Source of the DNA: an uncultured Bacteroidota bacterium
GTDB taxonomy: Bacteria > Bacteroidota > Bacteroidia > Bacteroidales > P3
Reading direction: 5' to 3'
Length of the DNA: 64,000 nt
Assembly: GCA_902784865.1 (NCBI GenBank)
Contig: CACZWL010000014.1
Location: 1-64,000, forward strand
Part shown: positions 1-64,000 of the stretch, piece after piece
Layout of the letters: every line of letters begins with the position of its first letter
Position numbering within the stretch: position 1 is the first letter of the stretch
Translations under genes and position numbers: made by a program
The notes under the pieces: generated by a model
What the model was told of the DNA's origin: nothing
Databases searched by the model: none
Seen by the model: only the letters and a program-made list of their open reading frames with translations

Positions 1-98
1 AACTGAAACTAAAAATGAGTCCGGTACAATACCGAACTCATTTCTGCAGACAAATTAACTGATTTTATTAATCCGTCCAACTTTTTGGGGTCACTTCA
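1..98. mobile_element. End of an IS3/IS150-like insertion sequence (rest lies upstream of window)
   Basis: Positions 73-98 read, on the complementary strand, TGAAGTGACCCC followed by AAAAAGTTGGACGG. This resembles the terminal inverted repeat of IS150-group IS3 elements, which have the form TGnACTG-CCCAAAAAGTTGGAC. A 12-bp hairpin with one mismatch (15-41) lies just inside the end, as expected for the terminator of a transposase gene. No transposase codons are visible in the window, so only the end can be called. The terminus lies about 20 bp from the dinD stop codon. The family assignment is from memory of the repeat and was not searched. Confidence 0.5.
13..43. terminator. Hairpin with A and T flanks
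   Basis: ATGAGT-CCGGTA (15-26) pairs with TACCGA-ACTCAT (30-41) across a CAA loop with one C:A mismatch. It has A residues on the left and T residues on the right, so it could terminate transcription from either side. It probably serves the transposase gene of the insertion sequence. Confidence 0.5.
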
Positions 99-117
99 AA
101 TCGGATGCTCCCTCTTA

Positions 118-981
118 TCATTTGTTTTTATGTGGTAACTTCTTGGTCCCTTCGGCAATTTGTTTTTCTTCTTTTGCCATGCGACGTTCTACTTTTTTGA
201 TATCTTCGGCTGGCGGTAGGTTCTCAGGCTTGATACCTCGGCGCCCGAGCATCTCACGGACGCTAACATTGTTTTGTATATGCTCATTTGTGATGGCTTG
301 CTCACCGAACATGTCTTTTTGTTCCACATTGTAGTTGGTCATTTCTGTAGCAAGGTTCTTCGCCGCAATTGTCAGTGTTGGCAGACGGTCGGCAAGGGCA
401 CCGCTTTTGATGCCAAGTCGCTGTTTCATCTGTTCGGTTGTAAGACCACCGAACAATGCACTGTCGCCTTTTGAACGTATGCGTGCAAAGCCTTTGTCGT
501 CAACACCACGCTCGTATATGTTCTTGCTCAGCTGTTTTTCAGAGGAACGCAATCTGTCGCGGGTCTCAATCCGCTCAAGCATGTGCAATCGTTCCTCTAT
601 CAATTCCGCACGACGTGTTTGTACGGCAAAGTAACTTTGTGCAAATGCAATTTCTTCTTTCTTGGGGTCTCCGTTTTGGGCAATGAGATAGCATGCATAG
701 CGAGTAAGCATAAAGTCTTGGACAGATCGATGGGCACTTTTTGCAAGTTCTATCATTTTCGTGACCTCACGAAAATGATCATCGATATTGATACCTTGTG
801 CTTTGCACGATTGCATAGCTCGCCCGATAGCTACAGCAAAATTCTCCCACCTTGCATAACCCAGTACATGCTGTAATTCTCTAGCGTACCATACTTCTAT
901 ATTTTCGCCGTTATCTCCAGCAATGTGTCGCTCAATTTCGTCAAATGTGCTCTTGTAGGTATTGATTTGTTGAATGTCCAT
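118..981 (-). CDS. dinD: DinD-like DNA damage-inducible protein D
   Basis: The 287-residue protein matches the DinD family in length and layout. It opens with a BRO-N-like segment (around residues 25-100: VWYARELQHVLGYARWENF, then DDHF and MIELAKSAHRSVQDFML) and a charged helical C-terminal half ending in a Lys-rich tail. DinD in E. coli is SOS-induced and modulates RecA filaments; this role is inferred here from the family only. The gene stands alone on the minus strand downstream of the groEL terminator. No clear -7 box is visible upstream. An insertion sequence end lies just beyond its stop codon, so the gene may have travelled with mobile DNA. Confidence 0.85.
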   Translation of the reverse strand: MDIQQINTYKSTFDEIERHIAGDNGENIEVWYARELQHVLGYARWENFAVAIGRAMQSCKAQGINIDDHFREVTKMIELAKSAHRSVQDFMLTRYACYLIAQNGDPKKEEIAFAQSYFAVQTRRAELIEERLHMLERIETRDRLRSSEKQLSKNIYERGVDDKGFARIRSKGDSALFGGLTTEQMKQRLGIKSGALADRLPTLTIAAKNLATEMTNYNVEQKDMFGEQAITNEHIQNNVSVREMLGRRGIKPENLPPAEDIKKVERRMAKEEKQIAEGTKKLPHKNK

Positions 982-1040
982 ATTTGATATTTACTCTTAA
1001 TAACGAGGGTGATGCAATAATATTGCATTGCGATATAAAT

Positions 1041-1076
1041 AAAGCCACGGCTGACAAATTGCCAGTCGTGGCTTTT
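1041..1076 (-). terminator. groEL terminator hairpin
   Basis: AAAGCCACG (1041-1049) pairs with CGTGGCTTT (1067-1075). The inner core is CTGACAAATTGCCAG, itself an imperfect palindrome. On the minus strand the hairpin is followed by TTTATTTATAT, giving an intrinsic terminator about 22 bp after the groEL stop. The core matches the palindromes found upstream of groES and clpB. Confidence 0.75.
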
Positions 1077-1097
1077 CTATTATGTTGTACTAAATGT

Positions 1098-2795
<1,698 letters not shown>

Positions 2796-2904
2796 TTACA
2801 TTTTTGGTCGCTTCGCTCAAAATTATAGAAAAATTTATTAGGAAAATTTTTAAAATTTTTGAACAAATTTTCTTATAATTTTGAGGCCGACAGGCCGACC
2901 CATT

Positions 2905-3177
2905 TTAAATAATAGCGTAGATGTCGCTTTCTTTCATGATCATCAGCTTCTCGCCGTCGATCTCGATCTCGGTGCCGCTGTACTTGCCGTAGAGGACTTG
3001 GTCGCCCACCTTGACGGTCATCTCGTGGTCCTTGGTGCCCTTGCCCACGGCGAGGACTTCGCCGCGCTGCGGTTTCTCCTTGGCGGTGTCGGGGATGATG
3101 ATGCCGCTGGCGGTCTTCTGTTCAGCCTCGGCGGGACGCACGAGGACTCTGTCTGCTAAAGGTTTGATGTTTACCAT
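2905..3177 (-). CDS. groS: Co-chaperonin GroES (10 kDa)
   Basis: This 90-residue co-chaperonin caps the GroEL ring. It starts [15 protein letters not shown], as in many Bacteroidetes GroES proteins. The mobile loop (around residues 17-32, with SGIIIPD) contacts GroEL, and the C-terminal half carries [18 protein letters not shown]. It is the first gene of the groES-groEL pair. The upstream region (3178-3331) has TTTCTAG repeats and two TGnCA-N3-TGnCA palindromes that may control heat-shock expression. I could not fix a single convincing -7 box. Confidence 0.98.
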
Positions 3178-3202
3178 AATGTTTTTTTTTTATTTAGTTT
3201 GT

Positions 3203-3247
3203 TTTTTTCTAGTTTTCTAGTTTTCTAGTTATACTAGCTGAACTAGG
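3203..3247. repeat. CTAG-rich 9-bp direct repeats in the groES leader
   Basis: The leader contains TTTTCTAG units spaced 9 bp apart (CTAG at 3211, 3220 and 3229), followed by imperfect CTAG copies to about 3247. Similar CTAG-rich 9-mers recur inside a DUF6266 gene at 49653-49710. They lie between the groES start and its upstream palindromes. Confidence 0.6.
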
Positions 3248-3271
3248 ACGACTGGAAACTATCAACAACCG

Positions 3272-3331
3272 TGCCAATATGTCAGCGACTGCCACCTGCT
3301 GACAAATTGTCAGCCCCGGTGGCAGTCGCTG
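3272..3331. promoter_or_regulatory. Two TGnCA-N3-TGnCA palindromes upstream of groES, one inside a long hairpin
   Basis: TGCCA-ATA-TGTCA occupies 3272-3284 and TGACA-AAT-TGTCA occupies 3300-3312, 28 bp apart. The second is the loop of a perfect 14-bp stem (CAGCGACTGCCACC at 3283-3296 with GGTGGCAGTCGCTG at 3318-3331). The same core lies upstream of clpB (53729-53753) and in the groEL terminator. It may be an operator for a heat-shock regulator, a terminator for the gene ending at 3368, or both. Confidence 0.5.
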
Positions 3332-3367
3332 GAGGTAGTAGCCGAGGTGCCGCCGAAGAAAGGTGTC

Positions 3368-4165
3368 TTACAATCGGAACCCTATCCTTGCGGCTATCAG
3401 CATCGGCGCTATCTCGCTGAGCATGAAGTCCTGCTTGGCTTCTGTCATCGAGGTGTAGGATGGGTCGGTCTTGAAGGCAACCTCTTCGGTGCCGGAGATA
3501 AGGTGAGTGCCCAGATACCACAGGGCCACCTCGGCCTGCCACCGCTCTGCGAACCGGTAGCCTACGCCGAGGCGGAAGGCAGCGGACAGCGTGTTGTTGA
3601 AGCGATCGGTGTAGTCGTAGTCGTAGAAGCGGTTGCCTGCAATGACCAGCGGTTCGGCACCGCCGCGCAGCGAGACGCTACGGTCGCTGATGATGCAGTA
3701 GTCCAGCCCAACCTGAGCCTCCACGAAGATCCCTTGCCCGTTCGACAGGGTCCACTCGCGCCGCAGGCCCGCCATCAGCGGCAGGTTGTAATAGTAGGGC
3801 AAGGTAAAACTCACCTCGCTGAAGTTGCTTTCCATCACGCGCCTCACCTCAAACGTGCTTGTCTTGATATCGGAATTGAGGTCGCTGAAAATCAAGTCGA
3901 TGCTCACCATCCAGCTGAAACCCTCCATCGAGCCGATGGCACTGCTCCACTGCACGCCGAGCAACCCTCCCTGTCCGGCACCTCCGTCGGGACACTTGTT
4001 GGCGAGTCCCCACTGGCTGCGCTGCAGGTCGGAATGGGCATAGTTGCCTATCGGGAACGACCAGCCCCCCGTGAAGGTGAAGCCGGTATTTTGGGCCTTA
4101 AGTGTTCCGCCGGCGGCCAGCAGCAGGGCTGCCAGCAAGGCGGAGAGTCTCTGTGTGCAGTTCAT
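3368..4165 (-). CDS. Predicted outer-membrane beta-barrel protein
   Basis: The start is placed at 4165, giving 265 residues that begin MNCTQRLSALLAALLLAAG, a normal Sec signal peptide with cleavage after LKAQ. A longer reading from 4249 would put a charged, unlikely leader in front. The mature part has alternating polar and hydrophobic strands and ends in IAARIGFRL, with the terminal aromatic/hydrophobic pattern of beta-barrel proteins. No enzymatic motif was recognised, so the function is unknown. It is monocistronic on the minus strand. A long hairpin at 3283-3331 lies beyond its stop and could terminate it. Confidence 0.7.
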   Translation of the reverse strand: MNCTQRLSALLAALLLAAGGTLKAQNTGFTFTGGWSFPIGNYAHSDLQRSQWGLANKCPDGGAGQGGLLGVQWSSAIGSMEGFSWMVSIDLIFSDLNSDIKTSTFEVRRVMESNFSEVSFTLPYYYNLPLMAGLRREWTLSNGQGIFVEAQVGLDYCIISDRSVSLRGGAEPLVIAGNRFYDYDYTDRFNNTLSAAFRLGVGYRFAERWQAEVALWYLGTHLISGTEEVAFKTDPSYTSMTEAKQDFMLSEIAPMLIAARIGFRL

Positions 4166-4273
4166 GTCGCTATTCTGGTTTTTATTGACATAACGCCGTT
4201 TTCGCCTACTTATTGCCCGCTGCATGAAAAAAAAACGGTCTCGGGGCAAAAAGTAGGGGGCGGGGAGATTTTT

Positions 4274-4306
4274 TTTGTTGCAGGTCGAAAAGTTTTTGTA
4301 TCTTTG
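4274..4306 (+). promoter_or_regulatory. Promoter of the Thr/Arg-rich protein gene
   Basis: TTTG at 4274-4277 and TATCTTTG at 4299-4306 are spaced 21 bp apart, the standard Bacteroidetes arrangement. The start codon is 38 bp further downstream. Confidence 0.75.
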
Positions 4307-4344
4307 CAGTACTGAATTAATAGAACCAATAAAAAGGAAAAGTC

Positions 4345-5535
4345 ATGAAACGCATTGCAATCATTGTAGTTATGGCGCTGATGAGCCTGACGGCGACGGC
4401 CCGATCGATACACTATTTCACCTTCAGCCAGGCCGCGAGGACGGTAAGTTACCTGAACGCGCAGAACGAGATGATGATCTACTGCGGGTACGATTACGAG
4501 ATTGAGACCTACGTGCTGATCAACGAGGTGTGGATGGAGCGTGTCAACTCGGCGTACTACGAGATATGGGTGTACGGCTACGATGCCTACACGGGCGACG
4601 AGGTGTACATGCCGCTCGACCTGCAGTGCGTGTGGCTGTTCAGCGGCGGCCGCATGTACAACGCTGCGCAGTACCTGCGGTTCCACGTGACGGTGAACCG
4701 GCCGACCTTCGCTTGGCAGGTGCCCACCTACAACCGCTACGTCCGCGTGGTCCACAGCCCCAGCTTTGCCCGCACCTACCACTACGACATCCACCGCCAC
4801 GGCTGGCGCCCGCCGGTCTACACCTACTCGGTGGCCCACCCGACGCCCCCCGTCCCCTACTACTACCTGCGCAGCCCGCAGATGCCCGCCCCGATGCCCA
4901 CGGCAACCTGGACCCCCGGCCGCGAACGCCCGCATGTGCCTGAAAGCCAGACCCGCAACAACGGCAACTCCAACACCTCGACCACGGTGACCACCGGCAG
5001 CTCGTCGACACGCAACGGCGGCGCCCCCAAGCCCGCCACCTCCACCGGCAGCACCCGCGCCAACACGTCCGCAGGCACCGGCAACACGCGCACCACTACC
5101 ACCACGGCGACGACCGCCACCGGCACCCGCAACAACGGCAACTCAGGCACCAGCCGCACCACCACCAGCGGCAGCCGCAACAACAGCGCCACCACCACTA
5201 CCACCACCACCACGACTACCCCGACCAAGCCGACCACCTCGACCACGCCCAGCCGCGCCACCAGCACCTCACGCAACAGCGCCGCCGCCGCACCGAGCAC
5301 CCCCACCCGCGCCGCCGCCAACAGCAGCGCCAGCCGCGCCACCAGCAGCCGCGCCACCTCGACCCCGGCCAGCACCACCTCGCGCTCCAACACCTCCGGC
5401 AGCCGCGCCGCCACCACCACAACAACCACTACCGACAACAGCAGCTCGACCCGCAACACCGGCACACGCAACACCGGCACACGCAACACCGGCACACGCA
5501 ACAGCGGCACACGCAACAGCGGCGGCGCACGCTAA
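4345..5535 (+). CDS. Secreted protein with a long Thr/Ser/Asn/Arg-rich C-terminal tail
   Basis: The 396-residue protein has a signal peptide (residues 1-19, MKRIAIIVVMALMSLTATA). A Tyr-rich N-terminal region follows to about residue 190 and looks folded (many YxYxxYxxxE stretches). The last 190 or so residues are low complexity, made of Thr, Ser, Asn, Gly, Ala and Arg with almost no acidic residues, ending in four 15-bp repeats encoding GTRNT/GTRNS. The tail is strongly basic and would suit O-glycosylation or binding to an acidic surface; both ideas are inference. I know no named family for it. It has its own promoter and lies 35 bp upstream of the nucleoside phosphorylase gene. Confidence 0.75.
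   Translation: MKRIAIIVVMALMSLTATARSIHYFTFSQAARTVSYLNAQNEMMIYCGYDYEIETYVLINEVWMERVNSAYYEIWVYGYDAYTGDEVYMPLDLQCVWLFSGGRMYNAAQYLRFHVTVNRPTFAWQVPTYNRYVRVVHSPSFARTYHYDIHRHGWRPPVYTYSVAHPTPPVPYYYLRSPQMPAPMPTATWTPGRERPHVPESQTRNNGNSNTSTTVTTGSSSTRNGGAPKPATSTGSTRANTSAGTGNTRTTTTTATTATGTRNNGNSGTSRTTTSGSRNNSATTTTTTTTTTPTKPTTSTTPSRATSTSRNSAAAAPSTPTRAAANSSASRATSSRATSTPASTTSRSNTSGSRAATTTTTTTDNSSSTRNTGTRNTGTRNTGTRNSGTRNSGGAR
5461..5520 (+). repeat. Four 15-bp tandem repeats in coding sequence
   Basis: Units of GGCACACGCAACACC (two copies) and GGCACACGCAACAGC (two copies) run without a break and encode GTRNT/GTRNS. The unit length is a multiple of three, so gain or loss of units keeps the frame and only changes tail length. 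Confidence 0.85.
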
Positions 5536-5570
5536 ACGGAAAAACCCTAACCCACAACACCCGCAACACA

Positions 5571-6428
5571 ATGAAAGCCAGCGAACTGGTCCTTGCCCCC
5601 GACGGCAGCCTCTACCACATACGACTCACAGGCAACACCTTGGCAGACAAGGTGTTGCTCGTTGGCGACCCCGGTCGCGTCAACATGTTCAAAGACATCT
5701 TCGACACCATCGAATTCGAAAGCGACAACCGCGAAATCCACGCCCTGACAGGCACCTACCACGGCACCCGCATGACGGCCCTCAGCACCGGCATGGGCTG
5801 CGACAACATCGACATCGTCATGACCGAACTCGACGCCGCCCTGCACGTGGTGAACGGCGAATGGCAGGCAGAGAACGGCGGCCGCCGCCTGCAGCTGGTG
5901 CGCATCGGCACCAGCGGGTCGCTGCAAGAGGACATCGACTGCGGCAGCCACGTGGCCTCGCGCTACGCCATCGGCCTCGACGGACTGATGAACTACTACC
6001 GCGAGTGGACGCCGCCGCTGCCCGAGATGGAAAGCGCCGTCGACCGCCAGCTTGCGCTCGGCGACAAAGTGGCCCACCCCTACTGCGTCGAAGGCAGCAC
6101 ACTGCTACTCAGCAAGATAGGCACAGGCATGCACCACGGCATCACCGCCACGGCACCCGGATTCTACGGCCCCCAGGGACGCACCATACGCCTGCACCCG
6201 GCGATAGAGAACCTGAACGAGAAACTGGCCGCCTTCGCCTACAACGGCACACGCGTGACCAACCTCGAGATGGAGACCTCGGCCATCTTCGGCTTCAGCC
6301 ACCTGCTTGGCCACGAGGCACTTACCATATGCCTCATCATCGCCAACCGCCCGCGTGGCACCTTCCTCAACGACTACCACGCCGAGATGCGCCGCCTGGT
6401 AGGCACCGTGGTGGAACGGCTCGCCTAG
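5571..6428 (+). CDS. udp: Nucleoside phosphorylase, uridine phosphorylase-like
   Basis: This 285-residue enzyme belongs to the NP-I phosphorylase family, which splits nucleosides with phosphate to give the free base and ribose-1-phosphate. The phosphate-binding motif VGDPGRV lies near residue 31. The ribose/base region shows RIGTSGSLQ near residue 112, and the late signature NLEMETSAIFG carries the Glu-Met-Glu that binds ribose. Overall it is closer to uridine phosphorylase than to purine phosphorylases; substrate choice is inferred. It lies just after the Thr/Arg-rich protein gene and ends with TAG. The 3' side faces repeat copy A. Confidence 0.85.
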   Translation: MKASELVLAPDGSLYHIRLTGNTLADKVLLVGDPGRVNMFKDIFDTIEFESDNREIHALTGTYHGTRMTALSTGMGCDNIDIVMTELDAALHVVNGEWQAENGGRRLQLVRIGTSGSLQEDIDCGSHVASRYAIGLDGLMNYYREWTPPLPEMESAVDRQLALGDKVAHPYCVEGSTLLLSKIGTGMHHGITATAPGFYGPQGRTIRLHPAIENLNEKLAAFAYNGTRVTNLEMETSAIFGFSHLLGHEALTICLIIANRPRGTFLNDYHAEMRRLVGTVVERLA

Positions 6429-6447
6429 CGGCCACCCTCTCTTCTTC

Positions 6448-6790
6448 AACGGCGAATAATACGAATTGTGCGAATTGCTTGCGCAGGTCGATTTACAGTT
6501 AATTACTCGAATTGACCTCTAACCTTTTTCATTCTTCATTCTCTACCCCTAGGAATCCCCTAAGGATCCCCCTAGTATATCCCTAGAAGTATAGACTTGG
6601 TATAGAGTTGGTATAGACTTGGTATAGCGTTGGTAGATATAAATATCTGGAAATTTGTGCGTTACACAGACCTGATACCCGAAGCAACTTTATACACCCC
6701 CTCTATCATTCTGGTGCACAACGGGTTGCAAAGGTATGGGGTGGATGGTTCGATGCTGCAAAGGTACGTAAAAAATCCGAACCGTGCAAG
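6448..6790 (-). repeat. Dispersed promoter-bearing repeat, copy A
   Basis: This is one of three copies, in minus orientation. Read on the minus strand it begins CTTGCAC with TTG at -33, then TACCTTTG (6759-6766) 20 bp later. A second TACCTTTG lies 30 bp on (6729-6736). Next come the segments CCCCATACC and GAGGGGGTGTATAAAG, then 11-bp GGTA units (6588-6636), CTAGGGG repeats (6546-6582) and AATTCG repeats, ending TTCGCCGTT. It aligns end to end with copy B. It fills the space between two convergent genes, and no other gene is seen here. Confidence 0.8.
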
Positions 6791-6837
6791 CACTTTTTTC
6801 ACATTTTTTTGCTTCACGGCCTGCCGCGGGTAACGCC

Positions 6838-7722
6838 CTACTTCAGGTTGGGGCGGCGCTGCTTGATGGTCTCGTAGGCCTCGTTTATCTCCTTCATCTG
6901 CTCGGCGGCGTTGCGCTGCATTTCCTCGCTCATGCTGGCTACGCGGTCGGGGTGGTACTTCATGGCCATCTTGCGGTAGGCCTTCTTCACCTCGTCGTCG
7001 GTGGCCTTGCTGTCGATGCCCAGCACGCGGTAGGGGTCCTTGCTGTAAGTCCTTGAGCCGGTGGAGCCTGAGCGCCTCGACCCGCCGGAATGGGTCGAGC
7101 CGGACGAGGAGCCGACATGGCGCTCGTAGATGGAGGTGTAGTCGCCCTGCGAGATGCCGAGGTACTGCCCGATGAGGCGCAGCATGTTGATTTCTGTCTG
7201 GTGGAACTCGCCGTCGGCGCCGCCGATGCCGAAGAGGAAGTCGACCATGTGGTAGCGCGTGTTGTAGTCGGTGTTGACCTTAATCTGGGCGCAGACCTGG
7301 TTGATGGGTATGTCCTGCTGCACCATCTGCTGCAACACCTTGAGCATCTGCTTGCCGCGCTCCTCGCCGTAGTTCTGCAGCAGGAAGCGCTTGACGTAGT
7401 CGAGCTCGCTGCGTTTCACTTTGCCGTCGACCTTCATGACAGCGGCAATAAGCACCATCAGGGCGGCGTTGATGTCCTTCTGGGTGCCGGTGTTGCGATA
7501 GGGGCCGCGGTGCGAGGTAGACTGGCGGCCGGTGCCTGCCGACGACTGGCGGCTGCCGCTGAACGACGACTGCTGGCTGTCTCCGTACGAAGTCTCCTGG
7601 CCGTCGCCCAGCCGGCGGTCGGGCGAGATGGCCTTGCCGAGGTAGTATCCGAGCAGCGCTCCGATGGGGCCGCCTATGGCCCATCCGAGGCCTGCAAACA
7701 GCCATTTGGTGAAAGAGCTCAT
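6838..7722 (-). CDS. DjlA-like protein: TerB-type domain plus C-terminal J domain
   Basis: This 294-residue protein starts with a hydrophobic Gly-rich segment (residues 5-30, likely membrane anchor). A Ser/Gln-rich linker follows, then a helical TerB/DjlA-type domain (about 80-200) and a second Ser/Gly linker. The C-terminal J domain (about 228-290) contains YHPDR, the HPD triad that stimulates Hsp70 ATPase. DjlA-type proteins recruit DnaK to the membrane; that role is inferred. It is the last gene of the leuS-led run, and its ATG overlaps the stop of the GH3 gene by 4 bp. Its own stop codon abuts repeat copy A, which may hold the operon end. Confidence 0.85.
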   Translation of the reverse strand: MSSFTKWLFAGLGWAIGGPIGALLGYYLGKAISPDRRLGDGQETSYGDSQQSSFSGSRQSSAGTGRQSTSHRGPYRNTGTQKDINAALMVLIAAVMKVDGKVKRSELDYVKRFLLQNYGEERGKQMLKVLQQMVQQDIPINQVCAQIKVNTDYNTRYHMVDFLFGIGGADGEFHQTEINMLRLIGQYLGISQGDYTSIYERHVGSSSGSTHSGGSRRSGSTGSRTYSKDPYRVLGIDSKATDDEVKKAYRKMAMKYHPDRVASMSEEMQRNAAEQMKEINEAYETIKQRRPNLK

Positions 7723-9998
7723 TTTTCCTTCTTAATGGTTTCGTAAACAATCGATTGCAAATCCGTCCGCACATTCATCTGCGCCAGTCGGTTGGGTGTT
7801 GACGACGGATGGACGCGGTTGGAGAGGAACACGAAGACGAGGTCGTACGCCGGGTCGACCCACAGCATGGTGCCGGTGAAGCCCGTGTGGCCGTAGGAGG
7901 CCTGCGAGGCCTGCGGGCATACCTGCGCGTTGACGCTCGGGGTGAACAGCTGCTTGTCGAAGCCCAGCGCGCGGCGGTTCTTCTGGTCGACGAAATGGCG
8001 GCGGGTGAAGGTGGCGATGGTCTCGGCCTTGAGGTAGCGGCGACCCTTGTAGACGCCGCCGTCGAGCAGCATCTGCATGAGCTTCGCCACCTCGTTGGCG
8101 GTGGAGAAGAGGCCCGCGTGGCCGCTGACGCCCCCCATGGCATAGGCATTGGGGTCGTGTACCTCGCCGTAGATCATGCCACGCACCGAGTCGTTCTCCG
8201 TCGGGGCTATGGCCGATACGCCGATGCCGTTGACCATGGGCAGGAAGGCCGTGCGGCGGAGCCCCATGGGACGGTAGAAATGCTCGCCGACATACTGGTC
8301 GAGCGTCTGCCCCGTGATGCGGGACACCACGTCGCTCAGCAGCATGAAGCCGAGGTCGCTGTACAGGTAGCCGTCGCCCTCGTTGAGGGGGCTTTCGGCC
8401 ACAAGGCGCAGTATGGTGTCGAAGCCCGCGGCCTTGCTCCAGTAGGAGTCGAACGCCTTGAGACGCGCCTGGTGGCTCATGGCCTGCTTGACGGTGATGC
8501 CGGCCTTGTCGGTACCCTGCAGGTAGGGCAGGTACTTGCTCAGCCGGTCGTTGACAGAGAGCTTGCCTTCGTCGACCAGCCGCATGACGGCCAGCGTGGT
8601 AGCGCAGACCTTGGTGAGCGAGGCCAGGTCGTAGACGGTATTGCTGTTGACCGAGTCGATGCCCGCATCGGTGTATGTCTTGCAGCCGAACGACCGGTCG
8701 AGGAGCTTGCGCCCCTTGTGCAGCACCACAAGCTGGCAGCCCGGCATGGCTTTGGCGGCCAGGGCAGCGTTGACTATGGAGTCGATGCGGCGGTCGGTAT
8801 TGAGGTCGAGGGCGTTGACGATGTCCTCGCAGGCCTCGCGGCGGTCGGCACCGGGCACCTCTATCTCCTTGAAGATATGTGGGATAACCAGGCGATGCTT
8901 GGCGCGGAGCACACGGCGGCAGTGGTAGTTGACAGCCCGCATGAGGGCGGTGTCGACCCTGGCGGCGGCGCGCACCACGGCGATAGACTGCGCCACGTCG
9001 GGCGGCAGCAGCAGTATGTCGTTGCCGGCACGGAGCGCGGCCAGCTCGCCCAAACCTTTGCCATAGGTATTGGTGACACCCTTCATATCAAGGCCGTCGG
9101 TGATAATCAACCCATTGAATCCGAGGCGTTCCCTAAGCAGGTAGGTGACCAGCACGGGACTGAGCGACGAGGGGCGCACAGGGTCGTAGGCGTTGACCTG
9201 CAGGTGGGCAATCATGATGCCTCCGACACCGGCGTCAATCAGGCGGCGGAACGGGTGGAGGTCGACGCTGTCGATGTAAGGCAGCGTGTGGTTGATGACG
9301 GGGAGTTCGTAGTGGCTGTCGGCGTCGGTGTCGCCGTGTCCGGGGAAGTGTTTGGCCACTGCCAGCACCCCCTGGCTCTGCTGTCCGCGGGCGTACATGA
9401 TACCCAGTCGCGCCACGCGCTCGGGGTCGGTGCCGAACGAACGGGTACCGATGACGGGATTGCGGGGGTTGCTGTTGATGTCGACCACCGGGGCGAAGTT
9501 GATATGTATCCCCATCATACGGCATTGACGACCAATCTCTTCGCCCATGCGGAACACAACATCTTCGGCCGAGGGCGGCAACTGTCCGAAGCGGGCGTTG
9601 CGGGGGAAGGAGAACATGTCCTTGAGGCGCATACCGAGACCCCATTCGGCGTCGATACCGACCAGCAGCGGCACCTTTGCGTCGGCCTGCAGACGGCGTG
9701 TGATGGCCGCCTGGCGTGGTGCCGTGCCTGCAAAGAAGCAGACACCTCCGACACCTAGCGCGTTCATGCTGCGCGAGAACTCGGCGGCCTGACGGTCGTT
9801 CATATTCAGCGGCACCCTGACCATCATGAGCTGGGCTATTCGCTGCTCAAGGCTGAGCGTCGACATCACCGAGTCGACCCAGCGGTCCTCGGCGTCGTGG
9901 GCTATCCACTTCTCGTTGCTGAACCATGGGCTTTGCGCCGAAGCGAGGGATGCCACCATCAAAGCGGCCAAGGGTATTATGTGCAGTCGGGATTTCAT
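7719..9998 (-). CDS. Beta-N-acetylhexosaminidase (GH3) fused to a serine hydrolase domain
   Basis: The 759-residue exported protein has a signal peptide (MKSRLHIIPLAALMVASLASA). A GH3 catalytic domain follows (about 45-370) with KHFPGHGDTDADSH and the nucleophile region ITDGLDMKG. The C-terminal half is a beta-lactamase/DD-peptidase-like domain (about 400-750) with SLTK (SxxK), a YSD triad and HTG in GHTGFTGT. Such fusions are common in Bacteroidetes and are thought to remove GlcNAc and process peptidoglycan fragments during wall recycling. Both active sites look intact. It overlaps coaE upstream and the djlA-like gene downstream by 4 bp each (ATGA), so translation is probably coupled. Confidence 0.9.
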   Translation of the reverse strand: MKSRLHIIPLAALMVASLASAQSPWFSNEKWIAHDAEDRWVDSVMSTLSLEQRIAQLMMVRVPLNMNDRQAAEFSRSMNALGVGGVCFFAGTAPRQAAITRRLQADAKVPLLVGIDAEWGLGMRLKDMFSFPRNARFGQLPPSAEDVVFRMGEEIGRQCRMMGIHINFAPVVDINSNPRNPVIGTRSFGTDPERVARLGIMYARGQQSQGVLAVAKHFPGHGDTDADSHYELPVINHTLPYIDSVDLHPFRRLIDAGVGGIMIAHLQVNAYDPVRPSSLSPVLVTYLLRERLGFNGLIITDGLDMKGVTNTYGKGLGELAALRAGNDILLLPPDVAQSIAVVRAAARVDTALMRAVNYHCRRVLRAKHRLVIPHIFKEIEVPGADRREACEDIVNALDLNTDRRIDSIVNAALAAKAMPGCQLVVLHKGRKLLDRSFGCKTYTDAGIDSVNSNTVYDLASLTKVCATTLAVMRLVDEGKLSVNDRLSKYLPYLQGTDKAGITVKQAMSHQARLKAFDSYWSKAAGFDTILRLVAESPLNEGDGYLYSDLGFMLLSDVVSRITGQTLDQYVGEHFYRPMGLRRTAFLPMVNGIGVSAIAPTENDSVRGMIYGEVHDPNAYAMGGVSGHAGLFSTANEVAKLMQMLLDGGVYKGRRYLKAETIATFTRRHFVDQKNRRALGFDKQLFTPSVNAQVCPQASQASYGHTGFTGTMLWVDPAYDLVFVFLSNRVHPSSTPNRLAQMNVRTDLQSIVYETIKKEK

Positions 9999-10582
9999 TG
10001 GCGGAGCTGTTTGTCGATATAGGCGACCTGCCGCTGGCGGGGGTTGCCTTCATAATTAAGTACTACATAGTCAGCACGCTGCATGGCCACCTCGGCAGGC
10101 AGTTGCCTGTCGATACGCGCCATGAGCGTTGCAGTGTTGGTCTGGTCGCGGAGCCGCAGGCGGGCCAGCCGCTCTTCGAGCGACAGGTATACGCACACGA
10201 CGCGGTCCATCAGGCGGTCGAAACCATAATCGTAGAGGATGGCGCTCTCAAAGAGGACATAGGGCGCATCGGCATGCTGATGACAGAAAGCGTCGAAGTC
10301 TTCCATCACCCTGGGGTGCACCAACGCATTGAGTGCCTGCATGGCCTCAGGGTCGGCAAACACGCGGCGGGCTATCGCCTGCTTGTCGGCCTCTCCCGTA
10401 GGGAGAATCACCTCGTCACCCAGCAGGTCTCTTACCTGAGCCAGAAAGGCAGGGTCAGCATAGTAGCTGCCCCCTACCCTGTCGGCCACGAAGGCGGGCA
10501 CTCCGAGGCGCTGGAACTCAGCCACCACCGTACTCTTTCCGCACCCCATGCCACCTGTGACACCTACACGCAGACACTTCAT
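9995..10582 (-). CDS. coaE: Dephospho-CoA kinase
   Basis: The 195-residue cytosolic kinase carries out the last step of CoA synthesis, phosphorylating the 3'-hydroxyl of dephospho-CoA with ATP. The P-loop GGMGCGKST lies at residues 10-18, and the family signatures VHPRV and VLFESAILYD follow. The start is set at 10582 (MKCLRVGVTGG), where ATG overlaps the stop of the ybbR gene by 4 bp. A longer reading from 10636 would add an arginine-rich leader with no family match. Both neighbours overlap it, placing it firmly inside the operon. Confidence 0.93.
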   Translation of the reverse strand: MKCLRVGVTGGMGCGKSTVVAEFQRLGVPAFVADRVGGSYYADPAFLAQVRDLLGDEVILPTGEADKQAIARRVFADPEAMQALNALVHPRVMEDFDAFCHQHADAPYVLFESAILYDYGFDRLMDRVVCVYLSLEERLARLRLRDQTNTATLMARIDRQLPAEVAMQRADYVVLNYEGNPRQRQVAYIDKQLRQ

Positions 10583-11595
10583 TGTATGACAACGTATTGC
10601 ACCTCGGCGGGCGAAAGCGTACGGACACGCACACACTCGGGGAAGCGGGTCAGACGGGGCTTGAGATGGGGTTTGCCAGCAAGGATGTCGCTATAGTCGA
10701 CAGACACCTCGAAGCGGTCGGCCGAGACGGACTGAAGGTCGCGTTGCGCGACCCACACTCTGACGCTGGCTTGCTCGGGATAGAGGTGTAGGCGGACAGC
10801 AGTATCGGCCTGTCGCACGGTAAGCGGCAAGGTATACGTGCGTTCTACGAAAGACTGCACCGGGATGCGCACCGCCACACTCGTCGTCGACACCGAGACA
10901 TCGCCCATGCGCTCCCACACGGGGTCTAGGGGCAGGCTGAGCGAGGCCGTCGTGCTGAGGTTGGCTATCGTCGTCGGCGACACCCTCAACTCCGTGATGC
11001 GCTCCAGCGCCTCTTCCGGGCCATACAGCGTCACCTCCTCCGGCGACACCTTGGGTTCTCCATAGAGTCCATAGCCATCGGCAAACGATATATCCACATC
11101 CGCCAACGAGGGGCGGAAGACCTTGCTGGCCCGCGCGGCCAATACCAGCCGCAGCGAATCGCGGGCACTCGACAGGCTGCTCACTCCATAGCGGTGCAAC
11201 TGGCCACGTAGCATCTCGCCTATGTCCGATACCGCAACCGACCGACATTGCTGGACCTTGCCTTCGCCAACCCGCCGTTCATAGCAGCGGACCGACTCGC
11301 CCCGCATGTCGACCGAGACTGCCACCGGACTATTCTTCTGGCTCAGAAGCAATGCTGCAAGACCCGTGGAACGTACCTGCAGCTGAACTACACTGTCCAT
11401 CTCTACAACCGCATAGCGTGCCGCATCGTATCCCGTCAGTTTTACCTGTACATGCAGCCCATACTCCTGGCTCTCCGACATGGCAACTCCCAGCCACACC
11501 AATGCCGTAAGGCATAGTATGACCAGAAAACCGTTTACCCGCAGCCCCCTTCTCTTCTCGGGAGCGTGCCTCGGGTCTGTCGTATCACTTTTCAC
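10579..11595 (-). CDS. YbbR-like (CdaR-type) membrane-anchored protein
   Basis: The 338-residue protein has one N-terminal membrane segment (residues 22-39, GFLVILCLTALVWLGVAM). The rest is beta-rich, with repeated YbbR-type segments such as VDISFADGYGLYGEPKVSPEEVTLYGPEEAL (abridged here to its ends, VDISF and TLYGP). YbbR/CdaR proteins in Firmicutes regulate the diadenylate cyclase CdaA. No cyclase gene is in this window, so the partner is unknown. It sits between yajC and coaE, a neighbourhood often seen in Bacteroidetes. Confidence 0.75.
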   Translation of the reverse strand: MKSDTTDPRHAPEKRRGLRVNGFLVILCLTALVWLGVAMSESQEYGLHVQVKLTGYDAARYAVVEMDSVVQLQVRSTGLAALLLSQKNSPVAVSVDMRGESVRCYERRVGEGKVQQCRSVAVSDIGEMLRGQLHRYGVSSLSSARDSLRLVLAARASKVFRPSLADVDISFADGYGLYGEPKVSPEEVTLYGPEEALERITELRVSPTTIANLSTTASLSLPLDPVWERMGDVSVSTTSVAVRIPVQSFVERTYTLPLTVRQADTAVRLHLYPEQASVRVWVAQRDLQSVSADRFEVSVDYSDILAGKPHLKPRLTRFPECVRVRTLSPAEVQYVVIQ

Positions 11596-11625
11596 TGCTG
11601 CTTACGGCAATCGCCGCATTTCTCG

Positions 11626-11946
11626 TTACTTCTTTTCTTCCGTGGTTTTAGTTTCAGGCGCAGGCTGTATCATCGACTTCTCGACGGTCAGCACGACTCC
11701 GTTCGACACCTCCACCTCGACGGTGTGCGTGTCAACAGAATTAACCTTGCCGTAGATGCCGCCAGAAAACACAACGCGGTCTCCCTTCTTAAGGCCTTCT
11801 CTGAACTTGCGCTCCTCTTTCTCCTTCTTGCGCTGTGGGCGCAACATCAGCACCCACATCACTACCAAGATGAGGATAATCCAAATCATCGAGCCACCCA
11901 TGCCTCCCTGAGGCGCGGCTTGCAGCATAATCATATTCTCTATCAT
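11626..11946 (-). CDS. yajC: Preprotein translocase subunit YajC
   Basis: This 106-residue inner-membrane protein belongs to the SecDF-YajC complex that assists Sec export. One membrane helix (residues 19-36, SMIWIILILVVMWVLML) is followed by RPQRKKEKE, the usual positive cluster. A small beta domain (KKGDRVVFSGGIYGKV) and an acidic/Thr tail come next. Size and layout are those of YajC. It lies between the DUF1573 lipoprotein and ybbR genes with short gaps of 42 and 30 bp. Confidence 0.93.
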   Translation of the reverse strand: MIENMIMLQAAPQGGMGGSMIWIILILVVMWVLMLRPQRKKEKEERKFREGLKKGDRVVFSGGIYGKVNSVDTHTVEVEVSNGVVLTVEKSMIQPAPETKTTEEKK

Positions 11947-11988
11947 CTTATTTATTGTTTTTGTAGTTTCTCTATATTCTCTGTTATC

Positions 11989-12435
11989 TCAACTACCCAC
12001 GCGTGCAGATACCTTCAGTTTCACGCGCGCAGGCTGTGCATTTGTCACCACGGTAACCTCCTGGAACTGCTGCCCTGACTTGCCTGCCGACTTGAACGTT
12101 ACCGTGATGTATCCGTCTCCTCCAGGAGCTATACGCTCCTTCGGGTAGCTGGCCACCGTGCAACCACACGTCGCCGAACACGACGATATCACCAAATCGG
12201 CTTTTCCCGTATTGCGGAAGTGGAACCCGTAGCTTACACTCTCCCCTGCCGATAGCCGCCCGAAATCATAATAATCATTATCGAACGTAATCACCGGCAT
12301 ATCCTCCTCATCATCATACCCCTGTGCGCTCTGCGGATTCTTGATCAGGTCAACTCCGTTGTCCACTCTCTTCTCCTTGCACCCTGCCGCCAGCAACAAT
12401 GCGCCGGCCACAAGTATCATCAGTCTGCTTTTCAT
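11989..12435 (-). CDS. DUF1573 lipoprotein
   Basis: The 148-residue protein has a lipoprotein signal ending LLLAAGC, so Cys19 is the likely lipidated residue. The rest is a single Ig-like DUF1573 domain with ITFDNDYYDFGRLSAGE, FRNTGKADLVISS and the Cys-rich CSATCGCT. The family is common in Bacteroidetes envelopes and has no settled biochemical role. It lies 13 bp after nusB and 42 bp before yajC, inside the leuS-led run, an arrangement seen in related genomes. Confidence 0.85.
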   Translation of the reverse strand: MKSRLMILVAGALLLAAGCKEKRVDNGVDLIKNPQSAQGYDDEEDMPVITFDNDYYDFGRLSAGESVSYGFHFRNTGKADLVISSCSATCGCTVASYPKERIAPGGDGYITVTFKSAGKSGQQFQEVTVVTNAQPARVKLKVSARVGS

Positions 12436-12448
12436 ATCCTTCTGCCTC

Positions 12449-13411
12449 CTATTCTTTCATCTCTGCCAGCCCTCGGCCCATCTTGCTGATGCGGCCACGG
12501 CTGCGCAACTCTGCTATCATCTTGTCCAATATGCCGTTGATGAACAACCGGCTACGGTCAGACGAGAATTCCTTCGACAGTTCAATATACTCATCCACTG
12601 TCACCCGCTCAGGTATGGTCGGGCACGCTGTGAACTCTGCCACGGCCATGTTAATCAGCGTAATATCCATCCGCGACACCCGCTCGAACTCCCATCCCTG
12701 CAGGTACTTGCGCGTCAGCTCCTCGGCTTCCGCCCTGCATTCCTGCGTAGCCTTCAGCAACTCGCGCGCAAACGTCATATCATCCTCGTCCTTCTCTTTC
12801 CGGCGGTCGTACATCAGGGGCCACATCATTGCCTCGTCGAAGCCATCCTCGTCCAGTGTCTTCAGCATCATGAAGTTATACTGCGCTATTTGGTCGAAAT
12901 CATCGTCCCACAGGAGGCTCCGCTCGCCCATCGCCTCGCACAACGCATCCCTATTCATCAGGTAGCGGAACAAGAATATCGCAAAATCCTTGTCAACATC
13001 ATACCCGGGCGCTGCCGCCAGGTATGCCTTATACTCTTCACGCTGCCTGAAGTCGAGGAAAGCCTCACGTACCAGCACTTCATGCGTCACCCAGCACCCG
13101 CACCATTTTTCCATGTGCTTCTTCAGTTCGAAATTGTCTGCCATCCGGCGGATAAACTCATTTTCCACCAAGCGGTAGTTGGGGTTGCTGTCCTCCGCCG
13201 TCGGGCGGAACTTGCCCTTGGCATCCTCCATCACCCTCCCGGCAGCCTCTGCCACCAGCGGCAGCAGCGACACCTGCAGCACTCCCAGCTCGTTCAACTT
13301 GCCCATGTGGTAGTCGAACGTACGCATCAGGCCTAACTCGTCGCCACCTTCGTAGCGACCCATATACACCGTTTGGAGCACCTTGCTCCGCAAAAAATGT
13401 CGACTTAACAT
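12449..13411 (-). CDS. nusB: Transcription antitermination factor NusB
   Basis: NusB binds boxA RNA with NusE (S10) to support antitermination of rRNA operons. The start at 13411 ([13 protein letters not shown]) gives 320 residues, over twice the E. coli length. The Bacteroidetes form has an extra N-terminal half, and the NusB fold lies in the last 130 or so residues ([36 protein letters not shown]). The ATG lies 7 bp inside the 3' end of leuS, so the two are probably co-translated. A much longer reading upstream runs through leuS in another frame and is not used. Confidence 0.92.
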
Positions 13412-16266
13412 ACTATATTGATTATCTTCTTCGGTACAAATATCACCTTTCGCGGCTCCTTGCCGCCCATCCACTTGCCGCTCTCTGGTGCAGCCATCAC
13501 GGCCGCCAGAGCCTCCTCCTGCGTCGCCGCAGCGGGCAGTGCCAGCGTGAAGCGCATCTTGCCGTTGAACTGCACGGGGTAGTTCACCGTGTCCTCGACC
13601 AGGTAGCGCTCGTTGCACTCGGGCCACTGCGCCTGGCAGACACTGCCTTCCTCGCCCAGCTCGTGCCACAGCTCCTCCGCCATGTGCGGCGCAAACGGAG
13701 CCAGCAGCACAAGCAACGGCTTCAGCACCTCGGTGCTTCTGCACTTCAGCGACGTCAGCTCGTTGCAGCATATCATAAACGTCGACACCGACGTGTTGAA
13801 CGAGAACCGCTCGATGTCATCCGTAACCTTCTTGATTGTCTGGTGCAGCACCTTCAGCGATGCGTCATCCGGAGCCTCGCTACCGGACACCGTCTCATCA
13901 CCCTGGTACAACTTCCAGAATTTCTTCAGGAACCTGTGCACTCCCTCGATGCCGCCCGTATCCCACGGCTTCGCCTGCTCCACCGGGCCGAGGAACATCT
14001 CGTACAGTCTGAGCGTGTCGGCGCCGTAGCGCTCCACGAGGTCGTCGGGGTTCTGCACGTTGTACATGCTCTTAGACATCTTCTCTATCTCCCAGCCGCA
14101 GACATACTTGCCGTCTTCCAACTCGAAGCGTGCATCCTTGAACTCGGGGCGCCACTCCTTGAACAACTCCAGGTCGAGCACATCGTTCTCGACGATGTTG
14201 ATGTCCACATGGATGGGTGTCACCTCGGCCATATCCTTGACGAGGCCTTTCGAGATATAGAGGTTGCTGTCCTGCTTTGAGCGGTAGACGAAGTTGCTGC
14301 GACCCTGTATCATGCCTTGGTTGATCAGCTTGCGGAAGGGTTCGTCTTTTGCCGCCAGCCCCAGGTCGTAGAGGAACTTGTTCCAGAAGCGGGCATAGAT
14401 CAGGTGGCCCGTGCCGTGCTCGGCGCCGCCGACGTAGAGGTCGACCTGCTGCCAGTATTGCACAGCCTTCTGCGAGAAATATTCCTCGTTGTTGCGTGGG
14501 TCCATATAGCGCAGGTAGTAGCCGCTGCTACCGGCGAAGCCGGGCATGGTGCTCAGTTCCAGCGGGAATACTGTCTTGTAGTCGATGCATTCCGTCGCCA
14601 CCACAGCGCGGTTGGCCTCGTCCCAGGCCCAGCGCTTGGCGTGCCCGAGCGGGGGTTCGCCGCTGGCCGTCGGCTTGAAGTCCGTGACCTCCGGCAGTTC
14701 AAGCGGCAGGCACTCTTCGGGGATCGGATAGGGGGTGAGGCGCGTGGCGTCAGCCGTTTCACCTTTATAATATATCGGGAACGGCTCGCCCCAATATCTT
14801 TGTCTGCTGAAAATAGCGTCGCGCAGGCGGTAATTCACAGTCCTTCTCCCGATGCCCTTCTCTTCTATCCTGTCTATCACCGCCTTCATGGCATCCTTTA
14901 CCTTCATGCCGGTCACGAAACCGCTGTTCACTGCATAGCCCGTTTTGGCGTCCATGCTCTCGGTCCAGGTCGCGGGGTCGCTCACTGCATCTTTTTCAAG
15001 GCTCACCACCTGGCGTATCGGCAGGCCGAAGCGGCGCGCAAAGGCGAAGTCGCGGCTATCGTGCGCCGGCACGGCCATGATGGCTCCCGTGCCGTAACCC
15101 GCCAGCACATAGTCGCTCACCCATATCGGCACCTTCTCGTCCGTCAGCGGGTTGAGGGCATAGGCGCCGGTGAACACACCGCTCACCCGCTTCACCTCGG
15201 CCTGGCGCTCGCGCTCCGAACGGTTCTTTGCCCACGCCACATATTCCTCGACCTCGGCCCGGTGCTCTGCGGTCGTAATCTTGCCTATCATCTCGTGCTC
15301 CGGACAGAGGACCATGAACGTCACGCCGAAGATTGTGTCCGGACGCGTGGTGAATATCTCGAAATCAGGCACATCGCCTCCGTCCGCCAGCGGGAACCAG
15401 ACCGCAGCGCCCTCGCTCCGGCCTATCCAGTTGCGCTGTATCTCCTTCAGCGAGTCCGTCCAATCCAGATGCTCCAGGTCTTTCACCAGGCGCTCCGCGT
15501 AAGCCGTAATCCTCAGGCTCCACTGGCGCATCAGTTTGCGCTCCACAGGGTAGCCGCCGCGGACACTCAGTCCGCCCACCACCTCGTCGTTCGCCAGCAC
15601 CGTGCCCAGCTCGGAGCACCAGTTGACGGCGATGTCGGCCAGGTAGGCCAGCCGGTAGTTCATCAGCACCTCCTGGCGCTTCCCTTCGTTCCAGCCCTTC
15701 CACTCGTCGGCCGTGAAAGTCAGCACCTCGGTGCAGGCGGCATCGAGGCCCTCGGTGCCACGCTCCGCGAAACGGGCTTCCAGCGCGGCAATGGGCAGCG
15801 CCTTGCCGGCCGTGTTGTCGTAATAGCTCTTGAAGAGCTGTATGAAGGTCCACTGCGTCCACTTGTAGTAGCCGGGGTCGCACGTGCGGACCTCGCGGTC
15901 CCAGTCGAACGAGAACCCCAGCTTGTCAAGCTGCTCGCGGTAACGCGCCACATTGCGCTCCGTCGTCACCGCCGGGTGCTGACCCGTCTGAATGGCATAC
16001 TGCTCCGCAGGCAGCCCATACGCATCGTAACCCATCGGGTGCAACACATTGTACCCGCGCAGACGCTTGTAGCGCGCATAGATGTCGCTCGCTATGTAAC
16101 CCAGCGGATGACCCACATGCAGGCCCGCGCCCGACGGATAGGGAAACATATCCAAAACATAACAGTGGCGCGCACCCTCTACCTCTTCGGTACGGTACAC
16201 ACCACCTTCGCGCCATGCATTTTGCCAGCGCCTCTCAATCTCGTTGAAATTGTATTCCTTTATCAT
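13405..16266 (-). CDS. leuS: Leucyl-tRNA synthetase
   Basis: This 953-residue class I synthetase charges tRNA-Leu. The HIGH-type motif HVGHPLGY lies near residue 50 after [11 protein letters not shown]. The CP1 editing domain occupies the middle ([14 protein letters not shown], then [11 protein letters not shown]). KMSKS appears in [12 protein letters not shown], followed by the anticodon-binding helices. I chose 16266 ([14 protein letters not shown]) because it lies 43 bp downstream of a clear minus-strand promoter; an in-frame extension to 16416 would cross that promoter. It leads a run of eight minus-strand genes down to 6838. CP1 residues needed for editing look present. Confidence 0.97.
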
Positions 16267-16308
16267 ACTCAATACGTTATGGGCACCGCATCGCGCCGAT
16301 GCCTTCTG

Positions 16309-16338
16309 CAAAGATACACATTTTTTCTTATATGCAAA
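16309..16338 (-). promoter_or_regulatory. leuS promoter
   Basis: On the minus strand TTTG (16335-16338) and TATCTTTG (16309-16316) are separated by 18 bp. The predicted transcript begins about 35-40 bp before the leuS ATG. The promoter lies back to back with the plus-strand promoter of repeat copy B. Confidence 0.8.
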
Positions 16339-16346
16339 GAAAAAAA

Positions 16347-16674
16347 CTTGCACAATCCAGATTTTCTTCGTATCTTTGCACCATCGAACCGGCCACCCCA
16401 TACCTTTGCAACCCATTGTGCACCAGGACGATAGAGGGGGTGTATAAAGACACCCCGGGTATCAAGGCCGCATAACACACAAATTTCCAGTCATTTATAG
16501 CCAAAAAACCTATACCATCCATATACCATCTATATACCATCCTTATGGATTGTAGGGGAATCCTAGGGGAATGGGTGGTGAAAGGTGAGAGGTGAAGGGA
16601 GAAAGGTCAATTCGATTGACTAGCTGCAAATTGACCTGCGCAAGCAATTCGCATAATTCGTACAATTCGCCGTT
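16347..16674 (+). repeat. Dispersed promoter-bearing repeat, copy B
   Basis: This copy is in plus orientation. TTG at 16348-16350 and TATCTTTG at 16371-16378 are 20 bp apart, and a second -7-like TACCTTTG follows at 16401-16408. It continues with GAGGGGGTGTATAAAG, GGTA 11-mers (on the complement, about 16508-16543), TAGGGG repeats, then AATTCG repeats and TTCGCCGTT. It lies between hflX and leuS, transcribing towards the hflX 3' end. No coding gene of its own is convincing. Confidence 0.8.
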
Positions 16675-16684
16675 AAAACGGATC

Positions 16685-17884
16685 TCAATAGAGGAAGTTG
16701 TTGTACGGGTACCTGATTGCATGGATGCGCGCCACCTCGGCATACAGCGTCTCGCGCAGGGCTTCGATGTTGGTACGGGCTGCCGCCGAGACAAAGAGGC
16801 TCATGCCCTGCTTGCCCTCCCAGTGGCGCTGCAGCTGTTCCAGGGTCCAGTTCGCCTCGGTCGGTTCTGTCAGGTCGTCTTCGTCTTTCTCCTCGTAGCG
16901 GTAGGCGTCGATCTTGTTGAAGACGTAGATCATGGGCTTGTCGGCGGCGCCGATTTCCTCCAGGATGCGAGCCACTGTATCGATTTGCTGCCTGTGGTCG
17001 GGGTGCGATATGTCGACCACGTGCAGGAGCAGGTCGGCCTCGACGACCTCGTCGAGCGTTGACTTGAAGGACTCGACCAGCTGTGTGGGCAGCTTGCGGA
17101 TGAAGCCGACGGTGTCGGTCAGCAGGAAGGGCAGGTTGCCGATCACCACCTTGCGGACGGTGGTGTCGAGGGTGGCGAAGAGTTTGTTTTCGGCCAGCAC
17201 GTCGCTCTTGGCCATGAGGTTGAGGAGTGTCGACTTGCCGACGTTGGTGTAGCCGACCAGTGCGACGCGCACCAGCGACTCGCGGTTGCGGCGCTGCAGG
17301 CGTTTCTGCGTGTCGATCTTGCCCAGCTGCTGCTTCAGTGCGGCGATGCGTTCCTTGATGAGGCGGCGGTCGGTCTCGATCTGTGTCTCGCCGGGGCCGC
17401 GCATGCCGATGCCGCCGCGCTGGCGCTCGAGGTGGGTCCACATGCGCGTCAGGCGTGGCAGCATGTACTGCAGCTGGGCCAACTCGACCTGCGTGCGTGC
17501 CGTCGAGGTGCGCGCATGGCTGGCGAAGATGTCGAGAATCAGCGTCGTGCGGTCCAGTATGCGCGTCTCCAACGCTTTCTCCAGGTTGCGCAGTTGCGCG
17601 GGCGACAACTCGTCGTCGACCACCACCAGCGGTTTCTCGCCCCCATCCTCGGCTGCATAGGCCTGCAGGTATTCCTTCACCTCCTCCAGCTTGCCGGAGC
17701 CGACATAGGTGCGCGTGTCGGGGCGCTCGAGCTTCTGCACCACCTTGCGCAGCACGACGCCGCCGGCTGTGCGCAGGAGGAACTCCAGCTCGGCCAGGTA
17801 CTCCTCGGTGCGCTCCAGGGTCTGCATCCCGGGGCAGACGGCCACCAGGATGGCCCGCTCGACAGGTTCACTGTACGGCTTCAT
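16685..17884 (-). CDS. hflX: Ribosome-associated GTPase HflX
   Basis: The 399-residue GTPase HflX splits stalled or hibernating ribosomes, especially after heat stress. The N-terminal HflX domain shows VGSGKLEEVKEYL, ELSPAQLRNLEK and DRTTLILDIFASHART. The linker helix with GPGETQIETDRR is a family signature. The G domain has GYTNVGKST (G1), DTVGF (G3) and NKID (G4). Its start overlaps the upstream glycosyltransferase gene by 17 bp. Beyond its stop lies repeat copy B, which separates it from leuS. Confidence 0.95.
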   Translation of the reverse strand: MKPYSEPVERAILVAVCPGMQTLERTEEYLAELEFLLRTAGGVVLRKVVQKLERPDTRTYVGSGKLEEVKEYLQAYAAEDGGEKPLVVVDDELSPAQLRNLEKALETRILDRTTLILDIFASHARTSTARTQVELAQLQYMLPRLTRMWTHLERQRGGIGMRGPGETQIETDRRLIKERIAALKQQLGKIDTQKRLQRRNRESLVRVALVGYTNVGKSTLLNLMAKSDVLAENKLFATLDTTVRKVVIGNLPFLLTDTVGFIRKLPTQLVESFKSTLDEVVEADLLLHVVDISHPDHRQQIDTVARILEEIGAADKPMIYVFNKIDAYRYEEKDEDDLTEPTEANWTLEQLQRHWEGKQGMSLFVSAAARTNIEALRETLYAEVARIHAIRYPYNNFLY

Positions 17885-19037
17885 GGAGTATGCTGTTTAG
17901 TTGATTACCTACCGACTGCCACGAGAAGCGCTCGCGGACAAAGCGTGACGCCCGTTCCGACAGCCCATTGCGCATGGCCTCGTCGCCGAGCAGGGCCACG
18001 ATATGGCCTGCCAGCTGGGCGGCATCGGTGCCCAGCAGCAGCTCCTGCCCAGGGGTGGCCCCGAGGGCCTGATTGGCCAGCGGCGTCGTCACACACGGCA
18101 CGCCCATGGCCATGGCCTCGAGCAACTTGTTCTGCAAGCCCGACCCCATGCGCATGGGGGCGACGAACACGCGGCTCTGCGCATACGACGGGCGTATATC
18201 CTCGGGCGAGCCGACCACCGTCACCCGTTCCGACGCCAGGGAGCGCACGGCGCCCGTAGGCGTCGCCCCGGCCAACGTCACCGTCGCCCCGGGGCACTTC
18301 TCCCACACCAGCGGCATCACCTCGCGTACCAGGTAGGTAGCGGCGTCGACATTGGGCTTGTACTGCATGTTGCCGCAGAAGACAACATCCTGGTTCTTAG
18401 GCAGGTCGAGCGGGTGGAAGTAGTCGAAATCCACGCCGTTGGGGACGACGCGGATCTGGTCCGACGCGCGGTGCGGTATGGCGTCGCGGTCGGCCTCCGA
18501 GATGATGGTGAGGCGATTGAAGACACGGAAGGCCTTATACTCGGTCGAGCGCAGCATCTTGAACTCGAAATGCAGTATGTGGCGCCACAAGCCCTTCGAC
18601 CGCTCCATCCGGCGCTCCGTATTCACCGACAGGGCATCCTGGAAGTCCATCACCTTCGGCACATCCAGACGCGCCACCAGGGGCATCGTACGCACCATCT
18701 GCGAGTAGACCACATCGGGCTTCACCCGCTGCACGAACTGGCGACAGCGGCGGCGCGCACGCTGCGAGTCCCAATAGCCAAGCTGCAGGCTCTTCGTAGC
18801 GATATAGTTGCGCACAACATTCTTCACACTCACCCACCGCGGCGGCGTCACCACCTCCATCTCCTTGCAGTAGGGCGCCAACGCCTCGCGCTGCTCCTCC
18901 GTCACTCCTTTGTGGCTCACGGCGAACAGATATATATCGTTCTCGCGCGAGAGTTCCGCCACCTGGTGGTAGGCGCGCAACTTGTCGCCTTTCTCCAGCG
19001 GATAGGGAAAACGCGGTAGGACTATGACAATCTTCAT
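17868..19037 (-). CDS. GT4-type glycosyltransferase
   Basis: The 389-residue enzyme has a GT-B fold. The N-terminal half begins MKIVIVLPRFPYPLEKGDKL, and the C-terminal half has FCGNMQYKPNVDA and the late motif GSGLQNKLLEAMAMGVP, whose Glu contacts the nucleotide sugar. It resembles sugar transferases of the polysaccharide-export type (the TIGR03087 kind). Acceptor and sugar are not known. It lies 11 bp downstream of parC and overlaps hflX; no other polysaccharide gene is adjacent apart from the glycosyltransferase at 23384-24463. Confidence 0.85.
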   Translation of the reverse strand: MKIVIVLPRFPYPLEKGDKLRAYHQVAELSRENDIYLFAVSHKGVTEEQREALAPYCKEMEVVTPPRWVSVKNVVRNYIATKSLQLGYWDSQRARRRCRQFVQRVKPDVVYSQMVRTMPLVARLDVPKVMDFQDALSVNTERRMERSKGLWRHILHFEFKMLRSTEYKAFRVFNRLTIISEADRDAIPHRASDQIRVVPNGVDFDYFHPLDLPKNQDVVFCGNMQYKPNVDAATYLVREVMPLVWEKCPGATVTLAGATPTGAVRSLASERVTVVGSPEDIRPSYAQSRVFVAPMRMGSGLQNKLLEAMAMGVPCVTTPLANQALGATPGQELLLGTDAAQLAGHIVALLGDEAMRNGLSERASRFVRERFSWQSVGNQLNSILHEAVQ

Positions 19038-19048
19038 AATTTCATTTT

Positions 19049-21682
19049 TTAGTTAAACAATTGGGTCTGAGTGCCCTCGGCGAAGCCCATGCGCTCGTCC
19101 GTAAGGTCCGACGGCTGCTCCGTCTCCTCCACGGCCTCTGCCGGTTCGGGGTCGGCCTTCAGCGGCTCCAGCCACTCGAACCTGTCAACCGCAAACGTGG
19201 TCACACGCTTGCCTTTCGCCTTCACACCCTTCACGCCGATGAACTCCTCGACGTCGATAATCTCCGACGATATCTTCTTGCCGCTGTCGGCGCTGTAGGT
19301 CACCTCCAGGCGCGGATAATAGTTCATCGATATCGAGAGCAGCTCCGAGCCGTCCTCGTCGAGGAACGGCACCTTGCGGTCCGAGGCTTCGGGCACAAAA
19401 CGCTTCAGGTAGGGGTACCCGTCGGCCGAACGGTACAGCGCCGTCAGTATACCTTCCGGGTTGAACTTGCGCAGTTCGATCAGGTCGTCGTCGTAGTGGT
19501 TGGCGAGGTCGAAGGTGGTGGTGCGGTAGACGGCGGACTGGGTGACGGCAAGTATCTTGTCGCTGCCCTTGAATTCGCCGAGGTAGCGGCCTGCCTCGTT
19601 CACATTCAGGCGCTTCACACTCTCGTCGAACCATATCTTGCGCGCCGAGAGCGTGCTGACACCCTCGTCCTTCAGGTTGATCGAGCGCACGGCGTTGCGC
19701 GTCAATATATTGCCCATCGACTGGCGCCCCTTGATGGCCAGCGTCTTGAAGTCGAAGTCGAACGATGTCTTCTTCAGCTTCGGTTTCGACACATGGTGCA
19801 CCGTGACCACCTCGGCCTCGCCGTTGGGGTTGGCGGTGAAGTAGAGCACCTTGGAGTTTTTGGTGCCTTTGGTGAGGAGGTATTCCTTGTCGCGGGTGAT
19901 GGAGGTGACGCTGAAGCGCTTGACCATGACATAGCCGTCGGGGCCGCCGTCGCGGTAGATGAGGTTGTAGACCGTGCGCTCGTCGCGCTTGCGGAAGACG
20001 GAGATGAAGAGTATCTCGGGGCACTCCTGGCTGCCGACGAACCCTTTCTCCTGCACCTTGGTCACCACAAAGGTGCCGTCGCGGCGGAAGACGATGATGT
20101 CGTCCATCCGCGAGCATTCGCAGGCCACCTCGACACCCTCCTCGCGCTTCAGGCCCCAGCCGGCAAAACCCGTCTGGTAGTTCACATACAGCTTCTCGTT
20201 GGCCAGCGCCACGGTCGTCGACTCGATGTCCTCGAACGAGCGTATCTCGGTGCGGCGCTCGCGGCCCTTGCCGTATTTTTTGAGTATGCCCTCGAAGTAT
20301 CGGATGGCATAATCTGTCAGGTGTTCCAGGTGGTTACGCACCTCGTCCATGGTCATCTCTATCGACGCGACCTCTTCCTCGGCCTTCTTGATGTCGAACT
20401 TGGAGATTTTGCGGACGGGTTTTTCAGTCAGTTTCAGCACATCTTCGCGCGTAATCTCGCGTTTGAAGCGCTTCTTGTAGGGGCCGAAGGCCTTGTGCAT
20501 CTCGTCCACCTGCTCGTCCCACGACCGGCTGTCGCGCTGCTCCATCACTTTATAGATACCCTTCTCGAAGAATATCTTCTCCAGACTCACCCAGTGCCAG
20601 CGGTCCTCCAGCTCGGCGAGCTGTATCTCGAGTTCCTGCTTCAGCAGTCCGCGCGTACGCATCGTACTGTGGCGCAGTATCTCGCTCGCTGTCATGAACA
20701 CCGGCTTGTCGTCCACAATCACGCAGGTCTGCGGCGAGAAGCTGATCTGGCACGATGTGAACGCGTACAGCGCGTCTATCGTCTGGTCCGGGCTCACGCC
20801 GGCGGGCAGATAGACCACAATCTCGACCTCGGCGGCGGTGTTGTCGTCCACCTTCTTTATCTTGATTTTGCCTTTCTCGTTTGCCTTGACGATGCTGTCG
20901 ATCAGCACATCCGTCGTCACGGTGTAGGGCAACTCGGTGATCACGATGGCCTTGCGCTTCTCGTCGTAGTGCATGCGCGCACGGATGCGCAACCTGCCGC
21001 CCTGGGCGCCGTCGTTGTAGCGGCTGACGTCGATCAGCCCGCCCGTCGGGAAGTCGGGATATATCTCGAACTCCTCCTCGCGCAGCACTTTCACGCTCGC
21101 TTCCAGCAGTTCGCAGAAGTTATACGGCAGGATCACCGACGTCAGCGTCACCGCAATGCCGCGCGTGCCTTGTGCCAGCAGCAGGGGGAACTTGATGGGC
21201 AGTGTCACGGGCTCTTCCTTGCGTCCGTCGTACGACGGCTTCCACTGCGTGGTCTTCGCGTTGAAGACCACCTCCTTGGCGAACTTCGACAGGCGGGCCT
21301 CGATGTAGCGGCCGGCGGCGGCATCGTCGCCGGTGAGTATGTTGCCCCAGTTACCCTGGCAGTCGATGAGGAGGTCTTTCTGTCCGAGGTTGACCAGTGC
21401 GTCCTTGATGCTGGCGTCGCCGTGCGGATGGTATTGCATCGTGTTGCCCACGATGTTGGCCACTTTGGTGAACCGTCCGTCGTCGGTCTCCTCCATGGCA
21501 TGCAGTATTCTGCGCTGCACGGGCTTGAGGCCGTCGTCGATATCCGGCACCGAACGGTCCAAAATCACATCGCTCGCATAGTCAACCCAATAGTCCTTGA
21601 ACATCCCTTCAAGCGAGAGCGTCGACCCCTGTTCCTCGGGGGGTGGCACATTCATGTTCTCTTCCATATTCTGTTCTATCAA
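19049..21682 (-). CDS. parC: DNA topoisomerase IV subunit A (ParC/GyrA family)
   Basis: This 877-residue type IIA topoisomerase subunit cuts and rejoins DNA. The N-terminal breakage domain contains DGLKPVQRRILHAM, YHPHGDAS and the catalytic tyrosine in GRYIEAR (Tyr126). Coiled-coil and tower segments follow, then beta-propeller-like repeats. The C-terminal region lacks an obvious GyrA box, so topoisomerase IV is favoured over gyrase. Met6 and Met10 are alternative starts. It lies between lepB and a glycosyltransferase on the minus strand, and its ParE partner is not in the window. Confidence 0.9.
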   Translation of the reverse strand: MIEQNMEENMNVPPPEEQGSTLSLEGMFKDYWVDYASDVILDRSVPDIDDGLKPVQRRILHAMEETDDGRFTKVANIVGNTMQYHPHGDASIKDALVNLGQKDLLIDCQGNWGNILTGDDAAAGRYIEARLSKFAKEVVFNAKTTQWKPSYDGRKEEPVTLPIKFPLLLAQGTRGIAVTLTSVILPYNFCELLEASVKVLREEEFEIYPDFPTGGLIDVSRYNDGAQGGRLRIRARMHYDEKRKAIVITELPYTVTTDVLIDSIVKANEKGKIKIKKVDDNTAAEVEIVVYLPAGVSPDQTIDALYAFTSCQISFSPQTCVIVDDKPVFMTASEILRHSTMRTRGLLKQELEIQLAELEDRWHWVSLEKIFFEKGIYKVMEQRDSRSWDEQVDEMHKAFGPYKKRFKREITREDVLKLTEKPVRKISKFDIKKAEEEVASIEMTMDEVRNHLEHLTDYAIRYFEGILKKYGKGRERRTEIRSFEDIESTTVALANEKLYVNYQTGFAGWGLKREEGVEVACECSRMDDIIVFRRDGTFVVTKVQEKGFVGSQECPEILFISVFRKRDERTVYNLIYRDGGPDGYVMVKRFSVTSITRDKEYLLTKGTKNSKVLYFTANPNGEAEVVTVHHVSKPKLKKTSFDFDFKTLAIKGRQSMGNILTRNAVRSINLKDEGVSTLSARKIWFDESVKRLNVNEAGRYLGEFKGSDKILAVTQSAVYRTTTFDLANHYDDDLIELRKFNPEGILTALYRSADGYPYLKRFVPEASDRKVPFLDEDGSELLSISMNYYPRLEVTYSADSGKKISSEIIDVEEFIGVKGVKAKGKRVTTFAVDRFEWLEPLKADPEPAEAVEETEQPSDLTDERMGFAEGTQTQLFN

Positions 21683-21697
21683 TTTTTACTGCGTTTC

Positions 21698-21749
21698 AGT
21701 AGGTGTCTGGTAGGTATCTGGTAGGTATCTGGTAGGTGAATACTTCGAC
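21698..21749 (+). repeat. GGTA 11-bp tandem repeat, family 2, copy 1
   Basis: About four 11-bp units of GGTAGGTATCT or close variants (21699-21741) are followed by ACTTCGACT. The same unit and flank occur at 41063-41104 and, inverted and shorter, at 26669-26697. It occupies the lepB-parC spacer. Confidence 0.75.
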
Positions 21750-21792
21750 TCTTTCCCATCATTTCCCATCGATGGGAAAATCGGGTTACTTG

Positions 21793-23343
21793 TCATTTGG
21801 CGCTGGCGTTGCGCAACACGCGGTTCCAGCGCAGTCCGCCGTGGTCTTTGTCGCTCGACCAGAGTACCCGTTTGGCCTTGCCCTCGATATGGTCTTCGGG
21901 CACGAAGCCCCAGAAACGGCTGTCCTGCGAGCAGTGGCGGTTGTCGCCCATCATCCAGTAGTAGTCCATCTTCGGCGTGTACGAGGTGGCGGGCTGGCCG
22001 TTGATGAGAATCTCTCCGCCCTTGACCTCGAGGGTGTTGCCTTCGTAGGCGGTGATGACGCGGCGGTAGAGCGGCAGGTTCTCCAGCGTCAGCTGCAGCG
22101 CCTTCCCCTTGGCGGGGATGAGGATGGGGCCGTAATTGTCCACACTCCAATAGAATCCCTCGGCATTGGGGTAAAGCGCCAGCGACGAGTCGGCCTCCAC
22201 CGTGTTCTTTTGCAGATCCAGCACACTGCTCTTCTTGCCCAGCTCGGCGGCGGCCTGGAGCGTCAGCGGCACCTGCAGGTAGCTGTTGCCTGCGGCGTCG
22301 ATGTTGCGCGAGCGGTTGGCGTTCTCTATGTCCTCGAAGCGCACACCCACCGCGTCGAGCGTGTTGGTGGGGTTGATGCCCGCGGCGAAAACGACCGTGT
22401 AGATATGCTCGGCCTCGGCGGGCTGCTCGATGGGTTTGCCGTCGATATAGACTTGCTGGTCAATGATTTGAAGCGTCTCGCCCGGCAAGCCGATGCAGCG
22501 CTTGATGTAGTTCTCGCGTTTGTCGACGGGGCGCGTCCTGATTTTGCCCAGCGCCTGGCCGAAATAGCGTGCTGTGCCGTTCATAACCGCCTCGCGGCCA
22601 AAGTCCTGCAGCGCCTGGTAGTAGGTGTACTGCCCTCCGGGGAAAGCCCCCAGGATGGTGTCGCCGGCAGGGAAATTGAAGACCACGGCATCGTAGCGCT
22701 TCACACGCGTGTAGCCCGGGAAGCGGTGGTAGCCGAAATGCGGCCAGCCGAGGTAGGAGGGCACACGCCCGTCGGTGCCCACCAACGCATTGTGCATCAG
22801 CGGCAGCGACAGGGGGCTCTGGATGATGCGCGGACCATAGGCCATCTTGCTGACCATCAGGTGGTCGCCCACCAGCAGGCTCTTCTCCATCGACGACGAG
22901 GGAATCTCGTACAGCTCGAAGACGAAACCGCGGATGGGGATGACGGCGATGCAGGCGAAAAGGATGGCCTCCACCCAGTCGCGCGTGTTCGAGATGGGGG
23001 CCGGAGGGTCGGTCTTGGGGTTGTGGTACTCGTGGCCGCTCAGCCCCAACCACGGCAGGTAGACCGGCGGGCAGAGGATGGCCAGCAGCTGCTCCCAGAA
23101 GCTGTAGCGGCGGAACACTCGCGCCGTGTCCTGCACGAGGCAGTAGAAGCAGAAGATGTTGATGCCGGGAATGAGCATGTAGACATACCACGTCCATTTA
23201 CGCCCGCATATCTTCACCCACTCCACCATGTTCCACACAGGCACCAGCGATTTCCACGGCGCCACTCCCGCCTTCTTGAAGACGAACCACAGGCCGAGCA
23301 CGACGCCGACCACTACTAGCACTAGCAAAATGTTGTATATCAT
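21793..23343 (-). CDS. lepB: Signal peptidase I, long Bacteroidetes form
   Basis: LepB cleaves signal peptides from exported proteins at the periplasmic face of the membrane. This 516-residue form begins with two membrane segments and a DUF5684-like region (GVAPWKSLVPVWNMVEW), then the peptidase. The catalytic Ser lies in PSSSMEKSLLVGDHL near residue 150, and the Lys lies in NYIKRCIGLPGE. Later boxes are GDNRHCSQDSRFWG and VPEDHIEGKA. A large insertion between boxes explains the length. It lies between a glycosyltransferase gene and parC on the minus strand. Confidence 0.95.
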   Translation of the reverse strand: MIYNILLVLVVVGVVLGLWFVFKKAGVAPWKSLVPVWNMVEWVKICGRKWTWYVYMLIPGINIFCFYCLVQDTARVFRRYSFWEQLLAILCPPVYLPWLGLSGHEYHNPKTDPPAPISNTRDWVEAILFACIAVIPIRGFVFELYEIPSSSMEKSLLVGDHLMVSKMAYGPRIIQSPLSLPLMHNALVGTDGRVPSYLGWPHFGYHRFPGYTRVKRYDAVVFNFPAGDTILGAFPGGQYTYYQALQDFGREAVMNGTARYFGQALGKIRTRPVDKRENYIKRCIGLPGETLQIIDQQVYIDGKPIEQPAEAEHIYTVVFAAGINPTNTLDAVGVRFEDIENANRSRNIDAAGNSYLQVPLTLQAAAELGKKSSVLDLQKNTVEADSSLALYPNAEGFYWSVDNYGPILIPAKGKALQLTLENLPLYRRVITAYEGNTLEVKGGEILINGQPATSYTPKMDYYWMMGDNRHCSQDSRFWGFVPEDHIEGKAKRVLWSSDKDHGGLRWNRVLRNASAK

Positions 23344-23383
23344 AGGTGTTGTGTTTTTGTTTTCCGAATTCTGAGTTTTTGTG

Positions 23384-24463
23384 TTATGAGTTATGGTTTT
23401 GGAGGTTCAGCACCTGAAGCAGCTTTTGCTTCTCCTTGTCCCAGTCCATATCGGCCTGCGCGGAGGCGAAGTCGTAGGGGCCGTGGGCCAGCACGCGCCC
23501 GATGCCTTCGGCCAGAGCCTTGGCTCCCGGAGCGGCAAGCACCTCGCCTACCCCGTGGCGCCTGACGAAGGAGGCCATCTCGGGCAGGTCGCTCACCACC
23601 ATGGGCACACCGGCAGCCACGAAGTCGCCCACGCGGTTGGGCAGCGCATAGTGGTAGTTGAGCCCCATGTCCTCGAGCATCACCAGACCCACGTCGGCCT
23701 GCGGCGTAAGGCGCTCGAGCTCAGCTACCGGCACGCGGCCGAGGAACCGTATGCGGTCGCCCCACGGCTTGCCTGCGGCATAGGTCCGCATCTCGTCGTA
23801 GAGGTCGCCCACGCCGACGACAACAAGTTGGCATCCAGGCAAGTACTCCAGCGCGTCGATGGCCCAGTCGATGCCGCGGCCCAGGTTGACGGCGCCTTGG
23901 TAGAGCAACAGGGACTCGGCCTCACCCCCGGCCCCTCTCCCATGGGATAGGGGAGAATCGACCTCATGCACTCTACTCCCCTCTCCCGCGGGAGAGGGGC
24001 CGTGGGTGAGGCCCATATTCCGCACCACCACCATATCGATGCCGAGCAGCTGCTTGTAGTAGTCTGCAACGCTCTGGTTGACAGTGATGTTTGCATCGCA
24101 CCGCGGCATGAGGCTCCGCTCTACGCACTGCCACACGCGCTTCACTCGGTGGCGGCCGATGAGTTCCGGCACTTCGGGGAAGATCTCGTGCGAATCCATC
24201 ACCAGGCGGCGCCCACGGAGCCTGGCGCCGATCCAGCAGGCCGGCAGCGTGTCGGTGTCGTTGGCCCACACCACGTCGGCCTTGGTGCGCAGCAGGCGGA
24301 AGAGGAGGCGGAGGTTATACTCGGCGAAGAAACGCCACGTGCGCTTCGCCCTTACCCACAACTCGTTACGCCCGAGCAACTCCACGGCGCACCCCGCCTC
24401 GCGCAGTGCTGCGGCGTGGCGTGCAACGCGGCGGTCGGTCACCAAATCGTTGGTGGCCGCCAT
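23384..24463 (-). CDS. Glycosyltransferase with an in-frame palindromic repeat insertion
   Basis: The start at 24463 (MAATNDLVTDRRVARHAAAL) gives 359 residues; GTG one codon earlier is possible. A reading from 24850 would overlap the divergent META gene and lacks family content. The GT-B fold shows DSHEIFPEVPELI, LYQGAVNLGRGID and the C-terminal LPNRVGDFVAAGVPMV. Between the two lobes (about residues 151-182) sits a 32-codon insert, GLTHGPSPAGEG to SHGRGAGGEA, encoded by a palindromic element. The last residues (QNHNS) come from a GAGTTATGA-type repeat. Sugar and acceptor are unknown. Confidence 0.85.
   Translation of the reverse strand: MAATNDLVTDRRVARHAAALREAGCAVELLGRNELWVRAKRTWRFFAEYNLRLLFRLLRTKADVVWANDTDTLPACWIGARLRGRRLVMDSHEIFPEVPELIGRHRVKRVWQCVERSLMPRCDANITVNQSVADYYKQLLGIDMVVVRNMGLTHGPSPAGEGSRVHEVDSPLSHGRGAGGEAESLLLYQGAVNLGRGIDWAIDALEYLPGCQLVVVGVGDLYDEMRTYAAGKPWGDRIRFLGRVPVAELERLTPQADVGLVMLEDMGLNYHYALPNRVGDFVAAGVPMVVSDLPEMASFVRRHGVGEVLAAPGAKALAEGIGRVLAHGPYDFASAQADMDWDKEKQKLLQVLNLQNHNS
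23918..24013. repeat. 96-bp palindromic element inside a glycosyltransferase gene
   Basis: Twenty-four-base arms at 23918-23941 and 23990-24013 are inverted repeats with one mismatch. Two inner palindromes lie between them, one perfect over 22 bp (23978-23999). The length is a multiple of three. The translated product GPSP-GEG-SPLS-GRGAGGE is characteristic of widespread bacterial palindromic repeats that read LTPGPSP. Confidence 0.85.
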
Positions 24464-24526
24464 CACTATCCGGGGATGCTTTTTATTATTCAAAACTTTG
24501 TTATAACGCGTATGGAAAATATTTCG

Positions 24527-24534
24527 TATCTTTG
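24527..24534 (+). promoter_or_regulatory. -7 element of the META-NUDIX-dprA operon
   Basis: TATCTTTG followed by CA lies 34 bp before the META gene ATG. A TTTG at 24497-24500 is 26 bp away, longer than usual, so the -33 element is uncertain. Confidence 0.65.
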
Positions 24535-24568
24535 CAGCGGAATTTTTATCAACAAAGGCTGTCGAAAA

Positions 24569-25027
24569 ATGCGCATCAAACTGATTGTCATATTCTTGCT
24601 CACCACGTTTGCCGTTGCCTGCAGCCCGCGACAGGCGCCTGTCGCGGCCCTGGCCGACCCCCTGGTGCCGCAACGCGGACAGGTGTGGCAGCTCGTAGCG
24701 CAACAGGGCAAAAGGCTCGCACTCAACAAAAAGGCACCCACACTGCTGCTCGACCCAGAAGCAGGCATAGCCACAGGCGATGCGCAGTGCAACACCTACA
24801 CCTTCCACTGCCACCTGCTGCTCGTGTCGCAAATGCCTGACGGCGACCACTATACACTAGCCCTCGAACCGTGGGGCAGCGGCGACACCAGCTGCCCGGA
24901 GGCCGACATGAACGCCGAGCAGCGCTACCTAGCCCTCCTTGCCAAAACCACCTCGATGCGCCTCACAGCCACCACCCTGACCCTCTACCAGAAAGACCGC
25001 GAAATCCTGCACTTCGAACAGCAATGA
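24569..25027 (+). CDS. META-domain lipoprotein (HslJ-like)
   Basis: The 152-residue protein starts MRIKLIVIFLLTTFAVACS, a lipoprotein signal with Cys18 as lipid site. The single META domain carries GQVWQLVAQQGK, CNTYTFHC and the late ERYLALLAKT and LTLYQKDREILHFEQ. META/HslJ proteins are small envelope proteins linked to heat or novobiocin resistance in E. coli. The role here is not established. The start follows a promoter by 34 bp. Its TGA overlaps the NUDIX ATG. Confidence 0.82.
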   Translation: MRIKLIVIFLLTTFAVACSPRQAPVAALADPLVPQRGQVWQLVAQQGKRLALNKKAPTLLLDPEAGIATGDAQCNTYTFHCHLLLVSQMPDGDHYTLALEPWGSGDTSCPEADMNAEQRYLALLAKTTSMRLTATTLTLYQKDREILHFEQQ

Positions 25028-25497
25028 AACTGTCGTATAAACGCCTCACCCTCAACGTCCCCATCGCCCTCGTGCGCTGCCTCAAACGCCGCATGCGCTA
25101 TGTCCGCGCCGCCGGCGGTATCGTCGCCGACGACAGCGGGCGCCTGCTCCTCATCCTCCGCAACGGCCGCTGGGACCTGCCCAAAGGCAAGGTCGAACCC
25201 GGCGAGACCCTCCTGCAAGGCGCCTTGCGCGAGGTCGAGGAGGAGACCGGCATCCAGGTGCTGCCGCTGCCCGCAGCCCCTGCGCCGATAAAGACCTACC
25301 ACCTGTTCAACCTCTACGGAGGCTGGCACCTCAAGCAGACTTCCTGGTTCCGCCTTGCCGCCGCCGCACCCGGCCTGCAGGGCACCCCCCAGCTCGACGA
25401 GGGCATCACCGACGTAGCCTGGGTCAAGACCGACGAGGCCCGACGACGGCTGCAAAAAAGCTACGGCACATTGCGCATACTATCTAGCTCATTATGA
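25024..25497 (+). CDS. NUDIX hydrolase
   Basis: This 157-residue hydrolase carries the full Nudix box GKVEPGETLLQGALREVEEE then TGI (about residues 60-82), matching GX5EX7REUXEEXGU. It would cleave a nucleoside diphosphate linked to some moiety; the substrate cannot be told from sequence. The short basic N-terminus (YKRLTLNVPIALVRCLKRR) precedes AAGGIVADDSGRLLLI. It overlaps the META gene and dprA by ATGA on each side, so the three genes are translationally coupled. Confidence 0.88.
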   Translation: MKLSYKRLTLNVPIALVRCLKRRMRYVRAAGGIVADDSGRLLLILRNGRWDLPKGKVEPGETLLQGALREVEEETGIQVLPLPAAPAPIKTYHLFNLYGGWHLKQTSWFRLAAAAPGLQGTPQLDEGITDVAWVKTDEARRRLQKSYGTLRILSSSL

Positions 25498-26600
25498 ACA
25501 CCTTAGAACATATAGCTCTCGCCTTCACCCCGGGTCTCGGCAACGCCTCGCTGCGCAAGCTGATAGACCTCTATCCCGACGAGAATATCTTCGACCTCCC
25601 TCTGGCCGAACTGCGCACCGCTTTTGGCCATAGAGAGAACATTATCAACGACTTGCACAACAAGAGCGCCTTCCGGCGGGCCGAGGAGGAGCTGGCTTTC
25701 TGCGAGACGAACAACATCAGACCCCTCTTCTTCACCGACGCTGACTACCCCGCCAGACTCAACCGCCCCGAGTGCGACGACTGCCCTGCCCTGCTCTACG
25801 CCCTCGGCAGCGCCGACCTCAATGCCGAACGCGCCATCGCCATCGTCGGCACGCGCCGCGCCACCCATGCCGGACGCGACAACACGGCTCAACTGGTGCA
25901 ACAACTCAAAGCTTACAACACGCCGATAGTCAGCGGCTTGGCCTACGGCATCGACACTGCCGCCCACAGCGCCGCCCTCGACCAGGGAATGCCGACGGTC
26001 GCCGTCCTCGGCCACGGGCTCGACCGCATCTACCCGCCCGAGAACCGCCCCTTGGCCAAGCGCATCATCGACGCCGGGGGCGCGCTCCTGACGGAGTACC
26101 CCTCGGGCACCGCCATCAATCCGCGCTACTTCCCGGCGCGCAACCGCATCATCGCCGCCCTGGCCGACGCCACCATCGTCGTCGAAGCCTCAGAGAAAGG
26201 CGGCGCCCTCATCACGGCGGCCATCGCAAGCTCCTACCAGCGCGACGTCTTTGCCGTGCCGGGGCGCCTCACCGACACCTACTCGCGCGGCACCAACAAC
26301 CTCATCGCCACCAACCGCGCCCTGCTCCTCCGATCGGCCGACGACATAGCCGCCCAACTCGGCTGGCCGCAAGCGGGCCAGCAACTCGCTCTGGCCGAGG
26401 CCGGCAGCAGCGAACCGATACCTCCGGCCGAGCAGAAGGTTCTCGACATACTGCGGCAGCACGACCGCCTGGCCCTCGACGAGGTGGCTTCGCTGGCAGG
26501 ACTGCCCCTGCCGAAGGCCGCCGCGCTGCTCTTCAACCTCGAGATGTCCAAGCGCATACACACCCTGCCGGGGCACCTCTACCAGGCGGGCAACGCCTGA
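25494..26600 (+). CDS. dprA: DNA processing protein DprA
   Basis: The 368-residue protein protects incoming single-stranded DNA and loads RecA during natural transformation. The N-terminal SAM-like helices are followed by the Rossmann-type DprA domain with AIVGTRRATHAGRD, SGLAYGIDTAAH, VAVLGHGLD and FPARNRIIAAL. A winged-helix tail (QKVLDILRQHDRLALDEVAS) ends the protein. DprA is widespread even in species not known to be competent, so competence is not proven. It closes the three-gene operon, with no terminator recognised before the repeat at 26669. Confidence 0.95.
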   Translation: MNTLEHIALAFTPGLGNASLRKLIDLYPDENIFDLPLAELRTAFGHRENIINDLHNKSAFRRAEEELAFCETNNIRPLFFTDADYPARLNRPECDDCPALLYALGSADLNAERAIAIVGTRRATHAGRDNTAQLVQQLKAYNTPIVSGLAYGIDTAAHSAALDQGMPTVAVLGHGLDRIYPPENRPLAKRIIDAGGALLTEYPSGTAINPRYFPARNRIIAALADATIVVEASEKGGALITAAIASSYQRDVFAVPGRLTDTYSRGTNNLIATNRALLLRSADDIAAQLGWPQAGQQLALAEAGSSEPIPPAEQKVLDILRQHDRLALDEVASLAGLPLPKAAALLFNLEMSKRIHTLPGHLYQAGNA

Positions 26601-26668
26601 AGGCCTACGGCGGCATCTGGCACGATTTGGAGGCATTGGGGCACCCAACCTGCTCAAATCGCTCCTGT

Positions 26669-26697
26669 GTCGAACTATTCACCTACCAGATACCCGC
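26669..26697 (-). repeat. GGTA repeat, family 2, copy 3 (short)
   Basis: On the minus strand it reads GGTATCTGGTAGGTGAATAG then TTCGAC, matching the ends of the copies at 21698 and 41063 but with only about two units. The sequence around it (26610-26665) also has CGATTTGGAGG-like pieces seen beside the 41063 copy. Confidence 0.65.
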
Positions 26698-26737
26698 CAC
26701 CTTCCCCCTCCGGGCTGTTAAAAAAACTTAAATCGGA

Positions 26738-26767
26738 TTGCCTATAATAAAATAATATGTACTTTTG
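26738..26767 (+). promoter_or_regulatory. Promoter of the small T9SS cargo gene
   Basis: TTG at 26738-26740 and TACTTTTG at 26760-26767 are 19 bp apart. The ATG at 26796 follows 28 bp after the -7 box. Confidence 0.75.
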
Positions 26768-26795
26768 CAGCACTAAATACAAAAAAACACCTACT

Positions 26796-27269
26796 ATGAA
26801 ACGATATAAACCGCTGGTCATCGCCACATTGCTGTGCCTCGCGGCCCTACAGGCCGCGGCCCAGGCCGTGGTCACCGTCGTTCCCCGCAACGGCGACACG
26901 CAGGAGATAGTCCTCTCCGCGGACGGCCAGATTTACTTCACCTCCGACCACATGGTCATCGCCGACGGCAACGCCAACAACTCCTTCGCCATGGCCGACG
27001 TGCAGAAGGTGCTCTTCTCCGCCCCCGTCAAAATCACCCGTGTCGACAACATCCCCGAGCTTACCCTCGCCCCCAACCCCGCCGCCGACCGCGTCACCGT
27101 CAGCGGCATAGGCCAGGGCGCGCACCCCCTATGGGTCTACTCCCTCAGCGGCGCCACCGCCATGCAGACCACCTGCACCGACGGCCAGCCCGTCGACATC
27201 AGCCAGCTGCCCCGCGGCATCTACCTGCTCCGCGTCGGCCCTGCAGTCGCAAAACTCATCAAATACTGA
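26796..27269 (+). CDS. Small secreted protein with T9SS type A sorting domain
   Basis: The 157-residue protein has a signal peptide (MKRYKPLVIATLLCLAALQAAAQA). A short beta segment with GDTQEIVLSADGQIYFTSD follows. The C-terminal sorting domain (residues 85-157) has LTLAPNPAADRVTVSG, a middle VYSLSGA strand and the end PRGIYLLRVGPAVAKLIKY. Such domains target proteins through the type IX secretion pore. There is almost no room for a catalytic cargo, so it may act as a small adhesin or structural piece. It has its own promoter and is followed 8 bp later by a related-looking gene. Confidence 0.8.
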   Translation: MKRYKPLVIATLLCLAALQAAAQAVVTVVPRNGDTQEIVLSADGQIYFTSDHMVIADGNANNSFAMADVQKVLFSAPVKITRVDNIPELTLAPNPAADRVTVSGIGQGAHPLWVYSLSGATAMQTTCTDGQPVDISQLPRGIYLLRVGPAVAKLIKY

Positions 27270-27277
27270 TTGCCGCC

Positions 27278-27637
27278 ATGAAACGTAATATCCTGACCCT
27301 CCTGACGGCAGCTGCCCTCCTGCTGGCCCTCCCGGCCCACGCACAGCAATACACCCTACGGTTCCATTCGGCCGGCCACATCGTCCACACCGCCACCGCT
27401 GGCGGCACCAACAGCCTCACCTTCAGCGACGGCAACGCCACCCTCAGCGCCGACGGCACCTCGTGGTCATCAGCCCTGACGGCTATCGACAGCCTCACCT
27501 TCAGCCTCGAGTCCTCCTCCGCCGACGCCGTCACTATCGTATGGAACGGCAGCTCGGTCGAGATAGAGAACCCCTTCGCCGACCTCGGCGTCACCGTCAC
27601 CACCTCCGGCAACGGCACCCAGATAACAGCTCAATAA
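27278..27637 (+). CDS. Short secreted protein resembling the start of a Cthe_2159-type carbohydrate-binding protein
   Basis: The 119-residue protein has a signal peptide (MKRNILTLLTAAALLLALPAHA). A segment with VHTATAGGTNSLTFSD and a SALTAIDSLTFS strand follows. It then ends ADAVTIVWNGSSVEIENPFA, DLGVTVTTSGN, GTQITAQ. That last stretch is how the beta-helix domain of larger Bacteroidetes carbohydrate-binding proteins begins, but here a TAA stops it. It could be a truncated relic or a real short protein. The family link is from memory. Confidence 0.6.
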   Translation: MKRNILTLLTAAALLLALPAHAQQYTLRFHSAGHIVHTATAGGTNSLTFSDGNATLSADGTSWSSALTAIDSLTFSLESSSADAVTIVWNGSSVEIENPFADLGVTVTTSGNGTQITAQ

Positions 27638-27666
27638 ACCAATAAATATATACACACCTCTGAAAC

Positions 27667-28077
27667 ATGAACAAACGCACAGCACTCCTGCTCGCACTCT
27701 GCCTGCTTGGCGGCAGCCTCTACGCCCAAGACAAAGGGGCCAAACGCGAGCGCAAGAAGAACCTGGTAGTCAAAGAATGGAACCTCCGCGCAGGCTCCAA
27801 GACCCCCTACCTCGACAACCTGACCACCTACGACGAGCAAGGCCGCAAAATCGAAGAGACCGAGTACGCCTCCTACGGCCAGAAGAAACGCGTCGTCTAC
27901 GAATACGAAGGCTCCTCCACCAAGTGCAAACGCCAGATCGAATACGACGACAAGGACCGCGTGGCCCGCATCAAGGTCTTCGAATACAACAGCGACGGCA
28001 CTCGCAAGAAGCAGTACAACTACCGCCCAAACGGCAAGCTGGAGAGCACAAAGGACTTCGAGTACACCTACAAGTGA
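27667..28077 (+). CDS. Small secreted protein with YD-like repeats
   Basis: The 136-residue protein has a signal peptide (MNKRTALLLALCLLGGSLYA). A Lys/Tyr-rich mature part has repeated strands of the type YDEQGRKIEETEY, YEYEGSSTKCKRQIEYDDKD and YNSDGTRKKQYNYRPNGKLE. These resemble RHS/YD or MORN-like beta repeats. No catalytic motif or named family was recognised. It lies in a plus-strand row of envelope genes. Its stop is followed directly by a GAGTTATGA repeat in which the next gene begins. Confidence 0.7.
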   Translation: MNKRTALLLALCLLGGSLYAQDKGAKRERKKNLVVKEWNLRAGSKTPYLDNLTTYDEQGRKIEETEYASYGQKKRVVYEYEGSSTKCKRQIEYDDKDRVARIKVFEYNSDGTRKKQYNYRPNGKLESTKDFEYTYK

Positions 28078-28105
28078 TTTCTGAGTTATGATTTTTGAGT
28101 TATGA
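28077..28105 (+). repeat. GAGTTATGA-type repeats at a gene boundary
   Basis: Two GAGTTATGA units with T-rich spacers fill the space between two genes. The ATG of the VTC gene (28102) lies in the second unit. Related units occur at 23371-23396 and 46648-46674. Confidence 0.65.
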
Positions 28106-28947
28106 GTGCCGACTTACAACTGCCTACGCTCCTGCAGATGGCCCCCATCGGGTTGGACGACATGAAGGCCGTCCGCCTGATGAACCGCATGGACCAGAAG
28201 TACATAGCCCCCGCCGTGCTTCTCGAGCCGCTGCTGCAGCGCATCGCCGCCGACTACTACGTGCAGCGCATCCCATCAGCGCCCGACACCCAGAATCCAG
28301 AATCCAAAATTCAAAGCTCCGAACTCATCGCCCCCTACCGCACCCTCTACTTCGACACCGAGGCGCTGGACATGTACATCATGCACCACAACCGCAAGCT
28401 CAACCGCCAAAAGCTGCGCGTGCGCACCTACCGCTCCACCGACACCACCTTCTTCGAAATCAAGAACAAAGACAACAAAGGCAAGACCCGCAAGGTGCGC
28501 ATCCCCATCGACGTCAGCCTCTTCGACAACGCCCTCGAGGTCCCCGAGGTGCAAGACTTTGTCAACAAAAACACCCCTTACTCCACCCAAGCAATCAACC
28601 ATTCAAGCAATCAAGCAATCCTATACCCCACCCTCGAGAACCGCTTCGACCGCATCACCCTGGTCGACCGCGGCATGAGCGAGCGCGTCACCATCGACCA
28701 CGGCATACGCTTCCACAACCGCGCCACCCAGCGTGACGCCGACATAGCCCACGCCCTCGTCATCGAGGTCAAGCACGAAGTCGGCGCCCCCACCTCGGCC
28801 ATCGAGCGCGCGCTCCACGACCTCCACATACAGCCCCGACGCATGAGCAAATACTGCATCGGCACCGCCCTCACCAACCCCAACGCAAAACGCAACCGCT
28901 TCAAACCCAAATTATTATACATAAACAAAATTCAGGAGAACAGGTAG
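28102..28947 (+). CDS. VTC-domain protein (polyphosphate polymerase-like)
   Basis: The 281-residue protein has a VTC domain of the triphosphate tunnel fold: MNRMDQKYI, YRTLYFDTEALDMYIMHHN, RVRTYRST, FFEIKNKDNKGKTRKVR and the late ALVIEVKHE and RMSKY. Acidic and basic tunnel residues look present. In yeast the domain makes polyphosphate; in bacteria it pairs with DUF4956 or CotH and its product is unproven. Two low-complexity insertions (TQNPESKIQSSEL near residue 65, QAINHSSNQAIL near residue 165) look like repeat DNA taken into the frame. The DUF4956 gene follows 42 bp later. Confidence 0.82.
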   Translation: MSADLQLPTLLQMAPIGLDDMKAVRLMNRMDQKYIAPAVLLEPLLQRIAADYYVQRIPSAPDTQNPESKIQSSELIAPYRTLYFDTEALDMYIMHHNRKLNRQKLRVRTYRSTDTTFFEIKNKDNKGKTRKVRIPIDVSLFDNALEVPEVQDFVNKNTPYSTQAINHSSNQAILYPTLENRFDRITLVDRGMSERVTIDHGIRFHNRATQRDADIAHALVIEVKHEVGAPTSAIERALHDLHIQPRRMSKYCIGTALTNPNAKRNRFKPKLLYINKIQENR

Positions 28948-28989
28948 TTCTATTGTCTTAACTCCTGACTCCTTAACTCCTTTAAAATT

Positions 28990-29703
28990 ATGAAACTTTT
29001 GCAAACCGCCTACGACCCCAGCATCGCCGAAGAGTTCGGCGAGCAGATTGCCAGCTACGACTTCCTCGGCATACCCCTCTTCGACGGCCCCAACCTCTGG
29101 AACCTCCTCCTGCGGTTCGCCTTCAACCTGCTGGTATGCTGGGTGATAACCCACTGCTTCTACTATAAGAAATCCCGTCGACGCGACTACTACTTCACCT
29201 TCCTCCTCTTCTCCGTCGTCATCTACCTCCTGCTCTTCTCGCTCCAGAACCTCAGCATCGAGATAGGCTTCGCCCTCGGCCTCTTCGCCATCTTCGGCAT
29301 GATACGCTACCGCACCACCACCATACCGGTGCGCGAGATGACCTACCTCTTCGTCATCATCGGCGTCAGTATCATCAACGGCTTCAGCATGGCCGCCAGC
29401 TACGCCACCCTCATCGCCGCCAACCTGCTGGTAATCATCTCCATCGCACTGCTCGAGGGCCTTGGATTCACACGCCGCGAAGCCACCAAAATCATTGTCT
29501 ACGAGAAGATTGACCTCATCCACCCCGACCGCCGACAGGAACTCCTCGCCGACCTCCGCCAGCGCACCGGCCTCGAAATCCTGAACGTTCAGGTAGGCTC
29601 CATCAACTTCCTCAGAGACATCGCATTCCTCAAAGTCACCTACGTCCCCGACGACGACCTGCCCAACGACATCGACATGATTACCAAGTTCAAAGAGAGC
29701 TGA
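28990..29703 (+). CDS. DUF4956 membrane protein
   Basis: The 237-residue inner-membrane protein has four or so hydrophobic segments (about 37-55, 64-82, 85-105 and 115-155) with the conserved cytoplasmic loop FAIFGMIRYRTTTIPVREMTYLF. A soluble C-terminal domain follows (IDLIHPDRRQELLADLRQR, VTYVPDDDLPND). DUF4956 genes usually sit beside VTC-domain genes, as here, and probably form a membrane unit handling polyphosphate. Biochemical function is not known. No terminator was recognised before the mntA promoter. Confidence 0.85.
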   Translation: MKLLQTAYDPSIAEEFGEQIASYDFLGIPLFDGPNLWNLLLRFAFNLLVCWVITHCFYYKKSRRRDYYFTFLLFSVVIYLLLFSLQNLSIEIGFALGLFAIFGMIRYRTTTIPVREMTYLFVIIGVSIINGFSMAASYATLIAANLLVIISIALLEGLGFTRREATKIIVYEKIDLIHPDRRQELLADLRQRTGLEILNVQVGSINFLRDIAFLKVTYVPDDDLPNDIDMITKFKES

Positions 29704-29755
29704 CCCTCCCTCATCGCGCACAAAGATTTCATTTCCAAACACAAACAACATTTTT

Positions 29756-29786
29756 TTTGATATATTCGGAAATATTCGTATCTTTG
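29756..29786 (+). promoter_or_regulatory. mntA-hepT promoter
   Basis: TTTG (29756-29759) and TATCTTTG (29779-29786) are 19 bp apart, and the mntA ATG lies 25 bp after the -7 box. The intact promoter suggests the module is still transcribed despite the broken toxin gene. Confidence 0.75.
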
Positions 29787-29811
29787 CACTTCCAACACCT
29801 ACTTTCACGCC

Positions 29812-30111
29812 ATGAGCGAACAGATGATACATAGCATCCGCGACTACTTCGCCACCCAACCCATAGAAAAAGCCTGGCTTTTCGGTTCCTACGCCCGCGG
29901 CGAAGAGCGGGAGGACAGCGACATCGACATCCTGGTCGCCCTCGACGCCGATGCCAAAGTGGGACTGATACGCTTTGTCCACATCAAAAACGAACTGCAG
30001 GAAAGGCTGAACAAAGAAGTCGACCTTGTAGTGGACGGCACCCTGCTGCCTTTCGCCGTCGAATCGGCCAACCGCGACAAAAAACTCATCTATGAGAGAA
30101 CCCATCAGTGA
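29812..30111 (+). CDS. mntA: MntA-type nucleotidyltransferase antitoxin
   Basis: This 99-residue minimal nucleotidyltransferase has GSYARGEEREDSDIDILV (residues 24-41), the GSX10DXD active site, and a third acidic strand EVDLVV. In MntA/HepT toxin-antitoxin pairs this enzyme AMPylates a tyrosine of the HEPN toxin to silence it. The downstream gene overlaps it by 20 bp, as in other pairs. The antitoxin frame is intact while the toxin frame carries a stop, so the pair is likely inactive as a toxin system. Confidence 0.85.
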   Translation: MSEQMIHSIRDYFATQPIEKAWLFGSYARGEEREDSDIDILVALDADAKVGLIRFVHIKNELQERLNKEVDLVVDGTLLPFAVESANRDKKLIYERTHQ

Positions 30112-30445
30112 TAGAGGACGGCTGGAACACATCATCATCGCCATCGACGATGCCACCACCTTCGCCGGCAAGACCACCCTCGAGGAACTCCAATACGACA
30201 AACTCCGCTGCTATGCACTGGTGCACAGCGTGTAAATCATCGGAGAAGCCGCCTACAAACTGACCCGAGAATTCCGCTCCAACCACCCGGAAGTCGCCTG
30301 GAACGACATTATCGGCATGAGACATGTACTGGTACACGACTACTACACTGTAGACATCTCCCTTCTTTGGAATGTCGTCCACGAGGAGTTGCCGCCACTT
30401 CGCAAACAGATAGCGGAATACCTGGCCTCGAATAGCAGCCTATAA
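30092..30445 (+). pseudogene. hepT: HepT-type HEPN toxin interrupted by a nonsense codon
   Basis: The frame from ATG 30092 encodes a HEPN RNase of 117 residues, but codon 48 is TAA (30233-30235). Before it reads REPISDRGRLEHIIIAIDDA and ends LRCYALVHSV. After it the frame stays open: IIGEAAYKLTREF, then IIGMRHVLVHDYY with the RX4-6H catalytic motif, to TAA at 30443-30445. In relatives this position is usually Glu (EIIGEAA), so a single GAA-to-TAA change explains the stop. No other lesion is seen. Confidence 0.85.
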
Positions 30446-30499
30446 TGCCACCTTCCGCCCCAACGACATCGACATGGTAACCCGCCCCGACCCATTTTT

Positions 30500-30523
30500 A
30501 GCCCCGTCCATCGGGGCTTTTTT
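30500..30523 (+). terminator. Intrinsic terminator after hepT
   Basis: AGCCCCG (30500-30506) pairs with CGGGGCT (30512-30518) across TCCAT and runs into six T residues. It lies 55 bp after the hepT stop. Confidence 0.85.
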
Positions 30524-30607
30524 AATACCCTCGCCTACCCACCCCCTACCATAGACGAAGAAGGGAAGAAGAGGGTACCCATTACGCACTGGTAACCAAA
30601 CTGTTAC

Positions 30608-30632
30608 AAACGGGCGTTTTGGGCCCGTTTTT
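30608..30632. terminator. Second hairpin with T tract
   Basis: AAACGGGC (30608-30615) pairs with GCCCGTTT (30623-30630), followed by further T residues. A-rich and T-rich flanks let it work in either direction. Between it and the gene at 30776 only a promoter is seen. Confidence 0.6.
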
Positions 30633-30743
30633 CAATTTTCACAGCGTTTTTTCATCGGCTTTTTCCGACACACGTTACCATCTGGTTTTCTGCATCTTGC
30701 AGCATTCTTCGAACAAATCGGCACACAGTCCGTTTTTTTTTCG

Positions 30744-30751
30744 TATATTTG
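30744..30751 (+). promoter_or_regulatory. -7 element of the MORN lipoprotein gene
   Basis: TATATTTG followed by CA lies 24 bp before the ATG at 30776. No clear -33 TTTG was found at the normal distance. Confidence 0.6.
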
Positions 30752-30775
30752 CACCCGAAACAACCACATCGGAAA

Positions 30776-31312
30776 ATGAGAAAGTCACTGATAATCACCC
30801 TTGCCACCCTTGTCCTCACTGTGGCATGCACCCAAAAGACACGCCACTATGGCAGCGACGGGGCCTCGAACCAGGCCTCCTGCACCTTCAGCGGCAGCGA
30901 TTCGACCCAGGCCGTGTGGACCTTCACCAAGGCCGACGGTTCGCCGCTGGTGCCCGACGCCGACTCGCTCCGCGTCATCGAGCGCGGCCCCGAAGGACAC
31001 CCCATGACCGTCTGCTTCCACATCGGCGACACGCAGCGCTGGCTGCAGTTCTACTCCGACATGGCGCTCCGCAGCGACGGCCTCGTGCGCGGCGGTCTCC
31101 GACAGGGCCTCTGGACCTTCTACTTCCCCAACGGCGCGAAGCAGACCGAGTATGCCTTCGTCGACGGCAAAGAGGAAGGCCCCTATCGCGTCTTCCGCGA
31201 GAACGGAGCACCCTTCTACATCGGCCAGTGCATCAACGGCAAGCGTGTGGGTATATGGGAGATATACGACGAGAGCGGCAACCTCGCCACCACCAAGGAC
31301 TATGGCTATTGA
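30776..31312 (+). CDS. Lipoprotein with MORN-like repeats
   Basis: The start at 30776 gives 178 residues with a lipoprotein signal (MRKSLIITLATLVLTVACT, lipid on Cys18). The C-terminal half carries MORN/YwqK-type repeats: RQGLWTFYFPNGAKQTEY, KEEGPYRVFRENGAPFYIG and KRVGIWEIYDESGN. Such repeats bind lipids or partner proteins; the role here is unknown. An earlier ATG (30749) lies within the promoter and is rejected. The 3' end overlaps the following nucleotidyltransferase gene by 11 bp. Confidence 0.82.
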   Translation: MRKSLIITLATLVLTVACTQKTRHYGSDGASNQASCTFSGSDSTQAVWTFTKADGSPLVPDADSLRVIERGPEGHPMTVCFHIGDTQRWLQFYSDMALRSDGLVRGGLRQGLWTFYFPNGAKQTEYAFVDGKEEGPYRVFRENGAPFYIGQCINGKRVGIWEIYDESGNLATTKDYGY

Positions 31313-32753
31313 ACTCTTCCCCGACATCACCCGATCCATCGGCATTGAGGCCGACCGCCTGGGCGTGGACGCCTACATCGTTGGCGGCGTGGTGCGCGAC
31401 TACTTCCTGCAGCGCCCTTGCACCGACATCGACATCGTATGCGTGAGCCAGGGCAACGAGGGGGGCGAAGTGCACATCGGCATCGAGCTGGCCCACGCAG
31501 CCTCGCGCGCCCTCGGAGGCAGCAAGGTCTCGGTATTCAAGAACTTCGGCACCGCCAGCTTCCGCCTGCACGACCTGGAACTGGAGTTCGTCGGCGCCCG
31601 CCGCGAGAGCTACAGCCACGACAGCCGCAAACCCATCGTCGAAAACGGCACCCTCGAGGACGACCAGCGGCGGCGCGACTTCACCGTCAACGCCCTGGCC
31701 GTCTGCATCAACGCCGACCGCTACGGCGAACTCGTCGACCCCTTCGGCGGCATCCGCGACCTCGACGCCGGCATCCTCCGCACCCCGCTCGACCCCGACA
31801 TCACCTTCTCCGACGACCCCCTCCGCATGATGCGCGCCGTCCGCTTCGCATCGCAGCTGGGCTTCCGCATCGCCGACGACACCTTCGAAGCCATCGCCCG
31901 CAACGCCCACCGCCTCGAAATCGTCAGCGCCGAGCGCATCACCGCCGAGCTCAACAAAATCATGCTCTCCCCCACCCCATCGCTGGGGCTGAAGCTGATG
32001 CACAAATGCGGCCTCATGGCCTTGGTGCTGCCCGAAATCAGCGCCCTGGCCGGCGTGGAGACCGTCGACGGCCGCGGCCACAAGGACATCTTCTACCACA
32101 CCATGCAGGTGCTCGACAATGTAAGCCCACTGAACACTGATAAGGCCCTCTGGCTCCGCTGGGCCGCCCTGCTGCACGACATCGGCAAGCCCGGCGTCAA
32201 ACGCTACATCGCCGGCCAGGGCTGGACCTTCCACGGCCACGAGGCCCGCGGTGCCCGCATGGTGAAGAAAATCTTCCGCCGCCTGCGTCTGCCCCTGGGA
32301 CCCGAAATGAAATATGTCGAGAAACTGGTCATGCTCCACATGCGCCCCATCGTCCTCAGCGAGGACGAGGTGACCGACAGCGCCGTCCGCCGCCTGCTCT
32401 TCGAAGCCGGCGACGACATCGACGACCTCATGACCCTCTGCAACGCCGACATCACCAGCAAGAACCCCGACAAAGTGCGCCGCCACCGCGCCAACTTCGA
32501 ACTCGTCAAGCGCAAGCTGGTGGAGCTCGAGGAGCGCGACCGCATACGCAACTTCCAGCCGCCCGTCTCCGGACTGGACATCATGCAGACCTTCGGCATC
32601 GGCCCCTGCCACGAAATCGGCATCATCAAGGACGCCATCAAGGACGCCATCCTCGACGGCCAAATCCCCAACGAGCGCGACGCCGCATGGCAGATGATGC
32701 TCCGCCTGGCCAAAGACCTCGGCCTGGAGCCCGCATCGCCCGACAAACGCTGA
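31302..32753 (+). CDS. CCA-adding/poly(A) polymerase family tRNA nucleotidyltransferase with HD domain
   Basis: This 483-residue class II nucleotidyltransferase has GGVVRDYFLQRPCTDIDIV (residues 27-45; catalytic Asp pair), RRRDFTVNALAV and DPLRMMRAVRFASQLGF. An HD domain follows (HDIGKP, FHGHEARGA). The family adds CCA to tRNA 3' ends or polyadenylates RNA. CCA addition is the likelier role because no other such enzyme is seen here, but sequence alone does not settle it. The chosen start MAIELFPDITRSIGIEADRL overlaps the MORN gene by 11 bp. A strong terminator follows. Confidence 0.9.
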   Translation: MAIELFPDITRSIGIEADRLGVDAYIVGGVVRDYFLQRPCTDIDIVCVSQGNEGGEVHIGIELAHAASRALGGSKVSVFKNFGTASFRLHDLELEFVGARRESYSHDSRKPIVENGTLEDDQRRRDFTVNALAVCINADRYGELVDPFGGIRDLDAGILRTPLDPDITFSDDPLRMMRAVRFASQLGFRIADDTFEAIARNAHRLEIVSAERITAELNKIMLSPTPSLGLKLMHKCGLMALVLPEISALAGVETVDGRGHKDIFYHTMQVLDNVSPLNTDKALWLRWAALLHDIGKPGVKRYIAGQGWTFHGHEARGARMVKKIFRRLRLPLGPEMKYVEKLVMLHMRPIVLSEDEVTDSAVRRLLFEAGDDIDDLMTLCNADITSKNPDKVRRHRANFELVKRKLVELEERDRIRNFQPPVSGLDIMQTFGIGPCHEIGIIKDAIKDAILDGQIPNERDAAWQMMLRLAKDLGLEPASPDKR

Positions 32754-32760
32754 AAGCCCG

Positions 32761-32809
32761 TCCCGCGCGGGAGACAATATTTTTAGGTTTCGCGCGCGGG
32801 ATTTTTTTT
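32761..32809 (+). terminator. Terminator after the tRNA nucleotidyltransferase gene
   Basis: TCCCGCGCG (32761-32769) pairs with CGCGCGGGA (32793-32801) and is followed by eight T residues. The 23-base loop is longer than usual, but the arms and T tract are clear. Confidence 0.8.
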
Positions 32810-32851
32810 CAGCCCGATAGCAACTATTTCCCCGTATTTCAGTTTTTTTTG

Positions 32852-32859
32852 TATCTTTG
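32852..32859 (+). promoter_or_regulatory. -7 element of the surface lipoprotein gene
   Basis: TATCTTTG followed by CA lies 33 bp before the out-of-frame ATG at 32893. A TTTC at 32827-32830 is at the normal 21-bp distance for the -33 element. Confidence 0.7.
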
Positions 32860-32913
32860 CACTCAAGTTTTATTAACCAACATTTTTATAAAATGCTCAA
32901 ACCCAATCACTTA

Positions 32914-32921
32914 CCCCCCCC
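32914..32921 (+). repeat. C8 homopolymer between the likely start codon and the lipoprotein frame
   Basis: Eight C residues follow ATG CTC AAA CCC AAT CAC TTA (start 32893). With eight, that frame ends at TAG (32959-32961). With nine, it would read on into the 662-codon lipoprotein frame and supply a signal peptide. Confidence 0.8.
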
Positions 32922-32972
32922 TATGCAGCAAAATGCATCCGGATCGGGGCGATTGCGCTAGTCTGTAGCGCG

Positions 32973-34961
32973 ATGCTGGCCGCCTGCCAGAAAGAGGAAA
33001 CCGAAGCGGGTTCCACAGTCAAACTCTTCGCCGAGGGCTTCGGCGGCGACGCGTCCAAGATGATCGTCGACCACGCCCAGACCTACTGGACCTCCAACGA
33101 CACGGTGAGGATCAACAACGAAGTTTGCAAAGTTTATGTTCAAAATCATAGCAGCGGCCGAGAAGAAGTATATATATATCATGATGGCAGATCCAGGCCT
33201 CTCACCTACCCCCTGCGGGCTCTCACGCCCAAGGGCATCTATGACGGCTGGATCACTGAGGACCAGATCCAGGTTAACCTCCCCGCCGTCTACCAGTACG
33301 ACCAGGTAGTAGAAAACGGCGTAGGCCGCCAGGTGCTGAACGCCCCCATGGCCGCCTACGCCACCTCGGGCGGCGAGCTCCACTTCAAGCACCTCACCGG
33401 CGCCCTGGCCGTGAAAATCACCAACAACACCGGCGCCCAGATACACTTGGAGCGCATCGCGGTGAGAAGCAGTACCTCCAAGCTCAACGGAACCTTCACT
33501 GTCAACTTCACCGACCTGACCTCCATCAGAGCCCAAGTCGGAAACACAGCCGAGAGGACGGTTACCATGCGCTTCGACAAAACGCCGAAGGTCATCGGCG
33601 ACGGACGAGCCGTCTACATCCAGATTCCCGTGCCGCCGACGGGAAGCAACAGCAAATTCACCATCTTTGTGGACTACTGCCATCAGGGGGAGGCCTACCT
33701 GAACAGACGTTGCTGCTATACGGAGAGGAAAACGCAAACAACCGCTGGCGCCTTGAACCGCGCCGAATTGGGCTACGCGCCCTACGAGGCAAGCGCACAC
33801 AATGTGGACGAAGGCTGGTATTTCTTCACCGACAACGCCGGCAACAACCTCATCCGCAACATCTGGGACCTGCGGAGATTCGCCACCATCAATCTCGCCA
33901 ATGAGATCGGCACCCAAAAGTTCAGGATCACAAAGGACATCGACGCCACCGGCATCACCATCGACCCCATCGAGGTCGGCACCGACATTACGGACTTCGA
34001 GCTGGACGGCGGCGACCACACCATCAGAAACCTCACCATCAACTCCGACGGCTCCTACTGCGGATTGTTCAGGGACCTGGCCACCAACACCACCAACCCC
34101 AGCCATAAGTACATCCATGACCTGAATCTAGAAAACACCACGCTGAACATCTCCTCCGGCACCAAATACGCAGGCCCCCTGGCCGCCTACACCGGCACTG
34201 CCTCCAGCAGCACCACCACAATCGAAAAATGTTATGTGTATTCCACCACCTACAACCTACAGGCATCCAACAGCCAGCCCGACAAGGCTTTCGGTGGCCT
34301 GATCGGCCGTCACGAAAAAGGCGGCCTCGTTGTCGACCAGTGCGCTGTCAGAAATGCCACATTCCAATACAACAACAACTCCTTCAGCAACAGGCTGTAC
34401 TTCGGCGGCCTCGTCGGCTGGAACCACGTCTCATTCTCCGACCAAAGCACCCCCAGGCACGAGTTCACGAACTGCTGGTTTGCCCAAGAAGGCGACAACC
34501 GACTCTCCCTGCAATCAAGCACGGCCGCTTTCGGTGGAATCCTGGGTTACTCGAACAGCAACACCTTGAGCCCGGACAAAATGCACTTCAGCGATTTACG
34601 GATAAACTTAGAAGACATAACAGCAGTCAAAAGCACATTAAACGACGTGTACGTGGGAGCCGTGATTGGCCGAACACCCAACAGTTGTACCCCAGACGGC
34701 TTTCAGCCCGGTGTGCGTTTTTACAGCTACAATCTTTATAGACAATTACGTATTTTTGCCAAATGTCCCGAGGGCAGGACGTATTACACCGGAGGGAGAT
34801 ATTACATGTTTACCGACGCCTCTCATTATAATTATCAAGGCTATGGCGACAGCGGCTTGGGCGACAGGAAAAATGGACTAGTCGGGAATATCACTGATTA
34901 CGAACCCTCTGCCACTTTTGAGGGATTAAACCGATGGATGGTATTTATTGACATGGAATAA
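32973..34961 (+). CDS. Surface lipoprotein with beta-helix (GLUG-like) repeats, signal peptide out of frame
   Basis: The frame encodes 662 residues from ATG 32973, beginning MLAACQKEE, a lipobox without any signal sequence in front. Upstream in-frame codons read CIRIGAIALVCSAMLAAC, a good signal core, but no ATG, GTG or TTG precedes them in frame. The ATG at 32893 would reach them if the C8 tract had nine C. The body has a fimbrillin-like N-terminal part (ALAVKITNNTGAQIHLERI) and later glycine-rich beta-helix repeats (FELDGGDHTIRNLTI, FGGLIGRHEKGG, FGGLVGW, FGGILGYS). It is likely a phase-variable adhesin or cell-surface protein. A 69-residue protein gene follows. Confidence 0.75.
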   Translation: MLAACQKEETEAGSTVKLFAEGFGGDASKMIVDHAQTYWTSNDTVRINNEVCKVYVQNHSSGREEVYIYHDGRSRPLTYPLRALTPKGIYDGWITEDQIQVNLPAVYQYDQVVENGVGRQVLNAPMAAYATSGGELHFKHLTGALAVKITNNTGAQIHLERIAVRSSTSKLNGTFTVNFTDLTSIRAQVGNTAERTVTMRFDKTPKVIGDGRAVYIQIPVPPTGSNSKFTIFVDYCHQGEAYLNRRCCYTERKTQTTAGALNRAELGYAPYEASAHNVDEGWYFFTDNAGNNLIRNIWDLRRFATINLANEIGTQKFRITKDIDATGITIDPIEVGTDITDFELDGGDHTIRNLTINSDGSYCGLFRDLATNTTNPSHKYIHDLNLENTTLNISSGTKYAGPLAAYTGTASSSTTTIEKCYVYSTTYNLQASNSQPDKAFGGLIGRHEKGGLVVDQCAVRNATFQYNNNSFSNRLYFGGLVGWNHVSFSDQSTPRHEFTNCWFAQEGDNRLSLQSSTAAFGGILGYSNSNTLSPDKMHFSDLRINLEDITAVKSTLNDVYVGAVIGRTPNSCTPDGFQPGVRFYSYNLYRQLRIFAKCPEGRTYYTGGRYYMFTDASHYNYQGYGDSGLGDRKNGLVGNITDYEPSATFEGLNRWMVFIDME

Positions 34962-34972
34962 TCATTTGCATC

Positions 34973-35182
34973 ATGAACAACAAGAACAAGAAATCATACC
35001 TCGCGCCGCAGCTGACGGCGGTGAATTTCAAGAGCGAACGCGGGTTTGCCAACAGCACCGGCGAATCCGTCCCCTACACGTTACACCTCTTTGACGGCTA
35101 CTCCAACGGCGAAAGGATGGAGAGCTACAGCACCCGCAGCGGCTGGGGCAACGACGACGGCAACAGCTTCTGGGGCAACTAA
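34973..35182 (+). CDS. Small protein of the FKSERGFA type
   Basis: This 69-residue protein begins MNNKNKKSYLAPQLTAVNFK then SERGFANSTGES. It continues Gly/Asp/Ser-rich with WGNDDGNSFWGN at the end. I recall short Bacteroidales proteins with YxxPxxTxVxFKxERG beside surface lipoproteins, and the arrangement here is the same: 11 bp after the lipoprotein stop. No signal peptide is evident and no function is known to me. A terminator follows, so the two genes form one transcript. Confidence 0.75.
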   Translation: MNNKNKKSYLAPQLTAVNFKSERGFANSTGESVPYTLHLFDGYSNGERMESYSTRSGWGNDDGNSFWGN

Positions 35183-35201
35183 TCCCCACAGCCCCGCACA
35201 C

Positions 35202-35230
35202 AAAGGGCGCCCCGTCAGGGGCGCCCTTTT
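35202..35230 (+). terminator. Terminator after the lipoprotein operon
   Basis: AAAGGGCGCCCC (35202-35213) pairs with GGGGCGCCCTTT (35218-35229) across GTCA, ending in T residues. It is strong and close to perfect. Confidence 0.9.
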
Positions 35231-35261
35231 CCTTGCTCGTTTCCACCGGAATAAAAAAACT

Positions 35262-35293
35262 TTTGGCCACGTCAGTATTATTTTGTAATTTTG
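35262..35293 (+). promoter_or_regulatory. crt-hbd promoter
   Basis: TTTG (35262-35265) and TAATTTTG (35286-35293) are 20 bp apart, with the crt ATG 25 bp beyond. Confidence 0.8.
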
Positions 35294-35318
35294 CACCCTC
35301 AAAATATTTACAATAGCT

Positions 35319-36095
35319 ATGTACGAACACCTTAAGATAGAAGAGCGCGGCGCCATCGCCATCCTGACCATCAGCGCCCCCAAGAGCCTCAACGCCCTCA
35401 ACAGCGCCATCCTCGGCGAGCTGGGCGACTACCTCGACAACTTCGACAGCAACAGGTTCCGCTGCCTCGTCCTGACCGGCGACGGCGAGAAGAGCTTCGT
35501 GGCCGGCGCCGACATCAGCGAGATGGCCGCCCTCAATGCCGCCCAGGGCGAGGCCTTCGGACGGCGCGGTGCCGACGTGTTCCGCCGCCTGGAGACCCTC
35601 CCCTGCCCCGTCATCGCCGCCGTCAACGGCTTCGCCCTCGGCGGAGGCTGCGAGCTCGCCATGGCCTGCGACATCCGCATCTGCTCCGACAATGCCAAGT
35701 TCGGCCAGCCCGAGGTGGGCCTCGGCATCATCCCCGGCTTCAGCGGCACCGTCCGCCTCGCTCGCCTCATAGGCCAGGGCATGGCCAAGATGCTCATCTA
35801 CAGCGGCCGAGCCATCAAGTCCGACGAGGCGCTCCGCATCGGCCTCGTCCAGGCCGTCGTGCCGCAGGCCGAGCTGATGGACCGCGCCCTCGAACTGGCC
35901 AACCAGATTGCCGCCAACGCACCCCTCGCCGTACAAGCCGCCAAACTATGCATCAACGTGGAGTACGACATGGACGCCGAGAACGCCATCGCCTTCGAGT
36001 CGAAAGCCTTCGGCTCTTGCTTCGCCACCGACGACCAAAAGCAAGGCATGCGCGCCTTCCTCGAGAAAGGCAAATGCGAATTCCAAGGAAAATAA
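35319..36095 (+). CDS. crt: Enoyl-CoA hydratase/crotonase
   Basis: This 258-residue crotonase hydrates crotonyl-CoA to 3-hydroxybutyryl-CoA. The oxyanion-hole segments are FVAGADISEM and NGFALGGGCELAMACD, and the catalytic glutamates lie in GGGCELA and GQPEVGLGIIPGFSG. With the 3-hydroxybutyryl-CoA dehydrogenase gene 34 bp downstream it forms two adjacent steps of butyryl-CoA synthesis (or of its reverse). Thiolase and butyryl-CoA dehydrogenase genes are not in this window. Short-chain specificity is inferred from the neighbour. Confidence 0.9.
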   Translation: MYEHLKIEERGAIAILTISAPKSLNALNSAILGELGDYLDNFDSNRFRCLVLTGDGEKSFVAGADISEMAALNAAQGEAFGRRGADVFRRLETLPCPVIAAVNGFALGGGCELAMACDIRICSDNAKFGQPEVGLGIIPGFSGTVRLARLIGQGMAKMLIYSGRAIKSDEALRIGLVQAVVPQAELMDRALELANQIAANAPLAVQAAKLCINVEYDMDAENAIAFESKAFGSCFATDDQKQGMRAFLEKGKCEFQGK

Positions 36096-36129
36096 TCCCA
36101 ACTATTATTAATCATTAATTGTTCATATT

Positions 36130-36966
36130 ATGAAAATCTGTATTATCGGAACCGGCACCATGGCCAAAGGCATTGTCAAAGCCTTTGCCGCACAGATGCC
36201 CGTCGTCATGAAAAGCCGTACCCAGGCCAGCCTCGACAAAGCCATGGCCTCCATCGAAAAAGGCTATGCCAAGCTCGTCGAGAAGGGCAAGATGACCCAG
36301 GAGGCCGTCGACGCCCTGATGCGCAACATCACCACCACCACCGACTACGCCACCTTCGCCGATGCCGACCTCGTCATCGAGGCCGCCGTCGAGGAGATGC
36401 AGCTCAAGAAGGACGTCTTCACCGAGCTCGACGGCATCTGCAAGGCCGAGACCATCTTCGCCACCAACAGCTCCTCGCTGAGCATCACCGAGATCGCCGC
36501 CTGCACCAAGCGCCCCGCCCAGTTCATCGGCATGCACTTCTTCAACCCCGCCGACCGCATGGCGCTCGTCGAGGTCATCCGCGGCCAGCTGACCAGCGAC
36601 GAGGTGGTCAAGTGCGTCATCGACCTCGCCAAGCAGATCGGCAAAGAGCCCGTCGAGGTGAAGGAAGCCCCCGGCTTCGTCGTCAACCGCATCCTTATCC
36701 CCATGATCAACGAAGCCTGCGGCATCCTGGCCGACGGCATCGCCACCGCCGAGGACATCGACAAGTGCATGCAGCTCGGCGCCAACCACCCCATGGGCCC
36801 CCTGGCTCTGGCCGACCTCATCGGCAACGACGTCAACTTGGCCATCATGGAGGTGCTCTACAACGAGTTCGGCGACCCCAAATACCGTCCCCACCCCCTG
36901 CTCCGCAAGATGGTCCGCGCCGGCCTCCTCGGCCGCAAGACCGGCGAAGGTTTCTACAAATATTGA
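36130..36966 (+). CDS. hbd: 3-hydroxybutyryl-CoA dehydrogenase
   Basis: This 278-residue NAD(P)-dependent enzyme interconverts acetoacetyl-CoA and 3-hydroxybutyryl-CoA. The Rossmann motif GTGTMAKGI lies at residues 7-15, the family signature [12 protein letters not shown] follows, and the catalytic His is in [11 protein letters not shown]. The C-terminal domain has [17 protein letters not shown] and [13 protein letters not shown]. The length matches Clostridium Hbd. It shares a transcript with crt and ends at a terminator (36993-37026). Confidence 0.93.
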
Positions 36967-36992
36967 TGCCCCGCGCCCACGACAGCACCGAC

Positions 36993-37026
36993 AAAGGGAA
37001 CTCTCCTCAGGGTTCCCTTTCCTTTG
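36993..37026 (+). terminator. Terminator after hbd
   Basis: AAAGGGAAC (36993-37001) pairs with GTTCCCTTT (37012-37020), followed by CCTTTG. It lies 27 bp after the hbd stop and just before repeat copy C. Confidence 0.8.
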
Positions 37027-37050
37027 TTGCCGTTTTTTAAGAAAAAAACA

Positions 37051-37356
37051 CTTGCACGGTCCAGAATTTCTTCGTATCTTTGCAAGAGCCGACACGGCAT
37101 AGGGGACCGCTGTATCGCACTCTGCATCAGCGCCGTAGAGCACCCCTATAAAGCCCCATCCGGAGCCCCAAAGCAGCAATGCGCTAATTCCCAACAATTT
37201 AAAGCCACCAACTCCATACCAACCCTATACCAACTCTATACCAAGTCTATGCTTCTAGGGGGATGCTAGGGGAATACTAGGGGAATCGAAGGGCGAAAGG
37301 CCAATTCGAGTAATTCGCACGAAATCAGCGTTGCTGCCAATTCGAGTAATTCGCCC
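37051..37356 (+). repeat. Dispersed promoter-bearing repeat, copy C (diverged middle)
   Basis: Plus orientation. It opens CTTGCACGGTCCAGAATTTC with TTG at 37052-37054 and TATCTTTG at 37075-37082, again 20 bp apart. The middle differs from copies A and B, but ACCCCTATAAAG, four GGTA 11-mers on the complement (37207-37250), CTAGGGG repeats (37255-37287) and two AATTCGAGTAATTCGC blocks are kept in order. It fills the space between convergent hbd and ltaE. Confidence 0.75.
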
Positions 37357-37421
37357 TTTCCCTTGATGTCAAAGAACTATTATGGAAGCTCCTTGCGGGT
37401 CTTTTTTATGCTGCCCTGCCT

Positions 37422-38444
37422 TCAGAGGAGGCGGCGGAGGGCGGCGGTGAAGCGGCGGATGTCGTCCTCGGTGGTGTCGAAAGAGCACATCCAGCGGACG
37501 ACGTCGTTGACCTCGTCCCAGTCGTAGAAGAAGTATTCCTGCTGCAGCTGGCGCCACACCTCGGCGGGCAACTGGACGAAGACGCTGTTGACCTGGACGG
37601 GGTACATGACGCGGATACCGTCGATGCCCTGCAACTCGCTGAGCAGCAGCTGCGCCATGCGGTTGCTGTGCTCGGCGTTGCGGCGCCAGAGGCCGGTGTT
37701 GAGGTAGGCCTCGAACTGGGCGGCCATGAAGCGCATCTTGCTGCAGAGCTGGGTCATCTGCTTGCGGCGGTAGCGCATGTCGACGTCGAGCGCTGGGTTG
37801 AGCAGGACGGCGCTCTCGCCCATGAGCATGCCGTTTTTGGTGCCGCCGAAGGAGAGGCAGTCTACGCCGAGGTCGGTAGTCATCGCCTTGAAGGAGCAGC
37901 CGAGTGCGACGGCGGCGTTGGCGAGGCGTGCGCCGTCGACGTGGAGGTACATGCCGTGCTCGTGAGCCAGGTCGGCGAGGGAGCGGATTTCGTCGAGGGT
38001 GTAGAGTGTACCTAGTTCGGTGGGCTGGCTGATGCTGATGGCGCGGGGCTGCGAGTGGTGCTCGAAGCCGAAGCCGTGGAGGCGGGTGCGCACCAGCTCA
38101 GGGGTGAGCTTGCCGTCGGGGGTGTCGACGGTGAGGAGTCGGCAGCCGACGACGCGTTGCGGCGCGCCGCACTCGTCGACGTTGATGTGTGCCGTCTCGG
38201 CGCAGACGACGGCGTGGTGCGAGCGGCACATGGCGTCGATATTCAGCACGTTGGCGCCGGTGCCGTTGAAGACGAAGTAGACCTTGGCCTGGGGGCCGAA
38301 GTGGTGCCGGAAGAGTTCTTCGGCACGGAGACACCATTCGTCGTCGCCATAGGCCAGGGCATGGTCGACGTTGGCGTCGGCTATGGCCTGGAGTATCTCG
38401 GGGCTGATGCCCGAGTGGTTGTCTGACCCGAATCCGCGTTTCAT
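37422..38444 (-). CDS. ltaE: Low-specificity L-threonine aldolase
   Basis: This 340-residue PLP enzyme cleaves threonine or allo-threonine to glycine and acetaldehyde. The fold-type I signatures are MKRGFGSDNHSGISPEI, FNGTGANVLNI, HVDGARLANAAVAL and the PLP-binding lysine in SFGGTKNGML. It lies directly downstream of rho, whose stop touches its ATG, so it should be co-transcribed with rho. The glycine-cleavage gcvH gene is close by but divergent; glycine handling may link them, which is only inference. Confidence 0.88.
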   Translation of the reverse strand: MKRGFGSDNHSGISPEILQAIADANVDHALAYGDDEWCLRAEELFRHHFGPQAKVYFVFNGTGANVLNIDAMCRSHHAVVCAETAHINVDECGAPQRVVGCRLLTVDTPDGKLTPELVRTRLHGFGFEHHSQPRAISISQPTELGTLYTLDEIRSLADLAHEHGMYLHVDGARLANAAVALGCSFKAMTTDLGVDCLSFGGTKNGMLMGESAVLLNPALDVDMRYRRKQMTQLCSKMRFMAAQFEAYLNTGLWRRNAEHSNRMAQLLLSELQGIDGIRVMYPVQVNSVFVQLPAEVWRQLQQEYFFYDWDEVNDVVRWMCSFDTTEDDIRRFTAALRRLL

Positions 38445-40328
38445 TTATTTGTCCATTGTGTAGAGGAACTCCTCGTTGTTGCGGGTGTTGGCCATGGCGC
38501 GTTTGAGGAATTCCATTGCTTCGAGCGGGTTGAGGTCGGTGAGGTGGTTGCGGAGGACGAGGGTGCGCGACAGCACGTCGGGCTTGACGAGGAGGTCGTC
38601 GCGACGAGTGGAGGAGGCGGTGAGGTCGATGGCGGGGTAGACGCGCTTGTTGGAGAGTTTGCGGTCGAGCTGGAGCTCCATGTTGCCGGTGCCCTTGAAT
38701 TCTTCGAAGATGACGTCGTCCATCTTGGAGCCGGTCTCGGTAAGGGCTGTGGCGATGATGGTGAGCGATCCGCCGTTCTCGATCTTGCGGGCAGCGCCGA
38801 AGAAGCGTTTGGGTTTCTGGAGGGCGTTGGCCTCGACGCCGCCGGAGAGGACTTTGCCGCTGGCGGGTTGGACGGTATTATAGGCACGCGCGAGGCGGGT
38901 GATGGAGTCGAGGACTATCATCACGTCGTGGCCGCACTCGGTGAGGCGCTTGGCTTTTTCGAGGACGATGTTGGCGATGCGGACGTGGCGGTCGGCGGGT
39001 TCGTCGAAGGTGGAGGCTATGACCTCGGCCTTGACGGAGCGCTGCATGTCGGTGACCTCCTCGGGGCGCTCGTCGATGAGGAGCACCATAAGATAGACCT
39101 CGGGGTGGTTGAAGGCGATGGCGTTGGCCACTTCCTTGAGGAGGGTGGTCTTACCGGTCTTGGGCTGGGCGACGATGAGGCCGCGCTGGCCCTTGCCTAT
39201 GGGGGTGAAGAGGTCGATGATGCGGGTGGAGAGGGTCTCCTGCGGGTGCCCTGTGAGTTTGAATTTCTCGTTGGGGAAGAGAGGTGTCATGCTCTCGAAG
39301 GGGATGCGGTCGCGCACGTGGTCGGGCGAGAGGCCGTTGATTTCGAGTACTTTGACCATGGGGAAGAACTTGTCGCCCTCGTGCGGCGGGCGGACCATGC
39401 CGCGGACGGTGTCGCCGGTCTTGAGGCCGTAGCTGCGGATTTGCTGGGGCGAGACGTAGATGTCGTCGGGCGAGGAGAGGTAGTTGTAGTCGGATGAGCG
39501 GAGGAATCCGTAGCCGTCGGGGACCATTTCGAGGACGCCTTCGGCCTGGATGACGCCTTCCGACTCGTAGTTGCGCTCCTTATGGTTGTCGGCGTGCTGC
39601 TGGGGTTGGGGGTTCTGCTGCTGGGACTGTTTCTTTTCGGGCTGCTGGGGTTGGGGGGCCTGCGGTGCAGGCTCGGTGCGGTCGGGCTGCTGCGCCTGGG
39701 GCTGCTTGGGGGGCTGGGCAGGCTGTTCGGCAGGGGCCGACGGTGTTTCGGGTTGGGGTTCAGGCTGCTGCCCGTCGGCAGGCTGTGCGTTTTTGCGAGG
39801 GCGGCCACGCTTGCGCTTGGGTGCCTCAGCGGCTTCGGGCTGGGGTTGCGGCTCGGCCTCGGGCTGGGGCTGCTGCACGGCGGGTGCTGCTTCGGCCTCG
39901 GTCTTGTAGAAGATGGGGCGGCCGGAGGGGGTGAGGATGTCGGGGACCTCGGGCACGGTGGGCATCTCGAGGGAAGAGAGCTTGAAGTTGAGGGAGGAGA
40001 GGGGGTTCTCGGCCAGCTCGACGGGTTTGACGTCCTGCTGCTGGCGGTTGTTGTCGTTATTGCGGCGGTTGCTCTTGTGCAGCTCGGGGTTTTTCAGGGT
40101 CGACTCGGCGAGGAGTTTGGGTTTGAGGCGCTGGCGTTTGCGCTGTCCCTGGGCGCCGTCGGCAGGCTCGGCGGGTGCGGAGGCGGCGGGGTTGGAGGCT
40201 TGGTGGTCGAGGATTTTGTAGACCAGGTCTTGCACATCGAGGCGCTTTGCTTTGGGGATGCCCATCTTTTCGGCTATGTCTATGAGTTCGATGTGGGCTT
40301 TTGCGGTCAGTTCTGCTTTGCTATACAT
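38445..40328 (-). CDS. rho: Transcription termination factor Rho
   Basis: The 627-residue hexameric RNA helicase terminates transcription. The N-terminal Rho_N helices (residues 1-45) are followed by about 220 residues of Gln/Pro/Glu/Lys-rich low complexity, typical of Bacteroidetes Rho. The RNA-binding domain ([15 protein letters not shown]) and the ATPase with Walker A QPKTGKT and [13 protein letters not shown] come next. The Q-loop and R-loop region is normal ([20 protein letters not shown]). A minus-strand -7 box lies at 40445-40452, leaving a leader of about 110 bases. Confidence 0.96.
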
Positions 40329-40444
40329 TATTTAATAGTTGCACCTGTCGGTTGCAGGTTGTTGTTTTACGATGACAATAAATCGGCTGATTATCAAATA
40401 CTCACGGGGAATCCGGCGCACTTTTTCGTTCTTATTTGATGGTG

Positions 40445-40452
40445 CAAAAGTA
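40445..40452 (-). promoter_or_regulatory. -7 element of the rho promoter
   Basis: On the minus strand this reads TACTTTTG followed by CACC. No good -33 TTTG is present at the usual spacing. The 110-base leader before the ATG at 40328 contains a small ACCTG/CAGGT hairpin (40343-40359). Confidence 0.55.
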
Positions 40453-40503
40453 GTGTTTTTTTTTTAATTGTCGAAAAAAAAAAGCGTTTTTTTCAGTTTT
40501 TTT

Positions 40504-40533
40504 TTTGTGTATGAGAAAAAATGCGTACTTTTG
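40504..40533 (+). promoter_or_regulatory. gcvH promoter
   Basis: TTTG (40504-40507) and TACTTTTG (40526-40533) are 18 bp apart; the ATG lies 46 bp further on. Confidence 0.8.
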
Positions 40534-40579
40534 CAGCGGAATTTATAAAGGAAAATAAACGTATAAATAAACAAGAATC

Positions 40580-40957
40580 ATGAACATTCCTCAAAATCTG
40601 AAGTACACCCAGGACGACGAATGGGTGCGAATTGAAGGCGAATTTGCCTATGTAGGTATCACCGACTATGCCCAGCACGAGCTTGGCGACATCGTGTTTG
40701 TCGACGTCACCACCGAGGGCGAGACCATCGAAGCCGGAGAAGCTTTCGGTTCGGTCGAGGCTGTGAAGACCGTTGCCGACCTGCTGATGCCCGTGAAGGG
40801 CGAGGTGGTGGAGTTCAACGCCGACCTCGAAGATGCTTCCGCCATTAATGCCGACCCCTACGGCAAGGGCTGGATCATCAAGGTGAAACCCGAGAACATG
40901 GCCGACATCGACGCCCTGATGGACGCCGCCGCCTACACCGCCAAGATCGGTGCCTAA
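40580..40957 (+). CDS. gcvH: Glycine cleavage system H protein
   Basis: The 125-residue lipoyl carrier of the glycine cleavage complex shuttles the aminomethyl arm between P, T and L proteins. The lipoyl lysine is Lys63 in [12 protein letters not shown]. The fold-defining [17 protein letters not shown] and [14 protein letters not shown] are intact. It stands alone with its own promoter and terminator; gcvP and gcvT are not in the window. In organisms lacking the full complex GcvH can act in lipoate transfer. Confidence 0.96.
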
Positions 40958-40982
40958 GCGAAACGCAGGACAAAAATAGCGA

Positions 40983-41009
40983 AGCCACCCCAAGAGGGTG
41001 GCTTTTTTT
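40983..41009 (+). terminator. gcvH terminator
   Basis: AGCCACCC (40983-40990) pairs with GGGTGGCT (40996-41003) across CAAGA, then a run of T. Confidence 0.92.
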
Positions 41010-41062
41010 ATAGGGTCCCTCGCCCACCCAGTCCGCCGACGAGCTGAGGGGGCGAGGCATCT

Positions 41063-41104
41063 GGTAGGTGTCTGGTAGGTATCTGGTAGGTGAATAGTTC
41101 GACT
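41063..41104 (+). repeat. GGTA 11-bp tandem repeat, family 2, copy 2
   Basis: Three 11-bp units (GGTAGGTGTCT, GGTAGGTATCT, GGTAGGTGAAT) are followed by AGTTCGAC, then CGATTTGGAGG. It has the same unit and flank as the copy at 21698. Confidence 0.75.
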
Positions 41105-41175
41105 TCGGTGCTATTTGGCGCGATTTGGAGGGGTAGGTGTTCAAATATCAGCGTAAGGCACTGAATGTCAACATA

Positions 41176-41208
41176 GATGAGGCCCGCGCCTGCGGCGCGG
41201 GCCTCATC
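41176..41208. terminator. Perfect 15-bp hairpin downstream of the T9SS gene
   Basis: GATGAGGCCCGCGCC (41176-41190) and GGCGCGGGCCTCATC (41194-41208) form a perfect stem with a 3-base loop. It lies 28 bp after the stop of the minus-strand T9SS gene, but no T run follows on that strand, so termination is a guess. Confidence 0.5.
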
Positions 41209-41236
41209 ATGGCCATCGGCGGACAAGCCCTGCACC

Positions 41237-43495
41237 CTAGCGGGCGACAACGACCCGTCGGGCCGTGCTTCCGACGCGGAGTATGTACACCCCGGGGCGC
41301 AGCGACGCGAGGTCGAGGGTGGTCTGCAGACCGTGGAGAGGTTGGCTGAGGAGCAGGCAGCCCGCGATGTCGTAGAGGTCGACCCGCTCGGCAGGCTGGT
41401 TCAGGGCGACTGTGAGCGTGGAGGTTGCGGGGTTGGGGAAGACTGCGACGAGGGGCTGGTCGGCCTGGTCGATGCCTGCCGGGGAGTAGGGCATGTAGGT
41501 GAAGGGGCGGCCGGAGGCGGTGGTGTCGCGCCGGAACTGCTGCGTCAGCAAGTCGGCCTGGTTGAATAAGCATAACGGTGGAAAACCATGGACCTCGTCC
41601 TGCGCGGTGAGGTGGGCCAGCGTGAGGCTGCACGAGGTGCCGGGTTCGAAGGTGAAGGGGCCCACGCCGCCGACGCCGCGGCGGTCGCCGGGGGTGTTCT
41701 GCAGCTCCCACTCTGCCCACCGGCCGAACTCCGAATCCTCGGCGTACATGTAGTTTGTAGGATAACCGGAACCAGGAAGACCGTTGCCGCCGTACAGAAG
41801 GTGTTCCCCGTTGCGCCAGCAAGCGCGGAGGTAATTGTAGTAATGGTCGTAGACGGTCGGCTCACCGTTGCGGCCGCTGTTAGAATTGTCGTAGGCTATG
41901 AAGGACGAGAGGGGGTTGCCGTCGGCCGGCGACTCGAGAATGATGCACCCTTGGGCGGGGGGCACTTCGATACCGATATTCCAAAGCTGCTGGTCGTAGA
42001 CTGAGCTGTTGTAGGCATAGAACATATTCAGACTGATATGGCTTCCAATGTAGTCGTCTATCCCGCTTCCTATATCGAAGTCGGTCCAGGCGCCGAGGTA
42101 TGTGCTGTCGTAGGTGTTGGCAGAGCGGTTGAAGAGGGTGAAGTCGACGAATACGGCGTTGGCGAGCGCGGTGTCCTGCGGCTCGTCGAAGGCGTAGTGC
42201 ATGGCGTGGACTTCGACACCCATAGGGATGCGGCCCTGCATGGTGTTGCCGACGCTCGACATGTCGTTGAAAATCGAGAAGGTGGCGACGTCGCCACGGA
42301 TTATCGGATAGTCGCCGGAATAGGGGTCGTAGCGGCCGTCGCCGTCGGCATCGTAGAACGGGGCGAGGTTTTCGGCATAGCCTTCGGGACCGTGAGCCGG
42401 CCAGGTGAGTATGTCGTCGGGTGCGGTGTATCCGGGCTGGCCGAGCGAGGCGATGTGGTCGTCGATCATCTGCCGGCTGACGCGCCAGACACGGTTGTAG
42501 CGCTGGGCGACTTCGGGCGAGAAGGACGCGTCGGCCAGACGCAGGGGTCCGGGGGTATAGTCGCTCCGCTTGGAAATGTCGCTGACAGTAAAGAACTTAT
42601 GCGCAGCCCCGTAGCCGCCGCTAGCCGCCATCCAGAGGGCCGAGGCGAAGATGGTGGAGACTTCGTATCCCGGCAGGACAAAATAGTTGCCACTTTCGTT
42701 CTTGTTACTCAACGTGCCCAGCGCGGAGACGGGCGTGGAGATGTTGTTGGCGTTAAGGGTCGCCCAAGCGATGGGTTCGACGAAAGCCACAACCGAGTCG
42801 GCAGCCTGCACAACCAGCGTGTCGGAGCCGCAACTCCAGCCCAGCATGGTGGCTTCTGCCACTGTGTACTCGACCATCATCACTGCCGTGTCGCCCACCT
42901 CGTACCAGCCGCTGCTGTTGTGCAACATATTGCCTCCCAGATTGATACTGTCGAACCTAGCCATGCCCGGCGTGGTGGCGACCACGTCGATGCGGACCGC
43001 GCACCCGGACCTCAAGCCGCGATAATTGCCCCACTGCGAACGGCGATAGGCAGCCAGCGAGCCACAGGGCACCTCGATGACGAGGGAGTGACTGTAGCGC
43101 GGGGAGAAGTCGAAGATGAGGTAGACCTTGCCCGAAGGGATGCCCATGGGCAGAGGGCTTGCGAAGCGGAGGGTGTCGAGGCCACCGCAGTAGGCGAAGG
43201 CGTCGCGGTCGAGCGCGGTGACGGTTGCGGGCAAAGCCACCGTGGTGACCTGCGAACTCTTGAACGCTGTGCCGACCGAGGTTACCGCCCATCGGGCACC
43301 GGAGTAGTCGACCGAATCGGGCACCGCGACACGCCCGGCATAGGTGCCCGAGGCGACTTGCACCGTGTGGTTGTCGGTCGAGGTGACCTGATAATTGATT
43401 TCCACCCCGTCGGCATTGGCGACGGAGAAGGTCTGTGCACCTGCCGTGGTAGCGGCGAGGGCGCAGAGGGCCATGAGTTGAATTCTTTTTTTCAT
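41237..43495 (-). CDS. Large T9SS-secreted protein with LRR_5-like N-terminus
   Basis: The 752-residue protein has a signal peptide (MKKRIQLMALCALAATTAGA). BspA/LRR_5-like strands follow to about residue 150 (VTSVGTAFKSSQVTTVALPA, LDRDAFAYCGGLDTLRF). A long central region contains DADGDGRYDPYSGDYPI, a calcium-type Asp loop. The C-terminal type A sorting domain (about 680-752) has FPNPATSTLTVALN and the end RPGVYILRVGSTARRVVVAR. It is the last gene of the dnaX-led run, 25 bp after the pagL-like gene. Function beyond surface display is unknown. Confidence 0.85.
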   Translation of the reverse strand: MKKRIQLMALCALAATTAGAQTFSVANADGVEINYQVTSTDNHTVQVASGTYAGRVAVPDSVDYSGARWAVTSVGTAFKSSQVTTVALPATVTALDRDAFAYCGGLDTLRFASPLPMGIPSGKVYLIFDFSPRYSHSLVIEVPCGSLAAYRRSQWGNYRGLRSGCAVRIDVVATTPGMARFDSINLGGNMLHNSSGWYEVGDTAVMMVEYTVAEATMLGWSCGSDTLVVQAADSVVAFVEPIAWATLNANNISTPVSALGTLSNKNESGNYFVLPGYEVSTIFASALWMAASGGYGAAHKFFTVSDISKRSDYTPGPLRLADASFSPEVAQRYNRVWRVSRQMIDDHIASLGQPGYTAPDDILTWPAHGPEGYAENLAPFYDADGDGRYDPYSGDYPIIRGDVATFSIFNDMSSVGNTMQGRIPMGVEVHAMHYAFDEPQDTALANAVFVDFTLFNRSANTYDSTYLGAWTDFDIGSGIDDYIGSHISLNMFYAYNSSVYDQQLWNIGIEVPPAQGCIILESPADGNPLSSFIAYDNSNSGRNGEPTVYDHYYNYLRACWRNGEHLLYGGNGLPGSGYPTNYMYAEDSEFGRWAEWELQNTPGDRRGVGGVGPFTFEPGTSCSLTLAHLTAQDEVHGFPPLCLFNQADLLTQQFRRDTTASGRPFTYMPYSPAGIDQADQPLVAVFPNPATSTLTVALNQPAERVDLYDIAGCLLLSQPLHGLQTTLDLASLRPGVYILRVGSTARRVVVAR

Positions 43496-43520
43496 CTTTT
43501 TATGTTTTTACAATGGTGAT

Positions 43521-46642
<3,122 letters not shown>

Positions 46643-46647
46643 TCAGT

Positions 46648-46674
46648 TAAGAGTTATAAGTTATGAGTTATGAG
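46648..46674. repeat. GAGTTATGA-type repeats at the dapF stop codon
   Basis: GAGTTATAAGTTATGAGTTA followed by TGAGTT contains about three units. The dapF stop (TAA, 46654-46656) and its last codons are made of this repeat. Confidence 0.65.
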
Positions 46675-47442
46675 TTCGCCGGTGAAGTTGAGGGCTACGG
46701 GGCCGGTGAGGACGACGTTGTCGAAGGAGGCGCCGGTGGCGTCGAAGTCGACGCGGAAGTCGCCACCCCGCGTGACGAGCCTTCGGTTGCCGCTGACGAT
46801 GGCGCAGGCGGTGACGCCGGTGCCGCAGGCCCAGGTCTCGTCCTCGACGCCGCGCTCGTAGGTGCGCACCATGAGGCGCCCGTCGGGGAGGTCCTCGATG
46901 AAGTCGACGTTGGTGCCTTGGGGGAAGTGGTCGGTGAGGTTGCGGAGGCGGCGCCCTTCGCCGACGACGTCGAAGTGCTCGAGGTCGGCGACGCGCTGCA
47001 CGTAGTGCGGCGATCCGGTGTCGAGGAACCAGCCGTCGAGCACGCGCGTGATGCCGTCGGCGGCGATGGGCCTCATGGTGAGGGCCACGATGCCGAGGCG
47101 CTGGTCGGGGTCCCAGGCGAGGATGCGGGCCTCGTGGGGACCGTCGAAGCCCTTGAAGCGCAGCTCCTTACCCATGCCCAGCAGGTGTGCGAAGGCGGCG
47201 ATGCAGCGTCCGCCGTTGCCGCACATGGAGCCGAGGCGGCCGTCGGAGTTGTAGTAGCGCATCTCGAAGTCGAAGCCGTCGCTGGCGGCGTCGAGGGTCA
47301 TCAGGCCGTCGGCGCCGACGCCGAAGCGGCGGTGGCAGAGGCGCGCAATCTCGTCGGTGCCGAGGCGGAAGGAGCCGTCGCGGTTGTCGACGACCACGAA
47401 GTCGTTGCCGGCGCCATCGAACTTATGGAATGAGAGCTTCAT
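46654..47442 (-). CDS. dapF: Diaminopimelate epimerase
   Basis: This 262-residue enzyme converts LL- to meso-diaminopimelate for lysine and peptidoglycan synthesis, using two cysteines as acid and base. The first, Cys74, is in MCGNGGRC; the second is in WACGTGVTA. MKLSFHKFDGAGNDFVVVD opens the protein in the usual way. The last codons (ELITHNL) are encoded by a GAGTTATGA repeat, so the very C-terminus is probably not conserved. It follows dnaX by 9 bp and precedes ligA by 14 bp. Confidence 0.95.
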   Translation of the reverse strand: MKLSFHKFDGAGNDFVVVDNRDGSFRLGTDEIARLCHRRFGVGADGLMTLDAASDGFDFEMRYYNSDGRLGSMCGNGGRCIAAFAHLLGMGKELRFKGFDGPHEARILAWDPDQRLGIVALTMRPIAADGITRVLDGWFLDTGSPHYVQRVADLEHFDVVGEGRRLRNLTDHFPQGTNVDFIEDLPDGRLMVRTYERGVEDETWACGTGVTACAIVSGNRRLVTRGGDFRVDFDATGASFDNVVLTGPVALNFTGELITHNL

Positions 47443-47451
47443 ATCTGTGGG

Positions 47452-48030
47452 TCAATAGTCTATGGTTGGGAAGAGTTTGCGGAATTCCATCAGGGCGGGG
47501 TTGTCGGAGAGCATGGCCTTGAACTTGTCCTCGGGCGAGTAGATGACCTCGTCGCGGCTGATATAGAGGGGGTTGACCTTGCAGTCGAGCATGCCCATGC
47601 CCGTTTTCTGGCGGAGGAACTGCATGACGTCGATGCGGTGAGGCTTGAATTCGTCCTGGAAGGCGACGGACTGTGCGTCGAGCTCGATGGTGCCGCGGGC
47701 TTCGCCGAGGCGCGGTATGGCGGCGTCGAGCACCTCGTGGAGGCCGAGGGCGTCGGCCGCCTCGCGCCAGTAGGCCTCGAGGTCTTCCTGGGTGAGGGGT
47801 TTGACGTCGGCCACCAGGCGTGGTTTTGCCGAGGGTGCCGTCGGGGTGGTCTTGATGGAGAGGGTGCCGAGGGGCGAGCGCAGCGTGCCGATGGGGCGCG
47901 CCGGGGCTGCCGCCGGGGCGGGAGCCTGCTCGACGACGGGATCCGCCGCGGGCGCTGCGGCCTGCGGATCGGGGGCGGCCTGCGCCGCCGCCGGTGGGGT
48001 GTCCGTGTCTGCCTCGCGGCGTCTTGCAAT
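47452..48030 (-). pseudogene. dnaX: Tau C-terminal part of dnaX beyond an in-frame amber codon
   Basis: The frame continues from the dnaX TAG without shift for 192 codons. It encodes a Pro/Ala-rich linker (PPAAAQAAPDPQAA, then APAPAAAPARP) and a C-terminal domain (VKPLTQEDLEAYWREAADAL, MDC-type LDCKVNPLYI, SPEDKFKAMLSDNPALMEF) as in Bacteroidetes tau. A GTG at 47812-47814 might start an independent 120-residue product. As part of dnaX the total would be 560 or so residues, a normal tau size. Whether it is expressed depends on amber readthrough or on the TAG being an error. Confidence 0.75.
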
Positions 48031-49134
48031 CTAACTCTCGGGCATCGTGGCCGAGGCCAGACGCATGAGGCAGACCTCGACGAAGAGGTTCTTGTTGGCA
48101 GCCTCGCGGAAGCGGTACTCATAGTCGGAGGCCAGGCCGAGGCACTTGAGCAGCAGCGGAAGGCCGCACTGCTGGGCCTGCTGGCCGTAGCGCTGGCGCA
48201 GGCTGTCGGACCCCTCGAGGAGCGGCAGCGTCTGCGGGTCGAGGCTCACCATGAGGTTGCGCAGGTGCTCGCAGAGGCCGGTGAGGAACTGCTGGCCGCC
48301 GAAGCCCTTGGCCAGCACCTCCTGGTAGAGCAGCAGGGCGCCGCCGATGGAGGCCTGGCGCACATGGTCGACGAGGCGGAAGTAGTAGTCCGAGTCGAGC
48401 ACATTGAGGTTCTCCAGCACGCCCTGGTAGGTGAGGTTGCCCTGGGTGAAGTTGACCAGCTGGTCGAAGATGGAGAGGGCGTCGCGCAGGCCGCCTTCGG
48501 CCTTGGCGGCGATGACCTCGAGGGCGCCGTCCTCGTACTTCACGCCCTCATTGCCGGCCACATACTTCAGGTGGCTGACGATGTCGCCGCTCTCGATGCG
48601 CTTGAAGTCGAACACCTGGCAGCGCGAGAGGATGGTGGGTATGATCTTGTGCTTCTCGGTGGTGGCGAGGATGAACTTGGCGTAGGCCGGCGGCTCCTCG
48701 AGGGTCTTGAGGAAGGCGTTGAAGGCCGCGGCCGACAGCATGTGCACCTCGTCGATGATATAGACCTTGTAGCGGCCCGACTGGGGCGGTATGTAGACCT
48801 GCTTGGTGAGCTCGCGCATCTGGTCCACGCCGTTGTTCGACGCGGCATCGAGCTCGAAGATGTTCATCGACGCGCCCTCGTTGAACGAGCGGCAGCTCTC
48901 GCACTGGTTGCAGGCCTCACCCTCGGGGGTGCGGCTCTCGCAGTTGATGGTCTTGGCCATGATGCGGGCGCACGTGGTCTTGCCCACGCCGCGCGGGCCG
49001 CAGAAAAGGAACGCCTGCGGCAGCTGGCCGGTGAGGATGGCGTTCTTCAGGGTGCGCGTGATGTGCTCCTGCCCCACCACCGAGGCAAAGGTTGAGGGTC
49101 TATACTTGCGTGCTGATACTACAAAATTATCCAT
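48031..49134 (-). CDS. dnaX: DNA polymerase III clamp-loader subunit gamma (DnaX, ends at amber)
   Basis: DnaX is the ATPase motor that loads the sliding clamp. The start at 49134 (MDNFVVSARKYRPSTFASVV) gives 367 residues; a longer reading crosses the promoter. Walker A is GPRGVGKTT, the zinc site uses CESRTPEGEACNQCESC, the DExx-like segment is YIIDEVHML, and sensor TTEKHKIIPTILSRC follows. Clamp-loader domain III ends near the TAG (48031-48033). The product corresponds to gamma; the tau extension lies in the same frame beyond the stop. It leads dapF, ligA and two envelope genes. Confidence 0.92.
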   Translation of the reverse strand: MDNFVVSARKYRPSTFASVVGQEHITRTLKNAILTGQLPQAFLFCGPRGVGKTTCARIMAKTINCESRTPEGEACNQCESCRSFNEGASMNIFELDAASNNGVDQMRELTKQVYIPPQSGRYKVYIIDEVHMLSAAAFNAFLKTLEEPPAYAKFILATTEKHKIIPTILSRCQVFDFKRIESGDIVSHLKYVAGNEGVKYEDGALEVIAAKAEGGLRDALSIFDQLVNFTQGNLTYQGVLENLNVLDSDYYFRLVDHVRQASIGGALLLYQEVLAKGFGGQQFLTGLCEHLRNLMVSLDPQTLPLLEGSDSLRQRYGQQAQQCGLPLLLKCLGLASDYEYRFREAANKNLFVEVCLMRLASATMPES

Positions 49135-49185
49135 TTTATTAATATTCAATATATAACATAATTCACCCCCACTGGAATCCACTTG

Positions 49186-49216
49186 CAAATATACACATTT
49201 TTTTTGATACCGCAAA
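49186..49216 (-). promoter_or_regulatory. dnaX promoter
   Basis: On the minus strand TTTG (49213-49216) and TATATTTG (49186-49193) are 19 bp apart. The dnaX ATG lies 51 bp downstream of the -7 box. Confidence 0.8.
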
Positions 49217-49375
49217 TGCTTTCCGACATTTTTTCACTCCTGCGGCAGCGGCTGACGCACAGCAAGTTGCAGGTATCAAATTTTGCCAATAGTTTGATGA
49301 TTTTTTTTATCGACGGGCACAATAAAACAGACGCCGGTGCGTTACTCAGATTGTACACCCTAAAGAAAAAGAAGC

Positions 49376-50182
49376 ATGGCAAAAATAGAACAAGGCATCC
49401 TGGGACCCTTCCGCGGCACGGTGGGCACCGTCATCGGCTACCGCTGGCGCGACCGCTGGTGCATGCGCGCGCGGCCGAGCCACTACAACGACCGCCGGAG
49501 CGAGGCGCAACTCACTCAGCGATCGCGGTTTAAGACGATGATACAGTTCGCCTCGCCGGCCACGCCGCTGCTCCGCCTCGGCCTCCGCGCCTGGGCAGCG
49601 GAGCACGGGCTCACCGAAGGCAACGCCTTCCTGCGGCTCAACCACAAGTGGTTTTCTAGAGATTCTAGTATTTCCAGAGATTCTAGTATTTCTAGTATTT
49701 CTAGCAATATAGATTTCCCCAGTCTGCAGTTCTCCCACGGCCACCTGCCCCCCGTCGAGGGCGCCGCGGCCGAGCGGCTCGACGCCGTCACCGTCAGCGT
49801 CAGCTGGCGCCGCGGCCTGGGCCGCGGCGCCGACCATGTGCACCTCTACGCCTACTGCCCGGCCGCAGGCCGCGGCCTGCCTGTGGCCGCCGTGGAACGC
49901 AGTCGCAAGCACGCGCAGTTCATTCTGCCACAGGAGTTTGCCGACCAAGAAATCCACCTCTGGGCCTTCGCCCTCAACGCCGACGGCCAAGCCTCCCCCA
50001 CCCTCTACATCCCCCTAGCCGCCGAGGCCTCCGACGCAATCCTACCCTCCGCCCTACTCACACCCCCCTCTACGACCTGCGACACCCCCGAAACCGCCAT
50101 ACAACAACCACAGAACCAACAGCTTTCCCTCTTCGACCCCCTCTCCGCCGACACCCCATCCTCCCCGCCCCCGCCGCAGTGA
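49376..50182 (+). CDS. DUF6266 family protein, copy 1
   Basis: The 268-residue protein begins MAKIEQGILGPFRGTVGTVI, the conserved start of DUF6266. The N-terminal part continues with CMRARPSHYNDRRSEAQLTQ and RSRFKTMIQFA. The middle holds an insert RDSSISRDSSISSISSNID encoded by CTAG-rich 9-bp repeats, where the second copy (63662) has an ordinary segment. A beta domain (VTVSVSWRRGLGRGADHVHL) and a Pro/Ser tail follow. No function is known for the family. Neither a clear promoter nor a terminator was found. Confidence 0.82.
   Translation: MAKIEQGILGPFRGTVGTVIGYRWRDRWCMRARPSHYNDRRSEAQLTQRSRFKTMIQFASPATPLLRLGLRAWAAEHGLTEGNAFLRLNHKWFSRDSSISRDSSISSISSNIDFPSLQFSHGHLPPVEGAAAERLDAVTVSVSWRRGLGRGADHVHLYAYCPAAGRGLPVAAVERSRKHAQFILPQEFADQEIHLWAFALNADGQASPTLYIPLAAEASDAILPSALLTPPSTTCDTPETAIQQPQNQQLSLFDPLSADTPSSPPPPQ
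49653..49710 (+). repeat. TCTAGTATT 9-bp repeats within the DUF6266 gene
   Basis: Units TCTAGTATT, TCCAGAGAT, TCTAGTATT, TCTAGTATT, TCTAGCAAT follow one another in frame. The 9-bp unit preserves reading frame on expansion. Confidence 0.8.
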
Positions 50183-50202
50183 CCGCACTGGAAAACCCGC
50201 TT

Positions 50203-50592
50203 TTATTCTTGCTCCACATCCGGAACCTTGTATTCGTATGTGCTATTGCCCAGATAGATCCACGAGTTCCTGTCCAAAATGTTATTCACGGTTGGCTGGT
50301 ACACCGGGGGCACATTTTCCCCGTAGGATACAAAATGCCTTATCGTGATGTTTCCATCATACCGCAAACTAGCTGTATCTCCCCATAAATACCAAATATC
50401 GGTGATTCTGTTTCCCTCGCCTCCAAATTGTAATATTTTTGTTTCCCCTGGCGCCAGACTGATATTTTTCCAGCCAATGGACAGGTCGACAACATGGCTC
50501 GTTGTGTTGCTAATATTCATATTGACACTAGGCCTGTGAAAATCATTATAATCCGAACATGACAGCAGCAACGCCAATGCTATTGCAAGCAA
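50203..50592 (-). CDS. Small lipoprotein of unknown function (start uncertain)
   Basis: From a TTG at 50592 the frame gives 129 residues beginning LLAIALALLLSCSDYN, with a lipobox Cys but no basic n-region. The nearest ATG (50613-50615) lies one base out of frame: adding one G to its GGG would give MGTKSSVTLLAIALALLLSC, a proper lipoprotein signal. The mature part is Ig-like or beta-rich (INISNTTSHVVDLSIGWKNI, LAPGETKILQFGG). A minus-strand promoter lies at 50745-50752. It could be a gene with a small deletion or one with a TTG start. Confidence 0.6.
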   Translation of the reverse strand: MLAIALALLLSCSDYNDFHRPSVNMNISNTTSHVVDLSIGWKNISLAPGETKILQFGGEGNRITDIWYLWGDTASLRYDGNITIRHFVSYGENVPPVYQPTVNNILDRNSWIYLGNSTYEYKVPDVEQE

Positions 50593-50744
50593 TGTTACGC
50601 TTGATTTCGTCCCATACTAGAAATCGGTATTTATGTAATTATCCATCAGTTTTTTATACTACGCCCCATCTTTAGACAGGTTTAACATTGTTTTTTAGTG
50701 TCGTTTGATTTGACTTCATTGTTCTTTGTCTCTGTTTGACGATG

Positions 50745-50774
50745 CAAAGATACAAAGTTTTTCTGAATTGCAAG
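50745..50774 (-). promoter_or_regulatory. Promoter of the small lipoprotein gene
   Basis: On the minus strand CTTG (50771-50774) and TATCTTTG (50745-50752) are 18 bp apart. The leader to the coding region is about 130-150 bases. Confidence 0.65.
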
Positions 50775-50995
50775 CATCCGATGATTTTTTCCTTTATGCA
50801 GCCACATCATATCGCATACATGAAAGCATTTCCTCTATCGCCTGATGCGGACTTCAGTCGCAGGCCAAAGCAAAGGTAGACGCACTCCTGCTTGGCGGTT
50901 CGCCAGAAACGCAGTGGCGATATTGCTCCCATACGGTCGCGATAACCAATATAATACGGACGACTGCTCTTCGGACAACCCGCCTGGAGCATAAA

Positions 50996-51031
50996 CCGAA
51001 AGCCGGGACCACGCGCGGTCTCGGCTTTCGG
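50996..51031 (-). terminator. clpB terminator hairpin
   Basis: CCGAAAGCCGGGACC (50996-51010) pairs with GGTCTCGGCTTTCGG (51017-51031) with one mismatch. On the minus strand TTTATG follows. It lies 20 bp after the clpB stop. Confidence 0.7.
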
Positions 51032-51050
51032 ATTTTGGCGAGTAATGGCT

Positions 51051-53651
51051 TTACGCCTTGCTGTTCGGATTGTAGAAGACGAAGTGGTCGTCGATGACGT
51101 CGATGATGATGGTCTGGTTGGACTGCACTTTGCCTTCGAGCATCTGGCGCGACATTTCGTTGAGGATCTCGCGCTGGATGACGCGTTTGACGGGTCGGGC
51201 GCCCATGGCGGGGTCGTAGCCCACCTCGGCCAGTCGGTTCACGGCCTCGTCGGTGGCGGAGATGGTGATGTCGTTCTGCTCGAGCATCTTGGCCACGATG
51301 CACAGCTGTATGCGGACGATGTCCTTGATCTGGCTCTGCGTCAGCGGCTGGAACATGATGATCTCGTCGATACGGTTGAGGAACTCGGGGCGTATGCGCT
51401 GGCGGAGCAGGTCCATGACAGCCTCCTTGGTCTCGTCGAGCTCGTAGGGCGTGGGCATCGACGCGCCGGAGAGTTTCTCGCGGATAATCTCGCTGCCCAT
51501 ATTCGAGGTCATGATGATGATGGTGTTCTTGAAGTCGCAGGTGCGGCCCTTGTTGTCGGTCAGGCGGCCGTCCTCGAGCACCTGCAGCAGGATGTTGAAC
51601 ACGTCGGGGTGGGCCTTCTCTATTTCGTCGAACAGCACTATCGAGTAGGGCTTGCGGCGCACGGCCTCGGTCAGCTGGCCGCTCTCGTCGTAGCCCACAT
51701 ATCCCGGAGGCGCCCCGATGAGGCGGCTGACGCTGTGGCGCTCCTGATATTCAGACATATCGATGCGCACCATCATGTTCTCGTCGTCGAAGAGCACCTC
51801 GGCCAGGGCGCGGGCCAACTCGGTCTTGCCGACGCCGGTGGTGCCGAGGAAGATGAAGGAGCCGATGGGGCGCTTGCCGTCGGAGAGGCCGGCGCGGTTG
51901 CGGCGCACGGCGTTGGCGATGACGCTGATGGCCTCGTCCTGGCCGACGACACGCTTGTGCAGCTCGTCCTCGAGGTGGAGCAGGCGCTCGCGCTCGCTCT
52001 GCATCATGCGGGTGACGGGGATGCCGGTCCACTTGGAGACGACCTCGGCGATCTGCTCGCTGTCGACCTCCTCGTTGATGAGTGCGCCGGAGGCCTGCAT
52101 CTGCTTGAGTTGCAGCTTGAGGTCGTCGACCTTCTTCTCGGCCTCCTTGATGCGGCCGTAGCGCAGTTCGGCCACGCGGCCGTAGTCGCCGCTACGCTCG
52201 GCCTGCTCGGCTTCGAACTTGTAGTTCTCGATGTTCTTCACCTCGGCCTGGATGCCCTCGACGATCTGCTTCTCGTTCTGCCAGCGGGCCTTCATCTGGT
52301 CGCGCTGCTCGCGCAGGTCTCCTAACTCCTTGTCTATCTGGGCAATCTTGTCCTGGTCGTTCTCGCGCTTGATGGCTTCGCGCTCGATTTCGAGCTGTCG
52401 GATGCGGCGTTCGATTTCGTCGAGTTCCTCGGGCACGGAGTCGATTTCGAGGCGGAGTTTGGCGGCGGCCTCGTCGATGAGGTCGATAGCCTTGTCGGGC
52501 AGGAAGCGGTCGCTGATGTAGCGGTGGCTCAGTTCCGCTGCCGCGATGATGGCCTCGTCCTTGATACGCACGCGGTGGTGCACCTCGTAGCGCTCCTTGA
52601 GGCCGCGGAGGATGGAGATGGTGTCGGGCACGGAGGGCTCGTCGATGAGCACGCTCTGGAAGCGGCGCTCGAGGGCCTTGTCCTTCTCGAAGTATTTCTG
52701 GTATTCGGCGAGGGTGGTGGCGCCGATGGCGCGGAGTTCGCCGCGTGCCAAGGCGGGTTTGAGGATGTTGGCGGCATCCATGGCGCCTTCGCCGCCGCCG
52801 GCGCCGACGAGGGTGTGGATTTCGTCGATGAAGAGGATGATTTCGCCGTCGGACTCGTTCACCTCGCGGATGACGCTCTTCAGGCGCTCCTCGAACTCGC
52901 CTTTGTACTTGGCGCCGGCGATGAGGGCGCCCATGTCGAGGCTGAAGATGGTCTTGCTCTTGAGGTTCTCGGCCACGTCGCCGCTGACGATGCGCTGGGC
53001 GAGGCCTTCGGCGATGGCGGTTTTGCCGACGCCGGGCTCGCCGATGAGGATGGGGTTGTTCTTGGTGCGGCGGCTGAGGATCTGCAGCACGCGGCGGATC
53101 TCCTCGTCGCGCCCGATGACGGGGTCGAGCTTGCCGGCCTGGGCCAGCTGGTTGAGGTTCTTGGCGTACTTGTTCAGGGCGTTCATGGTCTGCTCCTGGT
53201 TCTGGCTGGTCACCTTGCTGCCCTTGCGGAGGTCGGCGATGGCGGCCGCGAGGGCTTTCTCGCTGCAGCCGGCATCCTTGAGGAGCTGGGCAACGCGGTC
53301 GCGCCCGGCAAGGAGGCCGAGCAGCAGGTGCTCGACGCTGACGAACTCATCGTTCATCTTGGTGGCTCGTTGCTGGGCGGCGATGAGGGCCTGGTTGGCG
53401 TCGTTGGAGAGGTAGACCTGCCCACCGCTGACGTGGGGTTGGGAGTTTAAGATGTCGTCCACCTGCTGGGTGAGGCGGGGGATGTTGACCTCCATCTTTT
53501 TGAGGAGGTAGGGCGTAACGTTCTCGTCTTCGGAGAGGAGACCTTTGAGCAGGTGGGCCGGCTCGATGGCGGGGTGCTGCTGCCCTAGGGCGATCTCCTG
53601 GGCCTTCTGCACGGCTTCCTGCGCTTTGATTGTGAACTTGTCTAAGGTCAT
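51051..53651 (-). CDS. clpB: ATP-dependent disaggregase ClpB
   Basis: The 866-residue ring ATPase extracts proteins from aggregates together with DnaK. The N-terminal Clp repeat domain (residues 1-145) precedes AAA-1 with Walker [10 protein letters not shown], the long coiled-coil M domain ([19 protein letters not shown]) and AAA-2 with GTTGVGKTE. The M domain separates it from ClpA and ClpC. Upstream lies a TGCCA-TTT-TGTCA palindrome like those before groES. The closest canonical -7 box is not obvious. Confidence 0.97.
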
Positions 53652-53728
53652 ATTATTTGGTATTTTTATTGTTTGTACTCAATGTTGTTGTCCATTGAGG
53701 GCAAGGGCAATAAGCGTACCAAACCGGA

Positions 53729-53753
53729 GGCGACTGCCATTTTGTCAGTCGCC
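53729..53753. promoter_or_regulatory. Heat-shock-gene palindrome upstream of clpB
   Basis: GGCGACTG (53729-53736) and CAGTCGCC (53746-53753) are perfect inverted arms around TGCCA-TTT-TGTCA (53735-53747). It lies 78 bp before the clpB ATG and 24 bp after the miaA stop, so it could be operator or terminator. Confidence 0.55.
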
Positions 53754-53776
53754 GTGGCAGGGGCCACAAAGGGAAA

Positions 53777-54604
53777 CTAACGGTAGCGGCGGCACCAAGT
53801 CATCTGCTTGCGGGCGTAGTGCCAGGTGTTGATTTTGATTTCGGCCACGGCCTCGTCGAGCCAGCGTTCGCCGTCGACGACGGGAAAGAGCTCGCGGTAG
53901 CCGACGGTGCGGAGGGTGGGCAGGTGACGGCAGGCGGAGAGTCCGCGCACCTCGTCGAGCAAGCCTTCGGCCATCATGGCATCGACGCGGCGGTCGATAC
54001 GTGCGCGCAACTCCATGGGTTCCATTGCGAGCACCCGCACCTCGGTGTCGAAGGGGCGTTGCGTGGGCTGCCATCCGCCGACGACCTCGCTGTAGGGGCG
54101 GCCGGTGGTGTAGTAGACCTCCAACGCGCGCTGCAGGCGCACAGGGTTGTTGCGATCGACGCGCGCGTAGTATTCAGGGTCTACCTGCATCAGGATGGCA
54201 CGCTTCTCTTCCAACAGCATATTCTGCAGGCGCAGACGCAGCTCGGGCTTGGGGTCGGGCATGGTGGTGACGCCATGGAGCAGGGCATCGATATAGAGTC
54301 CGCTGCCGCCCACGGCGACCACCACGTCGTGTGTCTCCATCAGCTCCGCGATACACCGCAGCGCCTCCTGCTCGTATTCATATATATTATAAGGCTGGGT
54401 CACCGAACGGCAGGCGATGAAATGGTGCCTGACGGCGGCCAGCTCCTCGTCGGTGGGCCGCGCGACGCCGATGCGCAGCTCGTGGTAGAACTGGCGCGAG
54501 TCGCACGAGACAACCTCGGTGCCCAACTCGCGGGCCAGGCGTATGGCCTCGGCGGTCTTGCCCACGGCCGTGGGTCCGGCGATGAGAATGAGTTTCTTTT
54601 TCAT
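53777..54604 (-). CDS. miaA: tRNA dimethylallyltransferase MiaA
   Basis: This 275-residue enzyme isopentenylates A37 of tRNAs reading UNN codons. Walker A-like GPTAVGKT occupies residues 10-17. DSRQFYHELRIGVARPT, GGSGLYIDALLHG and NNPVRLQRALEVYY are family blocks, and TVGYRELF near the end is standard. It is the last gene of the dnaG-led run, 57 bp after aroA with CTAG-rich sequence (54632-54661) in between. Length is slightly below the E. coli enzyme, as is usual in Bacteroidetes. Confidence 0.95.
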   Translation of the reverse strand: MKKKLILIAGPTAVGKTAEAIRLARELGTEVVSCDSRQFYHELRIGVARPTDEELAAVRHHFIACRSVTQPYNIYEYEQEALRCIAELMETHDVVVAVGGSGLYIDALLHGVTTMPDPKPELRLRLQNMLLEEKRAILMQVDPEYYARVDRNNPVRLQRALEVYYTTGRPYSEVVGGWQPTQRPFDTEVRVLAMEPMELRARIDRRVDAMMAEGLLDEVRGLSACRHLPTLRTVGYRELFPVVDGERWLDEAVAEIKINTWHYARKQMTWCRRYR

Positions 54605-54661
54605 CTTGCATCCTGGGATTCCAGAAAGGCTAGATAATCTAGATTTTTTAGAGAGTCTAGA

Positions 54662-55894
54662 CTATTGCTTGTTGTTGACTACCAAGTCGAACTGCTCCCA
54701 GAACTCGGGGAAGGACTTTTCGACCACCACGGGGTTCTCAATCTGCAGGTCGGGGAAGAGGAGCATCAGCGGAGCGAAAGCCATGGCGATGCGGTGGTCG
54801 TTGTAGGTGCGCACCGGCTCGACGGGCTTGAGGGTGGCGGGGAGGATGGTAAGCTCCTCGCCGCTAGACGTCACCTTGCCTCCCATGCGCTGCAACTCGG
54901 CGCTGATGGCCTCCATGCGGTCGCTCTCCTTGAGGGCTATGTTGCTGACGCCCCTGAGGGTGGTCTTGACCTTAGCTGCAGCGGCTGCCACGGCGAAGGT
55001 TGGCACCAAGTCGGGGCAGTCGATGCAGTTGAACTGCACGGTCTTCTGCGCTTCGCCGCCCCCACGGACGGTGATAGAGCGCCCGGCAGAGCGGTAGGGC
55101 GAGCGCACCTCGGTGGACTGCACGCCCAGCATGCGGAAGAAGCGGTCGGTGGCCGAGTCGCCCTGGCACGAGTCGAGCTGCAGGCCCAGGAGGCGTATGC
55201 GCAGGTCGGGGCGCAACAGGGCCATGGTGTAGAAATAGGATGCCGACGACCAGTCGCGCTCGATGCTGATGGTGGCCGACTTGGGTCGACCCGCGAAATG
55301 GCTGACGTAGTAGGTGCGGCCGTTAGACGAGCGACGCACCTCGATGCCGGCCTGGCGCAGGGCGTCGCAGGTCATCTCGATATAAGGGCGCGACGTTGGA
55401 CGCTGGGTCATAGTGAGCGAGATGCCCTCGGGCATGCGGGGAGCTATGAGGAGGAGGGAACTGACATACTGGCTGCTCAGCAAGGGGTCGACGGTCACCG
55501 TGCGGCGCAGGGGTATGCCGCCCTGGATGCTCACGGGGAGGAAGCCCTCTTCGCCGGTGCATTCCAACCGCATCCCCATCTGCCGCAGCGAGTCGATGAG
55601 TGGAGCCATGGGGCGCTGGCAGAGGCGGTCGTCGCCGGTGAGCACATAGTGGCCGGGGGTGATGGCCAACAGCGGCATCAGGAAGCGGGCCACCGAGCCG
55701 GCGTTGTTGCAGTAAAAGACGTCGGACGTACCCTCTTCCAGCTGCTGCAGCAGGCGGCGCAGCAGGCGGGTGTCGCCCGAGGTGGAGAGCTTGTTGATGC
55801 GGAAATGGCCGCCAGTGAGGTGGTTGATCATCAGCCAGCGGTTGCTCATGCTCTTGGACGCGGGCAGGGTGATGCGTATGTCGTTGGTATTCAT
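54662..55894 (-). CDS. aroA: 3-phosphoshikimate 1-carboxyvinyltransferase (EPSP synthase)
   Basis: The 410-residue enzyme joins shikimate-3-phosphate and phosphoenolpyruvate in aromatic amino acid synthesis. The opening LPASKSMSNRWLMIN carries the first substrate lysine, NAGSVARFLMPLLAI is the hinge block, and the late ALKESDRMEAI and YNDHRIAMAFA are signatures. The chain is shorter than the E. coli enzyme, as in other Bacteroidetes. The stop codon is formed in a CTAG-rich stretch. It lies 6 bp after the sigma54 activator gene. Confidence 0.94.
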   Translation of the reverse strand: MNTNDIRITLPASKSMSNRWLMINHLTGGHFRINKLSTSGDTRLLRRLLQQLEEGTSDVFYCNNAGSVARFLMPLLAITPGHYVLTGDDRLCQRPMAPLIDSLRQMGMRLECTGEEGFLPVSIQGGIPLRRTVTVDPLLSSQYVSSLLLIAPRMPEGISLTMTQRPTSRPYIEMTCDALRQAGIEVRRSSNGRTYYVSHFAGRPKSATISIERDWSSASYFYTMALLRPDLRIRLLGLQLDSCQGDSATDRFFRMLGVQSTEVRSPYRSAGRSITVRGGGEAQKTVQFNCIDCPDLVPTFAVAAAAAKVKTTLRGVSNIALKESDRMEAISAELQRMGGKVTSSGEELTILPATLKPVEPVRTYNDHRIAMAFAPLMLLFPDLQIENPVVVEKSFPEFWEQFDLVVNNKQ

Positions 55895-55900
55895 CGTGTA

Positions 55901-57109
<1,209 letters not shown>

Positions 57110-57118
57110 GGCGGTGGG

Positions 57119-59089
57119 TTAATTGATGACGCGGTGCAGCATGATGCCGATGTTGCGCCGCACTTCTATGAGGTTCTTCTTCTCTTCGAGGAGCGCGAAG
57201 ACGTCGGCATCGTCCTTGGCGACACGGAGGCGCTGTGCGTTGTCGGCGATGCGCTCGTCGAGGCATTTTATCTTGAAGCTGAGTATAGACTCGGTGAGGT
57301 CGGCCTGGAGGTTGTCCTCGGGCAGGGGTACGTAGATGTTCTTCTGGCGCCAGGTGGGGCTGATGCGGTGGGTGTCGAGCATGAGGCTGACGGCGAAGGA
57401 GCGCAGGGCCTCGTCGTCGACGGTGACGAAATAGGAGGCGTCGGCAGGCTGCCCTTGGGCGACAGCGTCGGCGTAGTGCTTGAAGATGGCCTGGCAGAGG
57501 GGGTCGTTGAAGGAGAGGTCGTCGGCGAGGAGGTCGTTGACGATGAGTTCGGCCAGGGGGTAGCTGACCTGCTGCGGCCGGCCGTTCTCGTCGGCCACGT
57601 CGAGGTCGATGGTGCGGTCGCCGTAGTTGAGCAGCAGGGATATGAGGTGCTTCTCGCGTGCGTCGACGGGCAGGTTGAGCTTGGCCGGTGGCAGCTTGGG
57701 GCCGCTGGGCACCTCGGGCTCGGGCATCGGGCCGGGGGCAGGCGTCGGAGGGGGGGCTGCCTCGGAGTAGGCCTTCTGGCGCAACTGGTTGATGGCCTTG
57801 GCCAACTCGGAGGAGAGGGCCTCCTCGGGCACACCGAGCAGGTGCGAGCACTGGCTGACGTACTCGGTACGCTCCAGCAGGTCGGGCACGAGGGCGATGG
57901 TCTGCACCGTCTCCTTGACCAGCTCGGCCTTGCGGATGGGGTCGTCCTTGACGCCGTCGAGCAGCACCCGCGTCTTGAACATGATGAAGTTCTCCTCGTG
58001 GGTGGCCAGGTAGTCCTGCAGTTGCGACGAGCCGTACTTCTGGGCGTAGCTGTCGGGGTCCTCGCCGTCGGGGAAGAGGACGAGGCGGACGTGCATGCCC
58101 TCGGAAAAGAGGAGGTTGACGGCACGGAGGGCCGCCTTGATGCCGGCCGAGTCGCCATCGTAGAGGACAGTGACGTTGGGCGTATAGCGCTTGATGAGGC
58201 GTATCTGCTCGGTGGTGAGGCTGGTGCCGCAGGAGGCCACGGTGTTCTCGACCCCCGACTGGTGCATCGAGATGACATCGACGTTGCCCTCGACCAGGTA
58301 GCACTTGCCCGCCTTGCTGATGGCCGAGCGCGCCTGGTAGAGGCCGTAGAGGGTATGGCTCTTGTTGTAGATGTCGCTGTCGGGCGAGTTGACGTACTTG
58401 GCGGCCTGCTTCTCGCTGGAGAGGACGCGCCCGCTGAAGCCCAGCACACGGCCGGAGATGCTGTAGATGGGGAACATCACGCGCCCACGGAAGCGGTCGT
58501 AGCACTTGCCGGTATCCTCCTTGAAGATGGTGAGGCCCGTCTTCTCGAGCACGGCGTCGCTGTAGCCGCTGCGGCGCGCATGGTCGGTGAAGGCCGACCA
58601 CTCGTCGAGGCAAAAGCCCAGGCCGAAGCGCTTGATGACCTCGTCGCTGAGACCGCGCGAATGGAAATAGCTCAGACCCACGGCACGACCCATCTCGTCG
58701 TTGTAGAGCAGGTCGGCGAAATACTTCTGCGCGAACTCGCTGACGTGGAACAGGGCGTCGCGCTCGTTCTGGCGCTCACGCTGCTCCTCGGTCTGCTCCT
58801 CCTCGCGGATCTCGATATTGTACTTCCGGGCGAGCCAACGCAGCGCCTCGGGGTAGGTGAAATGCTCGTGCTTCTTGAGGAAGCCGACCACATCGCCCGC
58901 CTCGCCGCAGCCGAAACACTTGTAGATACCCTTCGAGGGCGAGACATAGAACGACGGCGTCTTCTCGTTGTGGAACGGGCAGCAGCCTATGTGGTTGGCG
59001 CCGCGCTTCTTGAGCGAGACGAAGTCGCCGATCACCTCCTCGATGCGGGCGGTGTCCATGATGCGTTGTATGGTCTCCTGGTCGATCAT
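57119..59089 (-). CDS. dnaG: DNA primase DnaG
   Basis: The start at 59089 (MIDQETIQRIMDTARIEEVI) gives 656 residues. DnaG lays RNA primers for replication. The CHC2 zinc site uses Cys37, His40, Cys58 and Cys61 (CPFH, CFGC). The TOPRIM domain holds LVEGNVDVISMHQSG and the acidic triple in TVLYDGDSAGIKA. A Pro-rich linker and the DnaB-binding helical tail follow. The promoter -7 box (59100-59107) lies only 10 bp before the ATG, so the mRNA leader would be a few bases. Confidence 0.95.
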   Translation of the reverse strand: MIDQETIQRIMDTARIEEVIGDFVSLKKRGANHIGCCPFHNEKTPSFYVSPSKGIYKCFGCGEAGDVVGFLKKHEHFTYPEALRWLARKYNIEIREEEQTEEQRERQNERDALFHVSEFAQKYFADLLYNDEMGRAVGLSYFHSRGLSDEVIKRFGLGFCLDEWSAFTDHARRSGYSDAVLEKTGLTIFKEDTGKCYDRFRGRVMFPIYSISGRVLGFSGRVLSSEKQAAKYVNSPDSDIYNKSHTLYGLYQARSAISKAGKCYLVEGNVDVISMHQSGVENTVASCGTSLTTEQIRLIKRYTPNVTVLYDGDSAGIKAALRAVNLLFSEGMHVRLVLFPDGEDPDSYAQKYGSSQLQDYLATHEENFIMFKTRVLLDGVKDDPIRKAELVKETVQTIALVPDLLERTEYVSQCSHLLGVPEEALSSELAKAINQLRQKAYSEAAPPPTPAPGPMPEPEVPSGPKLPPAKLNLPVDAREKHLISLLLNYGDRTIDLDVADENGRPQQVSYPLAELIVNDLLADDLSFNDPLCQAIFKHYADAVAQGQPADASYFVTVDDEALRSFAVSLMLDTHRISPTWRQKNIYVPLPEDNLQADLTESILSFKIKCLDERIADNAQRLRVAKDDADVFALLEEKKNLIEVRRNIGIMLHRVIN

Positions 59090-59099
59090 TTTCGGGGTG

Positions 59100-59107
59100 C
59101 AAAGATA
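59100..59107 (-). promoter_or_regulatory. dnaG promoter -7 element
   Basis: On the minus strand TATCTTTG lies 10 bp before the dnaG ATG, placing the transcription start about 3-6 bases from the start codon. No clear -33 TTTG was identified. Confidence 0.65.
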
Positions 59108-59427
59108 CACAATTTTTCCGACATTATAATAATAAATCTATATATCACTATGAATCAACGGCATAGACCCAACCGTCAGGCAGGCCGCACCACCCCGCGA
59201 AAAAAGCGATGCAAAAATGCTCCGACACCCCGAAATCGCACTTTCGCAACATACAGAAAACCAGCACCTAAGACCCACCCTCTTCTTCCTTGGTTCGTCT
59301 ATGCTAGGACCCCTCCAGGTGCCCACCCCGACCGACAGCCCCCCCCCCCCACCGGAAAAAAATTTTGCCCCCCCGAAAAAAGTTCGAAACACAACCCCCG
59401 CTTCATGCAATCGAAAGGAGCCACCGC
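59108..59427. other. Intergenic region with a C12 tract
   Basis: No gene is called. The stretch contains C12 (59339-59350), then AAAAAAATTTTG and C7 (59368-59374) before the DUF3990 ATG at 59428. No standard -7 box was found between the tract and the ATG, so the DUF3990 promoter is not located. Confidence 0.5.
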
Positions 59428-59916
59428 ATGAAAGTCTACCACGTCTCTACCTCCATCGTGTCCAACCCGTTGGCTGCCGTCGGCCGAAAGCACCTCGACT
59501 TCGGACAGGGCTTCTACGTTACCGACCTTGAAGAGCAAGCCGTCTCCTGGGCCAACCGCCCAGCCAACGCCGGTCTGCCCAAGGTGCTCAACACCTACGA
59601 ACTGGACCTGGACGCCATCCGTGCATCCGGCTTCAGATACAAGCTGTTCACGGCCTACGACACAGAATGGCTCGACTTCGTAGTGGCCAACCGCAAGGGC
59701 GGAAACCTGTGGGAAGATTACGACATCATCGAAGGCGGCATTGCCAACGACAGGGTCTTCAACACCATAGAACTCTACCTCGCCGGCCTCATACCGACCG
59801 AAGAACCCCTGAAAAAATTGCGCTACGAGCAACCCAACAACCAAATCTGCATCCTGCGCCAAAGCATCATCGACAAACACCTCCACTTCATCGAATCCAA
59901 ATCCATAACCACATGA
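59428..59916 (+). CDS. DUF3990 protein (ADP-ribosyltransferase-like fold)
   Basis: The 162-residue protein begins MKVYHVSTSIVSNPLAAVGR then KHLDFGQGFYVTDLEEQAVS. HxS/T, a GR-x-DFGxGFYxT core and QAxxWA are the pattern of DUF3990, which I recall as related to the ADP-ribosyltransferase superfamily. It may act as a toxin or effector on a cell component. The small DUF3791 gene overlaps its stop by ATGA, an arrangement seen as a unit in Bacteroidetes and Firmicutes. A C12 run lies 77 bp upstream. Confidence 0.8.
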   Translation: MKVYHVSTSIVSNPLAAVGRKHLDFGQGFYVTDLEEQAVSWANRPANAGLPKVLNTYELDLDAIRASGFRYKLFTAYDTEWLDFVVANRKGGNLWEDYDIIEGGIANDRVFNTIELYLAGLIPTEEPLKKLRYEQPNNQICILRQSIIDKHLHFIESKSITT

Positions 59917-60137
59917 AGCACAACCCACTAATCAACGAGACCCTGCTCCAGATGAAGTACGCCCGCATCATATCCCTGCTCGCGGAACGGCTCGACATCA
60001 CGGCTGACCGGGCGCTGGAACTGTTCTACCACTCAACGACTTACTCCCACCTCGACCAACTACAGCACAACTTCCACAACATGAGCGACCACTACCTGGC
60101 CGACGAAATCCTGGCAGAACTACAGGTACAGCAGTAA
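59913..60137 (+). CDS. DUF3791 protein, partner of DUF3990
   Basis: The 74-residue helical protein begins MKHNPLINETLLQMKYARII and ends with LADEILAELQVQQ. It fits DUF3791, small proteins encoded next to DUF3990. The ATGA overlap with the DUF3990 gene implies coupled translation. The pair resembles a toxin-antitoxin module, with this protein the presumed neutralising partner; no experiment known to me proves it. A second DUF3791 gene sometimes precedes DUF3990 but is absent here. Confidence 0.78.
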   Translation: MKHNPLINETLLQMKYARIISLLAERLDITADRALELFYHSTTYSHLDQLQHNFHNMSDHYLADEILAELQVQQ

Positions 60138-60221
60138 TTTCTTCCATCTGACAAAAAAATCGTAATTTTGGGGGTAAACGACAAATGGTAGGCTGAAATC
60201 TTTGTATGCCATGTACTAATA

Positions 60222-60416
60222 GTGGCCATCGAAATCAAATCGTGCACGGAAGTGCAATCACGCCACCTTCGTGGGTTGAAAGCGTTTGCCGAAGAGCACC
60301 CCGAGGCTCGGCTGATTGTCGTGTCGCTCGATGTAGCCCCACGCCTCTTCAACGGAGTGGAGATAATGCCCGACAACCACTTCCTCGAAAAACTCTGGTC
60401 CGGCCAGATATACTGA
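60222..60416 (+). pseudogene. C-terminal remnant of a DUF4143-type ATPase
   Basis: A GTG-started frame of 64 codons reads AIEIKSCTEVQSRHLRGLKA, then PEARLIVVSLDVAPRLFNGV and FLEKLWSGQIY. This matches the last 60 or so residues of bacterial AAA/DUF4143 proteins, which run AIEIKS to LPxxxFLxxLW. The rest of the gene is missing upstream, so it is best read as a relic. It lies just after the DUF3990/DUF3791 pair and before the nrdD promoter. Confidence 0.65.
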
Positions 60417-60473
60417 GACGCCACAGGCAAAAGAGTTTCCGGCATTTTCAACAGCTTTTTGTTTATAACATTA

Positions 60474-60505
60474 TTTGGCCAAATGGGGGAATCGTCGTAA
60501 TTTTG
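60474..60505 (+). promoter_or_regulatory. nrdDG promoter
   Basis: TTTG (60474-60477) and TAATTTTG (60498-60505) are 20 bp apart. Transcription would start about 60512, about 50 bases before the cobalamin riboswitch. Confidence 0.82.
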
Positions 60506-60559
60506 CAGCGTGGTGAGGGTGAAGTGAGAACGACGTAAGTACCTTGACACTAGAAGTTT

Positions 60560-60734
60560 GCCGTGGTCCAGCCCCTGCGTCGGGGAGGGCCAAGAGGGAA
60601 CCGCGTGAGAATCGCGGGCTGTCGCGCAACTGTTACTCCGCGCCATCGACGGGGGTGCACTCTTGCCATTGGGCCACCACGGCCCGAGAAGGCGCACCCG
60701 CCGCAGCGGACCAGCCAGGAGACCTGCCACGGGC
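60560..60734 (+). ncRNA. Cobalamin riboswitch
   Basis: The aptamer shows the standard blocks in order: GCCAAGAGGGAACCGCG with GTGAGAATCGCGGGC, CGCGCAACTGTTACTC, the GCCATTGGGCC element, CCCGAGAAGGCG, and the B12 box AGCCAGGAGACCTGCC (60713-60728). P1 can form between GCCGTGG (60560-60566) and CCACGGGC (60727-60734). The aptamer lies between the nrdD promoter and the ATG, 140 bases upstream. It should lower nrdDG expression when cobalamin is plentiful. Confidence 0.93.
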
Positions 60735-60875
60735 AACAATCTATACGAGCAAGCCGCTTTCGCGTAATAAAGCCGGCCGCCGCTTCCAGCCACCTTTTGC
60801 GGCTGTCGGGCTCCCTGCGCGAAGCTATGTCGACGAATATATATATTAAAGAATAATAACACATAAAATAGACAC

Positions 60876-62984
60876 ATGGAGGCCAACAGTTTCAGCATCA
60901 CCAAGCGCGACGGCAAGACCGAACGCTTCTCTTTGGACAAGATAATGAACGCCATCATCAAGGCGTTCAACTCGCTGGGCGAACCCATCGACCTGGGGCG
61001 CCTGTCGAAGATACTCTCGCGACTGGACATCCACAACGGCATCACGGTGGAAGAGATTCAGAACCAGGTGGAAGTGGCCCTGATGCAGGAGGGCTACTAC
61101 GGCGTGGCGAAGAACTTCATCCTCTACCGCCAGCAGCACACCGAGGACCGCGAGACGATGGAGAAACTGAAGTTCCTGGCCGACTATTGCGACGCCGCCA
61201 ACGCGGCCACGGGCAGCAAGTACGACGCCAACGCCAACGTGGAGCACAAGAACATCGCCACGCTGATCGGCGAGCTGCCGAAGAGCGGCTTCATCCGCCT
61301 CAACCGCCGCCTGCTGGTGGACCGCATCAAGAAGATGTACGGCAAGGAGACGGCCGACCGCTATATCGACCTGCTGACCCACCACTTCATCTACAAGAAC
61401 GACGAGACGAGCCTGGCCAACTACTGCGCCAGCATCACGATGTACCCCTGGCTCATCGGCGGCACTACCTCTATCGGCGGCAACAGCACGGCACCGACCA
61501 ACCTCAAGAGCTTCTGCGGCGGCTTCATCAACATGGTGTTCATGGTCTCCTCCATGCTCAGCGGCGCCTGTGCCACGCCGGAGTTCCTGATGTACCTCAA
61601 CTACTTCATCGGCCTCGACTACGGCAAGGATTATTATAAAGACCCCGCGCGCGTGGTGGACCTCTCGCTCCGCCAGCGTACCGTGGACAAGGTGGTGACC
61701 GACTGCTTCGAGCAGATTGTCTACAGCCTCAACCAACCCACCGGCGCCCGCAACTACCAGGCAGTGTTCTGGAACATAGCCTATTATGACAAGCCCTACT
61801 TCGAGAGCCTCTTCGGCGAGTTCCGCTTCCCCGACGGGAGCGAGCCCGACTGGAACGGCCTCTGCTGGCTGCAGAAACGCTTCATGCGCTGGTTCAACGA
61901 GGAGCGCACCAAGGCCGTGCTGACCTTCCCCGTGGAGACCATGGCGCTGCTCTACAACCCCGACCACTCCTTCGCCGACCCCGACATGGCGCAGTTCACG
62001 GCCGAGATGTATGCCGAAGGGCACTCGTTCTTCACCTACATGAGCGACAACGCCGACTCGCTCTCCAGCTGCTGCCGCCTCCGCAACGAGATCACCGACA
62101 ACGGCTTCAGCTACACCCTCGGCGCCGGCGGCGTCAGCACCGGCAGCAAGAGCGTCCTCACCATCAACCTCAACCGCTGCATACAGTACGCGGTGAACCA
62201 CGAGATGGACTACCGCGAGTACCTGACCGACATCATCGACCTCTGCCACAAGGTGCAGACCGCCTACAACGAGAACCTCAAAGAGCTGGCCGACCACGGC
62301 ATGCTGCCCCTCTTCGACGCCGGCTATATCAACATCAACCGCCAGTACCTCACCATCGGCGTCAACGGCCTGGTCGAGGCCGCCGAGTTCATGGGCATAC
62401 CCATCACCGACAACCCGCAGTACCGCGAGTTCGTGCAGACGGTGCTAGGCCTGGTGGAAAAGAAGAACAAGGAGTACCGCACCAAGGAACTGATGTTCAA
62501 CTGCGAGATGATACCGGCCGAGAACGTGGGCGTGAAGCACGCCAAATGGGACCGCGAGGACGGCTACTATGTGCCGCGCGACTGCTACAACAGCTACTTC
62601 TATATCGTCGAAGACCAGTCGCTTAGCATCATCGACAAGTTCCGCCTCCACGGCGCACCCTACATCGAGCACCTCACCGGCGGCAGCGCCCTCCACATGA
62701 ACCTCGACGAGCACCTCACCCAGGAGCAGTACATGCAACTGCTGCAGGTGGCCGCCAAGGAGGGATGCAACTACTTCACCTTCAACGTGCCCAACACCAT
62801 CTGCAACGACTGCGGCCACATCGACAAGCGCTACCTCAAGGAGTGCCCCCACTGCCACTCGAAGAACGTGGACTACATGACCCGCATCATCGGCTACCTC
62901 AAGCGCGTCAGCAACTTCAGCCAGCCCCGCCAGCAGGAAGCCGCCCGCCGCTACTACGCCACTCCAGAACACATGGAGGCCTGA
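60876..62984 (+). CDS. nrdD: Anaerobic (class III) ribonucleoside-triphosphate reductase
   Basis: This 702-residue glycyl-radical enzyme makes deoxyribonucleotides without oxygen. The N-terminal ATP-cone (residues 5-95, KRDGKTERFSLDKIMNAI) senses ATP and dATP. The catalytic barrel follows. The C-terminal zinc site uses CNDCG and CPHC, and the glycyl loop is RIIGYLKRVS. The class III length is typical. A cobalamin riboswitch precedes it, and its activase gene nrdG follows with a 1-bp overlap (TGATG). Confidence 0.95.
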   Translation: MEANSFSITKRDGKTERFSLDKIMNAIIKAFNSLGEPIDLGRLSKILSRLDIHNGITVEEIQNQVEVALMQEGYYGVAKNFILYRQQHTEDRETMEKLKFLADYCDAANAATGSKYDANANVEHKNIATLIGELPKSGFIRLNRRLLVDRIKKMYGKETADRYIDLLTHHFIYKNDETSLANYCASITMYPWLIGGTTSIGGNSTAPTNLKSFCGGFINMVFMVSSMLSGACATPEFLMYLNYFIGLDYGKDYYKDPARVVDLSLRQRTVDKVVTDCFEQIVYSLNQPTGARNYQAVFWNIAYYDKPYFESLFGEFRFPDGSEPDWNGLCWLQKRFMRWFNEERTKAVLTFPVETMALLYNPDHSFADPDMAQFTAEMYAEGHSFFTYMSDNADSLSSCCRLRNEITDNGFSYTLGAGGVSTGSKSVLTINLNRCIQYAVNHEMDYREYLTDIIDLCHKVQTAYNENLKELADHGMLPLFDAGYININRQYLTIGVNGLVEAAEFMGIPITDNPQYREFVQTVLGLVEKKNKEYRTKELMFNCEMIPAENVGVKHAKWDREDGYYVPRDCYNSYFYIVEDQSLSIIDKFRLHGAPYIEHLTGGSALHMNLDEHLTQEQYMQLLQVAAKEGCNYFTFNVPNTICNDCGHIDKRYLKECPHCHSKNVDYMTRIIGYLKRVSNFSQPRQQEAARRYYATPEHMEA

Positions 62985-63448
62985 TGCTCAAGTACACCGA
63001 CAGTTCTGTTGTCTTTCAGGAGATACCCGACGAGGTGACGCTGGCCGTCAACCTCTCGGGTTGCCCCTGCCGATGCCCGGGGTGCCACTCGAAGCACCTC
63101 TGGACCGACACGGGCAACGAGCTGACCGACAGCGAGGTGGACCGCCTGCTGGACCAACACAAGGGGCACGTCACCTGCCTCGCCATCATGGGCGGCGACG
63201 CGGCACCGGCCGAGGTGGACGGCATCTTCGCGCGACTGCGCACACGGCGACAGGGCATACGCACCGCCTGGTACAGCGGACGCTCGCTGCTGGCCAAGGA
63301 CATGGACCTCAACCACTTGGACTACCTCAAGCTAGGCCCCTACCTGGCCCACTTGGGGCCGCTGAAGAAACCCACCACAAACCAGCGCCTCTACCGCGTC
63401 CGCGGCGGCACGCTCGAGGACCTCACACCGCAATTCTGGCGCAAATAA
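62984..63448 (+). CDS. nrdG: Anaerobic ribonucleotide reductase activating protein
   Basis: This 154-residue radical-SAM enzyme installs the glycyl radical on NrdD. The cluster motif CPCRCPGC (residues 27-34) fits CxxxCxxC, and LAVNLSGC precedes it. MGGDAAPAEVDGIF is the usual GGD/GGEP place. Its short length matches the NrdG3 type. It follows nrdD in one transcript and is ended by a hairpin (63481-63506). No other radical-SAM gene is nearby. Confidence 0.93.
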   Translation: MLKYTDSSVVFQEIPDEVTLAVNLSGCPCRCPGCHSKHLWTDTGNELTDSEVDRLLDQHKGHVTCLAIMGGDAAPAEVDGIFARLRTRRQGIRTAWYSGRSLLAKDMDLNHLDYLKLGPYLAHLGPLKKPTTNQRLYRVRGGTLEDLTPQFWRK

Positions 63449-63480
63449 ACCGCTTTTTTCTCATTTTCCACACCCATACG

Positions 63481-63506
63481 ACAGCCACACAAGTGGCTGT
63501 TTCTTT
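63481..63506 (+). terminator. nrdDG terminator
   Basis: ACAGCCAC (63481-63488) pairs with GTGGCTGT (63493-63500) across ACAA, followed by TTCTTT. It lies 33 bp after the nrdG stop. Confidence 0.85.
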
Positions 63507-63612
63507 GCACATTGCTGGCATTTGGTTCTGCCTTTGTTCTGACTTTTTTCTGCCTCGCGTACAATATTCCGGGAGGGACTGCGTTATCAAAAAAAAGAAA
63601 CCGAAAAAATCT

Positions 63613-63657
63613 GAGTAATCAGAGTAATCAGAGTAATCAGAATAATCAGAATAATCA
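63613..63657 (+). repeat. Five 9-bp repeats directly before the second DUF6266 gene
   Basis: GAGTAATCA appears three times and GAATAATCA twice without interruption, ending 4 bp before the ATG at 63662. The unit count sets the length of the leader. Confidence 0.9.
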
Positions 63658-63661
63658 GAAT

Positions 63662-64000
63662 ATGGCAAAACTCATAGAAGGAATCCTGGGCGGATTCAGT
63701 GGAAAGGTAGGCCAAGTGGTTGGCGTACAGTGGAAAGGGCGGTCGTGCATGCGCAGCTATGTGGCGCGCATCAGCGACCGGCGCTCGCCGCTGCAGTTGG
63801 AGCAGCGGTCGCGCTTCACGGCGATGATACGCATGGCACAGCAGTCGATGTACGCCATCCGGCTGGGTTTCAAGCAGAAAGCCGACGAGCACAAAGTGAC
63901 AGAAGGCAACTGGTTCTCCCACCGCAACACCGATGCCTTCCGCGTGGTGGAAGGTACAGTAGTGATTGACTACGAGCGACTTAAATTCTCCGAAGGGCGC
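63662..64000 (+). CDS. DUF6266 family protein, copy 2 (3' end outside window)
   Basis: The open frame of at least 113 codons begins MAKLIEGILGGFSGKVGQVV and continues with CMRSYVARISDRRSPLQLEQ and RSRFTAMIRMAQQSM. It aligns throughout with the N-terminus of the protein at 49376 and lacks that protein's Ser-rich repeat insert. It lies 213 bp after nrdG. Function is unknown. The upstream 9-bp repeats may tune its expression. Confidence 0.85.
   Translation, partial: MAKLIEGILGGFSGKVGQVVGVQWKGRSCMRSYVARISDRRSPLQLEQRSRFTAMIRMAQQSMYAIRLGFKQKADEHKVTEGNWFSHRNTDAFRVVEGTVVIDYERLKFSEGR

Follow-up and report, generated by a model that had tools for sequence, protein, structure and literature searches.

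Judged from its sequence and context, the dispersed element that occurs three times in the window, i.e. the whole stretch of 64,000 nucleotides analysed here, very probably corresponds to the region in front of one type of DUF6266 gene, its promoter and 5' leader, which has been duplicated to some ten intergenic sites of the genome with the gene itself left behind. Its 11-nt arrays contain evenly spaced cytosines with C in excess of G and would fit bidirectional Rho-utilization sites, which we regard as possible but would rather not wager on. For the joint reading, combining the identity as a DUF6266 leader with a Rho-loading mechanism, we see slightly less than an even chance. The copy family, the leader identity, the 11-nt pitch, the order of C before G, and the conserved promoter and length are in hand; from these we infer the mechanism.

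The element in the window and in its genome

The window is part of contig 14 of a draft genome of 2.4 Mb that is 98% complete. An earlier note on this DNA had placed three copies in it, and their positions and strands were confirmed: copy A at 6448–6790 on the minus strand, copy B at 16347–16674 and copy C at 37051–37356, both on the plus strand. As claimed there, copies A and B align over their full length (76% identity), and the promoter spacing TTG-N20-TAYCTTTG is present in all three. The middle of copy C had been described as replaced; positions 1–226 of copy B used as query align into it (67%, E 1.7e-11), so that it is diverged and not replaced. The location between genes at 3' ends is correct for two copies: copy A is flanked by a phosphorylase gene and a TerB-DnaJ gene, and copy C by a 3-hydroxyacyl-CoA dehydrogenase gene and the gene downstream of rho, in each case with both 3' ends towards the copy (Pfam). 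It does not apply to copy B, whose neighbours, to judge by Pfam, are an HflX-type GTPase gene, facing it with the 3' end, and leuS, facing it with the 5' end. The leuS start lies inside copy B according to the list of open reading frames and was re-read as near 16268.

Two separable repeats make up each copy, a 5' module and an AATTCG tail that is also dispersed independently. In the 5' module, about 207 nt long, a Bacteroidales-type promoter is followed by GTATAAA, an 11-nt array (CTATACCAACT) and then CTAGGGG 11-mers. On the minus strand of copy A the parts are CTTGCAC as the −33 element (6784–6790), the −7 box TACCTTTG (6759–6766) and the GTATAAAG box (6688–6695), both boxes being conserved among copies, the AATTTCCAG motif followed by the short palindrome AGATATTTATATCT (6635–6655), array 1 of C-rich and G-poor CTATACCAAST 11-mers (6587–6638), array 2 of CTAGGGG 11-mers, in which the other strand is C-rich (6546–6586), and the tail (6448–6517). 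The plus strand of copy B contains the −7 box TATCTTTG (16371–16378), the GTATAAAG box (16442–16449), array 1 of TATACCATC 11-mers (16508–16546), array 2 of TAGGGGAATCC 11-mers (16552–16580) and the tail (16605–16674). In copy C, also on the plus strand, we located the −7 box TATCTTTG (37075–37082), array 1 (37205–37253), array 2 of CTAGGGG 11-mers (37255–37293) and a variant AATTCG tail (37299–37356). If up to three mismatches are allowed, the CTATACC 11-mer pair occurs nine times in the window, all within copies A–C, compared to 0.02 expected occurrences.

The AATTCG end had been counted as part of the shared architecture. It is indeed present in copies A, B and C, but not as an integral part: since it is found without the 5' module at many places in the same genome, it represents a separate dispersed repeat. 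With 20 candidates scored per genome, it was counted at 62 or more places in 12 of 15 relatives. A form of the tail is present in four of the 11 family members (A, B, C and a copy on contig 3) and absent in seven according to our own reading. In front of other DUF6266 genes (L007, L014, L017, L020, L022), AATTCG tails stand after the leader and before the start codon, and two stretches (L023, L029) apparently contain palindromic full versions with AACGGCGAAT ends.

Three is the correct number of copies for the window but not for the family. A sequence-only profile was built on nine copies obtained by BLAST with copy B and searched against the own genome (150 of 312 candidates scored). It returned these nine and two new ones, i.e. 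11 copies of the 5' module with E-values from 7e-48 to 1.5e-17, the next match having E 0.048; the earlier note had named few or no further copies as an outcome that would speak against its proposal. The nine copies have a mean identity of 63% over the first 200 alignment columns and show no net length change over 165 columns. The region of the −7 box is 95% and GTATAAA 97% identical among them, compared to 37–45% in the adjoining blocks, which supports the suggestion made earlier that transcription matters. TAYCTTTG is kept in 10 of the 11 copies; it is missing from the contig-9 copy, and of the ten one has no upstream TTG. The TTG/TAnnTTTG geometry is that of an ordinary Bacteroidales promoter. 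What is notable is therefore not the geometry as such but that diverged copies conserve it. As boxes and length are kept despite the divergence, the predicted promoter and its spacing appear to be under constraint.

The 5' module as a leader of DUF6266 genes

The earlier note had missed that the 5' module corresponds to a predicted DUF6266 gene leader and that the tail is a different repeat. One of the own-genome copies (L041) directly precedes a DUF6266 gene (Pfam). A tblastn search with 29 DUF6266 proteins found DUF6266 sequence at this copy only and none at the other 10 of the 11; around copies A, B and C there was no match in about 1.5 kb on either side. As no remnant of the gene is found there, copies A–C can be regarded as solo leaders.

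The first profile, made from the own-genome copies only, led to 27 fetched loci of relatives, six of which have a DUF6266-like gene downstream, one of the six being confirmed by Pfam. A match of this profile outside the genus (G037, E 0.006) was dismissed as a chance hit, since it lies in apparently coding sequence. A second model, reaching from the promoter to about +103, was searched over 119 genomes of the genus with 27 candidates scored in each. Among the matches listed, the best two outside the own genome (G091 and G070; model positions 1–128 and 1–129) show the order promoter, leader, CTATACC 11-mers, AAGGTGTAAC 11-mers and a DUF6266-like start codon, and both loci are also among the best matches of the DUF6266 protein search. 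Many weak matches among those listed cover the promoter part only. Eight weaker matches of full reach were fetched, and with neither an array nor a DUF6266 gene in them they were discarded as ordinary promoters.

The search with the L041-type protein gave matches in 59 of 120 genomes. From 30 fetched loci, 26 leaders (L350–L375) were compared, the weaker protein matches (L376–L379) being left out. With the array consensus read from the same 26 leaders, hence not independent of them, and with some near duplicates included (e.g. L366 and L367), 24 of the 26 score at least 34 out of 50 to this consensus, where the highest of 520 shuffles reaches 30, and all 26 exceed their own 20 shuffles. Only 4 of 133 sampled intergenic regions reach 34, three of them being copies A–C. 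The own genome has 21 DUF6266 loci, of which 18 were fetched; one is L041, and the leaders of the 17 others score 21–27. The array is kept in the leaders although the encoded proteins are 37–50% identical to the own-genome one, and in two of the 24 array-bearing leaders it is inverted. Perfect palindromes rich in AT were also noted upstream of DUF6266 genes; they occur in three sequence forms, one of them TATATTCTTCT..AGAAGAATATA, at a similar position of related leaders (L353, L354, L365 and others).

On these predicted leaders the link between array and DUF6266 holds only for the L041 type. DUF6266 as the driver of all arrays was rejected, since array density does not follow DUF6266 copy number (rho 0.15, p 0.46, with five N runs in G033 and G017 wrongly counted as arrays, N being masked in the later counts) and since only 3 of 27 best-scoring leaders of all types have an array (30 loci fetched, two without an open reading frame and one left out). 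DUF6266 matches number 21 in the own genome and 34 in G001, and two more genes of another type lie in the window at 49376–50182 and from about 63660 onward. The predicted structure of the DUF6266 protein is confident (pLDDT 88.8). It gave no PDB or viral structure match at E ≤ 0.001, weak Fn3/Ig-like hits being the only ones; no NCBIfam family matched the 26 aligned members, PHROGs gave one marginal match for one member, and a literature search on DUF6266 returned no paper.

Arrays with an 11-nt period across the genus

In 838 kb comprising the window and sampled stretches we counted 53 lag-11 tandem stretches (44 merged elements), 52 of which are intergenic according to a simple gene finder. 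Other lags from 5 to 25 gave 0–10 stretches each in the same 838 kb, except for 25 at the harmonic 22. A stricter 22-nt test on the genus sample minus G020 and G026 yielded 64 lag-11 arrays in 1,134 kb, compared to 35 at lag 22, 32 at lag 7 and at most 14 at the rest. When the test was loosened, 54 of the 166 intergenic regions that were 100 bp or longer gave an array, compared to five or fewer at any other lag between 7 and 17. The stricter test gave no lag-11 array in 104 kb of G020 and G026, and none was found in 262 kb from twenty genomes of other families. Apart from the harmonic 22, lag 7 is the next most frequent period in the genus, and 7-mer tandem repeats were observed at the empty site of copy A in some relatives (L195, L196, L199, L201).

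The sequence of the array unit differs between species and between array families. Counting one genome per species, the exact array pattern was found in 41 stretches, only in metagenome-assembled genomes titled Bacteroidales, Bacteroidetes, Bacteroidaceae, Prevotellaceae or Prevotella; where a source is given in the title, it is sheep, yak or water buffalo. The arrays are carried by a genus of Bacteroidales, probably one from ruminant guts. A phage or plasmid vector was rejected, as the exact pattern is absent from viral contigs and there was no phage match; the plasmid search gave a single 41-nt match to a Paenibacillus plasmid.

A second family of 11-mers (CACCTACCAGATACC) was seen in the window at 21691–21745 and 41053–41098, both on the minus strand, and in the own-genome sampled stretches L217, L218 and L219; one of its copies lies directly upstream of a gene for DNA gyrase/topoisomerase IV subunit A.

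Strand asymmetry and a possible role in Rho loading

The arrays are biased in base composition. In 31 non-palindromic arrays |C−G| is 0.29, compared to 0.10 in random intergenic DNA. In palindromic elements the pyrimidine-rich arm comes first in 35 of 37, independent of the strand read, although these represent about ten unit families by eye and the 37 are therefore not independent. Where a cluster has a C-rich as well as a G-rich peak, the C peak leads in 30 of 33 cases (11 of 11 in G008, 9 of 9 in G021, 4 of 4 in G028, 2 of 2 in G011 and 4 of 7 in the own genome), compared to 10 of 16 array-free regions. Copies A–C follow the same order, with a C-rich array 1 and then a G-rich array 2. An inverted-repeat stem exceeds all 30 shuffles in 38 of 60 arrays; copies A and C have none, and copy B fell below the array threshold of this test. 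Base pairing between the arms of A and C was dropped on this account. That their arms are not complementary and yet show the C-then-G order suggests that the order rather than the pairing is kept.

The bias is also seen in the leaders. The best sense C/G ratio exceeds the antisense one in 24 of the 26 L041-type leaders (medians 6.5 and 1.3); the own-genome leader (L041) is an exception with 2.3 sense and 4.4 antisense, and no sense bias is seen among the remaining DUF6266 leaders of this genome (6 of 18). For C/G over 78 nt, reading from the promoter side places copy A within the top 0.2%, copy B within the top 0.0% (rounded) and copy C within the top 0.03% of the window; from the other side the values are 0.27, 0.01 and 3.4%, so that copy C is extreme in one direction only.

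RhoTermPredict describes a rut site as about 78 nt with C over G and cytosines every 11–13 nt (PMC6407284). The arrays resemble this, which would explain why pitch and C excess are kept and the sequence is free. With C in excess in the first arm and G in the second, a C-rich arm would be the first that transcripts from either side reach, so that a bidirectional stop would be possible. In the proposed mechanism RNA polymerase would start at the element promoter or read in from a neighbouring gene, the C-rich and G-poor array would be transcribed and its evenly spaced cytosines would load the Rho hexamer, which would end the transcript soon after the array. The module might in this way stop transcription in both directions, and an array ahead of a DUF6266 gene might act as an attenuator. 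A wider version seems rather doubtful to us: the genus would carry portable bidirectional Rho-loading arrays in which pitch and C-then-G order are kept and the units turn over, some having been recruited as DUF6266 attenuator leaders and spread again with the promoter but without the gene.

A rho gene is present in the window on the minus strand (38445–40328; 627 aa with Rho_N, Rho_RNA_bind and ATPase domains by Pfam), with about 216 residues between the Rho_N and RNA-binding domains; Rho_RNA_bind was found in 36 of 41 genomes. The Rho protein of B. theta is described as having a 301-residue disordered region needed for increased termination under condensing conditions, its condensation raising termination (PMC13269538). 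Copy C lies directly downstream of the gene abutting rho, so that a rut-like array is predicted at the end of the rho gene pair.

Several points stand against Rho loading. The sense strand of flanking genes is not preferred (17 of 33 tandem gaps), with sense C>G in 15 and antisense in 6 of the non-palindromic tandem arrays, and divergent genes, too, have arrays between them, namely 8 of the 41 arrays whose two flanks are known. YC dinucleotides are the conserved unit of Rho utilization sites; they are present in 27 of 30 array units, but without excess over column permutation (p = 0.30), so that base composition is enough to account for them. In the DUF6266 leader of the own genome it is the antisense side that is richer in C, and there are the two leaders with an inverted array. 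As RhoTermPredict permits 11–13 nt, an exact spacing of 11 would be more than needed. In many members of the family, long palindromes might mask the Rho site. Rho alone does not bring arrays, since G020 has Rho and no array in 60 kb, and a terminator role does not explain the strongly kept promoter of the gene-less copies.

Placement and alternative explanations

The placement of the element is labile and its position is not conserved. Among the matches listed, nine relatives have the two neighbours of copy A next to each other; eight of them have no 11-mer array at this site (best lag-11 score 9–12 of 22, threshold 18), and in G008 an unrelated 11-mer array is found. G006 and G028 have other arrays next to the same TerB-DnaJ gene, without the other neighbour of copy A in view. 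With 15 relatives searched, the gene pair of copy B is adjacent in none of the 14 in which both genes were found, and that of copy C in none of 12. The gene contexts of the arrays (5-3 12, 3-5 12, 3-3 9, 5-5 8) roughly follow intergenic length, and there is no preference for 3' ends.

This lability around the gene pairs of A, B and C would suit a mobile repeat of the non-autonomous kind: some transposase would recognise the 11-bp-phased array, and the DUF6266 leaders would have acquired arrays by capture. Genome G028 provides a further hint in this direction, as scoring 40 of its 148 first-look candidates gave at least 40 copies of a palindrome of about 117 bp made of 11-mers, with an identity of 86–100%, mostly 92–97%. 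Its ends are ragged, however, there are no terminal inverted repeats common to A, B and C end to end, and no target site duplications are visible, the relatives being too diverged to place the joints exactly. The one transposase family tested, Y1_Tnp, does not track the arrays: it was not found in the array-rich G028 and G008, and was found in G020 and G026, which have no array in the sampled stretches. Moreover, transposition needs no conserved promoter, spacing or link to DUF6266, and we consider this explanation unlikely. The missing terminal inverted repeats also leave a classical MITE unsupported, and the distribution of Y1_Tnp led us to reject a REP/RAYT system. The G028 palindrome itself consists of TTGTTCTTCGA 11-mers (L210, L221, L222, L256–L259, L276–L305) and is apparently nested inside older, degenerate 11-mers.

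ParR on parC is an example of a protein that polymerises on 11-bp-phased sites. A comparable DNA operator could regulate DUF6266, the solo copies being further sites or anchors, and would account for the exact 11-bp pitch as well as for an AT-rich palindrome that stands upstream of the array in 16 of 19 leaders (by eye), with differing sequence and kept symmetry. A strong and ordered excess of C over G is not expected of a double-stranded site, however. The unit sequence changes between species, and there is no candidate protein, the DUF6266 model giving weak Fn3/Ig-like matches only, which makes an operator improbable in our opinion.

About as improbable are trans-acting small RNAs, i.e. RNAs of about 200 nt from the solo leaders that would titrate a binder of the DUF6266 leader or base-pair with targets. 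The −7 box in 10 of 11 copies and the conserved length are compatible with such RNAs, and a multicopy small RNA family is known in Bacteroides (FopS, PMC11697453). Yet the covariation analysis proposed earlier gave 6 RNAalifold pairs with 0 compensatory changes and hence no conserved fold, the single-sequence folds differ between copies, and no Rfam family matched copies A–C in the search of the window or of copy B separately. A simple scan found no intrinsic terminator within copies A and C, and little sequence is conserved beyond the short boxes and the array. A structured small RNA was rejected on these grounds. From the interpretation given in the earlier note, the dispersed family and the role of transcription are supported, the structured small RNA and the classical MITE are not.

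Very improbable, finally, is neutral debris of decayed DUF6266 leaders without function: the gene is absent at 10 of 11 copies and mean identity among nine is 63%, but −7 box, GTATAAA and length are selectively kept at such divergence, as are the arrays in leaders of the diverged DUF6266 proteins.

Comparison with known systems

From a limited literature search we have the impression that 11-nt arrays of this kind were not described previously. The nearest system found is BrickBuilt, together with PgRS/MITE464, in Porphyromonas gingivalis, which according to PMC4596501 is likewise intergenic, with about 10–20 copies and a tandem minisatellite core with flanking segments; the long predicted stem-loops and promoter activity reported there can also be counted as a likeness. 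These repeats differ by units of 23 or 41 nt and terminal inverted repeats like those of the IS5 family (PMC4596501). The element described here has 11-nt units of constant pitch and species-variable sequence, no terminal inverted repeats were found, and it includes a DUF6266 leader. To our knowledge, known rut sites are irregular and are not dispersed repeats. In contrast, the present arrays have an exact 11-nt period, are multicopy and are C-rich and then G-rich, by which they would serve both strands.

The FopS small RNAs of Bacteroides thetaiotaomicron resemble the element in being multicopy and mostly intergenic with their own Bacteroidales promoters, and differ by a length of about 65–70 nt, a seed sequence and a consensus structure, as described in PMC11697453. 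The present element has about 200 nt, no conserved fold and is the leader of a gene; membership in the FopS family was rejected on size and features. REP elements with a Y1 transposase form many dispersed intergenic palindromes. Here, the palindromes are made of iterated 11-mers, and their presence does not follow Y1_Tnp.

If Rho loading applies, the arrays would be natural multicopy rut arrays of fixed pitch, from which the spacing rule of the Rho hexamer could be read as left by evolution and tested directly in Bacteroidales. They would further form a class of dispersed repeats in which period and strand bias, not sequence, are the conserved trait. Even if Rho loading fails, an 11-nt period in about one third of the sampled intergenic regions (54 of 166) needs explaining, and the DUF6266 family gains a conserved cis element.

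As a minor observation, the sole Rfam match in the window is a cobalamin riboswitch at 60547–60745, unrelated to the copies.
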